The notes beneath the pieces were generated by a model. The model was not told the DNA's origin. It was given only the letters and a program-made list of their open reading frames with translations, and made no database searches. This document shows, piece by piece, positions 1-57,951 of a DNA stretch of 57,951 nt; the first letter of the stretch is position 1, and each line of letters opens with the position of its first letter. The stretch is taken from positions 1-57,951 of the forward strand of contig QHSA01000142.1 in the NCBI GenBank assembly GCA_003220315.1, in the 5' to 3' direction. Position numbers and translations under genes: made by a program. The stretch comes from Candidatus Rokuibacteriota bacterium. Its GTDB lineage: Bacteria; Methylomirabilota; Methylomirabilia; Rokubacteriales; CSP1-6.

Positions 1-945
1 CGACTCGCCCTCCACATAGGCGAAGGAGATGTTCAGGTTGTGCGGCAACCGCCGCTCGGGATCGCCGTTGAGGTACGCCTCGTCGACGCTTCCGAGAATC
101 GAATCCTGTAGATGGTCGCGGAGCTTCCCCAGCCGCGCGCTCTCCGCCGGCATGACCTCCTCGCAGATCTCCGCCGCCCGCCCGAAGCCCACGATGAGCG
201 GCACCGGCAGGGTCCCCGAGCGCATGCCGCGCTCGTGCCCGCCACCGTCGATCATGGGCGCGAGCCGCACGCGCGGCCCCTTGCGCCGCACGTAGAGCGC
301 GCCCACACCCTTGGGGCCGTAGATCAGATGCGCCGTGCACGAGAGGAGGTCGATGCCCATTGTCTCCGCGTTCACAGGGATCTTGCCGACCGCCTGGGTG
401 GCGTCCGTGTGGAAGATGATCCCCTTCTCTTTCGCGAGCTTCCCGATCGCGGCGATGTCCTGGATCGTGCCGATCTCGTTGTTCGCGAACATGACCGAGA
501 TGAGGATCGTCTTGTCCGTGATCGCCTTCTTCACGTCGTCCACGTCCACGAGGCCGTTCGGCTGCACCGGGACGGACGTCACCTCGCACCCCTGCCGCTC
601 GAGCCGCTTGCAGGTGTCGAGCCCCGCGCGCTGCTCGATCGCCGTCGTGACGATGTGGTGACCCTTCTCGCGGTACATCTCGGCGACGCCTTTCAGCGCC
701 AGGTTGATCGCCTCGGTGCCACCCGAGGTGAACACGACCTCCTTGGGGTCGCGCGCGCCGATGAGGCGCGCGATCTTCGCCCGCGCGGCGTCGACGGCGC
801 CCTCGGCCTCCCACCCGAAGGGATGGTTCCGGCTCGCGGGATGACCGAACCTCTCGGTGAAATAGGGCAGCATCGCCTCGACGACTCGGGGGTCGCACGG
901 TGTCGTCGACTGCGCATCCATGAAGATCGGGAACTTCACGGCCAT
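1..945 (-). CDS. iscS: IscS/NifS-type cysteine desulfurase homologue, 3'-truncated by window edge, lacking PLP lysine
   Basis: Class V PLP-dependent enzyme of the IscS type. The gene runs off the window, so only 315 codons are visible and the catalytic Cys loop lies outside. Family motifs are clear: TSGGTEAINLAL (residues 73-84), MFANNEIGTIQ, HTDATQAVGK, YGPKGVGALYV and GGGHERGMRSGT. Two near-invariant residues are changed. The Schiff-base Lys of the HKxYGPKG motif is Leu207 (AHLIYGPKG; codon CTG, complement of 325-327), and the PLP-stacking His of EHxAV is Gln105 (IEQRAG). The ATG at 945 sits 20 bp behind iscR, so the two form an iscRS operon. A normal IscS would supply sulfur for Fe-S clusters and possibly selenium to SelD; without the lysine, ordinary PLP chemistry is doubtful. 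Family assignment is firm, activity is not. Confidence 0.9.
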   Translation of the reverse strand, partial: MAVKFPIFMDAQSTTPCDPRVVEAMLPYFTERFGHPASRNHPFGWEAEGAVDAARAKIARLIGARDPKEVVFTSGGTEAINLALKGVAEMYREKGHHIVTTAIEQRAGLDTCKRLERQGCEVTSVPVQPNGLVDVDDVKKAITDKTILISVMFANNEIGTIQDIAAIGKLAKEKGIIFHTDATQAVGKIPVNAETMGIDLLSCTAHLIYGPKGVGALYVRRKGPRVRLAPMIDGGGHERGMRSGTLPVPLIVGFGRAAEICEEVMPAESARLGKLRDHLQDSILGSVDEAYLNGDPERRLPHNLNISFAYVEGES

Positions 946-965
946 CGCCTCGGTCTCCTCTCCCC

Positions 966-1397
966 TCAGGCCCGGATCGACAAGAGCTTCGGGACGTCGT
1001 CGTTCGTCAGCTCCGCCAGGCTCATCGTGTCCAGCATCTGGGTGATCGCCGCCTGGAGCTTCTGGACCGGCCGGCGCAGATTGCATCGCGGCTCTTGTGG
1101 ACAACCGCCATGGTCCAGACAGCTCACAATGTTGATGGGCCCCTCCAGTGCCCGGATCACCTCGCCCACCGTGATCTCGCTCGGGTGGCGCGAGAGCACG
1201 TAGCCGCCCTTCGGGCCGTTATGGCTCGCGATCAGCCGCCGCTTCGCGAGACGCTGGAGGATCTTGGCGAGGAGCTCCGGCGGAATGCCAAACTCCTCGG
1301 CGATCCGTTTCGCGCTCACTGCACCGACGTCTTCCTGAACGGCGATATAATGAATCGCCATCAAGCCGTAGTCGGCGCGCTTGGTGAAACGGAGCAT
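966..1397 (-). CDS. iscR: Rrf2-family Fe-S cluster regulator IscR
   Basis: 143-aa winged-helix transcription factor of the Rrf2 family. The N-terminus MLRFTKRADYGLMAIHY and the helix-turn-helix around AKRIAEEFGIPPELLAKILQRL are typical. The cluster-binding region reads C-LDHGG-C-PQEPR-C, i.e. the C-x5-C-x5-C spacing that ligates the [2Fe-2S] cluster in E. coli IscR, so this is the cluster-sensing type rather than a Cys-less relative. It is the first gene before iscS (20-bp gap). A palindrome resembling a type 1 IscR site overlaps its likely transcription start, so autorepression is expected. Length matches the family. Confidence 0.93.
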   Translation of the reverse strand: MLRFTKRADYGLMAIHYIAVQEDVGAVSAKRIAEEFGIPPELLAKILQRLAKRRLIASHNGPKGGYVLSRHPSEITVGEVIRALEGPINIVSCLDHGGCPQEPRCNLRRPVQKLQAAITQMLDTMSLAELTNDDVPKLLSIRA

Positions 1398-1435
1398 CTG
1401 CTTGACCCTCGCTTAACGGCGACTTTATCGGTCGG

Positions 1436-1450
1436 CGACTCTTTCAGTCG
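1436..1450. promoter_or_regulatory. Candidate IscR type 1 operator
   Basis: The sequence CGACT-CTTTC-AGTCG is a perfect 5-5-5 inverted repeat. It follows the known type 1 IscR half-site pattern (YGACT-5-AGTCR). It lies immediately downstream of the predicted -10 box of iscR, over the likely transcription start, where binding would block initiation. Confidence 0.55.
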
Positions 1451-1451
1451 T

Positions 1452-1479
1452 ACTTTACATCAGCCAGGGGGTCTGTCAA
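1452..1479 (-). promoter_or_regulatory. Candidate sigma-70 promoter of iscRS
   Basis: On the minus strand a perfect -35 TTGACA (complement of 1474-1479) is followed after 16 bp by TAAAGT (complement of 1452-1457) as -10. Transcription would start near 1445, inside the IscR-like palindrome, leaving a leader of about 48 nt before the iscR ATG. Confidence 0.5.
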
Positions 1480-1484
1480 GCGAA

Positions 1485-2514
1485 ATGGCCGAGATGACGG
1501 ACACATCCGAGTTCGACTCCCACCTTTTCCGGACCGCCCTCGTCCAGCTCGACCGGGTAGCCGCCCGACTCAATCTGGACCCCAACATCCACGAGAGGCT
1601 CCGTCACCCCCGACGAGCGCTCGTGGTCTCAGTCCCGGTCCGCATGGACAGCAAGGATATCAAGGTGTTCCGTGGGTATCGCGTCCAGCACAGCACGGTG
1701 CTGGGGCCGCACCGATGAGCAGACGATGGCGTGGATGATGGACACCTACTCGATGACCCAGGGCAAGACCGTCCCGGGCATCGTCACTGGCAAGCCGCTC
1801 ATCGTCGGCGGCTCCGCCGGGCGGCGGGAAGCCACGGGCCGCGGCATCGTCTACGCCCTCTACCAGGCGGCGCGCCACCTTCAACCGCTCCGCGGGCAGC
1901 GCGTCATCGTCCAGGGGTTCGGCAACGTCGGCAGCGTCGCGGCTCGCCTGCTCTGGCGCGAGGGCTGCGTGATCGTCGGGGTGAGCGACGTCAAGGGGGG
2001 AATCCTCAACCCGCACGGGATCGACATCCGCCAGCTCGAGGCTCACGTCGCCGAGACCGGTAGCGTCGTGGGATTCCCCGGCACCGAACCCGTCTCGAAC
2101 GCTGAACTCCTCGAGCAGCCGTGCGACATTCTGCTGCCGGCCGCGACCGGCTCCCAGATCCACGCGGACAACGCCGACCGCATCAAGGCAACAATCGTCG
2201 TGGAGGGGGCGAACGGGCCGACGACGCCGGAGGCCGACGTGATCCTGCGTGACCGCGGGGTGACCGTGATCCCCGACATCCTCGCCAACGCCGGCGGCGT
2301 CATCGTCTCGTACTTCGAGTGGGTCCAGGGGCTGCAGTACTACTTCTGGCGCGAGAGCGAGATCACGACACGGCTGCAAGAGATCATGACGCGCGCCTTC
2401 AACCGCGTGTGGGCGCTCGGTGCCAAGGAAGGCACGGACTTGAGGACGGCCGCCCTCATGGAGGGCGTCCGCCGCGTCGCCGAAGGCTACCGAGTCCGGG
2501 GGCTCTATCCCTAG
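1485..2514 (+). pseudogene. Glu/Leu dehydrogenase family protein with internal deletion and frameshift
   Basis: NAD(P)-dependent glutamate dehydrogenase family. Frame 1 opens at ATG 1485 and ends FRGYRVQHSTVLGP-HR at a TGA (1716-1718). Frame 2 picks up directly at TDEQTMAWMMDTYSM and runs through IVTGKP, the Rossmann motif QGFGNVGSVAARL, ANGPTTPEAD, DILANAGGVIVSYFEWVQ to a normal C-terminus at 2514. In intact relatives about 80 residues lie between these points, including the KGGIRYHP segment and the catalytic lysines; all are missing here. The TGA is therefore the result of an out-of-frame join, not a recoding site. The substrate-binding half is destroyed and the gene cannot encode an active enzyme as sequenced. 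It diverges from iscR. A local assembly error is an equally possible cause. Confidence 0.85.
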
Positions 2515-2540
2515 CTCAATCGCCTCCCCCAGGAGGGATT

Positions 2541-2559
2541 GCGCGGGCAAGGCCCGCGC
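2541..2559. terminator. Candidate hairpin terminator between convergent genes
   Basis: A perfect 8-bp GC stem (GCGCGGGC / GCCCGCGC) with loop AAG lies between the convergent gdhA-like and GalT-like genes. It has no T-tract, so intrinsic termination is uncertain. Confidence 0.35.
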
Positions 2560-2584
2560 TCGACCGCTGGCTCCTCCGTCGCCG

Positions 2585-3580
2585 TTAGCCGGCGGCACGC
2601 GGCCAGGCGTCGCGGAGGCGCGCGGCCGAGACCTCCGGCGACGCCTCGTTGACGAAGATCCCGCCGACCCGGTTCGCCTGCTCCGGCTGGACGACGATCT
2701 CGAGGTGCCAGTGGTAGTCGTCGCGGATCGTCGCCCAGTCCCCCTGTAATATGCGTGACCGGAGGTTCGGCGCCGTATGGAGCACCATCTCGAAGCCCGG
2801 ATCGCCGAGGCCCGTGGCGAGCGTGCGAAAGTAGTCCGAGAGCAGGCGCGCGAGACCGTGCGCGGTCTCTGCAGTCAGTCCCTCCTCGAACGAGCAGCCG
2901 TGCTGCCGTGGCAGGATCCAGGCCTCGAGCGGGCCGCGCGCCGCGTACGGCACGAGCGCCGCGAACGCCGGCGTGAGGGACACGACGCGCTCTTCGGCGG
3001 CGATCTCCTGGCGGAGCATGTCGCAGTAGAGACAGCGCCGCTTGTACTGATAGTACTCACGCGCCTCCCGAAGCTCGCGCCGCATTTCATCGAACACGAT
3101 CGGGATCGCGCTCACGCGCGAGTACGGATGGTGCGGTGGCACGCCCGGCTTCTTATGGCGCCGCGAGACGAGGATGTCGCGGATCTGACCGTCGCGCTTG
3201 AGGTCCACGAGCCGATCGCGGTACATCCACAGCACCGTCTCGAGTGCCTCGGGCGCCATCGTCGCGAGCGTGTCGTCGTGGCGTGGCGATTCGACGATGA
3301 GCTCGGAGGCGCCGCGCGGCGTGAGCCTGTCGAACATCCCCACGCCCTCGCGTACCAGCTCCCACTCGATCCGGAAATACGCATCCGCCTCCGGCACGAC
3401 ACGAACGGACCAGCCCGGGCCGTTCGGCGGAGAGCCGTCCTTGCGGTACGCCGCGATCTCTGGCCCCGTGAAGTGCTCCGCGCCGGGACAGTAGGGGCAG
3501 TCGCCCGCAGACGGCCACTTGCCCTTGGGGCGGATCAGCACCCAGTGGCCTCGCGTCGGGTCCTTCCTCAGCTCGTCCAC
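2585..3580 (-). CDS. GalT-like HIT-superfamily nucleotidyltransferase/hydrolase
   Basis: 331-aa protein with the layout of galactose-1-phosphate uridylyltransferases: N-terminal DPTRGHWVLI, zinc-type cysteine pairs CPYC (about residues 28-31) and CLYC (about 195), and a second histidine motif YHWHLEIV near the C-terminus. In GalT the nucleophile is the second His of HPH; here the matching stretch reads HHPYSRVSA, with Tyr in that place. The fold is clear, but nucleotidyl transfer through a covalent uridylyl-His is not guaranteed. No other Leloir pathway gene is nearby. It is divergent from the selenocysteine glutaredoxin gene with about 90 bp between the starts. It may act on a nucleotide-sugar or nucleoside phosphate. 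Confidence 0.72.
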   Translation of the reverse strand: MDELRKDPTRGHWVLIRPKGKWPSAGDCPYCPGAEHFTGPEIAAYRKDGSPPNGPGWSVRVVPEADAYFRIEWELVREGVGMFDRLTPRGASELIVESPRHDDTLATMAPEALETVLWMYRDRLVDLKRDGQIRDILVSRRHKKPGVPPHHPYSRVSAIPIVFDEMRRELREAREYYQYKRRCLYCDMLRQEIAAEERVVSLTPAFAALVPYAARGPLEAWILPRQHGCSFEEGLTAETAHGLARLLSDYFRTLATGLGDPGFEMVLHTAPNLRSRILQGDWATIRDDYHWHLEIVVQPEQANRVGGIFVNEASPEVSAARLRDAWPRAAG

Positions 3581-3673
3581 GCGAGCCTCCGAAACGAAGG
3601 CGCGGTCGGGCGCATCTCAACTATGATACCTATGGCCGCGGGACGGCCGGCATAGATTAACGCGGAGGCCGGG

Positions 3674-3916
3674 ATGAGCGCTCACGCTGTCACCGTGTAT
3701 TCGAGCCCGACCTGAGGGCCCTGCCACGCGGCGAAAGAGTTTCTTTCGTCTCAGGGGGTGCCGTTCGAGGATGTCAACGTCATGGCGAACGCCGACGCCC
3801 GCGAGGAGCTGGTCCGACTCACCGGGCGGATGGCCGTTCCCGTGATCGTCGTCGATGGTCAGATCGTCGTCGGCTTCGACCGGGCCAGGCTGCAGACGCT
3901 CCTGGCTACTCCTTGA
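3674..3916 (+). CDS. Selenocysteine-containing glutaredoxin-like protein (UGPC active site; UGA 3713-3715 read as Sec)
   Basis: 80-codon gene read through one in-frame UGA at codon 14. Translation begins MSAHAVTVYSSPT-U-GPCHA and continues AKEFLSSQGVPFEDVNV ... GRMAVPVIVVDGQIVVGF to a second TGA at 3914-3916. This is a complete NrdH/glutaredoxin fold: beta strand VTVY, active site U-G-P-C in place of C-x-x-C, the cis-Pro segment AVPVI, and the C-terminal GFDRARLQ. Sec replaces the nucleophilic first Cys. A good Shine-Dalgarno (GGAGG, 3664-3668) precedes ATG 3674. A SECIS-like hairpin follows the UGA. SelD is encoded in the same window. The 3' end overlaps the convergent TPR gene by 11 bp. Likely role: thiol/selenol disulfide exchange in the cytoplasm; partner unknown. 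Confidence 0.88.
3719..3756 (+). other. Candidate bacterial SECIS element of the glutaredoxin gene
   Basis: The upper stem CGAAAGA / TCTTTCG (3732-3738 with 3742-3748) closes a GTT loop. The loop G (3739) is 24 nt after the UGA. The lower stem CCCTG / CAGGG (3719-3723 with 3752-3756) is separated by an internal loop. Distance and loop G fit the bacterial SECIS read by SelB. Confidence 0.7.
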
Positions 3917-5252
3917 TCTGACCCTTCAGTTTCCGGAGGTGCTGTCGGGCGACGTCCACCCAGTCCTTCTCGGACTGGAGCGGTGAGGCCAGCTGGATGT
4001 AACGCTCCCAGTGGGCCATCGCCTCCTTGGGGTCGATTTTCTCGTAGACGAGGGCCATGTTGTACAGAGCGCCCGTGTGCGCGCTGTCCACCTCGATCAC
4101 GCGCTTGTACTCGTCCACCGCTTCCTTATACAGACCCTTTTCCTCGTACACCTCGCCGAGCCCCATCCGTGCCTCGACGAGCTGTGGGTCGAGCTCGATC
4201 GCCTTCTTGTAGGCGTTGACGGACTCGTAGTAGAGCCCCTTCTCCGCGTAGTAGATCTTGCCGAGGCTCAGATAGACCTTGGGGTTGACCGGGTTGAAGA
4301 CGAGCGCCTTCTGGTACGCCACGATCGCCGCGTCGATCTCGCCTTTCGCGGCGCGTGCGTCCCCCAGGCCGACGTGGGCGTCGGCGTAGAAGGGCCGGAG
4401 CTCGATCGCCTTGTTGTACGCCTCGACGGCCTGGTCGAAGAGGCGCCGCGGCGCCGCGAGGAACAGGTCCCCGAGCGCTTTGAACGGCTCGGGATAGGCC
4501 GCGTCGAGCTGGGTCGAGGCACGGAACTGCGCGGCCGCCTTCCAGCGGTTGCCGAGCATCTGGTGCACCGCCCCGAGAGTGTAGTGCGCGACGACGAAGT
4601 TGGGGTCGGCCTCGATCGCCCGCGCGAGCAGATCCACCGCGGTCTCGTTGCCCTCCTGGGTCCCGCGCTGGAGCGCGATCGCGCCCCGGGCGAAGAGCTC
4701 GAACGCGCGCAGCGACCGGGTCGGCATCGCGGCGCGCTCGATCCGCGCGGTCTCGGCGGGCGTGAGCGAGACCTTGAGGGTCCGCGCGTAGGCGACCGGA
4801 ACGCCGGCGATCTTCGCGAGCTGCTCGCCCTCCGGCGCCGCGAACGGCTCGAGCTGCACCGTGTCGGCCCCCGTCGCCTTGACGTCGAGCAGCCGCGGCT
4901 GAATCACGAGCTCCGTGGACCGTCGGGTCACCGTGCCGAACAGCGCCGTGTCAGCGCGCACGGCGCGCGCCGCCTGACCGAGCGCTGCGTCGCCCCACAC
5001 CTCCGGCTGGCCGTACGCGCGCAGGCGCGACCGCTCGATCTCGACGAACGCCGGGTGCTGCGCCAGCCCCAGCGACAGAACCTGGGCGATCGCCTCGCCG
5101 ATCCACTGCTCCTCGCGGTCGAGCGTGCTCGCGTCGAAGGGCACGATCAGCATGACGCGTGGCTTGACGCTCGTCGCCGCCACCACGGGCAGCGCAATCA
5201 GACTCCCGAGCACCAGGACCCCGAGCCTCCACCGCCACTCGAGTCCACGCAT
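3906..5252 (-). CDS. Tetratricopeptide-repeat protein with signal/anchor segment
   Basis: 448-aa protein, last gene of the MoxR-vWA operon. It starts MRGLEWRWRL followed by a hydrophobic stretch to VVAATS, a signal peptide or anchor, so it is exported or membrane-bound. Residues about 25-160 resemble a periplasmic FlgO/TolB-N-like domain (LIVPFDAS, GEAIAQVLSLGL). The C-terminal half holds at least five TPR units, visible as repeated Y-x-KAIEL-P and LG-Y--KG signatures (for example AYNKAIELRP, AYKKAIELDP, EYKRVIEVD). The start codon overlaps the upstream vWA gene stop (TGATG). The 3' end overlaps the convergent Sec-glutaredoxin by 11 bp. Probable scaffold for the vWA complex. Confidence 0.82.
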   Translation of the reverse strand: MRGLEWRWRLGVLVLGSLIALPVVAATSVKPRVMLIVPFDASTLDREEQWIGEAIAQVLSLGLAQHPAFVEIERSRLRAYGQPEVWGDAALGQAARAVRADTALFGTVTRRSTELVIQPRLLDVKATGADTVQLEPFAAPEGEQLAKIAGVPVAYARTLKVSLTPAETARIERAAMPTRSLRAFELFARGAIALQRGTQEGNETAVDLLARAIEADPNFVVAHYTLGAVHQMLGNRWKAAAQFRASTQLDAAYPEPFKALGDLFLAAPRRLFDQAVEAYNKAIELRPFYADAHVGLGDARAAKGEIDAAIVAYQKALVFNPVNPKVYLSLGKIYYAEKGLYYESVNAYKKAIELDPQLVEARMGLGEVYEEKGLYKEAVDEYKRVIEVDSAHTGALYNMALVYEKIDPKEAMAHWERYIQLASPLQSEKDWVDVARQHLRKLKGQIKE

Positions 5253-8200
5253 CACTGGACCTCCTTCCGCGTCCCTCCACGTCGAGCGAGACCCACCACC
5301 CATCCGAAGGCGCCAGGGCCGAGACGACGCAGCGCGATGTCCGGGATCAACAGGACCGCGACGAGCCCGACGAGCCACGGCCAGACCTCGACCGTGATAC
5401 GGGACCGCCGGCGTCCCGTGAGAAAGGCATCGCGTGGGGACGCGAGCGCCGACCCGCCCGTGAGCTCCGCCAGCTCGCGAAGGAGCGCCTCGTCCACCCC
5501 CAGGTCGCGCAGCTCCTGGGCGTAGGGCACCACCAACCCGGCGAGCTGCGAGCCGATGACCCGGTCGGCGCGCCGCTGCGCCATGCCCACCAGGTACACG
5601 CCCTCCTGCGTGACCGGGAAGCGCCCGCGGTAGCGGCCCGGCCCGACTTGCTCGAGGTCGATGACCGTGCGCTCCCGGTTGGGCGCGACGACTCCCACCT
5701 GGGAGTCCAGGAAGTTGATGAACTCGCCCTTCGTGTCGACCGCGTCGACGACGATCTCGCCGACGTCGTCGTGCCGCTCGACGAGCGCCACCGTGTCGCT
5801 GCGCGACCCGCTCCGGAGTGTCCACCGGACGAGCTGCGACCAGAACTTGTTGAAGTCGCGCCACCGGAGCCAGAGGACCGCCCACTTCGCCTTGGCGTCC
5901 GACGTGAAGGCCGCGGCGCGGCCGAGCCCGTAGCGCCACGTCGCGAGCACCGGGTCCTCCTGATGGCTCATCAAGACCAGCTCGGCCGTGGACTTGAGCG
6001 TGGTGGCGACGTAGCCGCCGAGCGGCGGCGCGTTCTTCCAGTCGATCTCCTGCATCGCCTCGTGGTTGGGCGACGTGAGCTGGGGCTTGAAGGGCTGCTC
6101 GATGAGCGAGGCCTTCGACGCAAGCTGCGTCTCGAGCGTGAAGATACGTGGGATCGTCTGCGAGTCCTCGGTGTAATAGAACCGCCCCCTCCCCCATTTG
6201 GCGATGTCCACCATGAGCTGGACGTCGGCGTCCTTGCCGATCGCCACCGTCGACACGGTGATCTTGTCCTTCGCCATCCGTCGCAGCAGGCCTTGGAAGT
6301 CACCGCGCGTCATCTGGCCGTCGGAGAGGAAGATGACGTGCTTGAGGAGCGCGGGGCGATCGAACAGGACCGCGTACGACTCCTTCAGCGCGGGGTACCC
6401 GTCCGTGCCCCCGCCCGCCTTGATCGTTGCGATCGCGTGATGGATCGCCTGCCGGTCTTTCGCCGACCTCACCGAAGCGTCCCAGATGAACTCGGTGTCC
6501 CAACTCATGACGCCAACTTCGTTGCGCTCATCGAGGAGGTCCACGACGAGGTGCGCGGCCTCTTTCGCCAGGTCGAGCTTGGTGACCTTCTCGTCGGTCG
6601 CCATCGCCATCGAGCCGGAGCGGTCGATCGACAGGACGACCGCTAGGCTCGGGATCTCGACCTTCTGCTTGACCTCCATCGTGACCGGCAGCGCTTCCTC
6701 GATCGGCGTGCGGTAGTAGCCGCCGAGCCCGAAGCTCTCCTCACCGCCGACCATCAGGAGGCCGCCCCCCCCGTCACGGACGTAGTCGCGGATGTATCCC
6801 ATCTGCGCGCGCGTGAGCTTGAGCGAGGAGACGTTCGAGAGGATGACGCCGTCGTACTTCTGCAGGCCCGCCAGGTCGACCGGGATCTGCGGCGGCTCGA
6901 CGACGGTGACCTCGATGTTCTGCGCCCGCAGCGCGCCGGCGAGGGACTGCGCGTGGCTCCGGTCGCGGTCGGCGAGCAGCACTTGCGGCCGGCCGCGGAC
7001 GACCACCGTCCCGACGGCGCGGTTGTTCTCCTCGATCGTGTCCCCCTCGACCTCGATCAACGCCTGGTAGACGTGAATGCCACTGGCATCGAGCGCCTGA
7101 CGGTAGCTGAACACGTTCTTGCCCGCGTTGAACCGGACCACCTGCGAGCCGAGAAATTCGCCGTTGCGGAAGAGCGAGAGCCGCCCCTGGGCGTCCTTGT
7201 GGCTCCACGCCACCACCTTCGCCTGGAACGGCTCACCGTACTTGACCTCCTGCGGGAGCACGAGCGCCTCGGCCACCACTTCTTGGGTGAAGGTCAGCGG
7301 CGCCGCGACGTAGTGGATGTCACTTCCGGCGTTCTTGGCCGCCTGGGCTCCAGCAAGCGCGTTGCCCGCGTTCTGCCGCCCGTCCGTCAGCATCACGATC
7401 CGGTTCGCCTGCCCCGGCGGCAGCATCGCGAGGGCGAGCTGGATCGCCTGGAAGATGTTGGTCCCGCGCCCGTCCACCTGCGCCTTTGGCCGGTCCACCG
7501 TGGACCGGCTCGTGAGCTCCTGGTCGACGACGGCGGCGTCACCGAACACGATGACGCTCTGACGGTCGGCGGGCCGCATCGACCTGACGGCCTCGGCGAC
7601 GAACCGGTACGCGCGCTCGCGGGCGGCGAGGCTCACGCTGTCCGACACGTCGAGGAGGAAGACGACGTTCATCCGGTCCACCCAGCGTGGCAGCGCCGGG
7701 CGCGCGAGCGTCAGGAAGAGGACGACGACGAGCGCGCCCCGGAGCGCCAGCGCCCAGCGGTCCCCGGCGCCCGCGGGCGCCCGGAGCCGCCCCGCGGTCT
7801 GCCGCCGCCAGTAGAGCAGCCCCTCGACGGCGAGCAGGAGCGCGGCGATGAGCACGAACAGCGGCCAGAGCTCGCGCTGGATCGGCACGGGCGCCGGCGC
7901 CACCGCGGGAGGGCCGGAGAACGCCGGCAGGGGGCGTGGCTGAAGATTCGATTCCTCGGCGTCCATCAAATTGACCGCGACCCGCGTCTCTCCCCTCGCG
8001 CTCGACAGGGTGTAGACGCCGACCTCGTCGGTGTCGGTGAAGCTCACCATCCCGCGGGTCACCAGGGCCTTGACGACGCGGCCGTGCGGGGTCGTCACGC
8101 TCACGCTCGTCACGCCGTGCGCGACCGGAAGGAGAATCGGCTGGCCCGCCGCGAGCTGGAGGCTCGACTGATCGAGCGCGGCCGGGTGCAGCCAGCGCAG

Positions 8201-8437
8201 GCTGTTGGAGAGGATCAGCGGGAAGGCGACGCGCAGCGGAAAGTCCGTCTTGAAGAGGTCGAAGCCGATGAAGATCGCCTTCCGGTCGGGCTCCTCGAGC
8301 GCGTAGATGAGCGGGCCACCCACGGCTTCGACGAGCGGTCGGCCCGCGGCGAGTGGGCGGATCCGCATGGCGTCTTCGATCGCGACCTTTGCGAACTCCA
8401 CGTGGCGCATGATCGGATGCGCGCGGTCCCAGTCCAT
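5252..8437 (-). CDS. Large vWA membrane protein: BatA C-terminal part joined in frame to a second vWA protein
   Basis: About 1060 codons from MDWDRAHPIMRHV to the stop. The first 200 residues match the C-terminal part of BatA-type proteins (ALEEPDRK, FGFDLF-like IFIGFDLFKTDFPLR, NLMDAEESNL). Two transmembrane segments follow (LWPLFVLIAALLLAVEGLLY and LRGALVVVLFLTLARPAL), then a vWA domain with MIDAS-like DVSDSVS and GRGTNIFQAI. Next comes a glutamine-amidotransferase-like segment (GVILSNVSS, VGGEESFGLGGYY), a second vWA domain with DRSGS and SDGQMTRGDF, and a last transmembrane helix before the Arg-rich tail. Relatives usually carry the two halves as separate genes, so the in-frame join may be a true fusion or another missing segment. 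The true N-terminus lies in another frame (8434-9353). Presumed envelope-stress or chaperone role. Confidence 0.75.
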   Translation of the reverse strand: MDWDRAHPIMRHVEFAKVAIEDAMRIRPLAAGRPLVEAVGGPLIYALEEPDRKAIFIGFDLFKTDFPLRVAFPLILSNSLRWLHPAALDQSSLQLAAGQPILLPVAHGVTSVSVTTPHGRVVKALVTRGMVSFTDTDEVGVYTLSSARGETRVAVNLMDAEESNLQPRPLPAFSGPPAVAPAPVPIQRELWPLFVLIAALLLAVEGLLYWRRQTAGRLRAPAGAGDRWALALRGALVVVLFLTLARPALPRWVDRMNVVFLLDVSDSVSLAARERAYRFVAEAVRSMRPADRQSVIVFGDAAVVDQELTSRSTVDRPKAQVDGRGTNIFQAIQLALAMLPPGQANRIVMLTDGRQNAGNALAGAQAAKNAGSDIHYVAAPLTFTQEVVAEALVLPQEVKYGEPFQAKVVAWSHKDAQGRLSLFRNGEFLGSQVVRFNAGKNVFSYRQALDASGIHVYQALIEVEGDTIEENNRAVGTVVVRGRPQVLLADRDRSHAQSLAGALRAQNIEVTVVEPPQIPVDLAGLQKYDGVILSNVSSLKLTRAQMGYIRDYVRDGGGGLLMVGGEESFGLGGYYRTPIEEALPVTMEVKQKVEIPSLAVVLSIDRSGSMAMATDEKVTKLDLAKEAAHLVVDLLDERNEVGVMSWDTEFIWDASVRSAKDRQAIHHAIATIKAGGGTDGYPALKESYAVLFDRPALLKHVIFLSDGQMTRGDFQGLLRRMAKDKITVSTVAIGKDADVQLMVDIAKWGRGRFYYTEDSQTIPRIFTLETQLASKASLIEQPFKPQLTSPNHEAMQEIDWKNAPPLGGYVATTLKSTAELVLMSHQEDPVLATWRYGLGRAAAFTSDAKAKWAVLWLRWRDFNKFWSQLVRWTLRSGSRSDTVALVERHDDVGEIVVDAVDTKGEFINFLDSQVGVVAPNRERTVIDLEQVGPGRYRGRFPVTQEGVYLVGMAQRRADRVIGSQLAGLVVPYAQELRDLGVDEALLRELAELTGGSALASPRDAFLTGRRRSRITVEVWPWLVGLVAVLLIPDIALRRLGPGAFGWVVGLARRGGTRKEVQ

Positions 8438-9353
8438 GATCGTCCACCGCGAGATCGTCGTCGATCCGGAGGCGCGCCGTGACGACCCCCCCGCCGCCGT
8501 GGCTGAACGGGAGCACGACCGAGCGCCGAACGCTCGGCTCGAGCGTGACATCCTTCTCGGCGATCGTCCGGCCGTCGAGCTCCAGGGCGAACGTGAAGGT
8601 CTGGGCCTCGGGCGAGTAGTTCACCAGTGAGACGAACGCCTGGTAATCGGACGCGCCGAAATAGGCCTTCCGGATCGCCAAGCTCGTGATGCCGACGTTC
8701 CAGCTCCGCCGTCCCACGCCGACCCAGCGGATTCGCGGGTCCGCGACCGCCTGGTCCGAGGGCGGCGCGAACGCGCCGTCGGTGAAGACGTGGATCTCGG
8801 CGCGTGGGTCGGCGCCGACCAGCGCACGCGCCGTCCGGACGGCCTCGCCGAGCCGGGTCGGGAGGTCCCGGGCCTGCGCTTGGCCGAGGGCGGTCAGGGC
8901 ACGCTGGCGGTCGCGCCCGAGCGCGGCGGTCACCTTCGGCTGGACGCCCGTCTCGATGATCATCACCTCGGCGCCCTCGCCGAGGCGCCGCACGAGCTGG
9001 ACCGCCTCCGCCCGCGCGGCGTCGAAGCGCGACGGACCGACGTCGTGCGCCTTCATCGACGCCGAGGTATCGAGCACCACCACGACCTTGCGGGCGCCCT
9101 CGCCCATCACCGTGGCGGCCGGCCGCGCCAGCGCGATGGCCAGCGCGAGGAGGGCGAGGATCTGGAGGATCAGCAGCGGATCGCGCTGGAGCCGCTGAAA
9201 GAACGCCGACGCCTCGCGGTCGCGCAGCGACGGATCCCACAGGAGCAGGCTCGGCACCCGCCGCTCGCGCCGGCGGATCTTGAGGAAATAGAGCAGGACG
9301 AGCGGCAGGACGAGCGCCGTGAGGGCGAACGCGAGGGGCGAGAGGAAGCTCAT
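8434..9353 (-). pseudogene. BatA-like vWA protein, N-terminal part, cut off by deletion/frameshift
   Basis: The frame opens at ATG 9353 (MSFLSPLAFALTALVLPL) with the BatA N-terminal membrane segment, a second transmembrane helix (LLILQILALLALAIALARPA) and a vWA domain with MIDAS motif DTSASM (residues about 94-99) and FTDGAF. After RLRIDDDLAVDD (near 8446) the frame turns to nonsense, while the family sequence resumes in another frame at MDWDRAHP (8437). Family members carry roughly 70-90 further residues between these points. As sequenced, no single protein joins the two parts. The start overlaps the DUF58 gene stop by 4 bp (ATGA), so translation was coupled. Assembly error is an alternative. 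Confidence 0.75.
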
Positions 9354-10237
9354 ACCAGCAGTCGGCCTCGGATCTGCGCGAGCACGAACTCCTCGACCGG
9401 CGTATCGGTCGTCACGCGGTGGTACCCGATCTCCTGGGTGCGGCTGAACGTCTCGGCACGCTCGAGGAACTGCCGGAGGCGCTCATGGTAGGCACGCATC
9501 GCCTCGCCGTCGACGGAGAGCTCACGGGCCTCACCGGTCTCGGCGTCGACGAGCCGCAGGTCGCCGGCGAGCTCGGGGTCCATCTCCTCGGGCGCCAGCA
9601 CGTGGATCAGGTGGACGTCGAACCGCCGCTCGAGCAGGGCGCGCACGCCCGTCTCGAACCCGTCGGGATCCATGAGATCGGAGACCACGACGGCGAGCCC
9701 CGGCTCGCGCGCCCGCATGGCGTAGTTGCCGAGCCCGTCGTTGAGGCTCGTCCCGCCGGCCGGCTCGACGCGACCCAAGAACTCGAACAGGTTCACCACC
9801 TGGGTGCGCCCGCGCGTGGGCGGCCAACCCTCGGCGACGCGCTCGCGCAGCACGCCGACGCCGACGCGCTCCATGCCGACGAGGCCGACGAAGCCGAGCG
9901 CCGATGCGAGCCGCGCTCCGTACTCGAGCTTCGTCGGGGCGCCGAAGTCCATGGACGCCGAGGCGTCCAGGAGGAGGTGAAGGCAGAGGTCCTCCTCGTC
10001 AACGAAGAGCTTGACGTGGAGCCGGTCGAGACGCCCGTAGATGTTCCAGTCGACGTAGCGGAGGTCGTCGCCGACCCCGTAGGCGCGGTAGTCGCAGAAC
10101 TCGACGCTGTGCCCGCGGCGCGGGCTCCGCCGTTCCCCCCTCACGCGCCCGCGAAACGTGCGACGCGAGAGCAGCGCCAGGCGCTCCAGCTGCGCCAGGA
10201 ACTCCGAGGAGAAGGGCGCCGAACGGGTGGTGGGCAT
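9350..10237 (-). CDS. DUF58 domain protein
   Basis: 295-aa cytoplasmic protein of the DUF58 family, the usual partner of MoxR ATPases. The N-terminal signature HSVEFCDYRAYGVGDDLRYV-D-W (about residues 43-64) is the conserved RxYxxGDxxRxIxW motif. The following vWA-like fold carries DASASMDF in the MIDAS position, then VVVSDLMDP. It ends in RGRLLV with no transmembrane segment. It lies 4 bp downstream of the preceding gene and overlaps batA by 4 bp, so both are part of one operon. Function of the family is not settled; it is thought to act with MoxR in the folding or insertion of envelope or metal enzymes. Confidence 0.88.
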   Translation of the reverse strand: MPTTRSAPFSSEFLAQLERLALLSRRTFRGRVRGERRSPRRGHSVEFCDYRAYGVGDDLRYVDWNIYGRLDRLHVKLFVDEEDLCLHLLLDASASMDFGAPTKLEYGARLASALGFVGLVGMERVGVGVLRERVAEGWPPTRGRTQVVNLFEFLGRVEPAGGTSLNDGLGNYAMRAREPGLAVVVSDLMDPDGFETGVRALLERRFDVHLIHVLAPEEMDPELAGDLRLVDAETGEARELSVDGEAMRAYHERLRQFLERAETFSRTQEIGYHRVTTDTPVEEFVLAQIRGRLLV

Positions 10238-10241
10238 GAGG

Positions 10242-11699
10242 CTACCGCTCGTCGAGCGCCTGGAAGTAGTTCCGGACCTGGTCGTGATAGTCGCGCGGCA
10301 CCTGCTCGCGCGTGATCGCGTCCTCCATCATCTTGCGGTACTGCCCGATGACCCCGAGGTACATGAGGCGCGACGGCATCTGCCCGGCCCGGCCCGTGAG
10401 GTTCGTGTCGTAGCCCTCTTTCCTCCCGCGGCGCGACTCGCCCTCGACGCCGACATCGAAGGGGCTGGCCCGGAGCCGCGCCGTCGGGTCGCCCTTCGGC
10501 ATGGTGCTCCGTCCCTTGCCGGGCAGGAACCCTTCGCCCTCTCCGAAGTCCTGGTCCTCGGGCCCGTTGCTGCCCTCGCCGCCGCCTCGAGCGCGGTCAC
10601 GCCCCCGTGCGCCTCGCTCGCTCTCACGGCCGCCGCGCAGCCCCTTCCCCGAGCGCTGCGACTCCTCCATCGCACGCATCTTGTCGAGCGCGCGCTGCAT
10701 GGCCTCGAGGGCACGGTCCGTTTGCCCGCCCTCGAGCGCCTCCATCCCCTCGCTCGCGTCCCCACTCCAGTTGCCGCCCTTGCGCCCGAGGCGCTCCATC
10801 TCGTCGAGCAGCTCGCGCAGCTTCTGGGGCGAGATGTCCGGCGAAAGCCCGCTCAGCAGCGACTTGGACTTTTTGAAGACCATCTTGTACTGCGAGCTCG
10901 TGAAGTCCGACTGGAGATCCGGCAGCCGATCCACCTGCTCCAGCAGCTTGAGCCGTTCGTCGCCCTTCTTCAGGAAGCTGTTGAAGTCGGGCCGCTGGCT
11001 CGACAGCGCGGTGTCCTTGAAGATCGCCGAGAGGTCGCCCGCGGTCGCCCCGCTACCCGTGCCACTGCGCTGGGCGAAGTCGCGCTCCTCGAACGACGGG
11101 CGCTTGAGCGGGGTCGCCGACAGCGGCCGTGACCGCTCCTCCATCGGGTCGGTGGTGGTCCGCTCCTCGTGCGGCTCCGTCTCGGTGGAGGGCGTGAAGT
11201 CCACGAGGGCCCCCATCGGCAAGCGGATCGCCGGCGCGAGCGCCAGGACCAACCCCGCGAGCAGCGGCACCCCTAGCCAGCGCCCTTCCACCGGGATCGC
11301 GCGGCGCACGATCTGCCGCGACTCGAGGGCCGAGACGCGCTCCACGGTGTCGGCGACGAGCGCATCCACGAGCGGCGTTCGGTCGGGGTGGTCGGCCCAC
11401 TCGAGCGCGGTGGCGACGCGGTCGGCGAGGTCGAAGGCGCGGTCGGCGAGCCGCGCGATATCGTGAGGGTCCACCCGCTTGGTCAGTCCATAGGTGGCAC
11501 CGGCGACCACGCCCAGCGCCACGAGCGCAGGGGCGACGACGAGCGCGGTGGTGCCCAGACCGGCCTTGAAAGAGAGCACGACCACGGCGGCGAGGCCGCC
11601 CCAGAATGCGCCGCGCAGGCTCCAGTGCTCCGCGCGACGGACCCTGACCTCCCGCGCGACCCGCCGGACAAGGACTTCGATCGCCTGCGGATGGGCCAT
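10242..11699 (-). CDS. Membrane protein with disordered Gly/Arg-rich domain in vWA-MoxR operon
   Basis: 485-aa protein, second gene of the operon. The N-terminal 60 residues contain two membrane segments (about 29-70), a third lies near 150-170 (LGVPLLAGLVLALAPAI), and a long soluble C-terminal part follows. That part has a Lys/Glu helical stretch (FLKKGDERLKLLEQVDRL), then a low-complexity Gly/Arg/Glu tract near residues 345-400, then RAGQMPSRLMYLGVIGQYRKMMED. The architecture resembles the DUF4175-type proteins that sit between moxR and DUF58 genes in some phyla, but I do not recognise the family with certainty. Spacing to neighbours (15 and 4 bp) puts it firmly in the operon. Likely a membrane component of the complex. 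Confidence 0.75.
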   Translation of the reverse strand: MAHPQAIEVLVRRVAREVRVRRAEHWSLRGAFWGGLAAVVVLSFKAGLGTTALVVAPALVALGVVAGATYGLTKRVDPHDIARLADRAFDLADRVATALEWADHPDRTPLVDALVADTVERVSALESRQIVRRAIPVEGRWLGVPLLAGLVLALAPAIRLPMGALVDFTPSTETEPHEERTTTDPMEERSRPLSATPLKRPSFEERDFAQRSGTGSGATAGDLSAIFKDTALSSQRPDFNSFLKKGDERLKLLEQVDRLPDLQSDFTSSQYKMVFKKSKSLLSGLSPDISPQKLRELLDEMERLGRKGGNWSGDASEGMEALEGGQTDRALEAMQRALDKMRAMEESQRSGKGLRGGRESERGARGRDRARGGGEGSNGPEDQDFGEGEGFLPGKGRSTMPKGDPTARLRASPFDVGVEGESRRGRKEGYDTNLTGRAGQMPSRLMYLGVIGQYRKMMEDAITREQVPRDYHDQVRNYFQALDER

Positions 11700-11714
11700 G
11701 GGGTCCTCCCGCGC

Positions 11715-12728
11715 TCAGCGGAGAAAGACTTCTTTACCGCTCGCCGTAACGGCCTCTGCAGCCTCCACGATCTGACCGATCAGGGTGTCGGTGTCAACGC
11801 CCTCGGCCTCGCCCTCGAAGTTCAGGATGACCCGGTGACGCAGCGCGGGCGCGGCGAGGGCCTTGATGTCCTCCACGCTCACGTTGTAGCGCCCCTCCGC
11901 GAGAGCCCGCACCTTGGCACCGAGCACGAGCGCCTGGGCCCCGCGAGGGCTGGCGCCGTACCGCACGAAACGGCGCGTGGGCTCGGGCGAGCCGGCCCAG
12001 GACGGGTGCGTCGCCATGACGATGGTGGACGCCAAGTCGCGGACGTGCGTGGCGATCGGCACCTCCCGAATCAGCTCGCGGAGCGAGAGCACGGTGGACC
12101 CGCTCATCACGCGGCTCACCGTCACGTGCCGTGATCGCGTGGTGCGGTCGATGATCGCGTTCAGCTCGTCGAGCGCCGGGTACCGGACCCGCAGCTTGAA
12201 GAGGAACCGGTCCAGCTGTGCTTCGGGCAGCGGATACGTGCCCTCCATCTCGATCGGGTTTTGCGTCGCGAGCACGAAGAAGGGCGCGGGCAGCGGCCGC
12301 GAGGCGCCGCCGACGGTCACGGCGCCCTCCTGCATTCCCTCGAGCAGCGCCGACTGGGTCTTTGGCGTGGCACGGTTGATCTCGTCCGAGAGGAGGATGT
12401 GGGCGAAGATCGGCCCCTGCTGGAACTGGAAGTGCTTCCGGCCGTCCGCGTCCTCCACGATGATGTTCGTGCCGATGATGTCGGCGGGCATCAGGTCCGG
12501 GGTGAACTGGATCCGCGAGAACGACAGCTCGAGACCTTCCGCGAGCGTCTTGATGAGGAGCGTCTTGCCGAGGCCGGGCACGCCCTCGAGCAGGACGTGA
12601 CCGCCGGCAAACATGCTCGTCAGGACGTGGGTGATGATCTCGCGGTGGCCGACGATCACCTTCTCGACCTCCGCCCGCAGCGCCTCGAATGCGGTGACGA
12701 ACGCTTCCACCCGAGCGTCCTGACTCAT
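11715..12728 (-). CDS. MoxR-family AAA+ ATPase
   Basis: 337-aa cytoplasmic AAA+ ATPase. Walker A is GVPGLGKT (about residues 50-57) and Walker B is LLSDEINRA. Sensor 1 is LATQNPIEMEGTYPLPEAQ, followed by LDRF, all hallmarks of MoxR. First gene of the minus-strand operon that continues with the membrane protein, DUF58, BatA/vWA and TPR genes; this order is the classical MoxR-Bat arrangement, with proposed chaperone-like functions for enzyme maturation and oxidative or envelope stress. A perfect -10 box lies about 40 bp upstream of its ATG. Confidence 0.93.
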   Translation of the reverse strand: MSQDARVEAFVTAFEALRAEVEKVIVGHREIITHVLTSMFAGGHVLLEGVPGLGKTLLIKTLAEGLELSFSRIQFTPDLMPADIIGTNIIVEDADGRKHFQFQQGPIFAHILLSDEINRATPKTQSALLEGMQEGAVTVGGASRPLPAPFFVLATQNPIEMEGTYPLPEAQLDRFLFKLRVRYPALDELNAIIDRTTRSRHVTVSRVMSGSTVLSLRELIREVPIATHVRDLASTIVMATHPSWAGSPEPTRRFVRYGASPRGAQALVLGAKVRALAEGRYNVSVEDIKALAAPALRHRVILNFEGEAEGVDTDTLIGQIVEAAEAVTASGKEVFLR

Positions 12729-12766
12729 TCAGGTCTCCTCTCTCGGACGATCACGCCGACACGACC

Positions 12767-12772
12767 ATTATA
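12767..12772 (-). promoter_or_regulatory. Candidate -10 box for moxR operon
   Basis: A perfect TATAAT on the minus strand, 38 bp before the moxR ATG. No good -35 hexamer is found at 16-18 bp; a TTGACG lies only 6 bp upstream and is too close to serve. Confidence 0.4.
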
Positions 12773-12922
12773 AAGAGCCGTCAACCCGCCCTGGCGGTCG
12801 CCGGTCGCATCCTGAGCTCACCTCATCGTAACCCCAAAGACCTCTGCAATGCGCACGCCATTTGCCGTAGGGGGCGCAATCGGGAGCAAGTGACCGCCCC
12901 TATTGACGTGTCGCTCCGGCCG

Positions 12923-12938
12923 CCACGGCGCCCCGTGG
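12923..12938. terminator. Candidate hairpin after the acyl-CoA synthetase gene
   Basis: CCACGG-CGCC-CCGTGG is a perfect 6-bp stem with a 4-nt loop in the 253-bp gap between the synthetase stop (12982) and moxR. No T-tract. The rest of this gap shows no gene that I can support. Confidence 0.3.
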
Positions 12939-12981
12939 AGAGCCTGCCTGCCACGGAGGCAAGGGTGCCCCCCCTGCGCGC

Positions 12982-15075
12982 TCAGCCGGCACCCGTCGCG
13001 GCCGTGAGCTCGACGAGCAGGTCGACGGCGAACGCCCCGTGGCCGCGCTCCCGCACAACGATCGGGTTGGCGTCGAGCGAGACGAGCCGAGCGCCGAGTC
13101 GCTGGGCCAGACGTGTGAGCCCGGCGATCGCCTGGACGAGGGCCGGCACGTCCGCGGGGGGACGGCCACGGTATCCGCGAAGCACGCCCAGGGCACGGAC
13201 TTCGCCGAGCAGCGTGACGATCTCCTGCCGGCTCACGGGGAGCGGTCGGCACGCCGTGTCCGCGAGCAGCTCGGCCTGAACGCCTCCCGCCCCGATCACG
13301 AGGAGCGGTCCGAAGGTAGGGTCTCGCGTCACCCCGACCAGGACCTCCACGCCCGACACCATGCGCTGCACGAGGAGCCCTTCCACACGGGCGCCGCGCG
13401 TGCGCTTGAGTAGGCGCGCCGCGGCCGAGCGAACCTCCCCGGCCGTGGCCAGACCGAGCGCGAGTGCGCCGGCCTCGGTCTTGTGGGGAAGATCCGGCGC
13501 CAGGACCTTGAGCGCCACCGGGAAGCCCAGGCGGCGTGCCGCGCGGGCCGCCTCCTCCGGCGTGCCCACGAGAGCCTCGGGCACCTGCGGCACGCCCGCA
13601 CGGCACGCGAGGTCGGCGAGCACGGCGTAGGCGAGCCCGCCGCGTGGCGGCAGGGCAACTGCCGCCGGGCCGCGCGTCTCGATCGGCCGCCGAGACCGCC
13701 AGGCGGCCCGGGCCGCCTCGAAGCCGCGCGCCCCGGCGAGGGCGAGCGCGAGCGTGCGCGGGTTGCGGAAGCACGGCACCTCGCGCGCGTCGAGGAGCTT
13801 CCGCCCGTCCTCGGTGAGGCTCCCGCCGAGCCAGCACGCCAGGAGCGGCTTGCTCGACTCGCTCGCCACGCGCGACACGTTCTCGGCGCGCTCGACGCCG
13901 CGGGCGCCCGTGACGACGGCCACGACGGCGTCCGCACCAGGATCGGCGACGAGAGTCTCCAGCACGCGTCCGAAGAGCGCTTCGCTCAACCCCGCCGTGA
14001 CGTCCACCGGGTTGTCGCGCGTGTGGGCATAGTCCGGCAGGAGTCCGCCGAGCGCCGCGACGGTCGCCGGAGCGAGCCGCGGCAGCGCGATGGACCGCGC
14101 CTCGAGCTGGTCGGCCGTCATGATCGAGGCGCCGCCGGACGTCGCGACCACGGCGACGCCGCGGTACCTCCGCCGGCGCTCACGCGACAGGTAGCCGGCG
14201 ACCTCGACGAGGTCGTCGAAGGTCTCCACCTCGACGATGCCGAGCTGGCGTGCGACGGCCTGCCAGGCCGCGTGCGAGCCGGCGAGCGCTCCGGTGTGAG
14301 TCAGCGCGTTGCGCCGGCCCGTGTTTGAGCGACCCATCTTGAGCGCCACGATCGGCTTTCCGACCTCTGTGAGCCGCGCCGCCGCGCGCCTGAACCGCTC
14401 GCCATCGCGGACGCCCTCGACGACGAGCGCCACGGCCTGCGTGCGCGGGTCCTCCGCGAAGTACTCGAGACACTCCGAGACGGTGATCCCCACCTCGTTG
14501 CCGGTCGAGACCATCGCGCTCACGCCGACCTTCCGGTCGAACGCGCGGTTCACGACGATGCCGGCGAGCGCGCCGCTCTGGGACGCGACGCCGAGCGGAC
14601 CGGCGATGAGCGGCTCGAGGCCGCCCGCCGGAGAGAAGGTCAGCGGCACGCGGTCCCAACAGTTGATGAACCCGAGCATGTTCGGCCCGAGCACCGCGAT
14701 CCCCGCCGCCCCCGCCAGCTCCGCGAGTCGCGCCTGGCGCCGGCGCCCCCCGGCGTCGGTCTCGCCGAAGCCGGCGGTGAGGATGACGGCGTGCGGGACG
14801 CCCACGCGCGCGGCTTCGACGAGTGCCGCCTCCACCTGCGCCCCCGGCACGCCGATCCAGACGATGTCGGGGCGCTCGGGCAGGGCTGCGAGCGACGGAT
14901 ACGCCTTGAAGCCACCGATCTCGGCGTGGCGCGGGTTCACCGGGTAGACGTTGCCCGTGTAGTGGTGCTGCCTGAGGTAGACGAGCGGCCGCGCGCCGGG
15001 CCGCGTCAGGTCGCCCGGGCAGCCGACGAGCGCGATCGACCGCGGGGTCAGGAAGGCCGCCAGCCGGGAGCTCAC
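12982..15075 (-). CDS. ADP-forming acetate/acyl-CoA ligase (fused alpha-beta)
   Basis: 697-aa enzyme of the NDP-forming acyl-CoA synthetase family, interconverting acyl-CoA + ADP + Pi with acid + CoA + ATP. Domain order: CoA-binding (PRSIALVGCP near residue 11), succinyl-CoA-ligase-like flavodoxin folds (VLGPNMLGFIN, VASQSGALAG), the phospho-His region THTGALAGSHAAW, and a C-terminal ATP-grasp domain (LGFPVALKVLAPDLPHKTEAG, GVEVLVGVTRDPTFGPL). There is no GNAT domain, so this is not the Pat acetyltransferase form. The start overlaps the upstream glycosyltransferase stop by 4 bp. Usual length for the fused form is about 700 aa. Confidence 0.9.
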   Translation of the reverse strand: MSSRLAAFLTPRSIALVGCPGDLTRPGARPLVYLRQHHYTGNVYPVNPRHAEIGGFKAYPSLAALPERPDIVWIGVPGAQVEAALVEAARVGVPHAVILTAGFGETDAGGRRRQARLAELAGAAGIAVLGPNMLGFINCWDRVPLTFSPAGGLEPLIAGPLGVASQSGALAGIVVNRAFDRKVGVSAMVSTGNEVGITVSECLEYFAEDPRTQAVALVVEGVRDGERFRRAAARLTEVGKPIVALKMGRSNTGRRNALTHTGALAGSHAAWQAVARQLGIVEVETFDDLVEVAGYLSRERRRRYRGVAVVATSGGASIMTADQLEARSIALPRLAPATVAALGGLLPDYAHTRDNPVDVTAGLSEALFGRVLETLVADPGADAVVAVVTGARGVERAENVSRVASESSKPLLACWLGGSLTEDGRKLLDAREVPCFRNPRTLALALAGARGFEAARAAWRSRRPIETRGPAAVALPPRGGLAYAVLADLACRAGVPQVPEALVGTPEEAARAARRLGFPVALKVLAPDLPHKTEAGALALGLATAGEVRSAAARLLKRTRGARVEGLLVQRMVSGVEVLVGVTRDPTFGPLLVIGAGGVQAELLADTACRPLPVSRQEIVTLLGEVRALGVLRGYRGRPPADVPALVQAIAGLTRLAQRLGARLVSLDANPIVVRERGHGAFAVDLLVELTAATGAG

Positions 15076-16136
15076 GCGGAAACCGGGACCAGCCGGCGGT
15101 AGACGTCGAGATAGCCGTCGATCTCTCTCGCCACCGGGTACCGGCGCTCGACCAGCTCGCGTCCCGCGGCGCCCAGGCGCGCGCGGAGGGCCGGATCGGA
15201 GGCGAGCAGGTTCGCGCGACGCTCGAACTCGGCCTCGTCACGGAAGCGGTATCCGGTGACACCGTCTTCGATCAGCGATCGGTTCCCCTCGATGTCGGAG
15301 GCCAGCACCGCGCGACCCAGCGCCAGCGCCTCGAGCACGGAGTTGGCCATTCCACCTTCGGAGATCGAGCAGTTCAGCACGACGTCCCCGAGGGCGAGGA
15401 GCCCGCCCATCTCGGCGTGGGGAACGGTCCCGATCCAGCGCGCCCACGGCCGCCCCCGGAGGGCACCGAGGAGCGCGTCGCCCTCATCGGCGTCGAGCGT
15501 GGGCCCGACGTAGAGGAGGCGCACGCGCGGGCGTCGGGCAACGAGCCGTTCGAGCGGCTCGAGCGGGAAGCGCGGGCGCTTCACCATTCGGATGCCGGCG
15601 GGGAAGATGAACAGGTCACGGTCCCGCGGGAGGTCCCAGCGGGCGTGGAGGTCGAAGGGCTCCGTCGTGTCGAGCAGGGCGGACTGGGGAACGACGACGA
15701 GCCGGTCCCGGAGGTCGGGCAGCGCCCCGGCCACGCGCTCGGCGATCGAGTCGTGGAAGGCGGTCAGCCGTGAGGCGCCCTCGAGCACGCGGCGCACGAC
15801 GGAGGCGCGTTCGGGATCGAAGAGGTCATGGTTGGCGTCGGTGCCCGTCAGCGTCACGACCAGCGGGATCTCGGCCCGCCGTGCCAGGCGCAGCGCGAGC
15901 GGCCCCGCGCGGTAGGCGTGAAACGCGTGGACCAGGGTGGGCCGGAACGCCTCCACCTCGGCCTCGACGGTCGCCTCGGGGCGGAGCGAGATGTCCCAGA
16001 CGTCCAGCCCGACGCCGCGGGCGCGAAGGCCGCGCGCCACCCGGGCGGCGGTGACGGCGTTCCCGCGCACCGACGGGAACGCGAACGGGGTCAGCAGCGC
16101 CACGCGCGGCGACATCGGGCCCGAGCATACGGGCAT
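15072..16136 (-). CDS. GT-B glycosyltransferase (GT4 family)
   Basis: 354-aa retaining glycosyltransferase with two Rossmann-like halves. The N-terminal half opens VALLTPFAFPSVRGNAVTA, an acceptor-side glycine loop. The C-terminal donor half shows the GT4 EX7E-like region SEGGMANSVLEALALGRAVLASDIEGN, followed by GVTGYRF. No membrane segment, so cytoplasmic or peripheral. It overlaps the acyl-CoA synthetase start by 4 bp, yet no sugar or polymer genes are near, so its acceptor cannot be inferred. Two ATG codons are possible (16136 and 16115); the second, MSPRVALLTPF, is the more typical start. Confidence 0.85.
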   Translation of the reverse strand: MPVCSGPMSPRVALLTPFAFPSVRGNAVTAARVARGLRARGVGLDVWDISLRPEATVEAEVEAFRPTLVHAFHAYRAGPLALRLARRAEIPLVVTLTGTDANHDLFDPERASVVRRVLEGASRLTAFHDSIAERVAGALPDLRDRLVVVPQSALLDTTEPFDLHARWDLPRDRDLFIFPAGIRMVKRPRFPLEPLERLVARRPRVRLLYVGPTLDADEGDALLGALRGRPWARWIGTVPHAEMGGLLALGDVVLNCSISEGGMANSVLEALALGRAVLASDIEGNRSLIEDGVTGYRFRDEAEFERRANLLASDPALRARLGAAGRELVERRYPVAREIDGYLDVYRRLVPVSA

Positions 16137-16207
16137 CGGCGCGCTCCGTCCAGACGCCGCGCGGCAGGGCCGACCGCGGAATCTCTGGCCCCGGCCTGGC
16201 CGTCCTA

Positions 16208-16213
16208 TATAAT
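16208..16213 (+). promoter_or_regulatory. Candidate -10 box for the zinc-finger gene
   Basis: TATAAT (within TATATAAT) lies 31 bp before ATG 16245. An in-frame upstream ATG (16212) overlaps this box and so would not be in the transcript, which favours the start at 16245. No clear -35. Confidence 0.4.
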
Positions 16214-16244
16214 GTGCTGGGACACTAAAGGATGTCTCACTGCG

Positions 16245-16514
16245 ATGTCTGACTGCGGATCGCCGGGGCCCTCATCGATCGAGTGTCGGCAGATCGCCGA
16301 GCTCCTGGGCGAGTATCTCGAGGGAACCCTTCCCCGACAGACGCTCGAGTTGCTGGAGTGGCACATCGAGGGCTGCGCCCCGTGCGTCGCCTTCGTCAAC
16401 ACCTACCGCGGGACGATCAACGCCGCCCGCAAGCTCCGTGAGGTCGACATCCCTCCCGAGCTGAAGAAACGGCTGCTTGCCGTTCTCCGTACCCAGCGCG
16501 CCGCTAAGCCGTAA
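16245..16514 (+). CDS. Small zinc-finger (zf-HC2-like, anti-sigma-type) protein
   Basis: 89-aa soluble protein. The pattern C-x-QIAELLGEYLEGTL ... EWHIEGCAPC (H-x3-C-x2-C) is the zinc-binding anti-sigma motif seen in ZAS/zf-HC2 proteins. After the finger there is a helical basic tail (INAARKLREVDIPPELKKRLL). There is no transmembrane segment, so it would be a cytoplasmic, redox- or zinc-sensing anti-sigma factor. No sigma factor gene is adjacent. AAAGGA upstream is a plausible Shine-Dalgarno. The 3' end overlaps the selD 3' end by 11 bp (convergent). Confidence 0.75.
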   Translation: MSDCGSPGPSSIECRQIAELLGEYLEGTLPRQTLELLEWHIEGCAPCVAFVNTYRGTINAARKLREVDIPPELKKRLLAVLRTQRAAKP

Positions 16515-17568
16515 CCCGGATCACCGGCTCCGAAAGAACCTCACCGATCTCCCAGCACTCCTCCCCGCGGCGACGAAACGCGTCCAGCACGCCGGGCGCG
16601 CGACCGGCCGCGACCGAGAAGAGGAGGCCGCCCGACGTCTCCGATTCCGTGAGCAGCGCGACGAGCGGCGCCGGGACGGATGGATCGATGCGCAGCCCTT
16701 CGCCGAAAACCGCGTCGACGTGACGGCGATTGCGCTGCATGCCGCCGCTCCAATGGCCGGCCTCCGCGAGCTCGCGCGTGCCGGGGAGCAGGGGCAGGCG
16801 GGGCGCGCCGATCGCGATGCCCACGCCCGACGCCTTCACCATCTCACCGGCGTGACCGAGAAGGCCGAAGCCCGTGACGTCGGTCGCTCCCCTGGCGCCG
16901 GCCTCGCGCGCGACCTCCGCCGCGACGCGGTTCAGCCTGAGCATGCTCGCGACGGCGCCCTCCAGCACCGCCGCGCTCACGGCGCCGTCCTTCGCGGCGG
17001 TCGTGATCACGCCGGTCCCCAGGGGCTTGGACAGGAAGAGCCGGTCGCCGGCTCGGAGGCCGCCCTTGATGAGGATGCGGTCGGGGTGGACGCGGCCGGT
17101 GACACAGAGTCCATACTTGGGCTCGGCGTCGACGACCGTATGCCCCCCCGCGATCACGCCACCCGCCTCCGCGATCTTATCGCTCCCTCCGCGGAAGACC
17201 TCCGCGATGATCGCCTTGGACATCTCGCGCGGAAACCCCGCGACCGCGAGGGCGAAGAGCACCTCGCCGCCCATGGCGAAGACATCGGACATCGAGTTCG
17301 TGGCCGAGATCGCGCCCCAGGTCCACGGGTCGTCCACCACCGGCGGGAAGAAGTCCACCGTCGCGACGATCGCCACGTCGGCGGTGATGCGATAGACCGC
17401 GGCGTCGTCGGCCGCGCCCAGGCCGACGAGCAGGTCGGGCTGCGCGCGACCCATGGGCTTGAGCGCCTCGAGCACCTCCTGGAGATCTCCAGGAGCCATC
17501 TTGGACGCTCAGCCGGCGCAGGCGGCGTACGAGGTGAGCCGGACCTCCGTGTGGGTGTGCTTGGCCAT
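16504..17568 (-). CDS. selD: Selenide, water dikinase SelD, itself a selenoprotein (UGA 17509-17511 read as Sec20)
   Basis: 354-aa enzyme making selenophosphate from selenide and ATP, the Se donor for Sec-tRNA and selenouridine. A standard ORF starts only at an internal ATG (17499) and lacks the active site. Reading from ATG 17568 gives MAKHTHTEVRLTSYAACAG-U-ASKMAPGDLQ, where U20 and K23 match the Cys17 and Lys20 pair of E. coli SelD (C-x-x-K). Downstream motifs are typical: VDFFPPVVDDPWTWG, GGHTVVDAEPKYGL, ATDVTGFGLLGH. With the N-terminal extension the length (354) matches E. coli SelD (347). A SECIS-like hairpin follows the UGA. The start is 7 bp after the lysR stop, so the two genes are co-transcribed. 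Confidence 0.93.
17476..17495 (-). other. Candidate bacterial SECIS element of selD
   Basis: A perfect palindrome, stem CTCCTGGA / TCCAGGAG with GATC loop. The loop G is 22 nt after the UGA (17509-17511). It lies within the coding sequence, as bacterial SECIS elements do. Confidence 0.68.
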
Positions 17569-17575
17569 CGCCGTC

Positions 17576-18481
17576 TTAAGACGTGTCCGCCGGGGACTCC
17601 GATTCGACGAACTGGACGAAGGCCTCGGCGAGCGGCGAGCGGCTCCGGTCGCGGTGGGTGACCAGATAGAACGCGCGCCCGACGCGCAGATCCTTCACCC
17701 CGAGACAGAAGAGGAGCCCCGCACGGCACTCGTCCTCCACCGCCCGCTTCGAGACGAGCGCGATTCCGACGCCTGCGCGCACGCCCTGCTTGATCGCCTG
17801 AGTCGAGCCCATCTCGCCGACGACACGGAACGCCGACAGCTCGGTGTTCACCTGGTCGAGCGCCCGCTCGAGCGCTTCGCGCGAGCCCGAGCCGGGCTCG
17901 CGCACGATGAGGGGCTCGCGCTGGACGTCGGCGAGCGTCACGGTGTTGCGGTTCGCCCACGCGTGCCCCGCCGGGACGACGACGACGAGCTCGTCGGCCA
18001 TTAGCTCGCGCGCGCGGAGGGTCTTCGGACCGGGCGGGGCGCCGACGACGCCGACCTCGGCGAGTCCTTCCTCGACCCACGCGGTGACCTGGCGGCTCGA
18101 GCCGATGCGCAGGCAGATCGAGATGTCCGGATACTTCCCCTTGAATCGTCCGATCAGCGCGGGCAGCACGTACTCGCCCGGGATCGTGGAGCCGCCGACG
18201 ACCAGCTCGCCTGACATGCGTCCCTGGAACTGGTCGAGCGCCTGCTGCGCCTCACGCTGGAGCGCGAGCAGGCGGCGCGCGTAACCGAGCAGGAGCCGGC
18301 CCGCGTGCGTCGGCGTGGCGCCGCGGCCGAGGCGGTCGAGGAGCGGGACGCCGAGCTCGTCCTCGAGGGCGCGGACGTGCTCGGAGACGGTCGGCTGCGT
18401 CAGAGAGAGGGCGTCGGCCGCGCGAGAGAAGCTCCCCAGCTCGGCCACCTTCGCGAACACCTCGAGGCGGCGCAGGTCCAT
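17576..18481 (-). CDS. LysR-family regulator associated with selenium genes
   Basis: 301-aa LysR-type transcription factor. The N-terminal winged helix (MDLRRLEVFAKVAELGSFS ... AADALSLTQPTVSEHV) is followed by the linker helix and an effector domain (VVGGSTIPGEYVLPALIGRF, EMGSTQAIKQGVRAGVGIAL). It is transcribed just before selD (7-bp gap). A LysR group that co-occurs with selenium metabolism is known, and this one fits it by context and by its GSTIPGEYVLP start of the effector domain. The inducer is unknown; a selenium or sulfur oxyanion or a thiol is a reasonable guess. Length is normal. Confidence 0.88.
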   Translation of the reverse strand: MDLRRLEVFAKVAELGSFSRAADALSLTQPTVSEHVRALEDELGVPLLDRLGRGATPTHAGRLLLGYARRLLALQREAQQALDQFQGRMSGELVVGGSTIPGEYVLPALIGRFKGKYPDISICLRIGSSRQVTAWVEEGLAEVGVVGAPPGPKTLRARELMADELVVVVPAGHAWANRNTVTLADVQREPLIVREPGSGSREALERALDQVNTELSAFRVVGEMGSTQAIKQGVRAGVGIALVSKRAVEDECRAGLLFCLGVKDLRVGRAFYLVTHRDRSRSPLAEAFVQFVESESPADTS

Positions 18482-18509
18482 AGGGAGCCGGACGGGAGGG
18501 TGGCCCGCG

Positions 18510-18722
18510 TCAGTGGCAGCCGCAGCCGCCGCCGCAGCAACCGCCGGTCGACATCGTCGACGACGGTGTGAAGCTGCCGGCGGCCCGCAGACCGAACACC
18601 GACAGCTTGCGCATCACGTTCGAGCTCGCGCACCCCGGGCACGCGACGGCGGTCGCGGGGCCGGAGACGTACTTCTCGAACTCCTTCTCGCAATGCGTGC
18701 AGCGGTACTCGTAGATCGGCAT
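18510..18722 (-). CDS. FmdB-type zinc-ribbon protein with Cys-rich tail
   Basis: 70-aa protein. The N-terminal zinc ribbon MPIYEYRCTHC ... VACPGCASS has the two CxxC knuckles of the FmdB/CxxC_CxxC_SSSS family. The C-terminus is a short Gly/Cys tract, GGCCGGGCGCH, which could bind a metal or metalloid. It lies 3 bp behind pup and 28 bp before lysR-selD, so it belongs to the same transcription unit. Members of this family are poorly understood putative regulators. The Cys/His tail may be relevant to selenium or metal handling, but this is speculation from context. Confidence 0.8.
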   Translation of the reverse strand: MPIYEYRCTHCEKEFEKYVSGPATAVACPGCASSNVMRKLSVFGLRAAGSFTPSSTMSTGGCCGGGCGCH

Positions 18723-18725
18723 GCG

Positions 18726-18929
18726 CTACTCACCACCGCGCTGGACGTAGCTCTTGACGAACTCTTCGGCATTCTCCTCGAGGATGTCGTCGATCTCGTC
18801 GAGGAGCTTGTCGATGTCTTCCTTGATCTTTTTGCCCTTCTTGGCGAGCTCCGGGCTGCCGGCAGCGCCGTCGCCGCCCTCGGCGGGCTTGGTGGGCTTG
18901 GTCTCTTTCTTCTTCTGCTGCTCAGCCAT
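18726..18929 (-). CDS. pup: Prokaryotic ubiquitin-like protein Pup (C-terminal GGE)
   Basis: 67-aa Lys/Glu-rich protein. The N-terminal half is low in complexity and disordered (MAEQQKKKETKPTKP). The C-terminal half is the helical signature of Pup: LLDEIDDILEENAEEFVKSY followed by VQRGGE. Pup is ligated through its C-terminal Glu to substrate lysines by PafA and recognised by the Mpa/ARC ATPase of the bacterial proteasome. The ending GGE rather than GGQ means no deamidation by Dop is needed before ligation. The start has a strong Shine-Dalgarno (GGGAGG). PafA, Dop, Mpa and proteasome subunits are not in the window. Located between a dCTP deaminase gene and the fmdB-lysR-selD genes. Confidence 0.9.
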   Translation of the reverse strand: MAEQQKKKETKPTKPAEGGDGAAGSPELAKKGKKIKEDIDKLLDEIDDILEENAEEFVKSYVQRGGE

Positions 18930-18974
18930 CGCGCCCTCCCTTGAGGCATTCTACCATCGTTCCCCGGCTTTCCC

Positions 18975-18980
18975 CGTCAA
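18975..18980 (-). promoter_or_regulatory. Weak promoter candidate upstream of pup
   Basis: TTGACG here and TAGAAT at the complement of 18948-18953 resemble -35 and -10 boxes, but the 21-bp spacing is too long for a standard promoter. An internal promoter for pup and the downstream genes is possible. Confidence 0.2.
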
Positions 18981-20113
18981 CGGCGGAAGTGTTTGCTGAG
19001 GGTCAGGGTCTGGTGCTGGTAGGAGGAGCCGAGGCCGACCCCGTAGACCCGCTCCGGGCGCGATCGGAGCCGCTCGAATCCGACCTTGAACGAGGTCTGG
19101 CCGTCGTAGACCTGGAAGGGCACCTCCCGGGCTCTCACTTCCATGACCACCTTCGTGCCCAGCACGCTCCCGTCGCCGAAGCCGAAGCCGGGGTCGAAAA
19201 AGCCTGCGTAGTGGGTGCGGATCTCTCCCGCACCCGCGTCGTAGACGACCATCTCCGCCGCGAATTCGGGAGGCACGCGGATTCGCTCTTTGGACACGAG
19301 AATGTAGAAGCGGTTGGCTTCCAGAATATACGCGTCACGGGCGGCCCACTTGATCGGCTCCCAGAACTCGGCCGGGTCGTAGTGGTCGACCCGGCTCCAG
19401 TCCACGGCCGGCGGGTTCGGCTGGGCGCGGTAGCCGATGATAGAGCCGGTCAGCCGTCCGGAGAGGTCGACGCCCATACACAGGCCATCGTTGACGGCGA
19501 CGCGCTCGAGAGGGATCGGGCGGCCGTCGTCGTCGTAGAGGAGCGGCGTTTGGCGATAGATCCGTGTCAGCTCGGCGTCGGCGATCGCGGTCTGACCTGA
19601 AAGCAGGCGGAGCTGATTCAGCGAGGCGCCTGCGTGCACGCGGATCGGGAAGGACTGCGGCGAGACCTCGAGATAGAGGGGCCCGTGATACCCCGCGCGG
19701 ACCTCGTCGAAGCGCGGTGTCGCATCGGTGATGACCCGCGTGAAGATGTCGAGGCGGCCCGTCGTGCTCTTGGGGTTCGAGCGGCCCCGCACGCGCTCTG
19801 GAAGCGCCAGCGACTCGAGGAGCCGCACGAGATAGACCGACCCGCGCTGCAGCGTCGCGCCCGACTCCAGCGACACCCGATCGATGACCAGGTCGCGCTC
19901 GGTGAGGTCGCGCGCCTCGAGTCGGCTCTGGACCGTCTGCCGGAACGGCAGGAAGCTCGCGCGGAGCTGATACGCGCTCGAACCGAGCCGGAGGTCGAGG
20001 CTGGCGGGCTGGTACTGGTCGTCTCCGATCGGCCGCTCGGCGCGGATCCACCCGTCGCGGACGGCGGCGCGGAGCTCATGGTCTGGCAGGACGCCGTCGG
20101 GTACGGCGCTCAA
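18977..20113 (-). CDS. dcd: Long-form dCTP deaminase (2'-deoxycytidine 5'-triphosphate deaminase)
   Basis: 378-aa protein of the Dcd/dUTPase superfamily in its duplicated long form. The first domain shows YQPASLDLRLGSSAY and the active-site stretch RGRSNPKSTTGRLDIF ... GYHGPLYLEVSP, where the Glu of LYLEV is the expected catalytic residue. The second half repeats the jelly-roll pattern more loosely (GFFDPGFGFGDGS). The reaction is deamination of dCTP to dUTP for thymidylate supply. No ATG or GTG suits the N-terminus. A TTG at 20113 overlaps the thrB stop (TTGA) and gives LSAVPDGVLPDHEL, so translational coupling is likely. The ORF otherwise extends far upstream without family similarity. Confidence 0.82.
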   Translation of the reverse strand: MSAVPDGVLPDHELRAAVRDGWIRAERPIGDDQYQPASLDLRLGSSAYQLRASFLPFRQTVQSRLEARDLTERDLVIDRVSLESGATLQRGSVYLVRLLESLALPERVRGRSNPKSTTGRLDIFTRVITDATPRFDEVRAGYHGPLYLEVSPQSFPIRVHAGASLNQLRLLSGQTAIADAELTRIYRQTPLLYDDDGRPIPLERVAVNDGLCMGVDLSGRLTGSIIGYRAQPNPPAVDWSRVDHYDPAEFWEPIKWAARDAYILEANRFYILVSKERIRVPPEFAAEMVVYDAGAGEIRTHYAGFFDPGFGFGDGSVLGTKVVMEVRAREVPFQVYDGQTSFKVGFERLRSRPERVYGVGLGSSYQHQTLTLSKHFRR

Positions 20114-21012
20114 CCGATCACGCGGCTCCGCGCGCCCGACGTGTCGACGTCGAGCGCGCGCGCGGCGCCGGCGATTCCCGCGCGGCGCAGCACCGCCTCC
20201 ATCGCGGCCGCCACCGGTGCACCGTCGCCCGCGACCACCGCGAGCAGCGACGGCCCGGCGCCACTCAGGACACAGCCGAGCGCTCCGGCGGCGCGCGCCG
20301 CCTTGACGACGTCGGACATCCAGGGGAACAACCGAAGCCGGTAGGGCTCGTGCAGCCGGTCCTCGAAGGCGACGCCGAGCGCGGCCGGCCGCCCCGCCCA
20401 CAGGCTCGCGAGGAGCAGCGCCACGCGCTGGACGTTGAACACGGCGTCCGCGTGGGGTACCGATGTCGGAAGGATGGCCCGCGCGTCGGCGGTGGCGTTC
20501 GTGACTTCCGGGATGAGAACGACCCAGCGGAGACTCGCGGGCACCGGGAGCGGAACCGCGGTGACCGTCGCGCCGCTCACGCAGGAGACGGTCAGTCCGC
20601 CGAAGATCGCCGCGGCGACGTTGTCCGGATGCCCCTCGGCGCGCGCGGCGAGGGAGAGGAGCGCGTCCTTCGTGAGGGGCGCGCCGAGCAGCGCGTTGCC
20701 CGCCACCAGGCCGCCCACCCACGCCGCGGCGCTCGAGCCGAGCCCGCGCGCCGAGGGCACGCGGTTCGTGCACGCGAGCGCGCACCCCTTGAATGGGCGT
20801 CCCGTCGCGTCGTAGGCGAGCTTCACGCCGCGCGCGACCATGTTGTCGGCGGTCCGCGGCAGCCGCGCGGCGCCCTCACCCTCGATCGCGACGCTCACTC
20901 CCTCGGCCTCGGACAGAACGACCTCGTTGTGGAGCGCCCACGCCAGGCCGAGCGCGTCGAACCCTGGGCCGAGGTTGGCGGACGTCGCGGGGACGCTGAC
21001 GTGGACGCGCAC
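20110..21012 (-). CDS. thrB: Homoserine kinase ThrB
   Basis: 300-aa GHMP kinase that phosphorylates homoserine on the way to threonine. The N-terminal VSVPATSANLGPGFDALGLA is the ThrB signature. The ATP-binding GHMP motif is PSARGLGSSAAAWVGG (about residues 85-100). The C-terminal CVLSGAGPSLLAV is the third GHMP motif. Cytoplasmic. No threonine synthase or homoserine dehydrogenase is adjacent. It lies 4 bp after ccdA and overlaps dcd by 4 bp. Confidence 0.93.
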   Translation of the reverse strand: MRVHVSVPATSANLGPGFDALGLAWALHNEVVLSEAEGVSVAIEGEGAARLPRTADNMVARGVKLAYDATGRPFKGCALACTNRVPSARGLGSSAAAWVGGLVAGNALLGAPLTKDALLSLAARAEGHPDNVAAAIFGGLTVSCVSGATVTAVPLPVPASLRWVVLIPEVTNATADARAILPTSVPHADAVFNVQRVALLLASLWAGRPAALGVAFEDRLHEPYRLRLFPWMSDVVKAARAAGALGCVLSGAGPSLLAVVAGDGAPVAAAMEAVLRRAGIAGAARALDVDTSGARSRVIG

Positions 21013-21016
21013 GCGG

Positions 21017-21754
21017 CTAGAGCCGCTTGAGGAGCCAGTCGGGGGTGAGCGAGATGGCCCAGGCGTTGAGGACGACGTAGTAGTTGGTGAAGACGAGCAC
21101 GCCCACCACGACCAGGATCAGGCCTGCCGCGCGCTCCACGACCGGGATGAATGGACGGTAGCGGCGGAAGAACTTCAGGAACGGGCCGAGCGCCGCGGCC
21201 GCCAGGAGGAACGGAACGCCGAGCCCCGCGGAGTACGCGGTCAGCAGGCCGATGCCCCGCCCGACGTCGTTGGCCGTCGACGCGAGGGAGAGGATCGCGC
21301 CCAGGATCGGCCCGACGCACGGCGTCCAGCCAATCGCAAACGTGACGCCGACCGCGAGCGAGCCGAGGTAGCCTGCCGGCTTCTCCCGGAGCTGCCACTG
21401 CTGAGTGCGCCCGAAGATCCCGACTCGGAGCACGCCGACGATGTACAGGCCGAAGACGACGATGAGGATCCCGCCGATCCGACGGATCCAGTCGCGGTAG
21501 TCGAGCAGGAACTGGCCCGCCGCGCTGAACGAGGCGCCGAGCGCCACGAAGACGATCGAGAACCCCACGACGAAGGCCAGCGCGTGACCCAGGATCCGCC
21601 AGCGCACCGCCCCCGAGAGGTCCGCGGTGAGGTCGGCGACGGACATGCCCGTGATGAACGACAGGTACGACGGAAAGAGCGGCAGCACGCACGGCGACAG
21701 GAACGAGAAGAGTCCCGAGCTGAACGCGACGGCGACCCCGAGGGATTCGCTCAT
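21017..21754 (-). CDS. ccdA: CcdA-type thiol-disulfide transport membrane protein
   Basis: 245-aa integral membrane protein with about six hydrophobic segments. The first helix holds FSFLSPCVLPLFPSY and the fourth AIGWTPCVGPILGA, the paired Cys-Pro motifs that shuttle electrons across the membrane in CcdA/DsbD. It passes reducing power from cytoplasmic thioredoxin to extracytoplasmic thiol proteins such as the TlpA encoded just upstream, whose stop overlaps this start by 4 bp. Used in cytochrome c maturation or periplasmic redox repair. Confidence 0.92.
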   Translation of the reverse strand: MSESLGVAVAFSSGLFSFLSPCVLPLFPSYLSFITGMSVADLTADLSGAVRWRILGHALAFVVGFSIVFVALGASFSAAGQFLLDYRDWIRRIGGILIVVFGLYIVGVLRVGIFGRTQQWQLREKPAGYLGSLAVGVTFAIGWTPCVGPILGAILSLASTANDVGRGIGLLTAYSAGLGVPFLLAAAALGPFLKFFRRYRPFIPVVERAAGLILVVVGVLVFTNYYVVLNAWAISLTPDWLLKRL

Positions 21755-22419
21755 CGCGACCGCAGCAGCCCTTCGATCAGCGAGTGGGACGCGTCGTTGT
21801 CCCACTCGCGCGGCCCCAGCGCGATCGCGGTGAGGTGGCCCTGACGGTCCACGACGAAGCTCGACGGCACCGCGCGCACACCGTACGCGTTCGCGAGGTC
21901 CATCTTCGGGTCGAGCCCCACCGGGAACGTGAGCTTGTGCTCGTCGAGGTAGGGCTTGACCTTCTTCGTGTCGGTGTCGACCGACACGGCGACGAGCACG
22001 AGGCCCTGGCCCTTCTGCTGCTGCCAGAGGCGCTCCATCGCCGGCATCTCCTCGCGGCACGGCAGGCACCAGGTCGCCCAGAAGTTGATGAACACGACCT
22101 TCCCGCGCGCCGCGGAGAGCCGGAGCTTGTCGCCCCCCACGAGCGGCAGGGTGAAGTCCTCGGCGAGCTTCTGTCGCGACGGCGCGATGAGGTCGAGTTC
22201 CTTCGCGGCGTCGGCGACGCTGAGCACGCGCCCCTTGCGAGGCTTGAGCGCCGCCTGGGCGGGGGTCTGGGCGCCCGTCGGCGCCTCTTCGGCGCGGCGG
22301 GCGACGGCCGGACCCGACGACACGTGCTCGGGCGCCGGCCGCACCGCCGCGACGAGCACCACGCCGACGACGGCCCCGGCGACGGCGACGACAGCGGTCA
22401 GCGCGAGCTTCTGTGACAT
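21751..22419 (-). CDS. TlpA/ResA-type extracytoplasmic thioredoxin
   Basis: 222-aa protein with an N-terminal membrane anchor (MSQKLALTAVVAVAGAV ... LVAAV) and a thioredoxin fold facing outward. The active site is WCLPC in FINFWATWCLPCREEMP; the cis-Pro lies in AVPSSFVVD. The insert before the fold (residues 50-90) is typical of ResA/TlpA. Coupled to ccdA by a 4-bp overlap, its electron donor. First gene of the minus-strand run that ends in selD. A TATACT box on the minus strand about 40 bp upstream is a weak promoter candidate. Confidence 0.92.
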   Translation of the reverse strand: MSQKLALTAVVAVAGAVVGVVLVAAVRPAPEHVSSGPAVARRAEEAPTGAQTPAQAALKPRKGRVLSVADAAKELDLIAPSRQKLAEDFTLPLVGGDKLRLSAARGKVVFINFWATWCLPCREEMPAMERLWQQQKGQGLVLVAVSVDTDTKKVKPYLDEHKLTFPVGLDPKMDLANAYGVRAVPSSFVVDRQGHLTAIALGPREWDNDASHSLIEGLLRSR

Positions 22420-22522
22420 CCCGGCTCCACATGGATGGGCATGATCACGGTCCCAGAACACGGAGAGTATACCCTCACACTCCGTGAACCTTCCGTCAAC
22501 CCTTGCTATAGTAGGCGGCCCG

Positions 22523-23566
22523 ATGGCTCTCACGATCATGGCCGACGACCTCACCGGCGCCTGCGACGCGGGGACGCTCTTCGCCGGCAGGGCTCCGGTC
22601 CCCGTCACGGTCTGGCCCGCCGCGCCGGTCGTCGCGGAGGTCGCCGTCGTGGACACGGAGTCGCGCCACATCGATCGCGAGGCGGCGAGCGCGCGCGTCA
22701 GCGGCGCCGCGGCGTCGCGGCCGGCGGCGACGTCGTGGTTCAAGAAGATCGACTCGACGCTCCGGGGCCACGTGGGCGCCGAGATCGTCGCGCTCCTCGA
22801 GGCCACGGGCGCGCCGAGCGCCGTCACCTGCCCCGCGTTCCCGTCCGAGGGCCGTGTCGTGCTCGACCGCGTGCTGTGGGTCGACGGCGCCGCGACGGCG
22901 CATGTCGTGGACGTGATCCGGTCCGAGAGCGACCGGCCGCTCGCCTGGGTCCCGCTCGCCGAGGTGCGCGCGGGCGCCGTGGCCCTCGCCGCACGCCTGG
23001 CGCGGCTCGCGGGGATGATCGCGGTGGCGGACGCCGAGACGGACGACGATCTCGACACGATCGTCGGCGCCGCGCTCGCGCTCGAGCACGCGCCGCTCCT
23101 CGCCGGCTCCGCCGGCCTGGCGCTGCCACTCGCCGCGCGCCTCGGCCTCAGCGCGGGGCGGGCGGCGCTGCCGGGCGGGCGGTGGCTGATCGTTGCGGGG
23201 AGCCTCCACGAAGCGACGCGGCGCCAGCTCGCCCGGGCGCGGCGCGCGGGCCTGCGCGTGCTCGCGACCGCCGCCGCGGAGGACACGGACACGGGCGAGG
23301 CCGCCGCGACGCTCGCCCGAGAGGCCGCGCGCTTGCTCGCGACGGAATCCTTTGATCTGATCGTCCTGATCGGGGGCGACACCGCCGTCGCGTTCTATCG
23401 GACGCTCGACGCCATGCGGATCGACCTCGTCGGTGCCCCGCGCCCGGGACTGGCGTTCGGCTACGTGCGAGCGCCCGGTCATCCCGTGCTGCCCGTGCTG
23501 ACCAAGGCCGGCGGCTTCGGCCCGCCCGGTCTGTTCGTCTCGCTTTGGAAGGAGGCGGCGTCGTGA
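22523..23566 (+). CDS. Four-carbon acid sugar kinase (DUF1537/DtnK-OtnK type)
   Basis: 347-aa kinase of the family that phosphorylates D-threonate, D-erythronate or related acids. The N-terminus TIMADDLTGACDAGTLFA and the motif WFKKIDSTLRGHVG are diagnostic. The C-terminal nucleotide-binding part has LIGGDTAVAFY and LTKAGGFG. It is shorter than the usual 400-430 residues, mostly through a compact middle. It is coupled by a 4-bp overlap (GTGA) to a PdxA-type dehydrogenase, the classical pair in which the kinase product 4-phosphate is oxidised and decarboxylated to a triose phosphate. The start ATG 22523 is chosen over an upstream GTG (22484) because it begins at the family N-terminus. Confidence 0.88.
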   Translation: MALTIMADDLTGACDAGTLFAGRAPVPVTVWPAAPVVAEVAVVDTESRHIDREAASARVSGAAASRPAATSWFKKIDSTLRGHVGAEIVALLEATGAPSAVTCPAFPSEGRVVLDRVLWVDGAATAHVVDVIRSESDRPLAWVPLAEVRAGAVALAARLARLAGMIAVADAETDDDLDTIVGAALALEHAPLLAGSAGLALPLAARLGLSAGRAALPGGRWLIVAGSLHEATRRQLARARRAGLRVLATAAAEDTDTGEAAATLAREAARLLATESFDLIVLIGGDTAVAFYRTLDAMRIDLVGAPRPGLAFGYVRAPGHPVLPVLTKAGGFGPPGLFVSLWKEAAS

Positions 23567-24588
23567 AGAACCCGATCCTCGGCGTGACGATGGGCGACCC
23601 CGCGGGCGTCGGGCCGGAGATCATCGTGCGCGCGGCCGCCGAGCCCGAGGTGCAACGCACGAGCCGGCCGGTCGTGATCGGCGCGGCGTCGACACTCACG
23701 GAGGCGGCGGCGCTCGTCGGCTCGCCGCTCCGCCTCCACGGCGTCACGCGCGTCGCCGACTGCCGCTGGCCGCCCGGCACCCTCGAGGTCCTCGACCTCG
23801 CCAACGTGGACATGGCGACGCTGCCCCGCGCGCGGGTGAGCGCCGCCGCCGGACGCGCGGCGTACGCGTACATCGAGACCGCCGTGGACCTCGCGAAGAC
23901 CGGCGCGATCCACGGGATCGTCACCGCGCCGATCAACAAGGAAGCGCTCGCGGCGGCCGGCATGACCCACTCGGGCCACACCGAGATCCTCGCGAGCCTG
24001 TCCGGAACCCGCGACTTCGCGATGCTGCTGATGGGCGACGAGCTCCGCGTGATCCACGTGACGACCCACGTCGCGCTCCGGCGCGTGCCCGAGCTGGTGA
24101 CGCGCGAGCGCGTCCTGCGAACCATCGAGCTCGCGCAGCGGACGCTCGAGAGCCTCGGAATCCCGCGGGGCCGCATCGCCGTCGCCGGACTCAACCCCCA
24201 CGCGGGCGAGGACGGCCTCTTCGGCGACGAGGAGAAGACCGCGATCGGCCCGGCGGTCGAGGCGGCGCGCGGCAAGGGCCTGAACGTCACGGGTCCCCTG
24301 CCCGCCGACACGCTCTTCTCCCGTGCCCGCGGCGGCGAATTTGATATCGTCGTCGCCATGTATCACGACCAGGGGCACATCCCCGTGAAGACCCTCGGCT
24401 TCAACTACGACGAGGCGACGAAGCGGTGGGTGGGGCTCTCCGGCGTCAACGTCACCGTGGGGCTTCCGTTCCTCCGCGTCTCCGTGGACCATGGCACGGC
24501 GTTCGATCGCGCCTGGAAGGGTGTCGCGAACCACGAGAGCATGGTCGAGGCGATCGAAGTCGCGGTGCGACTGCTGAGCGCGCGCTGA
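23563..24588 (+). CDS. PdxA/PdxA2-family 4-phospho-acid dehydrogenase
   Basis: 341-aa NAD- and divalent-metal-dependent dehydrogenase. Motifs in order: GVTMGDPAGVGPEI (residues 7-20), IVTAPINKEAL, SGHTEILA, GLNPHAGEDGLFGDEE and VAMYHDQGHIPVK; the His residues of these motifs bind the metal. By itself it would be called 4-hydroxythreonine-4-phosphate dehydrogenase (vitamin B6 synthesis), but coupling to a four-carbon acid sugar kinase points to the catabolic PdxA2 role on D-threonate/D-erythronate 4-phosphate. The start is GTG 23563, overlapping the kinase stop, with GGAGG 10 bp upstream. Confidence 0.9.
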   Translation: MKNPILGVTMGDPAGVGPEIIVRAAAEPEVQRTSRPVVIGAASTLTEAAALVGSPLRLHGVTRVADCRWPPGTLEVLDLANVDMATLPRARVSAAAGRAAYAYIETAVDLAKTGAIHGIVTAPINKEALAAAGMTHSGHTEILASLSGTRDFAMLLMGDELRVIHVTTHVALRRVPELVTRERVLRTIELAQRTLESLGIPRGRIAVAGLNPHAGEDGLFGDEEKTAIGPAVEAARGKGLNVTGPLPADTLFSRARGGEFDIVVAMYHDQGHIPVKTLGFNYDEATKRWVGLSGVNVTVGLPFLRVSVDHGTAFDRAWKGVANHESMVEAIEVAVRLLSAR

Positions 24589-24623
24589 CGCTGGAGGCCC
24601 TCGCTCCACTGAGGGTTGTCGCC

Positions 24624-24779
24624 ATGGAGATGAACGACCTCGTGATCCAGAACGTCGTGGTCATCCCGGTTCTGTGGCGCAACGGCGTGTCCGCGTCCAG
24701 TGCCCGTCTCAGGGGCATGGACCTCTCGGGCTGGGACTCGTCGCTCTGGCGGCTGGCCTACCGGCACAAATCGTCGTGA
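24624..24779 (+). pseudogene. C-terminal remnant of a second solute-binding protein
   Basis: 51-codon ORF whose stretch NDLVIQNVVVIPVLWR ... GWDSSLWRLAY closely parallels the last 50 residues of the intact binding protein that follows (NDLVIQNIVVVPVVFR ... GWDSDFWALAY). It has no signal peptide or ligand-binding domain. It appears to be the 3' stub of a tandem paralogue, most of which was lost between pdxA and the binding-protein gene. Confidence 0.75.
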
Positions 24780-24793
24780 CGCGGAGGATCTCC

Positions 24794-26590
24794 ATGGAAG
24801 AGCGGGCACTCAGGACGCTGATCGATCAGGTGAGGGCGGGAACGCTGAGCCGCCGGCGTTTCGTCAAGGTCATGGTCGGCCTGGGCCTGACGGCGCCCAT
24901 GGCCGCTCAGATGCTCGCATCCACCGGCGTCGCGCAGGCGCAGACGAAGTGGACGTTCAGCCCCACGAAGCGGGGCGGCGGGGGCCTCGTAAAGACGCTC
25001 TGGTGGCAGGCGCCGACGCTCCTGAACCCCCACTTCGCCACCGGCACCAAGGACCAGGACGCCTCGCGCATCTTCTACGAGCCGCTCGGAGCCTACGACC
25101 CCGACGGAAACATCGTCCCGATGCTGGCCGCCGAGGTGCCGAGCCAGCAGAACGGGCAGGTCGCGAAGGACGGGATGTCGGTGACCTGGCGACTGAGGAA
25201 GAACGTCGTCTGGCACGACGGCAAGCCCTTTACGGCCGACGACGTCGTCTTCAACTGGGAGTACGTGACGGATCCCGCGACGGCCGCGGTGAGCAGCGGC
25301 AATTACCGGGACATCGCCCGGATCGACAAGCTCGACAGCCACACCGTGAAGCTTGTGTTCAAGTCGCCCACGCCCTTCTGGTCATCGCCCTTCTGTGGGC
25401 CGTACGGGATGATCATCCCCAAGCACCTCTTCCAGGCGTACAAGGGCGACAAGTCGCGCGAGGCCCCGAACAACCTCAAGCCCGTCGGCACCGGGCCGTT
25501 CCGCTTCGCGGACTTCAAGCCGGGCGATATCGTCCGGGCCGAGCTCAACCCGAACTACCACGTACCGAACCGGCCGTTCTTCGACGCCATCGAGATGAAG
25601 GGCGGCGGGGATGCGATCTCGGCGGCGCGCGCGGTCATCCAGACGGGCGAGTTCGACTACGCGTGGAACATACAGGTCGAGGACGAGATCCTCAAGCGCA
25701 TGGAGCAGGGGGGCAAGGGCCGGGCCGACATCGTGGCAGGCGGCAACATCGAGCACATCCAGCTCAACAACACCGACCCGTGGACGGAGGTGGAGGGCGA
25801 GCGCTCGTCGATCAAGACCAGGCACCCGTTCCTGACCGATCCCGCCGTGCGCCAGGCGCTGAACCTCCTCGTCGACCGCGGCTCGGTCCAGGAGCAGATC
25901 TACGGGCGCACCGGTATCGCGACCGCCAACTTCGTGAACGCCCCGTCACGCTTCGTCTCGAAGAACACCAGGTGGGAGTTCAACGTCGACCGCGCCAATC
26001 AACTCCTCGACGGAGCGGGCTGGAAGCGCGGCAGCGACGGGATCCGAGCGAAGGACGGCAAGAAGCTCCGGCTCGTCTACCAGACGTCGATCAACGCCCT
26101 CCGGCAGAAGACTCAGCAGGTCGTCAAGCAGGCGTGCGCCAAGGCGGGGATCGACGTCGAGCTGAAGTCGGTCACGGCGAACGTCTACTTCTCGTCGGAC
26201 CCGGCGAACCCCGACACCTACTCGCACTTCTACACCGACATCCAGATGTACACGACGACCATGGTCGAGCCGGACCCGCAGCGCTTCCTGGACCAGTTCA
26301 CCTCGTGGGAGATCGCCTCCAAGGAGAACAAGTGGCAGGGCCGCAACATCTCGCGCTGGCGCAACGAGGAGTACGACCGGGCATGGAAGGCCGCCGAGGC
26401 CGAGATGGATCCCGTCAAACGCGCGGCACTCCTCGTCAAGACGAACGACCTCGTGATCCAGAACATCGTGGTCGTCCCGGTGGTCTTCCGCCCGCGCGTA
26501 GCCGCGATCTCCAGCCGAATGCGCGACGTGGCCCAGAGCGGGTGGGACTCCGACTTCTGGGCTCTCGCCTACTGGTCGAAGCAGCCGTAA
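24794..26590 (+). CDS. ABC peptide/nickel-type solute-binding protein (SBP family 5), Tat-exported
   Basis: 598-aa extracytoplasmic binding protein for a DppBC-type importer. The N-terminus has the twin-arginine signal SRRRFVKVMVGLGL and a cleavage region near VAQAQ (about residue 50). Family 5 motifs follow: GGLVKTLWWQAPTLLNPHF, RIFYEPL, WRLRKNVVWHDGKPFTADDV, KPVGTGPFRF and DPAVRQALNLLVDR. The ligand cannot be deduced; the adjacent amidase and the four-carbon acid genes suggest an amide, peptide or sugar-acid substrate. ATG 24794 is preceded by GGAGG at 7-bp spacing. A strong hairpin follows the stop, before the permeases. Confidence 0.9.
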   Translation: MEERALRTLIDQVRAGTLSRRRFVKVMVGLGLTAPMAAQMLASTGVAQAQTKWTFSPTKRGGGGLVKTLWWQAPTLLNPHFATGTKDQDASRIFYEPLGAYDPDGNIVPMLAAEVPSQQNGQVAKDGMSVTWRLRKNVVWHDGKPFTADDVVFNWEYVTDPATAAVSSGNYRDIARIDKLDSHTVKLVFKSPTPFWSSPFCGPYGMIIPKHLFQAYKGDKSREAPNNLKPVGTGPFRFADFKPGDIVRAELNPNYHVPNRPFFDAIEMKGGGDAISAARAVIQTGEFDYAWNIQVEDEILKRMEQGGKGRADIVAGGNIEHIQLNNTDPWTEVEGERSSIKTRHPFLTDPAVRQALNLLVDRGSVQEQIYGRTGIATANFVNAPSRFVSKNTRWEFNVDRANQLLDGAGWKRGSDGIRAKDGKKLRLVYQTSINALRQKTQQVVKQACAKAGIDVELKSVTANVYFSSDPANPDTYSHFYTDIQMYTTTMVEPDPQRFLDQFTSWEIASKENKWQGRNISRWRNEEYDRAWKAAEAEMDPVKRAALLVKTNDLVIQNIVVVPVVFRPRVAAISSRMRDVAQSGWDSDFWALAYWSKQP

Positions 26591-26595
26591 GCCAG

Positions 26596-26640
26596 GCGGG
26601 AGGGGCCCGGGGGCTCTCGGCCTCTGGCCCCGACCCGCCG
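26596..26640 (+). terminator. Intercistronic hairpin between binding protein and permeases
   Basis: The outer stem GGCGGG / CCCGCC (26596-26601 with 26635-26640) and inner stem GGGGCC / GGCCCC (26603-26608 with 26627-26632) form a long GC hairpin. Such elements often give partial termination or protect the mRNA, so that the binding protein is made in excess of the permease. Confidence 0.45.
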
Positions 26641-26653
26641 TGACGCGAGCATC

Positions 26654-27613
26654 ATGTCCAAGTACCTGCTCCGTCGGACGCTGATCTCGATCCCGGTTCT
26701 CGTCGGGATCAGCGCCGTCTTGTTCACGATCCTGGCGCTCGCTCCCGGCGATCCCTTCGAGGAGCTAGCGACGAACCCCAACGTCCCGGCCGAGGTGCGC
26801 CTGAACCTCCGGGCGAAGTTCGGCCTCGACGACCCGCTTCCCGTGCGCTATGCGCGCTGGGTCACGTCGATGGTCCGCGGCGACTGGGGGTTCTCGTTCG
26901 TCAGCCGAGTCGACGTGGACACGCTCATCCTCCAGCGTCTTCCGGCCACCCTCGTCGTCCTGGGCTCGGCACTGCTCCTCGCGATCCTGATCGCCGTCCC
27001 GATTGGCACGTACTCGGCGCTCCGCCCCTACTCGATCTTCGACCAGGTGGCGACGACGTTCGCGTTCATCGGGTTCTCCTTGCCGACGTTCTTCACGGGG
27101 CTCCTGTTCATTCTGATATTCAGCATCTACCTCGACTGGCTCCCGTTCATCTATCGTGCCGACATCAGCGCCTCCGGGTGGCGGTGGTACTGGGAGCACG
27201 TCCGGCAGTCGATCATGCCCGTCGCGGTCCTCGGGTTGTTCCAGGCGTCCGCGACGACGCGCTTCATGCGAGCCGCCGTGCTCGACGTCATCCGGCTCGA
27301 CTACGTCAACACCGCGCGCGCAAAAGGGCTCTCGGAGAGGACGACGCTCGTCAAACACGTCGTCCGGAACGCGCTGATCCCCGTCGTGACGCTCGTCGCG
27401 CTCCAGATCCCGACGATCTTCGGCGGCGCGATCGTCACCGAGCAGATCTTCCGGGTGCCCGGGATCGGCTCGCTCCTGATCAGCTCGATCCTCGCCAACG
27501 ACACGCCGGTGGTCATGGCGATCACGTTCGTCTACTCGGGCCTCGTGGTGGTGTCGAACCTCGCCGCCGACCTCCTCTACGGCTGGCTCGACCCGCGGAT
27601 CTCGTACCGATGA
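26654..27613 (+). CDS. dppB: ABC permease, DppB type
   Basis: 319-aa inner-membrane permease with six predicted helices. It starts MSKYLLRRTLISIPVLVGIS. The extracytoplasmic loop near residues 45-75 carries FGLDDPLPVRY, and the EAA loop is ARAKGLSERTTLVKHVVRNA (about 220-240). It ends GWLDPRISYR. It pairs with the following DppC (4-bp overlap). The importer's ATPase subunits (DppD/DppF) are not in the window, so they must be encoded elsewhere. Confidence 0.92.
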   Translation: MSKYLLRRTLISIPVLVGISAVLFTILALAPGDPFEELATNPNVPAEVRLNLRAKFGLDDPLPVRYARWVTSMVRGDWGFSFVSRVDVDTLILQRLPATLVVLGSALLLAILIAVPIGTYSALRPYSIFDQVATTFAFIGFSLPTFFTGLLFILIFSIYLDWLPFIYRADISASGWRWYWEHVRQSIMPVAVLGLFQASATTRFMRAAVLDVIRLDYVNTARAKGLSERTTLVKHVVRNALIPVVTLVALQIPTIFGGAIVTEQIFRVPGIGSLLISSILANDTPVVMAITFVYSGLVVVSNLAADLLYGWLDPRISYR

Positions 27614-28566
27614 CCCCTGAGGGAATGGCGGGAGCGGAACGCCGCCGGGTCGCGCCTGTGGCCGGGCTCTCCGCGGCCGAGCCGTCGCCGTCGCTCTGGC
27701 GTGAGACCGGCCGCCGCTTCCTCCGCCACCGGCTCGCGACGGTCGGCGCCGCGGTTCTCGTCGTCATGGTCGTCGGCGTCGTCGCGGGCCCCCTCGTTTG
27801 GCGCGTGCCGGTCAACGAGATCGACTTCAAGGCCAAGCTCAGAACCCCCTCGTGGTCGCACCCGCTCGGCACCGACGACCTCGGCCAGGATCTCCTCGCG
27901 CGCATGCTCTACGGTGGGCGCATCTCGCTCGCGGTCGGCATCGTCGCGATGCTGATCGCGATCTCCATCGGGACCGCCATCGGCGCCACCACTGGCTATG
28001 TCGGCGGCACGGTGGACCACACGCTGATGCGGATCACCGATATGTTCCTGTCGCTCCCCGGGCTGCCCCTGCTCTTACTGATCGTCTATCTCTTCCGCGA
28101 CGCGCTCAGGAAGGCGCTCGGCCCGGAGGCCGGTGTCTTCATCCTGATCGTCGCGGTCATCGGGGGCCTGCGCTGGATGCCCGTCGCGCGGCTGGTTCGC
28201 GCCCAGTTCCTGTCGTTACGCGAGAAGGAGTTCGTCGAGGCCGCGCGCGGGCTGGGGGCGCCGCCGCTGCGTCAGGTGGTCCGCCACATCCTGCCGAACT
28301 CGATGGGCCCCGTCATCGTGGCCGGGACCATCGACGTCGCGGCGGCGATCATCGCCGAGTCCACGCTCTCGTTCCTGGGCCTCGGCTTCCCGCCCGACAT
28401 CCCGACCTGGGGACGGCTCCTGTTCGACGCCAAGGACAACCTCGACTTCGCCCCCCACTGGGCGATCTTCCCCGGCACCGCGATCTTCCTCACCGTCCTC
28501 TCCATCAACTACATCGGCGACGGACTGCGCGACGCGTTGGATCCGAGGAAGGTTCTGGCGCGATGA
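27610..28566 (+). CDS. dppC: ABC permease, DppC type
   Basis: 318-aa inner-membrane permease. A cytoplasmic N-terminal extension precedes RRFLRHRLATVGAAVLVV. The motif HPLGTDDLGQDLLARMLYGGR (about residues 85-105) and the EAA loop EAARGLGAPPLRQVVRHILPNS are typical of DppC/OppC. Start ATG 27610 overlaps the dppB stop by 4 bp; the stop is in turn overlapped by the amidase start. Forms the heteromeric channel with DppB. Confidence 0.92.
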   Translation: MTPEGMAGAERRRVAPVAGLSAAEPSPSLWRETGRRFLRHRLATVGAAVLVVMVVGVVAGPLVWRVPVNEIDFKAKLRTPSWSHPLGTDDLGQDLLARMLYGGRISLAVGIVAMLIAISIGTAIGATTGYVGGTVDHTLMRITDMFLSLPGLPLLLLIVYLFRDALRKALGPEAGVFILIVAVIGGLRWMPVARLVRAQFLSLREKEFVEAARGLGAPPLRQVVRHILPNSMGPVIVAGTIDVAAAIIAESTLSFLGLGFPPDIPTWGRLLFDAKDNLDFAPHWAIFPGTAIFLTVLSINYIGDGLRDALDPRKVLAR

Positions 28567-29981
28567 CCGACGCCGATCTCTGCTTCACCCCGGCCACCGA
28601 GCTGGTCGCGCTCTTCCGCCGCCGCAAGGTCTCGCCGCTCGAGCTGACCCGTGCGGTGCTCGCGCGAATCGAGAAGGTGAACCCGTCGCTCAACGCCTAC
28701 TGCACGGTCGCGGCCGAGCAGGCGCTCGCCGCCGCCCGGCGCGCCACCGCCGCGCTCAAGCGCGTCGCCGGGCTCGGTCCCCTGCACGGCCTTCCGGTCT
28801 CGATCAAGGACCTGACGCTCACCCAGGGGATCCGCACGACCGAGGGCTCGAAGATCTTCGAGCACCGCGTCCCCGAGCACGACGCCCTGGTCGTCGAGCG
28901 GCTGAAGGCGGCGGGCGCGATCGTCCTCGGCAAGACCAACAGTCCCGAGTTCGGCGCCGGCGCGAACACCTTCAACGCGGTCTTCGGCCCGACGCGCAAT
29001 CCGTGGGATCCGACGCTTACGTGTGGGGGGTCGAGCGGCGGCGCCGCGGTCGCGCTCGCCACAGGCCTCGGCCCCCTCGCCCAGGGCTCGGACCTCGGAG
29101 GCTCGCTCCGGATCCCCGCCGCCTTCTGCGGCGTCGTGGGCTTCCGCACCACGCCCGGGCTCGTCCCCGTGTGGCCGGCCACGCTCGCGTGGGATCCGTG
29201 GAGCGTCGAGGGGCCGATGGCCCGGACCGTCGCCGATACCGCCCTGATGCTCGCGGCGATCGCAGGCCCCGATCCCCGTGCCCCGCTCTCCTACGCTGTC
29301 GACACGCGGACGTTCACGCGTGCGGTGCGAGCGCCGGGGATCAAGGGCCTGCGTATCGCCTGGGGCGGCGGCCTCGGGATCACGCCGGTCGACGACGAGG
29401 TGCTCGGGGTCTGTCACGCCGCGACCGCGGTGCTGAGAGCACTCGGCGCGCGGGTCGACGAGGCTCACCCGGACTTCGACGGCCTGCACGAGATCGTCGA
29501 CGTGAGCCGCGGCGCCAGCATGGTCGCCCGCCACGCCGACAAGCTGGGGAAGTGGCGTGGCGTCATGCAGGAAAACCTCGTGAAAAACATCGAGTACGGG
29601 TTGACGCTGACGGCGACCGACATCGGACGCGCCGAGCGGATCCGAACCGCGCTCTGGCACCGCGTCCGCGAGTTCTACACGCGCTACGATCTGATCGTGA
29701 CGCCGACCACCGCGGTGCCGCCCTTCCCCGTGGCGGTCGTCTATCCGAGGGAGATCAACGGGAAACCGATGACGCACTACATCGAGTGGGCACTCCTGAC
29801 CTATGCCTTCACCGTCGTCGGTCTCCCGGCGATCTCCGTGCCGTGTGGCTTCACGCGCGCGGGCCTGCCCGTGGGGCTGCAGCTCGCCGGGGGCTGGCGG
29901 GACGACGCCACCGTGCTGCGCGCGGCGGCCGCCTTCGAGGCGGCGCAGCCGTGGGCGCACCGGCGGCCGTCCGAGCGGTGA
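28563..29981 (+). CDS. Amidase-signature enzyme
   Basis: 472-aa hydrolase of the amidase signature family. The Ser-cisSer-Lys triad is visible: Lys in VSIKDLTLT (about residue 81), the glycine/serine stretch TCGGSSGGAAVAL, and the nucleophile region QGSDLGGSLRIPA. The acyl-binding end is GLPAISVPCGFTRAGLPVG. Cytoplasmic, no signal. It is translationally coupled to dppC (4-bp overlap), so it probably hydrolyses an amide brought in by the importer. It could also be called a GatA-like protein, but no GatB/GatC genes are near, and a stand-alone amidase is more likely. Confidence 0.9.
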   Translation: MTDADLCFTPATELVALFRRRKVSPLELTRAVLARIEKVNPSLNAYCTVAAEQALAAARRATAALKRVAGLGPLHGLPVSIKDLTLTQGIRTTEGSKIFEHRVPEHDALVVERLKAAGAIVLGKTNSPEFGAGANTFNAVFGPTRNPWDPTLTCGGSSGGAAVALATGLGPLAQGSDLGGSLRIPAAFCGVVGFRTTPGLVPVWPATLAWDPWSVEGPMARTVADTALMLAAIAGPDPRAPLSYAVDTRTFTRAVRAPGIKGLRIAWGGGLGITPVDDEVLGVCHAATAVLRALGARVDEAHPDFDGLHEIVDVSRGASMVARHADKLGKWRGVMQENLVKNIEYGLTLTATDIGRAERIRTALWHRVREFYTRYDLIVTPTTAVPPFPVAVVYPREINGKPMTHYIEWALLTYAFTVVGLPAISVPCGFTRAGLPVGLQLAGGWRDDATVLRAAAAFEAAQPWAHRRPSER

Positions 29982-29984
29982 TCG

Positions 29985-31520
29985 TCAGTTCCCGGCACGC
30001 CTGATTCGGCCGTCCATGACCGGCGCGATCGTCCCGTGCCGCGCAATCGCGTCGAGCACCAGGTCGCCGAGCTGCGGGCCGCTCTCCCGGCTCACGAGCG
30101 CCTTCGCCCGGCCGAACTCCGTGAACCCGTCACCGCCGCGGTAGAGGTAGTCGAGCACGGCGACCGTGTACACGGCGGCGTCGGCGAGCGGCCGGCCACC
30201 GACCTCGGCCCGCACGATGCGGGCGCCCGCGGGCCTCGTCGGGTCCCACACGAGGCGGACGCCCGAGACCTGGAGGAACCCGCCACCCTGGTGGTCGGCC
30301 TGCGCGAGCCCGTGCTCGAGGGCCCGCGAGAGCTCGCGCCCCGTCATCTCGAGCTTCATCACGACGTTGGCGAACGGCAGGAGCTCGCCGACGTCGCGTC
30401 GCGTGAGGGGGCCGGCGGGCAGTGTGCGGTCGCCGCGGATCGCGCCGCCGTTGATGAGGGCGACCTCGCTCTGGAGCCGTTCGCGCATCGCGTCCGCGAC
30501 GAAATCGCCGAGGTTCGTCTCCCCCGTCGTGAGCCTGCCCGAGCGCGCCTCGAGGTCCGCCGCCGTGCGGCCGACGACGACGTCGAGGTCCCCCTCGAGC
30601 CGGCGCGCGTAGCCCTGCACCAGCGCCTCGACGGCCGGGTCTGGCGGGACGCGCCGGCTCACCTCGCGGAACGTCCACGAGCGCTCGACGAGCGGGCCGT
30701 CCCGCGCGACCCAGAGGTCGACCTGGACCAGGTACCGCGCGTCGGAGCCCGCCTTGGTGATGAGCGTCTTGCCCTCCTCGGCGATCAGCGGCTCGTGCTC
30801 GTGGCCGCCCAGGATCACGTCGGGGCCGGTGGCCGCCGCGAGCGCTCGGTCCGCGGCCATGCCCTGGTGAGTGACCGCCACGACGACCCGCGCGCCTCGC
30901 GCCCTGAGACGCGCCGCCGCCTCGCCGCCCGCGACGCGCGGGTCGCCGAAGACGACGTCGGGGCCCGGGCTCGACACCCACGCCGTCTCGGGCGTCGTCA
31001 GCCCGAGGAAACCGACGCGGACGCCGTCGAAGGTCAGCAGGAGGTCGGGCGCCGCGTCGCCGAAGGGGCGCCCGGAGGGCCGGTCCACCACGTTGGACGA
31101 GAGCCACACGAACCTCGACTCGGCGATGCGCTCGCGCAGCACGCCGGGGCCGAAGTCGAACTCGTGGTTGCCGAAGGTCGCGAGGTCGAGGCCGATCGCG
31201 TTCAGCGCGGCGACCATCTGCGCGCCGCGCAGGACCCGGGACTCGACGGATGGCGAGAGCGTGTCGCCCGCGAGGACGAACACGGTGTTCGGGTTCTCCC
31301 GCCGCGCCTGGCGGACGAGCGTGGCGAGCCGCGCCATTCCCCCCCGGTGCCCGCCGTCCACGGGTCCGAGGACGTAGACGTCGTTGATCTGGAGCAGCGT
31401 GATCCTGACGAGGCCGGCGTCGCCGGCGCGGAGGGACGCGCAGGCGGCGAGGAGGGCCGCCGCGAGGACCACGAGGAGCGCGCGCCCGCGGGCGCGCGTC
31501 AGACGCCGCGCGTTCTCCAA
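29985..31520 (-). CDS. Lipoprotein 5'-nucleotidase/2',3'-cyclic phosphodiesterase family
   Basis: About 511-aa extracytoplasmic phosphoesterase of the UshA/YfkN type. The N-terminus has a lipoprotein signal: basic LTRARGR, a hydrophobic stretch and lipobox LLAAC. Metal-site motifs are LLQINDVYVLGP, LAGDTLSP, FGNHEFDFG, THQG and GGHEHEP; the C-terminal nucleotidase domain has TNLGDFVADAMR, GGAIRGDR and GGDGFTEF. In the first motif, Tyr replaces the usual His after IND, as in one recognised subgroup. The start is uncertain. TTG 31520 overlaps the upstream TPR gene by 22 bp; a CTG overlapping that gene's stop is the alternative, giving a slightly shorter n-region. Role: salvage of external nucleotides. 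Confidence 0.82.
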   Translation of the reverse strand: MENARRLTRARGRALLVVLAAALLAACASLRAGDAGLVRITLLQINDVYVLGPVDGGHRGGMARLATLVRQARRENPNTVFVLAGDTLSPSVESRVLRGAQMVAALNAIGLDLATFGNHEFDFGPGVLRERIAESRFVWLSSNVVDRPSGRPFGDAAPDLLLTFDGVRVGFLGLTTPETAWVSSPGPDVVFGDPRVAGGEAAARLRARGARVVVAVTHQGMAADRALAAATGPDVILGGHEHEPLIAEEGKTLITKAGSDARYLVQVDLWVARDGPLVERSWTFREVSRRVPPDPAVEALVQGYARRLEGDLDVVVGRTAADLEARSGRLTTGETNLGDFVADAMRERLQSEVALINGGAIRGDRTLPAGPLTRRDVGELLPFANVVMKLEMTGRELSRALEHGLAQADHQGGGFLQVSGVRLVWDPTRPAGARIVRAEVGGRPLADAAVYTVAVLDYLYRGGDGFTEFGRAKALVSRESGPQLGDLVLDAIARHGTIAPVMDGRIRRAGN

Positions 31521-32782
31521 TAGTGGTCGGGACGGCGCGCCACGCGCTCCGCGAGGTAGCGGCGGGCGCGGTCCGGGTCGCCCGCGCGGAAGCACGCCTC
31601 GTAGAGCGTGTCGTGGAACACGTCGCGCTGGGCGCGGCTCCCCCCGAGCTCGACGATCCGTCCGCGGAGCGGCTCGATCCGCTCGACCGTCCGCCGGTAG
31701 TCTCCCGCCGCGAAGGCGTGGAGGCCCTCGACCAGCGGCACGAGCACCTGGCCGGTGAGCCCCGTGCGGTCGCGCGCGGCCCGCTCGCGGAGCATCCCGA
31801 GCTGGCGCTCGGCCGTGGCCCAGTCGCCGCCCGCGGCGAGCGCCATCGCCAAGTGGGCCGCGTGGAAGAGCAAGGGCTGGCGGTCCAGGCGCCCGGCGGC
31901 GATCGCGGCGAACGGGCGCCAGCGATCCTTCACGGGAAGGCCGCACAGCTCGAGCCGCCAGAGGAGCGAGATCGAGTCGTGGAGATCGCCGGGAATCGAC
32001 GAGGGCTCGCGCTCGAACACGGTCCGGCCGAGCCCGGAGGCCCGCTCGTACTCGCCCCGTCCGAGGTGCATGAGAATGAGGTGCCAGAGCAGGTGGTTCC
32101 TGAACCACCCGAGGTGCGCGCAGGGGTGGATCGCCGGAGGCAGGCGCGTGACACCCGTGTCGAACGCCCCGAGCTCGTAGAGCGCGTGCGCCAGGGCGTG
32201 GACCGACCAGGCGTCGCGCGGGTTCTTCCCGATCGCCGCCTGCGCGATCCGGAGCGCCTCGTCGCAGCGCCCCGTCTGCTCGAGCGCGAAGGCGTGGAGG
32301 CCGAGCATGAAGGAGCTGCCGGGATAGTACCGGGTCAGCACGCTCGAGAGGTCGAGCATCTCCCCGAACTTCCCCTGCCAGAACCAGACGAAGTAGAGCC
32401 GCTGAAACACCACCAGGTCCCGTGGAAAGTCGACGAGATGCCGGGTCATCGCGGCCTCGGCGTCGTGCACCTTGCCCTCGACCAAGAGGGCGATCGCCTC
32501 GACGTGGCCGCGCTCCCGCAGGGTCTGGGTGGAGGCGGCGGTCCGCGCCCGCTCCGCCGACTCCCGGGCCTCGACGAACCGCTCGTCCAGGAACTGGCAG
32601 ATGGCAAGGCCCGCGTGAGCGAGGGCGAGCCCGGGATCCGTCGTCGCTGCGGCGCCGAAGCGGTCGAGCGCCTCGGCGTCCCAGCCGAGCAGGGCGTCCA
32701 CCGCCCGGTCGTACGTCTCGAGCGCGTCGCTCGACGCCGTGGTGGCTGGCAGGCCATACGCGTCCGCCCGCACGGACGGCAT
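31499..32782 (-). CDS. TPR-like protein (TTC38 family type)
   Basis: 427-aa soluble helical-repeat protein. No signal peptide. Repeats are seen as paired helices, for example ALAHAGLAICQFLDERFVEA and SVHALAHALYELGAFDTG, the latter close to the HAxAHVxEMxG pattern of the TTC38 family. It also has an HLLWHLILMHLGRGEYE helix. ATG 32782 is chosen because the family N-terminus begins there (DAYGLPATTASSDALETYDRAVD). It lies between a YheT-like hydrolase (1 bp gap) and the 5'-nucleotidase (overlap), on the same strand. Probably a scaffold; no enzymatic motif seen. Confidence 0.78.
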   Translation of the reverse strand: MPSVRADAYGLPATTASSDALETYDRAVDALLGWDAEALDRFGAAATTDPGLALAHAGLAICQFLDERFVEARESAERARTAASTQTLRERGHVEAIALLVEGKVHDAEAAMTRHLVDFPRDLVVFQRLYFVWFWQGKFGEMLDLSSVLTRYYPGSSFMLGLHAFALEQTGRCDEALRIAQAAIGKNPRDAWSVHALAHALYELGAFDTGVTRLPPAIHPCAHLGWFRNHLLWHLILMHLGRGEYERASGLGRTVFEREPSSIPGDLHDSISLLWRLELCGLPVKDRWRPFAAIAAGRLDRQPLLFHAAHLAMALAAGGDWATAERQLGMLRERAARDRTGLTGQVLVPLVEGLHAFAAGDYRRTVERIEPLRGRIVELGGSRAQRDVFHDTLYEACFRAGDPDRARRYLAERVARRPDHYWRTRGV

Positions 32783-32783
32783 G

Positions 32784-33800
32784 CTAGCCGACGCCCCGAC
32801 GCTCGGCGAGCACCGCGCCCAGGAATTCGACCGCGTGGCGCTCCGCCCATGAGTCGACGCGCCACGGCCAGCGCCCATCGATGAAGCCCGCGTGGCCGCC
32901 CCGCGGCGTGAACTCGGTGCGCACCCACGGCGGCAGCGTCGAGGGGTCCGGGAGCGCGTCGGGCGGCACGAGCGGGTCGTCGAGGGCGCTGATCAGAAGC
33001 GTCGGCCGGTGGATCCGCCGAAGATAGGGACCGCTCGACGCCCGGACCCAGTAATCGTGCTCGTCGGCAAACCCGTGCAGGCGCGCGGTCACGGCCCGAT
33101 CGTACTCGCCGAAGGTGCGCGCGCGCAGGCCGAGCTCGAGGTCCACGAGGATCGCGAAGTTCGGATCGCGCTCGGCCTTCCGGCGGACCTTGTCGCGCAT
33201 GTACGTGAGGAAGCTCGCGGTGTACACGTACTTCCTGAATCCCCGGTCGAGCACGCGCGCACACGGCACGAGGTGGAAGGGCGCCGAGATGGCAACGGCA
33301 CCGACCACTTGCTTCGGCGCGTCGAGCTCGCGCTCACCGAGCCACTTGAGAAGGACGTTGCCGCCGAGCGACACGCCGACGACGCCGATCGGCGCGTCGG
33401 CGTCGCGCTCGAGCAGAAGCCCGACGACGTGATCGAGGTCGTCGGTGTGACCCGAGTGATAGAACTGCGGTCGCCGATTCAGCTCTCCGCTGCACGAGCG
33501 GAAGTTGAGCGTCAGCGCGCGCCACCCACGCGCCGCGGCGTGCCGCATGAGGCCCGCGGCGTAGTGGGAGCGCGAGGAGCCCTCGAGGCCGTGAAGGACG
33601 AGCAGGCGGGGGGCGCCGGGCGACGCCTGGCCGTCCACCCAGTCGAGGTCGACGAAGTCGCCGTCGGGCAGGACGACGCGCTCCCGCCGCGACCGGATCC
33701 GGTCACGGCGGAAGAGCGGGCCCCAGATGGTCTGGAGATGGCCGTTCCGGCACCACCAGGCCGGCCGGAACGGAGCGGGGGTTACTCCTGACCCTGCAAT
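32784..33800 (-). CDS. YheT-type alpha/beta-hydrolase, start codon non-standard or unresolved
   Basis: Alpha/beta-hydrolase of the YheT/ABHD1-3 family. The nucleophile elbow is GVSLGGN, the acid lies near LISALDDPLVP, and the catalytic His is in GGHAGFIDG. An ORF with a standard start opens only at GTG 33638 and lacks the family N-terminus, yet the same frame upstream encodes it perfectly (PFRPAWWCRNGHLQTIWGPL). The open stretch back to an in-frame TGA holds no ATG, GTG or TTG. The best candidate is ATT at 33800, inside the end of the UGSC gene, giving 338 aa, the usual family length. A sequencing error is the alternative. Downstream of, and overlapping, the UGSC selenoprotein gene. Confidence 0.78.
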   Translation of the reverse strand: MAGSGVTPAPFRPAWWCRNGHLQTIWGPLFRRDRIRSRRERVVLPDGDFVDLDWVDGQASPGAPRLLVLHGLEGSSRSHYAAGLMRHAAARGWRALTLNFRSCSGELNRRPQFYHSGHTDDLDHVVGLLLERDADAPIGVVGVSLGGNVLLKWLGERELDAPKQVVGAVAISAPFHLVPCARVLDRGFRKYVYTASFLTYMRDKVRRKAERDPNFAILVDLELGLRARTFGEYDRAVTARLHGFADEHDYWVRASSGPYLRRIHRPTLLISALDDPLVPPDALPDPSTLPPWVRTEFTPRGGHAGFIDGRWPWRVDSWAERHAVEFLGAVLAERRGVG

Positions 33801-34312
33801 AAGAGCTTCACGACCTCCGGCGCAATCTCACGGGCGCGCCGGTCGAGCTCGGCCTCCGTGAGGTTCGCGATCGGGTGGGGCATGAGCAGGAACTTGTAGG
33901 TCGGCACGCCCCACTGCCTGGCCATCGCACGACCGGTCACCTCGAAGACGTCCGTCACGATGGACGCCGACGGGACGCTCGCCTTCTCCAGCAGGATTCC
34001 GTCGAGCACACTGCCCGACGAGCACGAGCCTCAGTCGCCGATGCCTGCGACCATGACGTCGCAGGTCTTCCGGATCTCCGCGATGATCTCGTCGTGCGCA
34101 GGCACGGACGCGTTGTGTTTGTGGAACAGCTTCCAGTCGGCGGCGCCGTACTCGGCTTTCAGGATCTCGCCGATCTTGGCGAGGAGCCGGTCCGAGTTGA
34201 ACTTCGTGTTCTCGATCAGCCCGACGCGCTTGCCTTCGAGCGACGCCGGCCGGTCGACGAACGCGATGGTCTGCGTCGCGACCTCAGCGGTAGGGTCGAG
34301 GAGCTCGATCAT
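33782..34312 (-). CDS. UGSC-motif selenoprotein (UGA 34031-34033 read as Sec94)
   Basis: 176-aa protein visible only if the in-frame UGA at codon 94 is read as Sec. The N-terminal half is MIELLDPTAEVATQ ... GKRVGLIENTKFNSDRLLA, the Sec motif is VMVAGIGD-U-GSCSSGSV, and the C-terminal half is LDGILLEKASVPSASIV ... WGVPTYKFLLMPHPIANLT. A selenoprotein family defined by the UGSC motif has been described from metagenomes; this is a clear member. The U-x-x-C loop followed by an (E)KxxVPS strand and an HPIAN-like end recalls the Sec region of GrdB/PrdB reductase subunits (inference). ATG 34312 overlaps the stop of the 344-aa partner gene by 4 bp. A SECIS-like hairpin follows the UGA. No membrane segment. 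Confidence 0.9.
34000..34020 (-). other. Candidate bacterial SECIS element of the UGSC gene
   Basis: A 9-bp stem, CGTCGGGCA with TGCTCGACG (one G-U pair), closes a GTG loop. The loop G is 20 nt after the UGA. Confidence 0.68.
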
Positions 34313-35343
34313 CGTCTGACCTCCTTGGTGACGGCCTGAGAGCTTCGACTGCTGGACCATCCGGGGATGTAGGCCGAGAAGGCGCCGGCGCGGCCGCCGG
34401 CGGCGACCACCAAAATGTCGTCGGGCGAGGCGACCAGCGGCCGCAGCTTCGTCTCGTCGCCGGGCTGGATCGGGCCCGCCATGCGCCCCGTGCGCTTGAG
34501 ATGCGCGTGGGAGTTTTGCGTGTGCTCCCAGACGAACTGTCGGATCCGCTTCTTGTCCCAGCCGTCGCCGGTGATCGTCCGCGTGTGCTCGCCGGCGAGC
34601 ACGAGCGCGTAGTGCGGCTGCCCCATCACGTTGCCCGAGATCCGCATGTCGTCGCACAGCGTGGTGAGCACCCCCTCGGCGGTGTTGGAGAGCTGGTTGT
34701 AGAACTGGTGGGGCGCCTCCGCCGCCATCACGGTGACCGTGGACTGGTCGGCGCGGAAGCCGCGCTCGACGTGGAGTGGCGTCCACGGGCTCTCCGCCTC
34801 GTTCTCCGCGATCACGTACGAGAGCTTGCCCGGGTGGCCGAGCGTCCCGCGGTCGAGCGTGCCGGGCATCGAGCCGCAGACGTTCCGCATCACGAGGCGC
34901 ACCGCGCGGCCGATCGTGAGGTTCGCGCGCCAGCCGGGGCCGAAGAGGTTGTCGCCCGCGTTGACGTCGAGGTCGCGGGCGATCGGCCCGTTGACGATCA
35001 TGAGCACCCCGGCACCCGCGGTAGACGTCCCCGGGCCGTGGTAGCTCCAGCGCGGGTCGGCGATCCCCTCGACCGCCGCGACGACCACGGGCATGAATTC
35101 GGGTTTGCAGCCCGCCATCACCGCGTTGATCGCGACCTTCTCCGCCGTGATCGAGACAGCCCGGTGGGCGACGAAGCCGATCTCCTGCTTCGGGTCGAGC
35201 CGGGCGCCCTCGAGCATACGGGCGACGCGGTCGGCGGTCGGCGGAACGACGGGCAGGCCGTCGGTCCAGCCCTGGGCGAAGCAGAACTCGATGGCGTCAC
35301 CCACTTCAACATTGTGGCGCCGGGCGGTGAGCTGAGCGGGCAT
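34309..35343 (-). CDS. Unknown-function partner of the UGSC selenoprotein
   Basis: 344-aa soluble protein I cannot assign to a named family. It shares strong motifs with the C-terminal 400 residues of the Sec fusion protein at 35924-37513: GWTDGLPVVPPT (about 30-41), VNGPIARDLDVNAG, LGHPGKLSYVIAENEAESPW, PLHVERGF, and a late LVLAGEHTRT. The acid- and His-rich AENEAESPW-x-PLHVERG stretch is the best candidate for an active or metal site. Its stop overlaps the UGSC start by 4 bp (ATGA), and the homologous domains occur fused elsewhere in the window. The two proteins therefore almost certainly form one enzyme. The substrate is unknown. Confidence 0.85.
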   Translation of the reverse strand: MPAQLTARRHNVEVGDAIEFCFAQGWTDGLPVVPPTADRVARMLEGARLDPKQEIGFVAHRAVSITAEKVAINAVMAGCKPEFMPVVVAAVEGIADPRWSYHGPGTSTAGAGVLMIVNGPIARDLDVNAGDNLFGPGWRANLTIGRAVRLVMRNVCGSMPGTLDRGTLGHPGKLSYVIAENEAESPWTPLHVERGFRADQSTVTVMAAEAPHQFYNQLSNTAEGVLTTLCDDMRISGNVMGQPHYALVLAGEHTRTITGDGWDKKRIRQFVWEHTQNSHAHLKRTGRMAGPIQPGDETKLRPLVASPDDILVVAAGGRAGAFSAYIPGWSSSRSSQAVTKEVRR

Positions 35344-35418
35344 GGCGTCCCCCTTTTCGATGGGGCCACGCTACCACCGCCGTGACCGTCGGTGCAAGCG
35401 GGCGTGCGTGGCGCTGGG

Positions 35419-35906
35419 CTACCGCGGGCCCGGAAGCAGAGCGGCTACGCCGATGGCGGCTCCACGGGCCGAGAGTGGAAAGATCTGATCGTCGGGGCCG
35501 AGCTCCTGCACGGCGCCGTGGCGCCAGCCGGACGGCGCCTCTCGGTCGATCCTCGGATTGCGCCGAACTTCCATTCGCCGGCCGTCGACGTCGAGGATCC
35601 AGTAGTCTCGAAGAAGTCCCCCGGGCCACCCTCAACCACCGCCACATCGGGCTCCGGCTCCGAGTCGGAGCCGAGGGCAATCGGCATCTGGATCCTCACC
35701 TGCCAGCCGGGGCCGAAGGCCCTCCGGAGCGCCTCGGCGACCAGGAGAACGGCAGCGGCATGCCGCGCGGCCTGCGGCTCTTTGCAGACGAGCTCGCCAC
35801 CGACCAACTCCACACCCTCGTCCTCGTGGAGCAACCCGAGGGCGATGAGGCGATCATACTCCGCCCGCGTCCATCACCGCGTGCGCACCTGCCGGACCCC
35901 CATCAT
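35419..35906 (-). pseudogene. Uma2-family endonuclease-like gene, broken
   Basis: Remnant of a Uma2 (DUF820) PD-(D/E)XK-fold protein. The N-part reads MGVRQVRTR-stop-WTRAEYDRLIALGLL, where a TGA stands in the place of an Arg (CGA to TGA is one step), and continues VELVGGELV ... EPDVAVVEGGPGDFFE. The C-part is in another frame: YWILDVDGRRMEVRRNP ... DQIFPLSARG. The core between them (the LLVVEV-SLxxDRxxK catalytic stretch) is missing. So the copy has a nonsense codon, an internal deletion and a frame change. It sits between the two UGSC loci. Confidence 0.7.
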
Positions 35907-35923
35907 TCCACCTCGACCCGAGG

Positions 35924-37513
35924 CTATCGGGCGATTGCGACGGTGACCGACCGCGTGGCGCCGAAGGTCGGGATGATCGCGGAATGCTTGCCCGGCCCTC
36001 CCGCGACGATCACCATCAGGTCGTCCGGGCTCGCACAGAGCGCCACCTCCTCCGCGAGGAGCCGGCCCCTGAAGCGCTCGGGGTCGAGCACCCCGAAGCG
36101 CTCGCGATTCTCCGGACTGAAGCGGTCGAGCCTCACGCGGGCGCGCTCCCAGATCACCCGCTTGACGTCGGCCTTGGACCAGCCCGAGTCCGCGAAGGTC
36201 CGCGCGTGCTCGGGGCCGAGGACGACGAGCGGCTCGCCACCGAGATAGACGTCGTTGCTCCCCGTCGTCGCCGCGGTGCCCGCGAGCGCGAAGACGAGCG
36301 CCTCGGCGCTCGTCGAGCCGTGGTCGTTGACGTTGTGGGGCGCCTCCGAGCCGCACACGGTGACACAGCTCTCGGCCGCCCCGAAGCCGCGCTCGACGTG
36401 GAGCGGCGCCCATGGGCTCTCCGCCTCGTTCTCGGCCAGGCAATACGAGTACTTCCCTGGATGGCCGAGCGTCGCCCGGTCCTCCCGTCCCGGCCGCGCG
36501 CCGCCGACGTTCTGGAGGATGAGGCGCACCGCGCGGCCGATGACGGCGTTGGCGCGATGGCCCTGGCCGAGCGCGTTGGCGCCGGCGTTGATCCCGAGGC
36601 GCGGGGCGATCGGACCGTTGACGATCAGAAGTGGCGTGCACGGGTGCGTCGTCGTCTGGATCGCGTTCAGGTTGAAACGGGGATCGGCGAGCGCGCGAAT
36701 CGCGGCGACGACGACCGGCAGGTGCCCGGGCAGGGCGCCCGCGAGCGCCAGGTTGGCGGCGATCGCCTCGAGAGTCGCCACGCCCCGGCGGGGCGCGAGC
36801 GTCGCGATCACGTCGGCGCCGCGGGGCGCGAGGGGCCCGAGGATCCGCGCGACGCGCTCCGGCGTCGGTGGGAGCACGGGCATGCCGTCCGACCAGCCCT
36901 CGGCGAGGGCGAAGTCCTGGAACAGGTCGATGTCCGCTGGCGCGGTGACCGTCACGGCGACGGGGGCGGAGGCCGCCTCGGGCGGCGCCGGGTCGCGCGT
37001 GAGCGCGGCGATCACACGATCGACGACGCCGTCGGCCTTCGCGCGGGCGAGCTTCGGGTCGATGCCCCCGAGCGGGTGCGTCACCGCGACGAGCTGGAGA
37101 TGCGGCATGCCGAGCGCGGCCGCCGCGGCCTCGGCGAGCGAGACGAAGGCGTCGGTGCCCAGGACGGCGACCGGGACGCCGCGCGCCTCGATCTCCGCCG
37201 CGTCGTGGAAACTCCACGACGTGCAGGATCCTCAGTCGGCCGAGCCCGTGAGGACGACGTCCGACCCGGCAACGACCTCGTCGATCACCGTCGCGGGGCG
37301 CGACGCGCCGGGTTTCCGCCAGAGCGTCACCGGCCCGGCGCCCGCGCGCTCGACGAGCAGCTCCGCGACCCGGGCGAGCAGGACCTCCGCGTTGGGCTTC
37401 GAGTTGTCGAGGATGCCGACGCGGACGCCGCGCAGGTTTCCGCGGCGCCGGGCGAGCGGCTTGACGTCGCCGGCCGTCGTACCGAGCGGGCTCAGGAGGG
37501 TCAGACGACTCAT
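35924..37513 (-). CDS. Fusion selenoprotein: UGSC domain + partner domain (UGA 37232-37234 read as Sec94)
   Basis: 529-aa protein revealed by reading one in-frame UGA as Sec at codon 94, the same residue number as in the stand-alone UGSC protein. Residues 1-175 are the UGSC domain (VRVGILDNSKPNAEVLL ... VVLTGSAD-U-GSCTSWSFHD ... HLQLVAVTHPLGGI). Residues about 200-529 are homologous to the 344-aa partner (GWSDGMPVLPPTPERVARIL, VNGPIAPRLGINAG, LGHPGKYSYCLAENEAESPW, PLHVERGF, VVLGPEHARTF). Gene order in the two-gene version is partner then UGSC; here the order is reversed, showing domain permutation. ATG 37513 overlaps the MFS transporter stop (ATGA). A SECIS-like hairpin follows the UGA. No signal peptide. 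Reaction unknown. Confidence 0.9.
37201..37221 (-). other. Candidate bacterial SECIS element of the fusion selenoprotein
   Basis: A perfect 9-bp stem, CGTCGTGGA with TCCACGACG, closes a GTT loop. The loop G lies 20 nt after the UGA, the same spacing as in the other UGSC gene and the same loop as in the glutaredoxin SECIS. Confidence 0.72.
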
Positions 37514-38685
37514 CGCCCGGGAGTATAAGCCCGCGCGCGGCCGACCGCGAGTCCGGCCACCGCCGCGCCGGCGACCGCGAGCGCGGCGAGCGTGAACGCT
37601 TCGGCGAACGCGGGCTGAAAACCCACGACGCCCCGGCGTCCGCCGAAGACGGCTGCGAGGACCGCGACGCCGGTGACGAGGCCGAGGGTCCGCGCGAGGA
37701 ACGTAAGCCCGCCCGCGGCGCCCGCGTGGCCGGCGGGGAACGCCGCCATCACGCTCGCCATGTTGGGCACCTGGAAGACGCCGAGCCCGAAGCCGGCCGC
37801 GCCGAGGGCGAGCACGACGGCGGCGAGCGGCGTCGCCGCATCCGCGCGGCTCAGCGCGGCGAGCCCGACCGCCTCGAGGGCGAGCCCCGCCACCATCGGC
37901 GCGCGGGCACCCAGGCGATCGCTGAGCCACCCCGCGAGCGGCGCCGCCGCCGCGGTGCCGAGCGGCGTCAGCATGAAGAGCACGCCGCCGGCCGAGGCCG
38001 ACAGGCCCCGCACGCCGACGATGTAGAAGGGCGCCAGGAGCCAGATCGCGAAGATCGCGGCGTTGGCGACGAACGACAGCCCGCTCGCGACGAGCACCGG
38101 GGCGCGCAGGACGTCGCGCACGGCGACGAGCCGCCGGGAGGCGTCGCCGCTCTCGCGCGGGCGTACCGTCAGGGCCCAGCCGAGCGCGGCGAGCGCCACC
38201 GGGACGCGCGCGTGGAAGACCGCCCGCCAGCCGAGCGCGTCGACCAGAACGCCCGCGAGCACGGGCCCGGACGCGAAGCCGAGACCGATTGCCACGTTGA
38301 GGAAGCCCAGCCGGCGACCGCGGAGGGACGCGGCAGCGCCCAGCGTCGCGAGCGCGGGCGCCGTGCCGTAGACGAGCCCCCCGGCGACCCCCTGCACCGC
38401 GCGCCCGGCGAGGAGGAGCGGGAAGCTCGGCGCGGCGCCGCAGAGGGCGAAGCCGGCGACGGAGAGCGCAAGACCCACCCGGAACACGGGCGCGTGACCG
38501 ATGCGGTCCGCCGCCGCGCCGGCGACGAACGACATGACCGCATAGCTGCCCGTGTAGCAGATGATGATCCAGCGCATCCGCTCGGGCGGGGCGCCGAAGG
38601 CGGCGGCGATCGCCGGGAACGCGATGTTGACCATCGAGTCGAGCGAGACGACGAAGGCGCCCGCGGCCGCGACCCAGCGAACCAT
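37510..38685 (-). CDS. MFS transporter (12-TMS drug/metabolite exporter type)
   Basis: 391-aa integral membrane protein of the major facilitator superfamily. It starts MVRWVAAAGAFVVSLDSMVN, the DHA-type motif D1 region with a membrane Asp. Motif A is seen as GAAADRIGHAPVFRVGL after helix 2 and again as GWLSDRLGARAPMV after helix 8. Helix 5 has a Gly-rich exporter-like stretch. About 12 helices fit the length. The stop overlaps the start of the UGSC fusion gene by 4 bp, so the transporter and selenoenzyme are co-translated; it may import the enzyme's substrate or export its product. It diverges from the MaoC genes at 38746. Confidence 0.88.
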   Translation of the reverse strand: MVRWVAAAGAFVVSLDSMVNIAFPAIAAAFGAPPERMRWIIICYTGSYAVMSFVAGAAADRIGHAPVFRVGLALSVAGFALCGAAPSFPLLLAGRAVQGVAGGLVYGTAPALATLGAAASLRGRRLGFLNVAIGLGFASGPVLAGVLVDALGWRAVFHARVPVALAALGWALTVRPRESGDASRRLVAVRDVLRAPVLVASGLSFVANAAIFAIWLLAPFYIVGVRGLSASAGGVLFMLTPLGTAAAAPLAGWLSDRLGARAPMVAGLALEAVGLAALSRADAATPLAAVVLALGAAGFGLGVFQVPNMASVMAAFPAGHAGAAGGLTFLARTLGLVTGVAVLAAVFGGRRGVVGFQPAFAEAFTLAALAVAGAAVAGLAVGRARAYTPGR

Positions 38686-38745
38686 GCGCCGCGTATGATG
38701 CCACGGCTTGCGGTTCCCGCTGGTTCCGAGGTATTAGTCGGCGTC

Positions 38746-38853
38746 ATGGACCTCAAGCCCGGAGCCATGCTGGTCGAGACCGATGGCAAGCGTTTCCTCT
38801 TCGCCGTGGAGGCGTGGGACGCGAAGGACAAGATCGCCGAGGGACGCGCCTGA
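38746..38853 (+). pseudogene. Remnant of a FlK-like hotdog thioesterase with internal deletion
   Basis: 35-codon ORF. The start MDLKPGA resembles the N-terminus, and TDGKRFLFAVEAWDAKDK-IAEG the last strand, of FlK-type acyl-CoA thioesterases. The central hotdog (about 80 residues) is absent, but the frame is kept. It abuts the next gene (TGATG), so an intact version was probably the first gene of this operon. Confidence 0.5.
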
Positions 38854-39308
38854 TGCCGATCCAGGTCGACAGGTCCGTCGTCGGCAAAGAGTACCCGCCC
38901 TTCCCGGTGACGGTCGAACGGGGAAAGATCAAAGAATTCGCGCGAGCCATCGGGGATCTGAATCCGTTCTATCTGGACGATCGAGTCGGAGCGGCGTCCG
39001 CGTGGGGCGACGTGATAGCGCCGCCGACCTTCGCCGTGACCTTCCGCGACGAGCGCGCGGACGCGGGCGCGCTGCTCCGCGATCTCGGCGTCGACATCTC
39101 GCGCGTGCTCCACGGCGAGCAGGAGTTCGAGATCTTCCGGCAGCTCATCCCGGGCGAGACGTACCTCTGCCGGACGAAGGTCGTGGACCTCTACGAGAAG
39201 ACCGGCAAGAGCGGCCCCATGGCGTTCGTCGTCCGCGAGACCGCGATCACCGACCGGGCGAACGAGATCGTCGCCACCATGCGCCACGTCACGGTGATCC
39301 GCCTCTGA
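38853..39308 (+). CDS. MaoC-type N-terminal hydratase subunit (FAS1-like dehydratase)
   Basis: 151-aa single-hotdog protein. MPIQVDRSVVGKEYPPFPVTVERGKIKEF begins the family; ARAIGDLNPFYLDD is the pseudo-hydratase stretch in which the catalytic pair is not complete. This subunit type works as a heterodimer with the MaoC protein encoded 7 bp downstream, hydrating or dehydrating enoyl-CoA or hydroxyacyl-CoA. It overlaps the thioesterase remnant by 1 bp. Confidence 0.88.
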   Translation: MPIQVDRSVVGKEYPPFPVTVERGKIKEFARAIGDLNPFYLDDRVGAASAWGDVIAPPTFAVTFRDERADAGALLRDLGVDISRVLHGEQEFEIFRQLIPGETYLCRTKVVDLYEKTGKSGPMAFVVRETAITDRANEIVATMRHVTVIRL

Positions 39309-39315
39309 CGCGCCG

Positions 39316-39750
39316 ATGAGATACGCGAAGGTCGCCTTCGAGGACGTCACGGTCGGCGACGAGCTCCCACGGCTCGTCAAGGGCCCGATCGAGCAGATCC
39401 AGCTCACGCGCTACGCCGGCGCCTCCGGGGACTTCAACCCGATTCATCAGGACGAGGCGTTCGCGCGGGCGGCCGGCATGGGCGGCGTCTTTGCGCACGG
39501 CATGCTCTCGATGGGCTTCGTCGCGCAGGCCATCACCGACTGGGCGGGCGCGGGCACGGTCCGGAAGCTCGGTGTCCGCTTCGCGGCGCTCGTGCGGCTC
39601 ACGGACGTCGTGACCTGCAGGGGCCGCGTGCTTTCCAAGTCGTCGAAGGACGACGTCGATCTGGTCGAGCTCGAGGTGTGGGCCGAGAATCAGCGCGGCG
39701 AGAAGGTCGTCAGCGGCCGGGCGACGGTCGCCCTCGCCTCGCGCGGATAA
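39316..39750 (+). CDS. MaoC-type (R)-specific enoyl-CoA hydratase subunit
   Basis: 144-aa hotdog protein. The hydratase-2 motif is complete: YAGASGDFNPIHQDE, with Asp and His spaced as in catalytic D-x4-H, followed by GVFAHGMLSMGF. Forms the active half of a heteromer with the protein encoded just upstream. Substrate is a hydroxyacyl- or enoyl-CoA; the acyl-CoA dehydrogenase cluster at 51-56 kb is not linked to it. Confidence 0.9.
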   Translation: MRYAKVAFEDVTVGDELPRLVKGPIEQIQLTRYAGASGDFNPIHQDEAFARAAGMGGVFAHGMLSMGFVAQAITDWAGAGTVRKLGVRFAALVRLTDVVTCRGRVLSKSSKDDVDLVELEVWAENQRGEKVVSGRATVALASRG

Positions 39751-39779
39751 TCGCCGGACGCTCCGCCCCGATCGCCGGA

Positions 39780-40934
39780 CTACTCGGGCGCGCGGAGCAG
39801 CTTTCCCGTGAGCACACGCGAGCCGTCCGACGAGGTCCACGTGATGAGGCCGCCGTCGGCGTCGAGCCCCACGGTGACGCGGTCCTTCCGGGGGAGCGTG
39901 AGGTGCACGCGGCCGCCCTTGACCTCGACATCGTACACGCTGCCGCTCCGGGTAAAAGACGACGATCGGTACATGGCGCGCAGCTTCGGACCCTCCGCCG
40001 GGACGAGCGCGAAGAGGACGATGGCCTCATCGATGAGGCCATACCACAGCCCGGTGAAGCGACCAAGCCCATTGGGCAGCGCGGCAGGATCGGTCACGAT
40101 CGCCGGCCTGTCCGACGGGGCGGGAAGCAAGAGCTCACGCACGACCAGCCAGGGGTCTCCCGCTGGCTGACACGTGAACCGTCCACCGGGAAGCTCCGGA
40201 GCGGAGAGGAAGTCCGCCAAGCACAGGCCGTACCGAACTGCGAACCGGCCGCCCACGCCGCCACCGTGTCCCACGAGGCCGCTCGTCTCGTCGAGGAGGA
40301 GGTACGGCAAGTGACGGCGGGCCAGGATCCGGTCGGCACTCGCGCCGCGAACGACGTTACCGAAAAGGTCGTCGTCCTTGGGGAACACGAGAGCGATCCG
40401 CCCGGTCTTCGCGCTCTGAAGCAACCGGTCGGTGATCGACGCGTCAAGGCGTCCGGTGGCGCTGCCCGCACGAAAGCCAGGCGCCAGCGCGACGGCGGCG
40501 AAGATATCGGGAGCCTCGTCGGCGGCATCGAGCGTCACGTACCCACCAAACGACTGACCCGCCAGGACGATCTTCCGATATCCGAGCTTTCGTTGCGCCT
40601 TCACCTCTTCCAGGGTGCGCTGGACCGTGCGGTGCAGCGGGCCGCCGGCCATCGTCTCGGCCAGGTTGTGCCGCTTGATCATGATGACGTCCCAGCCGCG
40701 TGCCTGCAGCAGCCGGAACGCCAGCGGGGCCGGCGCCTTGTACGACTCCAGGGTGCCGCTGATTCCGTGGTTCCAGACGATGAGACCCCGCGCCTTCTCG
40801 GGCCCGCTCGGCTCGAGATCGCAGAACGCGCGCTCGACCCAGTAGAAGCGGTTTCCAGGCGCCTGCTGGCAGGACATGTCTCCCGCCTGCGCGACGGCAC
40901 CGTCGACGAGAACGACGAGCAGGGCAAGGGTCAC
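39780..40934 (-). CDS. Secreted alpha/beta-hydrolase-like protein
   Basis: 384-aa protein with a hydrophobic N-terminus (TLALLVVLVDGAVAQAG), probably a signal peptide cleaved after AQA. The first 260 residues have an alpha/beta-hydrolase pattern: WNHGISGT oxyanion region, VIMIKRHNLAET, the nucleophile elbow AGQSFGGYV and VALAPGF. The C-terminal 100 residues are a separate beta-rich part (VYDVEVKGGRVHLTLPRKDRV). The GTG start lacks a basic n-region; the frame is open 60 bp further back to a TAG and encodes RREKSARRAFVG, but without a usual start codon. Substrate unknown. Next to a Nudix gene on the same strand. Confidence 0.7.
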   Translation of the reverse strand: MTLALLVVLVDGAVAQAGDMSCQQAPGNRFYWVERAFCDLEPSGPEKARGLIVWNHGISGTLESYKAPAPLAFRLLQARGWDVIMIKRHNLAETMAGGPLHRTVQRTLEEVKAQRKLGYRKIVLAGQSFGGYVTLDAADEAPDIFAAVALAPGFRAGSATGRLDASITDRLLQSAKTGRIALVFPKDDDLFGNVVRGASADRILARRHLPYLLLDETSGLVGHGGGVGGRFAVRYGLCLADFLSAPELPGGRFTCQPAGDPWLVVRELLLPAPSDRPAIVTDPAALPNGLGRFTGLWYGLIDEAIVLFALVPAEGPKLRAMYRSSSFTRSGSVYDVEVKGGRVHLTLPRKDRVTVGLDADGGLITWTSSDGSRVLTGKLLRAPE

Positions 40935-41006
40935 GCGGGCGCTGCCGACGAAGGCACGCCTGGCGGACTTCTCCCGTCGAAGGATCGATGACCCGACGGA
41001 ACCCGT

Positions 41007-41552
41007 CTAGCCCCCCGGCGTCTCGCCCCGCGCGGCGACCCACTCGCGGAGCGCGTCGCGCGTCGACGGGAACGCGAGCGCATCCCACGGGATCTCGGCC
41101 GGCCGCACCCATGCGAGCGCGTCGTTCTCGTCGCAGGTCGCCAGCGCGCCGCCGATGACGCGCGCCCGGTAGACGACGATCACCGGCGCGTCCGGATACG
41201 TGTACACGTTGTGCAGGCCCGTGAGGTCCACCGTGAGGCCCGTCTCCTCGAACGTCTCCCGCACGGCGGCGTCGGTCACGCTCTCGCCGAAGTCGACGAA
41301 GCCGCCGGGGAACGTCCAGAGTCCGCGCCCGGGATTGATCGACCGGCGCGTCAGTAAGATTGCGCCGTCCTGCTCGGGGAGCGTGGCGCCGACGACCTTC
41401 GGGTTCAGATAGAAGACGAACCGGCAGCGCGAGCACACGTGCTGCTCGCGCTGGTCCGGGGGCACCGGCTCGCGAGCGGTCGGCGCGCCACAGAGCGGGC
41501 AGAAGCGGACCGTGTGCGGTCCCAGGACGCCTGGCGCGGGGTCGGCGCTCAC
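41007..41552 (-). CDS. Nudix hydrolase with N-terminal zinc ribbon
   Basis: 181-aa protein. The N-terminal zinc ribbon (CPLCGAP ... CSRCRFVFY, about residues 18-48) resembles that of NudC-like NADH pyrophosphatases. The Nudix box is complete: GGFVDFGESVTDAAVRETF plus EETG (G-x5-E-x7-RE-x2-EE-x-G). The SQPWPFPxS motif of NADH-specific NudC is not seen, so the substrate is open. A GTG start at 41552 is chosen because the family begins there; the frame extends further upstream without similarity. Confidence 0.87.
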   Translation of the reverse strand: MSADPAPGVLGPHTVRFCPLCGAPTAREPVPPDQREQHVCSRCRFVFYLNPKVVGATLPEQDGAILLTRRSINPGRGLWTFPGGFVDFGESVTDAAVRETFEETGLTVDLTGLHNVYTYPDAPVIVVYRARVIGGALATCDENDALAWVRPAEIPWDALAFPSTRDALREWVAARGETPGG

Positions 41553-41632
41553 GTGTCCGAGTCTAGCACCGGCGCTCGGGACGGGCGCAACGCGTCGGCT
41601 CGCCGACGTCCACACGGCCGACGCCGCCTGCC

Positions 41633-41662
41633 TTGACACTCGACGCGACCAGGTGCTACAAC
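41633..41662 (+). promoter_or_regulatory. Candidate promoter of the Liv-type transport operon
   Basis: A perfect -35 TTGACA (41633-41638), 18-bp spacer, then TACAAC (41657-41662) as a 4/6 -10 box. The leader to ATG 41708 would be about 40 nt and contains GGGAGG as Shine-Dalgarno. Confidence 0.42.
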
Positions 41663-41707
41663 CCGGCCGTCGCCTCGAAGACGCTTCCCCAAGCCGGGAG
41701 GTCCCGT

Positions 41708-42970
41708 ATGCATCGCTCGGCCGTCGTCGTCACCACGCTCGCCGTCGTCCTCGGCGCCACCGTCGCCCACGGTCAAACGCTCTCGGGCGAGTACAAGATC
41801 GGCGTGCTCGAGCCCCTCACGGGTCCGCTCGCGGGCGAGGGCAAGCGACACCTCGAGGGGTACGAGATCGTGCGCGACATGATCAACGAGCGGGGCGGCG
41901 TTGCGGGCCGGAAGCTCGTGTTCGCGGTCGCCGACGCCCCCGACCCCACCGCCGCGGCGAGCGAGGCGAACCGGTTGATCACCCGCGAAGGGGTGAAGAT
42001 CATCACCGGCACGTTTTCCTCGCGCCTGTGCGGCGCGGCGAGCGAAGCGGCGGCGCGCCACACCGTCATCTACTGGGAGACCTCCTGCGTCGACCCGCGG
42101 TTCAACAAGCGTGGCCTCACGACCGTCTTCCGCACCGAGATCGACGCCACCGGGTTCGGCTGGTACAACGTCGAGTTCATCGCCAAGCACCTCGCCCCGC
42201 GCTTCAACATGAAAGCCAACGCGCTCAAGATCGCCTTCCTCTCGGAGGATTCCTCGTACGGCCAGGGCGTGACGGAGTCGGCGCGCGTGCGGGCGAAGCA
42301 GGAGTTCGGGATGCAGGAGGTGGCGGCGGAGTACTACTCCTTCACCTCCATCAACGACTTCACGCCGATCATCACCCGGCTCAAGCAGCTCAACCCCGAC
42401 GTGGTCCACCACATCGGCTACACCAACGACGCGCCGCTCTTCTGGCGTCAGGCCCGCGAGCAGAACTTCCTCTTCAAGGCGCTCGTCCACGCGGGGGCGA
42501 CGGGGTACGGCTCGCCCGACTTCGGCCGGGCGCTCGGCAACGACGCCAACGGCGTCTTCGCGCTGCTCGAGCCCGGCCCCGGCTTCCGTCTCGAGTCGCT
42601 CAAGCCCGAGGGCCAGAAGCTCGAGCGCGAGTTCCGCGAGGCCGTCCAGAAGCGGACCGGCTCCTACCCGCTCGGCGGCCACCAGCTCGCCGGCAGCGGC
42701 CTCTGGCTCCTCAAGGTCGTCCTCGATCGGGCGAAGAGCGACGACCTCGCCAAGTTCCGTGACGCCGTGATGTCGCTCGACCTCCCCGTCGGCTCGATGA
42801 TCAACGGCTGGGGCGTGAAGTTCGACGAGCACGGCCAGAACTCGAACGCGCGGGTCCAGCACTACATGCTCCAGTGGCAGAACGGCCAGCTCGTCACGGT
42901 CTGGCCGGAGGAGTTCACGACGAACCGGGCGAAGTGGATCCCGCTCGGCGCCTGGGACGCGCGCAAATAG
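41708..42970 (+). CDS. Branched-chain amino acid-type ABC solute-binding protein
   Basis: 420-aa periplasmic binding protein of the LivK/AmiC type (PBP fold I). Signal peptide MHRSAVVVTTLAVVLGATVAHGQ, then LSGEYKIGVLEPLTGPLAGEG, INERGGVAGRKL, AFLSEDSSYGQGVTE and HHIGYTNDAPLFWRQ. First gene of a complete Liv importer (binding protein, two permeases, two ATPases). The ATG at 41708 has GGGAGG 6 bp upstream; a TTG 75 bp earlier is part of the -35 box and is rejected. The ligand may be an N-carbamoyl or amino acid, judging by the M20 enzyme at the operon end. Confidence 0.92.
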   Translation: MHRSAVVVTTLAVVLGATVAHGQTLSGEYKIGVLEPLTGPLAGEGKRHLEGYEIVRDMINERGGVAGRKLVFAVADAPDPTAAASEANRLITREGVKIITGTFSSRLCGAASEAAARHTVIYWETSCVDPRFNKRGLTTVFRTEIDATGFGWYNVEFIAKHLAPRFNMKANALKIAFLSEDSSYGQGVTESARVRAKQEFGMQEVAAEYYSFTSINDFTPIITRLKQLNPDVVHHIGYTNDAPLFWRQAREQNFLFKALVHAGATGYGSPDFGRALGNDANGVFALLEPGPGFRLESLKPEGQKLEREFREAVQKRTGSYPLGGHQLAGSGLWLLKVVLDRAKSDDLAKFRDAVMSLDLPVGSMINGWGVKFDEHGQNSNARVQHYMLQWQNGQLVTVWPEEFTTNRAKWIPLGAWDARK

Positions 42971-43848
42971 ACGTCTTCGCGCAGCTCGGGGTCTCGACGG
43001 TCCTGCTCGGCGGGATCTACGCGCTGATCGCCGTCGGCCTCACGCTGATCTTCGGGATCATGCGGGTGGTCAACTTCGCCCACGGCGAGTTCCTCATGCT
43101 GGGGATGTACACCGCCTTCTGGGCGTACAGCCTCTGGAGCCTCGACCCCTACTTCGTCCTCTTCATCTCGATCCCCCTCTTCTTTGGCCTCGGCGTCCTC
43201 ACCTATGTCCTGGTCATGCGCGGCGTGATCCATGCCTCCCACAACGTCCAGATCTTCACGACCGTCGGGCTCTCCATCGCGCTGCAAAACGTCGCGCTCG
43301 TCGTCTGGACGGGGGACTTCCGCACGCTGCGGCCGTGGCACGCATCGGTCGTGATCCGCGTCTTCGGCACGGCGTTCAACCTCTCCCAGGTGGTCGCGTT
43401 CGTCATCGCCGTCGCCCTCACGCTCGCCCTCTTCGCCTTCATGAAGTGGACCCACACGGGCCGGGTCATGCGCGCTACCGCGCAGGACCACGACGCGGCG
43501 ACGCTGATGGGCATCGACACCGACCGGGTCTACCGCCTGACGTTCGCGATCGGCATCGCGTGCGTCGGCGCCGCGGGCGTGCTGGTGTCGCCGCTCTACG
43601 CGGTCTACCCCACGGCCGGGCTCCAGTTCGTCCTCCTCGCCTACGTCGTCGTCGTGCTCGGCGGCCTGGGCGACATGGTGGGGGCGATGCTGGGCAGCCT
43701 GATCGTCGCGGCGGTGGAAGTCCTCGGCTCGTACGTCTTCGGCGTCGCGTGGAAGGAGGTCTTCTACTTCGTCCTGTTCATCGCCGTGCTCGTCTTCCGC
43801 CCGGCCGGACTCTTCGGCCAGCGCGGCGCCGAGACGCTCGGGGTGTGA
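42934..43848 (+). CDS. livH: ABC permease LivH type
   Basis: About 304-aa inner-membrane permease with roughly eight helices. Family motifs: GGIYALIAVGLTLIFGIMRVV-NFAHGEF, ATAQDHDAATLMGIDTDRVY (the cytoplasmic coupling loop) and VVVLGGLGDMVGAMLGS. The start is unclear: the frame has no ATG near the family N-terminus (IDVFAQLGVSTVL). GTG 42934 is the nearest standard start and overlaps the binding-protein gene by 37 bp; an ATA at 42967 is the alternative. Confidence 0.88.
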   Translation: MDPARRLGRAQIDVFAQLGVSTVLLGGIYALIAVGLTLIFGIMRVVNFAHGEFLMLGMYTAFWAYSLWSLDPYFVLFISIPLFFGLGVLTYVLVMRGVIHASHNVQIFTTVGLSIALQNVALVVWTGDFRTLRPWHASVVIRVFGTAFNLSQVVAFVIAVALTLALFAFMKWTHTGRVMRATAQDHDAATLMGIDTDRVYRLTFAIGIACVGAAGVLVSPLYAVYPTAGLQFVLLAYVVVVLGGLGDMVGAMLGSLIVAAVEVLGSYVFGVAWKEVFYFVLFIAVLVFRPAGLFGQRGAETLGV

Positions 43849-44825
43849 TGGCCTCGCTGCCGCCCCGGCGCTGGGCCGCGCTCGCGCTCCTCGGCGTCGC
43901 CGCCCTCCTGCCGCTGGTCGTGCGCGACGCGTTCGTCCTCGACAGCCTGATCCTGATCCTCATGTGGGGAGCGCTCTCGGCCGCCTGGAACGTGGCGGGA
44001 GGCTACGCCGGCCAGGTCTCCCTCGGCCACGCCGCCTTCTTCGGCATCGGCGCCTACTCCGCGGCCCTGATGACGGCGCGCTTCCATCAGAGCCCCTGGC
44101 TCGGGCTCCTCCTCGGGGTGGTCCTCTCGATCGCCGCCGGCGGGGTGATCGGCTACCTCTCGAATCGCCTCCGCGGCCCCTACTTCGCGCTCTCCACGAT
44201 CGCGTTCTCGCAGGTGCTCCTGATCGTCGCGAGCCGCTGGCGCGGCTTCACGGCGGGTTCGGAGGGGATCCCGGTCCCCTTCCGCCCCGGCCTCTGGACG
44301 CTCGGCCTCGGCCACGTCGCGTGGGTCTACGTGGCCCTCGTCGTCGCGCTGGTCTACTACGGCGTGCAAGTCTGGCTCGAGACCTCGCGGATCGGCTACC
44401 AGCTCGCCGGCGTCCGTGAGGACGAGGACGCCGCCGAGGCGCTCGGCATCGCGAGCCGCCGACTGAAGATCCGCGCGGTGACGCTCAGCGCCGCGATGAC
44501 GGCGGTCGGCGGCACGTTCTGGGCGCAGTACGTCGGCTTCGTCGACCCCTTCTATGTCTTCTCGATCGACCTCTCGATCAGGTTCGCGCTGAACACGATC
44601 ATCGGGGGGATGGGCACCGCCCTGGGCCCCTTCCTCGGCTCGATCCTGATCACGTCGCTCGAGACGTACCTGCGCGCGACCTTCTCGGGTCTGAAGACCG
44701 GGTTCGCCGGCATCTATCTCGTCATCTACGGCACGGCCCTCATCCTCGTCGTGCGGTTCGCCCCCGAGGGCTTGACCGGTGTCGCCGGTCGCCTGGGGGC
44801 CTGGAGGGCCCGTGCTGACGCTTGA
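43848..44825 (+). CDS. livM: ABC permease LivM type
   Basis: 325-aa membrane protein. GGYAGQVSLGHAAFFGIGAY (about residues 51-70) is the LivM signature, and the coupling loop is GVREDEDAAEALGIASRRLK. The last part has NTIIGGMGTALGPFLGS. Starts at an ATG that overlaps the livH stop (TGATG). The 3' end overlaps livG by 14 bp. Forms the channel with LivH. Confidence 0.93.
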   Translation: MASLPPRRWAALALLGVAALLPLVVRDAFVLDSLILILMWGALSAAWNVAGGYAGQVSLGHAAFFGIGAYSAALMTARFHQSPWLGLLLGVVLSIAAGGVIGYLSNRLRGPYFALSTIAFSQVLLIVASRWRGFTAGSEGIPVPFRPGLWTLGLGHVAWVYVALVVALVYYGVQVWLETSRIGYQLAGVREDEDAAEALGIASRRLKIRAVTLSAAMTAVGGTFWAQYVGFVDPFYVFSIDLSIRFALNTIIGGMGTALGPFLGSILITSLETYLRATFSGLKTGFAGIYLVIYGTALILVVRFAPEGLTGVAGRLGAWRARADA

Positions 44826-45537
44826 GCGCGTGACGAAGCGCTTCGGGGGCCTCACGGCGGTGCGCGACGTGAGTCTCGACGTCCGCCGGGGCGACCTTCT
44901 CGGCATCATCGGGCCGAACGGCGCCGGCAAGACGACACTCTTCAATGTCATCGGTGGCTACTACCGTCCCGACGGCGGCCGCGTCGTGTTCGACGGCCGG
45001 GACGTGGGGGGCCGGCCTCCGCACGTGATCTGCCGCCTCGGTCTCACGCGGACGTTCCAGCTCGTGAAGCCCTTCGGCAACCTCTCGGTCGTGGACAACG
45101 TGATGATCGGCGCGCTGACCAGGCTCCGGCGCGTGAGCGCGGCGCGCCTCGAGGCCGAGCGCGTCGTCGAGACGTGCGGGCTCGCCCCGCACGCCCACGC
45201 GCGCGCCAGGGCGCTGCCGATCGGCCTCCGCAAGCGCCTCGAGGTCGCGCGGGCGCTCGCCACGCGACCGCGCCTCCTCCTCCTCGACGAGGTGATGGCG
45301 GGCCTCACCCCGTCCGAGCTCACGGGGATCATCGAGCTGATCCGGCTCCTGCACGCCGACGGCCTCACACTGATCGTGATCGAGCACGTCATGGCGGCGA
45401 TGATGCGCCTCGCCCAGCGCCTCGTCGTGCTCCACCACGGCGAGGCGATCGCGGAAGGCACACCGGCCCAAGTCGCGCGGGATCGCCGCGTCATCGACGC
45501 CTACCTCGGCGACGAATTCGTCCTTGCTCAGGCTTGA
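44812..45537 (+). CDS. livG: ABC ATPase LivG type
   Basis: 241-aa ATPase. Walker A GPNGAGKTT, Q-loop in LTRTFQLVKPF, signature region ALPIGLRKRLEVARAL (a LPxGxxK variant of LSGGQ), Walker B LLLLDEVMAGL and switch His in VIEHVM. Start GTG 44812 has GGAGGG 3-4 bp upstream and matches the family N-terminus LTLERVTKRFGG; the longer reading from 44779 is less likely. It overlaps livM and livF, so it is coupled. Confidence 0.93.
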   Translation: MLTLERVTKRFGGLTAVRDVSLDVRRGDLLGIIGPNGAGKTTLFNVIGGYYRPDGGRVVFDGRDVGGRPPHVICRLGLTRTFQLVKPFGNLSVVDNVMIGALTRLRRVSAARLEAERVVETCGLAPHAHARARALPIGLRKRLEVARALATRPRLLLLDEVMAGLTPSELTGIIELIRLLHADGLTLIVIEHVMAAMMRLAQRLVVLHHGEAIAEGTPAQVARDRRVIDAYLGDEFVLAQA

Positions 45538-46228
45538 CGCGATCGACGCCTTCTACGGTGATTTGCAGGCGCTCGCGGCCGTTTCGCTCGAGGTGGGCCC
45601 GGGCGAGATCGTCGCGCTCGTCGGCGCCAACGCCGCGGGCAAGTCCACGACCCTCCGCGTCGTCTCCGGCCTGGTGGCACCGCGGCGAGGGCGCGTCCTC
45701 TTCGGTGACGAGGATCTGACGGGGGTCGCCGCGCATCGGAGGGTCGAGCGGGGGATCGTCCAGGTGCCGGAGGGACGTCGTCTGTTCCCCTTCATGAGCG
45801 TCGTCGAGAACCTGCTCCTCGGGGCACACACGGCGCGCGCCCGGGCCGAGCGCGCGACGACGCTCGAGTACGTCTACTCGCTCTTCCCCGCCCTCGCCGA
45901 CCGGCGGACGCAGCTCGCGGGCTCGCTCTCGGGCGGCGAGCAGCAGATGTGCGCGATCGGCCGGGCGCTCATGGCGCGCCCGCGCGTGCTCATGCTGGAC
46001 GAGCCGACGCTCGGCCTGGCGCCCGTGCTCGTCGCGAGGATCTTCGAGACGGTGCGGGCCATCAACGCGGACGGCGTCACGGTGCTGCTGGTGGAGCAGA
46101 ACGTCCGCCAGGCGCTCACGCTCGCCCACCGGGCGTGCGTGCTCGAGAGCGGGAAGCTCGTGCTGGAGGGGCGGGCGCGCGAGCTGCTCGGCGACGAGCG
46201 GCTGAAGCGCGCGTATCTAGGATTGTAG
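45524..46228 (+). CDS. livF: ABC ATPase LivF type
   Basis: 234-aa ATPase. Walker A GANAAGKST, Q-loop GIVQVPEGRRLFPFMSV (the LivF hallmark QVPEGR), signature LSGGEQQMCAIGRAL, Walker B VLMLDEPTLGLAP and switch VEQNV. Starts at TTG 45524, overlapping livG by 14 bp. Completes the five-component importer. Confidence 0.93.
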   Translation: MLRLDAIDAFYGDLQALAAVSLEVGPGEIVALVGANAAGKSTTLRVVSGLVAPRRGRVLFGDEDLTGVAAHRRVERGIVQVPEGRRLFPFMSVVENLLLGAHTARARAERATTLEYVYSLFPALADRRTQLAGSLSGGEQQMCAIGRALMARPRVLMLDEPTLGLAPVLVARIFETVRAINADGVTVLLVEQNVRQALTLAHRACVLESGKLVLEGRARELLGDERLKRAYLGL

Positions 46229-46255
46229 ACTCGCCTCGCACGGCGGGGACTCGAT

Positions 46256-46276
46256 CGCAGGCTCGCCTCGCCTGCG
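46256..46276. terminator. Candidate hairpin after livF
   Basis: CGCAGGC / GCCTGCG, a perfect 7-bp stem with a 7-nt loop, 28 bp after the livF stop. The rest of the 121-bp gap is GC-rich and carries two similar GGATTGTAG words (near 46220 and 46325). No T-tract. Confidence 0.35.
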
Positions 46277-46349
46277 GCTGCGGCTCGTACCGCGGCCCCG
46301 CGACGTGCTACGGCTTGCACTGCGGGATTGTAGGCTGGCGGGAGGGCAC

Positions 46350-47573
46350 ATGGGCATCGACCGGAAGCGACTCGAGCGGTCCATCGACGACCTGGGCAGG
46401 ATCGGCGAGACGCCGCGGGGCGGCCTCACCCGGCTCGCCTTGACGGACGAGGACAAGCGCGGGCGTGACTGGATCGTCGCGCGCATGCGCGAGGCGGGCC
46501 TCCGCGTGACGGTGGACCAGATGGGCAACATCTTCGGCGAGCGCCCGGGGGCCGAGCCGCTGCCGCCCGTCCTGATGGGCTCACACGTGGACTCCGTGCC
46601 GACCGGCGGCAAGTACGACGGCCAGCTCGGCGTCCTCTGCGGCCTCGAGACGATCCGCACGCTGAACGACCAGCGGATCCGCACCCGCCATCCCGTCGCG
46701 CTCGTCATCTTCACCAACGAAGAGGGGGCGCGCTTTCAGCCGGCCATGATCGCCAGCGGGGTGATGGCCGGGAAGATCGCGCTCGAGGACGCCTACGGCG
46801 CGCGCGACACGGACGGGGTCCGTCTCGTGGACGCGCTGGAGCGCATCGGCTATCTCGGCTCGGAGCCCTGCGTCGCGCGACCCTTCCGCGCCTACCTCGA
46901 GCTCCACATCGAGCAGGGTCCGATCCTCGAGGAGGAGGGGCTCGCGGTCGGCGTCGTGGAGGGGATCGTCGCGATCTCGTGGTCACGGCTCTCGCTCCAC
47001 GGCGTCCAGGACCACGCCGGCCCCACGCCGATGCGCATCCGCCACGACGCCCTCGTCGCCGCGGCGGAGGTGATCGCGGGCGTGCGCGGCATCGCCCGCG
47101 AGATCGGAGGGAACCTCGTGGCCACCGTCGGCCACCTCACGGTGCGCCCGAACATCGTGAACGCGATCCCCGGCGCGGCCACGCTCTCGATCGACCTGCG
47201 CGACCCGCGAACCGAGACGCTCGACCGGGCCCTGCCGCTCGTGGACCGCGTCGTCCGCGACGCGTGCGCGCGCGAGGGCGTCCGCTACGAGCTCGAGCAC
47301 TACTGGCGCGTGCCCTTCACGCCGTTCGCCGCCGAGGTCGTCGCCGCCGTCGACCGGGCGGCGAGGGCGAGCGGCGCGCGCTCCCGCCGCATCCTCTCGG
47401 GCGCCGGCCACGACGCTCAGTACATGGCGGCGATCGGCCCGACCGGCATGATCTTCGTCCCGTCGCGCGGCGGGCGTAGCCACTGCGAGGAGGAATTCAC
47501 GCCCATGGACGACATCGAGTACGGCGCCAACACGCTCTTGCTCGCCGCGCTCGAGCTCGCCGGGCGGATGTAG
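46350..47573 (+). CDS. M20-family N-carbamoyl-L-amino acid hydrolase/allantoate amidohydrolase type
   Basis: 407-aa di-metal hydrolase of the hydantoinase/carbamoylase branch. Metal-site motifs: MGSHVDSVPTGGKYDGQLGV, TNEEGARFQPAMIASGVMAG, LHIEQGPILE and the C-terminal SGAGHDAQYMA; HAGPTPMRIRHDA marks the dimer domain. It removes carbamoyl or ureido groups from amino-acid-like substrates. Start ATG 46350 has GGGAGG upstream. Its position directly after a Liv importer suggests that the importer brings in its substrate. Cytoplasmic. Confidence 0.92.
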   Translation: MGIDRKRLERSIDDLGRIGETPRGGLTRLALTDEDKRGRDWIVARMREAGLRVTVDQMGNIFGERPGAEPLPPVLMGSHVDSVPTGGKYDGQLGVLCGLETIRTLNDQRIRTRHPVALVIFTNEEGARFQPAMIASGVMAGKIALEDAYGARDTDGVRLVDALERIGYLGSEPCVARPFRAYLELHIEQGPILEEEGLAVGVVEGIVAISWSRLSLHGVQDHAGPTPMRIRHDALVAAAEVIAGVRGIAREIGGNLVATVGHLTVRPNIVNAIPGAATLSIDLRDPRTETLDRALPLVDRVVRDACAREGVRYELEHYWRVPFTPFAAEVVAAVDRAARASGARSRRILSGAGHDAQYMAAIGPTGMIFVPSRGGRSHCEEEFTPMDDIEYGANTLLLAALELAGRM

Positions 47574-47589
47574 GTGTCGGGGGCAGTCG

Positions 47590-47612
47590 CGATCGAGCCC
47601 CAGGCTCGATCG
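47590..47612. terminator. Strong hairpin after the amidohydrolase gene
   Basis: CGATCGAGCC-CCA-GGCTCGATCG is a perfect 10-bp stem with a 3-nt loop, 16 bp after the stop at 47573. It has no T-tract. A second GGGGGG-CCG-CCCCCC hairpin (47632-47646) lies just before the next gene's Shine-Dalgarno. Confidence 0.5.
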
Positions 47613-47669
47613 ATGCGCAGATGGGGGGTATGGGGGGCCGCCCCCCCAATCAGAGGAGAGGAGGTCGTC

Positions 47670-47966
47670 ATGACACTCGACCGGTACGTTCGGGTCGTGC
47701 TCACCGTGATTGCGATCGCGCTGGTCGCGATCGCGCTGAACCCGTGGCTCGCCCTCGTGCGAGAGCCGCTCGCGCTGCCGCGTGCCGCGGCCGAGACCGC
47801 CCAGGCCAAGTACGAGCACACGATCCCCAAGGCCTGGGGCAGGTTCGTCGCCTACTCGAACGGCAACATCGTGCTCGAGGCGCCGGACCGAACACTCCGC
47901 GAAGTGGACCTGCGAGGGAAGCCGCCCGAGTACCCGAAGGTCATCGTGCAGGCGCACTTCAACTAG
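47670..47966 (+). CDS. Small single-span membrane protein, unknown function
   Basis: 98-aa protein: MTLDRYVRVVLTVIAIALVAIALN forms an N-terminal anchor, and the rest (EHTIPKAWGRFVAYSNGNIVLEAPDRTLREVD) is a short extracytoplasmic beta-like domain. It has a good Shine-Dalgarno (GGAGG) before ATG 47670. I do not recognise the family. It stands alone between the amidohydrolase and a convergent phosphoesterase. Confidence 0.7.
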   Translation: MTLDRYVRVVLTVIAIALVAIALNPWLALVREPLALPRAAAETAQAKYEHTIPKAWGRFVAYSNGNIVLEAPDRTLREVDLRGKPPEYPKVIVQAHFN

Positions 47967-47976
47967 CCGGGCGCGG

Positions 47977-48738
47977 CTACTCCGCGGGCGGCAGCGCGTC
48001 GCCCTCGACGTACGGGACGGCGCGCGGCGGCCGGTGACGCACGACGAGCCGGCCGACCACCGGCAGGTGGTCCGAGGCCACCCGCGCGAGGCGGCTCCGG
48101 TGGACATGGAACTCCTGACCCTGGAGCTCCACGTCCCAGTAGATCCGGTCGAGGGCGAACAGCGGGAACATCGCCGGATGCGTGCGCCGCATCCGGCGCA
48201 TCGGCGACGAGAACTCGCGCCGGAGGCCGCGCGTGATCGGGCCACGGTGCCACTCGTTGAAGTCGCCGAGGAGCACGCGCGGCCCGATGAGCCGTGCGGA
48301 GTCGCGGATGAACCGGCCGAGCAGCTCGAGCTGTGCGCGCCGCTCGGAGAGTGCCAACCCCAGGTGGCAGTTGAAGACATGGAGCGGCGTCCCCTTGACG
48401 TCGAGGTCCACCCGCAAGGCCCCGCGGGGCTCGCGCGCGCCCCGCGACAGGTCGCGGCGCTCCGAGCCGAGGACGGGCACGCGCGTGAGCACGGCGTTGC
48501 CGTAGGTCCCCGAGCCGTGCGCGCGCGTCACGCCCATGACGAGCGCCATGCCGAGCTTCAGCGCGAGGTACGCCCCTTGGTCGCCGGTTTTCCCGCCCGC
48601 CTCGCGGATCACTTCCTGGAGCCCGACCACGTCGGGCGCCGTCTCTGCGATCACGTCGGCGATCCGGTCGAGGTCCAGGCGGCGGTCGAGGCCGACGCCC
48701 CGGTGGATGTTGTAGCTCACGACCGTGAGGGGGATCAT
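47977..48738 (-). CDS. Endonuclease/exonuclease/phosphatase-fold protein
   Basis: 253-aa EEP-superfamily enzyme. Motifs: VVSYNIHRGVG (N-terminal Asn), VVGLQEV (metal-binding Glu), NCHLGLALSERRAQ (His), LLGDFNEWHRG (DFN) and ASDHLPVVG (catalytic SDHxP). The substrate could be a phospholipid head group, as in the family that includes cardiolipin-synthase-linked EEP proteins, or a nucleic acid. It overlaps the downstream-encoded phosphodiesterase gene by 4 bp (that gene is upstream in transcription). Confidence 0.88.
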   Translation of the reverse strand: MIPLTVVSYNIHRGVGLDRRLDLDRIADVIAETAPDVVGLQEVIREAGGKTGDQGAYLALKLGMALVMGVTRAHGSGTYGNAVLTRVPVLGSERRDLSRGAREPRGALRVDLDVKGTPLHVFNCHLGLALSERRAQLELLGRFIRDSARLIGPRVLLGDFNEWHRGPITRGLRREFSSPMRRMRRTHPAMFPLFALDRIYWDVELQGQEFHVHRSRLARVASDHLPVVGRLVVRHRPPRAVPYVEGDALPPAE

Positions 48739-50363
48739 GCCGCCTCGCGGGCGTGCCGGAAGTGCGCGTACAGCTCGACCGGATGGGCGATCGCCGACGG
48801 GAGCGTCACGGTCGGTGGGTGGATGACGAACGTGTGCAGCTCGTCGTACGACGTCCCGGCGTGGGCGCCGACCTCGTCCACGAACGACACGTCGCCCTCG
48901 GGCGCATCGATCCCGTAGACGACGAGATCACCCGCGCTCTCCATCGCCATCAGGTCGCGGAGGCCCTCGAGGACCCGCGGCAGGTCGTCGCGTCCGGCGA
49001 ACGGCCCGGCGCCGAGCTCGTGGAGACGATAGCGCTTGCCGCGCCAGGCGCAGACGGGCCCGTCGTCCGCGCGAGCCAGCACGAATCCGATCCCGCGGCT
49101 CCGCGAGAGCTCCTCCGTGAGCCCCGGGAAACGCTCCTCGATCCACTCGATCCTCACCGGTCCTTCCACCTCCAAGAAGTACACGAAGGCGTTCGGCCCG
49201 GCCGACACGACGCGGATCCCTCCGTGCTCGCGGACCCCACGCGTCCCGCCGAGCACCCGGGGGAAGTCACGCTCGAGGTAGTTCACGAATCGCTGGAAGA
49301 ACCCCGGCGCGCGGTGCGTCCGATACGCGGCGAGCCCGTGCACGACGCGCCGCGCGCGACCGGCGGGCGCCGGCTCCGCGTGCGCCGCGAGCGGATCGAG
49401 GAAGTCGTCGAAGAGGGTCTGCTCGATGGGCTTCCCGCCGGAGAGGCGCGCGTACGGCGTGCACTGCGCCTGGCCGTGGTCGGAGAGGACGTAGAGGTCG
49501 TAGCGGTGCTCCGGGACGCGCCGCAGCACGCGCCAGAGCCGGTGGATCGAGCGGTCGATGCGACGGAGGGCGCGGCGCGCGCGTCGGTGACGCGGGCCGT
49601 AGGCGTGCGCGAACACGTCGTAGTCGAGGTAGTTCACGTAGACCGCCGGCACGCCCGCGTACAGGTCGCGCGCGGCGGCCAGCGTGAACAGCTCGCGGAG
49701 CCACACCGAGATCCCGACCTTGATGGCGAGCCAGCGCCATCCCCGCGCGCTCTCCCCGAGGGGGTCGGCGACGAAGCGGAGGAGGGCGCGGGCGAGCTCG
49801 ATCCCGGAGAGCACGCAGCACTTCACGAGGACCCAGCCGACGACGACGAGCTGCGAGACGAGGCAGAGCAGGCCCGCGCCGCTCGGCCGCCGCATCATCG
49901 CGAACGTCAGGAGGTTGCTCGTGGCGCCGCCCGTGAAGACGCAGCCGTAGGCGCTGCCGTCGGCGAGGATGCCGCGGCGGCCCTGCGCCTGCGCCACCTC
50001 GACCCGCAGGGCGTCCTGCCCGCGCGGGAAGTACACGTCGGCGTGGCGGCGCTTGTCGTGGTAGTGGAAGCCGGGGATGTCCGGCCGCACGCCGTACATG
50101 GCCGACATCTGGAAGGCCGGCGTGGAGGTGGGCAGACCGACGCTCATCGGCGTGAGCCGCCAGCCCCGGTGCCGGACGAGCCGCGCGAGGAAGGGTGCCG
50201 TGCCGTCCGTGAGCGCCTGCGTGAGCACGGAGCGCGAGAGGCCGTCGATCTGGACGATCAGCACACGGCGTCGCGTCGCCTCGGGTGCCCGGCCGCGGTA
50301 GAGCCGCCGCACGAGCCGGTCGAGCCACCGCTGGAGGCGCAGGACGAGGTCGTCGAGGGACAT
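48735..50363 (-). CDS. Alkaline-phosphatase-superfamily phosphodiesterase with membrane helix
   Basis: 542-aa protein of the type I phosphodiesterase/nucleotide pyrophosphatase group. The N-terminal metal motif VLIVQIDGLSRSVL (Asp) leads to the nucleophile region VGLPTSTPAFQMSAMYG with Thr/Ser. The distal metal motifs are NYLDYDVFAHAYGP, LSDHGQAQ and a C-terminal FVIHPP. A hydrophobic stretch (LLCLVSQLVVVGWVLVK) near residue 180 could anchor it to the membrane. ATG 50363 is chosen; the frame upstream lacks family features. Paired with the EEP phosphatase by a 4-bp overlap, so both may act on the same lipid- or nucleotide-linked phosphodiester. Confidence 0.83.
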   Translation of the reverse strand: MSLDDLVLRLQRWLDRLVRRLYRGRAPEATRRRVLIVQIDGLSRSVLTQALTDGTAPFLARLVRHRGWRLTPMSVGLPTSTPAFQMSAMYGVRPDIPGFHYHDKRRHADVYFPRGQDALRVEVAQAQGRRGILADGSAYGCVFTGGATSNLLTFAMMRRPSGAGLLCLVSQLVVVGWVLVKCCVLSGIELARALLRFVADPLGESARGWRWLAIKVGISVWLRELFTLAAARDLYAGVPAVYVNYLDYDVFAHAYGPRHRRARRALRRIDRSIHRLWRVLRRVPEHRYDLYVLSDHGQAQCTPYARLSGGKPIEQTLFDDFLDPLAAHAEPAPAGRARRVVHGLAAYRTHRAPGFFQRFVNYLERDFPRVLGGTRGVREHGGIRVVSAGPNAFVYFLEVEGPVRIEWIEERFPGLTEELSRSRGIGFVLARADDGPVCAWRGKRYRLHELGAGPFAGRDDLPRVLEGLRDLMAMESAGDLVVYGIDAPEGDVSFVDEVGAHAGTSYDELHTFVIHPPTVTLPSAIAHPVELYAHFRHAREAA

Positions 50364-50478
50364 CCCAGCCACAGTGTAGCCGCGCTGGCCCGGCTCCCGA
50401 AAGCGTCTTCGACGGCGAGGCCGCCTCCATTCCGTCGCCTTACGCAATCTGGTATTGTCTTACGTTGGAGGGAATCGT

Positions 50479-50724
50479 ATGACCTTAAGCCGATCGGTAA
50501 GAGTGAGTCGAAAGGGGCAGCTCGTGATCCCGAAGGAGATGCGGGACGCGCTGGGCGTGAAGGAGGGGGACGACCTGCTCGCGCGGCTCGAGGACGGACG
50601 GGTCATCCTGACCCGGCCGCGGGTGTACGCGCGAATCACCCGGGGCTCGCTGAAGGGCACGTGGGGCAAGACCCGGCGGGCGGTCGAGCGCTATGTCGAG
50701 AGGCAGCGCAGGTCGTGGCCGTAA
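50479..50724 (+). CDS. AbrB/MazE-type antitoxin (VapB-like)
   Basis: 81-aa DNA-binding protein of the SpoVT-AbrB swapped-hairpin fold: SVRVSRKGQLVIPKEMRDALGVKEGDDLLARL. The basic C-terminus (YARITRGSLKGTW ... RQRRSWP) would bind the toxin. Start ATG 50479 follows GGAGGG. It overlaps the PIN-domain toxin gene by 10 bp, the normal antitoxin-first order, and probably represses its own promoter. Confidence 0.9.
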   Translation: MTLSRSVRVSRKGQLVIPKEMRDALGVKEGDDLLARLEDGRVILTRPRVYARITRGSLKGTWGKTRRAVERYVERQRRSWP

Positions 50725-51179
50725 AGCGAGCGCGCTTCCTCGGCGAGCTCAAACGGCTCCGCAAAGTGGCGCTCGACAGCTCCATCCTCATCTATCACCT
50801 CGAAGACGTGGAGCCCTACGCCGAGCTGACCGAGGCCGTGTTCGCCGCGATCGCCGAAGGCTCCCCGCTCGCGGTGCTGTCCACGCTCTCGGTGACGGAG
50901 TTGCTGGTCCAGCCCTTCATGGAGGGGCGGCGCGACCGTTTGGCGGTACTCGAGCGGTTCATCCTCTCTCTTCCCAACACCAGGCTGATTCCGCCCGACT
51001 ACCGGATCGCGCGGGAGGCGGCGCGTCTCAGGGCCGCCTACGGCGTCCGAACGCCAGACGCGCTCCTGACAGCCACGGCGCTGAGCGAGAAGGCCGACGC
51101 GTTCGTCACCAACGACGCTCGTCTGCGACGCCTCAAGGGGGAAGGTATCGGCGTCGTTGTGCTCGACGACTACGCCTAG
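50715..51179 (+). CDS. PIN-domain ribonuclease toxin (VapC-like)
   Basis: 154-aa protein. PIN acidic residues are visible: ALDSSILIYHLED (first Asp), VTELL (Glu), RTPDALLTATAL (Asp) and FVTNDARLRRL (Asp). Family chemistry is Mg-dependent RNA cleavage. The GTG start at 50715 overlaps the antitoxin gene. Followed 6 bp later by the acyl-CoA dehydrogenase gene, so some read-through is likely. Confidence 0.9.
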   Translation: MAVKRARFLGELKRLRKVALDSSILIYHLEDVEPYAELTEAVFAAIAEGSPLAVLSTLSVTELLVQPFMEGRRDRLAVLERFILSLPNTRLIPPDYRIAREAARLRAAYGVRTPDALLTATALSEKADAFVTNDARLRRLKGEGIGVVVLDDYA

Positions 51180-51185
51180 CCGGTC

Positions 51186-53450
51186 GTGTTGTACTATCGG
51201 GTCAGTGTGGTTCATCCGCTGATCGGCCGAGTCCGCGACTTCGTCGAGCGCGAGGTGCGCCCGAGCGCCGCGGCGCTCGAGCACGCCGACCGCTACCCCC
51301 ACGAGCTCGTCGCGCGCATGCGCGACCTCGGTCTCTTCGGCGCCCTCGTGCCCACGGCCTACGGCGGGCTCGGGCTCGACGTCACCACGTACGCCCGGGT
51401 CGTCGAGACGCTGTGCCGCGGCTTCATGTCGCTCGCCGGCGTGATCAACAGCCACACGATGGCCGCGCTCATCGTCCTCCACCACGGCACCGAGGAGCAG
51501 CGCCGGCGCTTCCTCCCCCGCTTCGCGCGCGGCGAGGCGCGCGGCGGCCTGTGCCTCACCGAGCCGCACGCGGGCTCGGATGTGCAGGCCATCCGGACCG
51601 TGGCGCGCCGGTCCGGAAGCCAGTACGTCATTTCGGGGACGAAGATGTTCGTGACCAACGGCCGCGAGGGCAACACGTTCGCCCTCCTCGCGCTGACCGA
51701 CCCGACGGCCGAGCCGCGCCATCGCGGCATGTCGTGCTTCGTCGTCGAGAAGGGTCACCCCGGCCTCAGAGTCGTCAAGTCCCTCGCGAAGCTCGGCTAC
51801 AAGGGCGTGGACACGGCCGAGCTCCTCTTCGAGGACTGTCTGGTGCCGGCGGCGAATCTCGTCGGGGGTGTCGAGGGGCGCGGCTTCAAGCACGTGATGA
51901 GCGGTCTCGAGACGGGCCGGATCAACATCGCCGCCCGCGCCGTCGGCGTGGCCCAGGCGGCGTACGACGACACGCTCGCGCACCTGGCGGGAGCGCCTGC
52001 CGAGCCGCCGCCCGCGCTCGCGGACATGGCGACCCGGCTCGACGCCGCGCGTCTCCTCACCTACTGGGCGGCGGCGATGAAGGACCGCGCCGAGCGTTGC
52101 GACCTCGAGGCGGGCATGGCGAAGCTCTTCGCCTCGGAGACGGCGCAGGAGCTGGCCGTGACGGCGCTCTCGCTGCACGGTCCGGCCGGCACGCGCGCCG
52201 ATCGCGCCGTCGAGCGCCACTACCGCGACACACCGCTCATGCTCATCGGCGAGGGCACGAACGAGATCCAGCGGACCCTCATCGCGCGACAGCTCGCGGA
52301 GCGCTACGGCGAGCGCCTGGGCGCCCTGACCTCGCGCGAGGGCGAGGCCCTCGAGCGCCGCCAGATGGTGCTCGCCGTCCGCCAGGTCGTCGACAAGGAC
52401 GTGGCCCCCGTGTGCCAGGAGCTGGATCGCGCGGGGGCCTACCCCGCAGAGCTCGTCGGGGCGCTCGCCGACCTCGGCGTGCTGGGCGCGGTGATCCCGC
52501 AGGACTGGGGAGGTCTCGGGCTCGACGTCCGGACCTACGCGATGCTCGTCGAGGAGCTCGCGCGCGGCTCGGCCGCGCTCGCCACCGTCGTCGCCCGGCA
52601 CGCGGCGGTCGCGCACGCGCTCGCGCGGTTCGGCACCGACGAGCAGAAGCACCGGATCCTGGCGCCGATGGCAAGCGGCGCCGCGCTGTGGACGTGGGAA
52701 CGCGGCGGGACGGTCGCGGCGGCCCGCGACGGCGACGGCTGGCGCCTCGAGGGCGCCGCACCGCCCATGGACAACGCGACGCGGGTGGCGGGGTTCCTCG
52801 TCGAGGCGCGCGCGGAGTCGGGCTCCGTCACGCTCCTCGTCGGCCGCGACACACCAGGCGTCCGGCTCGGCGAGCCCGTCGCCACGCTCGGGCTTCGCGG
52901 CGTGGACCCGTGCGCGGTCGCCTTCGCCGGTGCCCGGCTCGCCGCGCGCGACGTCCTCGGCTCCCCCGGGCGCGGCGACGAGCCGATCGCCGCCGCCCTC
53001 GCCCTCGCGCGCCTCGGCGCCGCCGCCACCGCCGTCGGCGTGGCCCAGGCGGCCTTCGAGGCGGCGCTCCGTTACTCGCAGCAGCGCACCGCGTTCGGCA
53101 AGCCGATCGCCCACCACCAGGCGATCCAGCTCAAACTCGCCGATATGGCGACGCGGATCACCGCGGCGCGCCTCCTCGCCGAGGCGGCCACCGAGCACGG
53201 ACTCGACGCGGACCGCCTCAAGATGGCGAAAATCTACGCCTCCGACACGGCCTACGACGTCACGCTCGAGTCCATGCGGATCCACGGTGGCTACGGCTAC
53301 ACGGCGGAGTTCCCGGTCGAGCGCTACTATCGCGACGCCGCGCACCTCCTGGTGACGCCGACGGGCAACGACGCCGAGCGCCGCGCGCTCGCCGCCGAGC
53401 TCGTCCGCGCGTCACGCCGCCCGGCGGTGGCCGATCCCGCATGGCCATAG
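51186..53450 (+). CDS. Tandem-domain acyl-CoA dehydrogenase
   Basis: 754-aa flavoprotein made of two acyl-CoA dehydrogenase units (about 1-380 and 385-754), twice the usual length. Unit 1 has LCLTEPHAGSDVQAI (FAD contact), FVTNGREGN and a complete end MLIGEGTNEIQRTLI with the catalytic Glu, but its middle lacks the RxxFGxPI motif. Unit 2 has the RTAFGKPIAHHQAIQLKLADM motif, but its end reads LLVTPTGNDAERR, without the catalytic Glu or GTNE, and its TEPxxGSD stretch is degenerate (WERGGTVAA). The two units look complementary. Start GTG 51186 or a TTG one codon later. Followed by a membrane protein, MaoC hydratase and a second dehydrogenase. Confidence 0.88.
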   Translation: MLYYRVSVVHPLIGRVRDFVEREVRPSAAALEHADRYPHELVARMRDLGLFGALVPTAYGGLGLDVTTYARVVETLCRGFMSLAGVINSHTMAALIVLHHGTEEQRRRFLPRFARGEARGGLCLTEPHAGSDVQAIRTVARRSGSQYVISGTKMFVTNGREGNTFALLALTDPTAEPRHRGMSCFVVEKGHPGLRVVKSLAKLGYKGVDTAELLFEDCLVPAANLVGGVEGRGFKHVMSGLETGRINIAARAVGVAQAAYDDTLAHLAGAPAEPPPALADMATRLDAARLLTYWAAAMKDRAERCDLEAGMAKLFASETAQELAVTALSLHGPAGTRADRAVERHYRDTPLMLIGEGTNEIQRTLIARQLAERYGERLGALTSREGEALERRQMVLAVRQVVDKDVAPVCQELDRAGAYPAELVGALADLGVLGAVIPQDWGGLGLDVRTYAMLVEELARGSAALATVVARHAAVAHALARFGTDEQKHRILAPMASGAALWTWERGGTVAAARDGDGWRLEGAAPPMDNATRVAGFLVEARAESGSVTLLVGRDTPGVRLGEPVATLGLRGVDPCAVAFAGARLAARDVLGSPGRGDEPIAAALALARLGAAATAVGVAQAAFEAALRYSQQRTAFGKPIAHHQAIQLKLADMATRITAARLLAEAATEHGLDADRLKMAKIYASDTAYDVTLESMRIHGGYGYTAEFPVERYYRDAAHLLVTPTGNDAERRALAAELVRASRRPAVADPAWP

Positions 53451-53878
53451 CCTTCGAGACCCTCGCGATCGCCGGCGCCGCGCTCTTCGCCGCCTGGGCG
53501 CTCTACGTCTCCCTCGTGGAGCACCCGGCACGGATGGAGACCGGGCCGGCGGCCGCGCGGATCGCGTTCCGCTCGAGCTACAGGCGCGCCGCGCCGTGGC
53601 AGGCCGCGTTCGCGAGCCTCACCTTCGCGTCGGGGCTCGCCGCGGCGCTCGTGACGTCCGCGTGGGCCTGGGCGCTCGGCGGCGTCGTTGTCGGTGCCGC
53701 GGTGCCGTTCACGCTTCTCGTGGTCATGCCGACCACCCGCCGGCTCCTGGCGAGCGCCCCGCTCGACGATCGAGACGCGGGCGCGCTCCTCCGTCGCTGG
53801 GGCCGCTTGCACTGGATCCGGAGCGGGCTCGGCGCGGGCGGCCTCGTCGTCCTCCTGCTCGCGGCCCATCTTCGCTGA
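53441..53878 (+). CDS. Small integral membrane protein (DUF1772-like)
   Basis: 145-aa protein with four predicted helices (for example LAIAGAALFAAWALYVSLV, ALVTSAWAWALGGVVVGAAV). EHPAR after helix 1 and VVMPTTRRLL, plus RWGRLHWIR before the last helix, fit the DUF1772/anthrone-oxygenase-like pattern. It overlaps the tandem dehydrogenase by 10 bp and precedes a MaoC gene by 8 bp. Function unknown. Confidence 0.75.
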   Translation: MAIAFETLAIAGAALFAAWALYVSLVEHPARMETGPAAARIAFRSSYRRAAPWQAAFASLTFASGLAAALVTSAWAWALGGVVVGAAVPFTLLVVMPTTRRLLASAPLDDRDAGALLRRWGRLHWIRSGLGAGGLVVLLLAAHLR

Positions 53879-53886
53879 GCGGCCCG

Positions 53887-54432
53887 ATGGCCTACGGACG
53901 CTATCTCGAGGAGTTCACGGTCGGCGAGGTCTTCCGCCACTGGCCGGGGCGAACGATCAGCGAGGCGGACTGCACCTGGTTCGCCCTCCTGACGATGAAT
54001 CAGCACCCGATCCACTCGGACGCGAACTACGCCGAGAAGCACACCCAGCACAAGCAGCGGCTGGTCCTGGGGCCGCTCGTCTTCTCGATCGGCATCGGGA
54101 TGACCGTGGCGGACGTGTCGGGACGCGCCATCGCCAACCTCGAGATCGAGAAGATCACCCACGACGCGCCGGTGTTCATCGGCGACACGCTCTACGCCGA
54201 GTCGACCGTGCTCGACACGCGCGAGTCGAAGCGCGGCGACCGTGGGACGGTCACCGTGGAGACGCGCGTCAAGAACCAGCGCGGCGAGCGCGTCATGACC
54301 TTCCGGCGCACGGCGCTCGTGCCCAAGAAGAACCACCGGACCCTCGGCGAGCGGGCGTTCGAGCGTACCGTTCTACGCCCGCCCCAGGCTCGCGGTCCCC
54401 GCTCGAATGACGCAGGGAGGGTAGCCCAGTGA
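53887..54432 (+). CDS. MaoC-family hydratase
   Basis: 181-aa hotdog-fold hydratase. The N-terminus RYLEEFTVGEVFRHWPGRTI and the stretch MNQHPIHSDANYAEK place it with mesaconyl/itaconyl-type MaoC proteins; His of HPIHSD aligns with the catalytic His, while the preceding Asp is replaced by Gln/Asn context. The C-terminal 30 residues are an Arg-rich extension. It overlaps the next dehydrogenase by 4 bp (GTGA), so hydratase and dehydrogenase likely act on one acyl-CoA series. Confidence 0.86.
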   Translation: MAYGRYLEEFTVGEVFRHWPGRTISEADCTWFALLTMNQHPIHSDANYAEKHTQHKQRLVLGPLVFSIGIGMTVADVSGRAIANLEIEKITHDAPVFIGDTLYAESTVLDTRESKRGDRGTVTVETRVKNQRGERVMTFRRTALVPKKNHRTLGERAFERTVLRPPQARGPRSNDAGRVAQ

Positions 54433-55721
54433 GCTTCGACCCCGAGCTGTTCCGTGCCATCGGCCTCCCCGACCTGACCATGCCCGGCGGCTGGTCCGTC
54501 TCGAGCGGCCAGACGTTCCTCTACACGCCGGAGGAGCAGCGGCTCATGCACGCGGCGCGGGCCTTCGCCCAGCAGGAGATCCTGCCGACGTCCGCCGAGG
54601 CGCACCGCCGGGTGAAGGAGATCAAGGCCCAGCACGCGCCGGGGCCCGAGCGGCGCCGCCTGCTGCGCGAGATGGCGCGCGCCTATCTCGGGCGCATCGG
54701 CGAAGCCGGGCTGACCGGCGCGCTCTTTCCCGAGGCGTACGGCGGCAACGGCCGGGGCGTCGTCGCCGAATGCCTCATCGACGAGGAGCTCGCGGCCGCG
54801 GGCCACCCCGCCGACACGATCCGGTCGGTCTCGCTCACGCTCGGGACCATCTCGATCCTCCGCTACGGGACCGAAGCGCAGAAGCGCCGGCACATCCCGC
54901 CGCGCCTCAGGGGCGAGGAGCTCGCCGCGATCGCGATCACCGAGCCCCAGATCGGCAGCGACACGTCGCGGATGCAGACGCGGGCCGCCCTCCGGGGCGA
55001 CCGCTGGGTCATCAACGGCCAGAAGCGGTTCATCACGGGCGGCGGCCTCGCCGACTACGTGACGCTCTTCGCGGTCACCGACACGGGGACGCACCCGCAC
55101 AAGGGGATGTCCACGTTCATCGTGCCCATGGACCATCCTGGCGTGACGATCCGGCGGCAGCTCGACGAGGTCATCATGGCCGACTGGATGGACAACGCCT
55201 TGATCGAGTTCGACGACGTGGACCTCCCCCGGGAGAACCTGCTCGGGCCGCTCCACGGCGGCTACCACGTCCTCATGGACGAGCTCGACACCGAGCGCGT
55301 CACCTACTGCATGGCGTCGCTCGGCAGCGCGCGCCGCGCGCTCGAGATCGCCGCGGAATACTCGACCAAGCGCGTCCAGTTCAAGCAGCCGATCGCGACC
55401 TTCGAGGGCGTCTCCTTCAAGCTCGCCGAGATGTACACGTGCCTCGACGCCGCGCGGCAGCTGATCTATCGGACGGCGAAGATGATCGACGCGGGCGTGC
55501 CGGCCCAGCGCGAGAGCGCGGTGACCAAGCTCTTCACCGCCGAGGCCGTCTGGAAGGTCGTGGACCACGCGATGCAGGTCCTGGGCGGGATCGGCTACAC
55601 GACCGACTTCCCGGTGCAGGCGATCTTCCGCAACGCGCGCCTCATGCGGATCGGCGCGGGCTCGGACGAGATCATGAAGTTCCTGATCGCGCGGGAGCTC
55701 CTCAAAGAGGTCAAGGGGTAA
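54429..55721 (+). CDS. Acyl-CoA dehydrogenase
   Basis: 430-aa flavoenzyme. An N-terminal extension (to about residue 35) precedes the helical domain. FAD/substrate motifs are AIAITEPQIGSDTSRMQ, WVINGQKRFITGGG, STKRVQFKQPIA and QVLGGIGYTTDFPV. The usual C-terminal catalytic Glu (YEGTNE) is not present; the site reads RIGAGSDEIMKF. A Glu in ELDTERVTYC instead matches the alternative base position of isovaleryl-CoA dehydrogenase, which suggests a branched or long-chain substrate. Coupled to the MaoC hydratase by a 4-bp overlap; a GTG start is used. Confidence 0.88.
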   Translation: MSFDPELFRAIGLPDLTMPGGWSVSSGQTFLYTPEEQRLMHAARAFAQQEILPTSAEAHRRVKEIKAQHAPGPERRRLLREMARAYLGRIGEAGLTGALFPEAYGGNGRGVVAECLIDEELAAAGHPADTIRSVSLTLGTISILRYGTEAQKRRHIPPRLRGEELAAIAITEPQIGSDTSRMQTRAALRGDRWVINGQKRFITGGGLADYVTLFAVTDTGTHPHKGMSTFIVPMDHPGVTIRRQLDEVIMADWMDNALIEFDDVDLPRENLLGPLHGGYHVLMDELDTERVTYCMASLGSARRALEIAAEYSTKRVQFKQPIATFEGVSFKLAEMYTCLDAARQLIYRTAKMIDAGVPAQRESAVTKLFTAEAVWKVVDHAMQVLGGIGYTTDFPVQAIFRNARLMRIGAGSDEIMKFLIARELLKEVKG

Positions 55722-55743
55722 ACTAGTCCGGGGTGGCGGCGGC

Positions 55744-56031
55744 ATGGTGGAGCAAGTCGTCCCGAAGCCCGAGACCGAGGACGTCGTCGACGAGGCGGTC
55801 GCCCCGCCGTGGATGACGATCCTGCACAACTGCGAGTGTCACACCTTCGAGCAGGTGGTGAAGCAGCTCCAGAAGGCGATCGCCTGCAGCGAGGCCGAGG
55901 GCTGGGAGATCGCCTGGCAGGTCCACAACACCGGCAAGGCGGTCGTCAAGATCGGCCCCGAGGCCGAGTGCGTGCGCGTCGGCAACATCCTCGCCTCGAT
56001 CGGCCTCGTCGTCACCGTCGTTCAGAGCTGA
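55744..56031 (+). CDS. ClpS-like adaptor protein with altered degron pocket
   Basis: 95-aa protein. PPWMTILHNCECHTFEQVV ... LQKAIACSEAEGWEIAWQVHNTGKAVVKIGPE aligns with the ClpS core (WxVILHNDDxxTMEFVV ... HxxGxAxVxxxxxE). ClpS hands N-degron proteins to ClpAP; the canonical N-D-D pocket is here N-C-E. An acidic N-terminal tail (MVEQVVPKPETEDVVDE) precedes the core, as in ClpS. It may therefore be a specialised or non-degron member. Starts 22 bp after the dehydrogenase stop. Confidence 0.75.
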   Translation: MVEQVVPKPETEDVVDEAVAPPWMTILHNCECHTFEQVVKQLQKAIACSEAEGWEIAWQVHNTGKAVVKIGPEAECVRVGNILASIGLVVTVVQS

Positions 56032-56061
56032 GCGCGCAAGTTGGTCGTGATCAGTCGCGTC

Positions 56062-56085
56062 ATCGCGATACCACGATATCGCGAT
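56062..56085. terminator. Inverted repeat downstream of the ClpS-like gene
   Basis: ATCGCGATA-CCACGA-TATCGCGAT is a perfect 9-bp stem with 6-nt loop. A second short palindrome, TAAATC-TG-GATTTA, lies near 56110-56125. The rest of the 165-bp gap to the convergent gene holds nothing else I can support. It marks the point where base composition drops. Confidence 0.4.
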
Positions 56086-56196
56086 ACTTCGCCGGGTCAA
56101 GACGGATGTCTAAATCTGGATTTAGGGTGTCGTGGGAGCGCTGGTCACCCCACGAAAATTCAGGGCGACCGCTGACGTCCTTGCTCGTGGACGATC

Positions 56197-57786
56197 TTAT
56201 GGGGTGGGGGGGGCGCCCGATATGGTTCCCGTGCCGTTGAGCGGGACCACTTGTGTGGAACCCAAGTTTCCGGAGTCGTCGCTCACGTTCAGCGCCCCTG
56301 TTACCGAACCAGCGGCCTCCGGCGTGAACGTGACGGACACCGTGCAGTTGGATCCTGCCAACAGAGCCGCCGGACAGTCGTTCGTTTCCGAGAAACCGTC
56401 GCTCGTGGAGAAAGCCAATCCGTTCAGCGGGCTGCCCCCGAAGTTGGTGATGGTGATGGTCTGGGCGGCGCTGGTGGTTCCCACGTCCTGCGAGAATGTC
56501 AACGTCGGAGGCGAAACGCTGATCGCCGAAAGACGCGGAGTGGGCAGCGGAACGGGAGTCGCGCCAAAGACGTAGTAGGGGCCATAGTAGGCAGTCAACG
56601 TGCTGGATGAGGTGAGAACCCCCGCCATGTTGTCCACAATTTGTGCGCCGCCTCCCCCAACAAGAACCATTCCACTCGAGTCGACGGCGATGCTGTGAGG
56701 GTTAGCGCCGGAACCGAGACTTCTGGACGTCCAATTGCTGCCTGTCATATCGTCGACGCGAATCACCTTGGGCTGATAGGCGTCGGCGACATAGATCCTG
56801 CCGGCCGCGTCCACGGCAACTCCAATGGGAGATCCGAAGGAAAAGATGTACATGCCAATGACCGGGGACTGTGTCAATGTAGTCCAGTTGGTGCCGCTCG
56901 TATCGTCCATACGCACGATCCGTCTGTTCCCGGTATCCGCGATGTAAATCCGTCCGCTCGCGTCGAACGCGACGGGCGCGACGTATTGCGCAAACTGGCC
57001 GTCACCGGATCCGATCCCGCTCAACGTGGTCCAGTTCGTGCCGTTCATGTCGTCCATTCGGACCAGCTGGTTATTGCCCGTGTCCATCACGTAAATCTTG
57101 CCGGCCGGATCGATGCTGATGCCCGAGGGATTGTTGAATTGTCCGACGTCCGAGCCATAGGTGCCGAGGCTGGTCCAGTTGGTGCCGTTCATATCATCGA
57201 TACGGACGATGCGCGCGTTGTACGTATCGGCCACGTAGATTCTGCCGGCGGAATCCACCGCGATCCCGTAGGCCCCGTAAAACTGCCCAACATCGCTGCC
57301 CTGTGTTCCGTACGAGATCAGATTGGTACCGTTCAAGTCATCGGACCTGAGAATTTGGCCGGTGTTCGAGAAATAGAACGGCGTGTACGCGGAATTGTAG
57401 CCGGTCGTGCCCGTGACAACGACCCCGTTGGTTCCATAGACCTGGGAAGTCGAACCGTTGATCGCCTGCACCGCTCCGTTCACCGTCAGCGTGCCGCTGA
57501 AGGTCCCCGTGAAGGTAGAGCTGCAGGTCACGGGGCGGCCTCTGCCGCCGCCCGAGCACCTCTTCACAGTCGAATTCTCCGAAGAGGTGGCGGCAATCGC
57601 TGTCGTCCCGTCGGTGGATTGGAACGTCAGAGTGCCGCCGGCGATCGTCAGCGTGCCCGGCGGGTTCGCGACGCTGCTTCCTGCCGACAATGAGCCGCCC
57701 GAGTTCGTGAAACCACCCTGATCCGCATACGCGGACGCGAACGGAATGAACACGGCCAAACATGCGAACGTGAAGCTCTTTTTCAT
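56197..57786 (-). CDS. Secreted NHL-repeat protein with C-terminal Ig-like (choice-of-anchor-D-type) domain
   Basis: 529-aa exported protein. Signal peptide MKKSFTFACLAVFIPFASAYA, then a Gly/Thr/Ser-rich beta region. About five NHL beta-propeller repeats follow, each with a GI(A/S)VD-AGRIYVADT-N-RIVR-DDMNGTNW pattern (for example IAVDSAGRIYVADTYNARI, VAFDASGRIYIADTGNRRI). The last 110 residues are an ASPM/SPD-2/Hydin-like Ig fold (VSPPTLTFSQDVGTTSAAQ, CTVSVTFTPEAAGS). It ends in GAPPTP. Composition is less GC-rich than neighbours and Asn/Thr/Ser use is high, suggesting recent transfer. ATG 57786 is chosen over a longer reading because the signal peptide begins there. Likely a cell-surface or extracellular binding protein. 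Confidence 0.85.
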   Translation of the reverse strand: MKKSFTFACLAVFIPFASAYADQGGFTNSGGSLSAGSSVANPPGTLTIAGGTLTFQSTDGTTAIAATSSENSTVKRCSGGGRGRPVTCSSTFTGTFSGTLTVNGAVQAINGSTSQVYGTNGVVVTGTTGYNSAYTPFYFSNTGQILRSDDLNGTNLISYGTQGSDVGQFYGAYGIAVDSAGRIYVADTYNARIVRIDDMNGTNWTSLGTYGSDVGQFNNPSGISIDPAGKIYVMDTGNNQLVRMDDMNGTNWTTLSGIGSGDGQFAQYVAPVAFDASGRIYIADTGNRRIVRMDDTSGTNWTTLTQSPVIGMYIFSFGSPIGVAVDAAGRIYVADAYQPKVIRVDDMTGSNWTSRSLGSGANPHSIAVDSSGMVLVGGGGAQIVDNMAGVLTSSSTLTAYYGPYYVFGATPVPLPTPRLSAISVSPPTLTFSQDVGTTSAAQTITITNFGGSPLNGLAFSTSDGFSETNDCPAALLAGSNCTVSVTFTPEAAGSVTGALNVSDDSGNLGSTQVVPLNGTGTISGAPPTP

Positions 57787-57924
57787 GGAGTTCCCCGATC
57801 CCACCTGTGTCGATTCTGTGCGCGTGATCCTGGCGCCTCTCATCCGAGTGGTCTTTTCACGGGGATTTACGATATGACGCATGTTCGCTCCCCTCGCGCG
57901 CTGCTGAGCGAACCTTGTGACGCC

Positions 57925-57951
57925 TCACGAGGCCCGTCGGGCCATTCGTGA
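57925..57951. terminator. Hairpin at the window edge
   Basis: The outer TCACGA / TCGTGA and inner GGCCC-GTC-GGGCC arms form an interrupted 11-bp stem. It may terminate a gene outside the window. Between it and 57786 I see only the likely leader of the NHL gene. Confidence 0.4.

Follow-up and report, generated by a model that had tools for sequence, protein, structure and literature searches.

Gene organization of the fusion locus

The window, the whole 57,951-nt stretch of DNA analysed here, belongs to a soil bacterium with a Rokubacterium-type genome. Its minus strand carries a gene (35924-37513) whose 529-aa product joins an N-terminal UGSC domain to a C-terminal partner domain. The frame opens with an ATG at 37513, runs through an in-frame TGA at 37234-37232 and closes with a TAG stop at 35926-35924. 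The UGSC domain (residues 6-172; 36998-37498, minus strand) matches Pfam PF24696 at 3.1e-47, with 161.3 bits passing the gathering score of 25, while the whole protein falls just below the cut-off of NCBIfam NF041046 (121.9 against 125 bits). Its UGSC motif (Sec-Gly-Ser-Cys) occupies residues 94-97, with the TGA codon at residue 94. The partner domain (35927-36967, minus strand) is 45% identical to a separate 344-aa protein encoded nearby (E = 4.8e-76). The original prediction of a single chain built from these two domains thus holds, as does the homology between the two partner copies on which it had been staked.

Since the DNA is G+C-rich and the opposite strand of the same stretch is also open over 514 aa, the length of the fusion frame is no proof of a gene and was given no weight. 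Its identification rests on homology, purifying selection and a conserved hairpin. Among eight Rokubacterial orthologues, dN/dS lies between 0.16 and 0.58 before the TGA and between 0.20 and 0.44 after it, which indicates purifying selection upstream and downstream of the codon alike. The predicted structure is confident over the whole chain (pLDDT 94.1, pTM 0.91).

The separate partner gene (34309-35343, minus strand; 344 aa) is found about 0.6 kb from the fusion and has no Pfam or NCBIfam family. A 176-aa UGSC gene (33782-34312, minus strand) follows, overlapping it by the 4 bases ATGA. This UGSC gene has an in-frame TGA of its own at 34031-34033 followed by a bacterial SECIS hairpin (34000-34020, minus strand; 9/9 pairs, GTG loop). 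The two-gene version is therefore partner-first and the fusion UGSC-first, as had been noted. This layout of fusion followed by partner-first pair is retained at Rokubacterial loci L033-L036, L039, L042, L053 and L062. A remnant of a Uma2-like gene (PF05685, partial profile) occupies 35445-35834 (minus strand) between the two units, and the gap of about 0.6 kb compares with about 40-115 bp in several relatives. Directly upstream of the fusion, an MFS transporter gene (37510-38685, minus strand; 391 aa) overlaps its start codon. Because this gene is also present at seven other Rokubacterial loci, it is likely to be an operon member with the fusion. An Rfam scan of the whole window returned no match.

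Decoding of the in-frame UGA

A bacterial SECIS hairpin with a 9-bp stem and a GTT loop follows the TGA of the fusion (37201-37221, minus strand), at nt 14-34 when counting starts at the U of UGA. Across 75 unique TGA sequences, 8.2 of the 9 pairs form on average at this position. Synonymous shuffling lowers the pairing to 5.92 +/- 0.16 of 9, other offsets reach 5.1 at most, and the same region forms 4.1 of 9 pairs in 13 Cys versions. The loop falls at nt 23-25, with G-T at positions 23-24 in 74/75 sequences, a distance that satisfies the rule placing the apical loop of bacterial SECIS elements 16-37 nt after the UGA (PMC10778597). The genes for SelA, SelB and tRNA-Sec of this genome lie together on contig C281. 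TGA is kept at the fusion codon in nine Rokubacterial orthologues, namely the eight aligned ones and that of L033. A second TGA in L033 turned out to be its normal stop, so that this locus also encodes a fusion. Cys replaces Sec, giving a CGSC motif, in Mycobacterium, Rhodococcus, Arthrobacter, Roseovarius and haloarchaea.

To judge from sequence, codon 94 of the fusion is read as selenocysteine. A read error at this codon, which the original prediction had named as the result that would undo it, was rejected: the orthologues keep the TGA under low dN/dS, a SECIS hairpin with 8.2/9 pairs follows it, and the Sec machinery is present. It is hardly credible that the UGA acts as a stop between two proteins, or that the frame results from misassembly or from decay of the gene; default annotation does yield a 394-aa frame starting inside the UGSC domain, but TGA occurs in all orthologues, the hairpin exceeds its shuffled versions (8.2 against 5.9 of 9), the decoding genes are at hand and dN/dS is low on both sides.

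Partnership of the two halves and origin of the fusion

Linkage was surveyed over 80 named loci of the genome collection, this genome and plasmid records, which together gave 111 partner stretches. UGSC lies within 2 kb of the partner in 99 of them. Five of the 12 remaining copies are near a contig end, leaving seven internal ones, two of which are halves of one broken gene. A partner gene on contig C112 of this genome (L029:8257-9288) has no UGSC for several kb. Among 40 relatives, both families occur in the same 30 and neither in the same 10; their copy numbers, which rise to 14 per genome, are correlated at r = 0.97. Pairwise distances of the two halves are likewise matched in a mirror-tree comparison (r = 0.90, against a maximum of 0.14 in 1000 permutations).

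The link between UGSC and its partner is thus strong and general. In bacteria and salt-loving archaea alike, one half accompanies the other, so that the two very probably make up a single enzyme. The claim that a fusion proves this was too strong, but fusion, operon and co-evolution (99/111, r = 0.90) do support the view that the two domains work together. Separate substrate specificities for fusion and pair are plausible, since their partner copies are about 45% identical and relatives have up to 14 copies per genome.

Reversed domain order had been taken as a sign of permutation, a reading that the gene orders and the trees do not support. Separate genes occur in both orders: most are partner-first, and a sizeable minority are UGSC-first. 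The loci surveyed contain 13 fusions, L033 included, and UGSC comes first in 13/13. Ten are Rokubacterial, one per genome and counting that of the window; the others are on contig C248 of this genome, on a Sporomusa plasmid and on a Vibrio plasmid. The ten Rokubacterial fusions make up a single, fully supported clade in the trees of both domains, and this clade adjoins separate genes in UGSC-then-partner order. The partner-first pair of the window is placed elsewhere in both trees and appears to represent a different, older paralogue line. Domain permutation was therefore rejected: the fusion would require merely the loss of the gap between genes already arranged as UGSC then partner. The Sporomusa and Vibrio plasmid fusions (L115:7317-9041 and L116:6368-8053) carry DMGTS in place of the Sec/Cys motif, and a gene for aconitase X is close to each.

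Kinship with GrdB and possible chemistry

In HHalign comparisons, the UGSC profile aligns with the C-terminal part of the relatives' GrdB-type proteins at 96.6% probability, Sec on Sec, against 0.1% for a column-shuffled control. Short PF07355 proteins of the relatives give a weaker 74.6%, and the fusion itself has a weak match to TIGR01917. Homology thus links UGSC to the C-terminal, Sec-bearing part of GrdB (PF07355, TIGR01917), which makes it a distant relation of glycine reductase. Unlike GrdB, UGSC has no GrdB N-terminal domain and is joined by another partner. This genome yielded no match to PF07355 (GrdB with its N-terminal domain) and lacks GrdE (PF09338), which was found in 7/7 searched relatives having GrdB. 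In relatives (G004:C196, G009:C11, G030:C119), full-length GrdB-like genes stand beside GrdE-like genes, both absent here, and those read carry a UGTSTRC-type Sec motif. A divergent protein of a Chloroflexi locus (L110:8825-10474) with a UGLC motif lies next to a partner gene and may bridge UGSC and GrdB-like proteins.

Searches of 55 partner sequences against Pfam and NCBIfam gave scattered weak matches and no family, and PDB sequence searches with both halves gave nothing useful. The partner is thus an unnamed family with neither a Pfam or NCBIfam model nor a clear PDB fold. The residues invariant across this family are polar and rich in Gly and Pro (DG-P, N72, NGP, R145, E179-N-E and SPW). 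No similarity to the GrdE-type profile PF09338 was detected, with three clean sequences compared.

In D-proline reductase, PrdA/PrdB, a UxxC selenoprotein and its obligate partner carry out a thiol-fed reductive cleavage. The UGSC system resembles it in pairing a UxxC selenoprotein with a partner, but differs in that its partner has no link to the related GrdE-type pro-proteins among the few sequences compared.

Neighbouring genes were identified by named queries, clustering of open frames being spoilt by antisense frames in the G+C-rich DNA. The order is trxB-trxA-partner-UGSC in Arthrobacter and partner-UGSC-trxB in Roseovarius, and a trxB or trxB-like gene occurs a few kb away in Variovorax (two) and Haloterrigena. 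Plasmid copies have TRAP, TTT or MFS carriers and CoA transferases close by; carboxylate carriers are beside most of them, and trxB or trxA is beside or near several. Since trxB is near one of the 80 genome-collection loci (L064), the link to this gene rests on plasmids and Cys-type copies. Glycine reductase takes its electrons from thioredoxin (PMC10298544).

The fusion may be a two-part reductase of small organic acids, fed by thiols or thioredoxin, that unites a GrdB-like Sec and a partner pocket in one chain; we give this reading an even chance. Both halves of one selenoenzyme would then be present in a single polypeptide derived from genes already in UGSC-then-partner order. The partner, with its polar and Gly/Pro-rich invariant residues, would supply the substrate pocket, and the Sec of the UGSC domain would attack a carbon of the organic acid, breaking a C-N, C-O or similar bond. 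A selenenyl-sulfide could then form with the resolving Cys, which lies three residues past the Sec, and be reset by thioredoxin and thioredoxin reductase or by another thiol. The neighbouring partner-first pair would be a paralogous enzyme, plausibly for another substrate.

Several observations count against a two-part reductase. The system has no counterpart of the pyruvoyl (Schiff-base) half of the glycine reductase scheme, given that the partner is unrelated to the GrdE type in the three clean sequences. Seven internal partner copies stand without a nearby UGSC, and trxB accompanies one in 80 of the collected loci. The UGSC motif is gone from the Sporomusa and Vibrio plasmid fusions, where the chain can thus do without Sec or Cys. 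More tentatively, and with the balance somewhat against it, UGSC and partner could represent a new and widespread class of two-part reductases, present in haloarchaea and in aerobic bacteria of soils and the sea. Their GrdB-like chemistry, based on Sec or Cys and dispensing with a pyruvoyl pro-protein, would split small organic acids, and a single genome would hold many paralogues, each specific for its own substrate.

It is unlikely that UGSC is instead a general thioredoxin-type thiol-disulfide or peroxide oxidoreductase and the partner a protein that it keeps reduced. The UxxC motif would fit such a role, as would the thioredoxin-like fold suggested for UGSC in 2008 (PMC2398784), and partner residues Cys78 and Cys176 are conserved in 77/87 and 72/87 sequences. 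However, Ala takes the place of Cys78 in all ten Rokubacterial fusions, and the homology of UGSC is to the C-terminal part of GrdB, which differs from the 2008 proposal. Furthermore, the 50 best PDB fold matches of the predicted structure, themselves weak, include no thioredoxin fold; they are flavodoxin/IIB-like, among them IIB-cellobiose, lumazine synthase and FMN reductase.

A similarly small chance is given to the partner being a hydratase- or hydrolase-like enzyme for which UGSC is merely a redox switch or product carrier. In Foldseek, the partner weakly resembles class I fumarase and cyclic amide hydrolases (best E = 2e-4), and aconitase X is encoded beside two plasmid fusions. Yet with TM-scores of about 0.3 and an rmsd of about 16 Å these are no real fold matches, and no Cys that could hold an Fe-S cluster is conserved in all 87 partner sequences. 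A single mixed complex of fusion and pair, in place of two enzymes, is quite improbable: the two units occur together at at least eight further Rokubacterial loci, but most organisms have one unit alone, and within each unit the two halves co-evolve with one another.

Among the selenoproteins of natural waters, those of the known UGSC family are some of the most frequent. The N-terminal half of the fusion is a member of this family (PF24696/NF041046) with the Sec-GSC motif, set apart by the attached partner and by a whole-protein score of 121.9 bits, below the NCBIfam threshold of 125. The idea of a UGSC fusion is not new as such: Zhang and Gladyshev reported a UGSC/'Unknown_1' fusion from ocean metagenomes in 2008 (PMC2398784), in which a UGSC selenoprotein is likewise joined to a conserved unknown domain. 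This Unknown_1 is likely to be the same family as the partner. New here are the generality of the partnership, the SECIS test, the relation to GrdB and the evidence that the fusion preserved a gene order already in place; the accessible text of 2008 (PMC2398784) does not mention the generality of the gene pair, the origin of its order or the link to GrdB. No paper on the biochemistry or function of UGSC was found in the literature searched.

A near-obligatory partner, active-site kinship with GrdB and one-chain forms together offer a single-polypeptide target for assay and structure determination. Annotation pipelines split UGSC genes at the UGA and leave the partner without a name, as in Paracoccus, where two short hypothetical proteins result. 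In Paracoccus ferrooxidans, these two short genes (L122:6369-6938) are just upstream of the partner; at the corresponding position, the record of the related Paracoccus versutus shows a TGA-containing UGSC gene. A selB gene is found nearby on the P. ferrooxidans plasmid.
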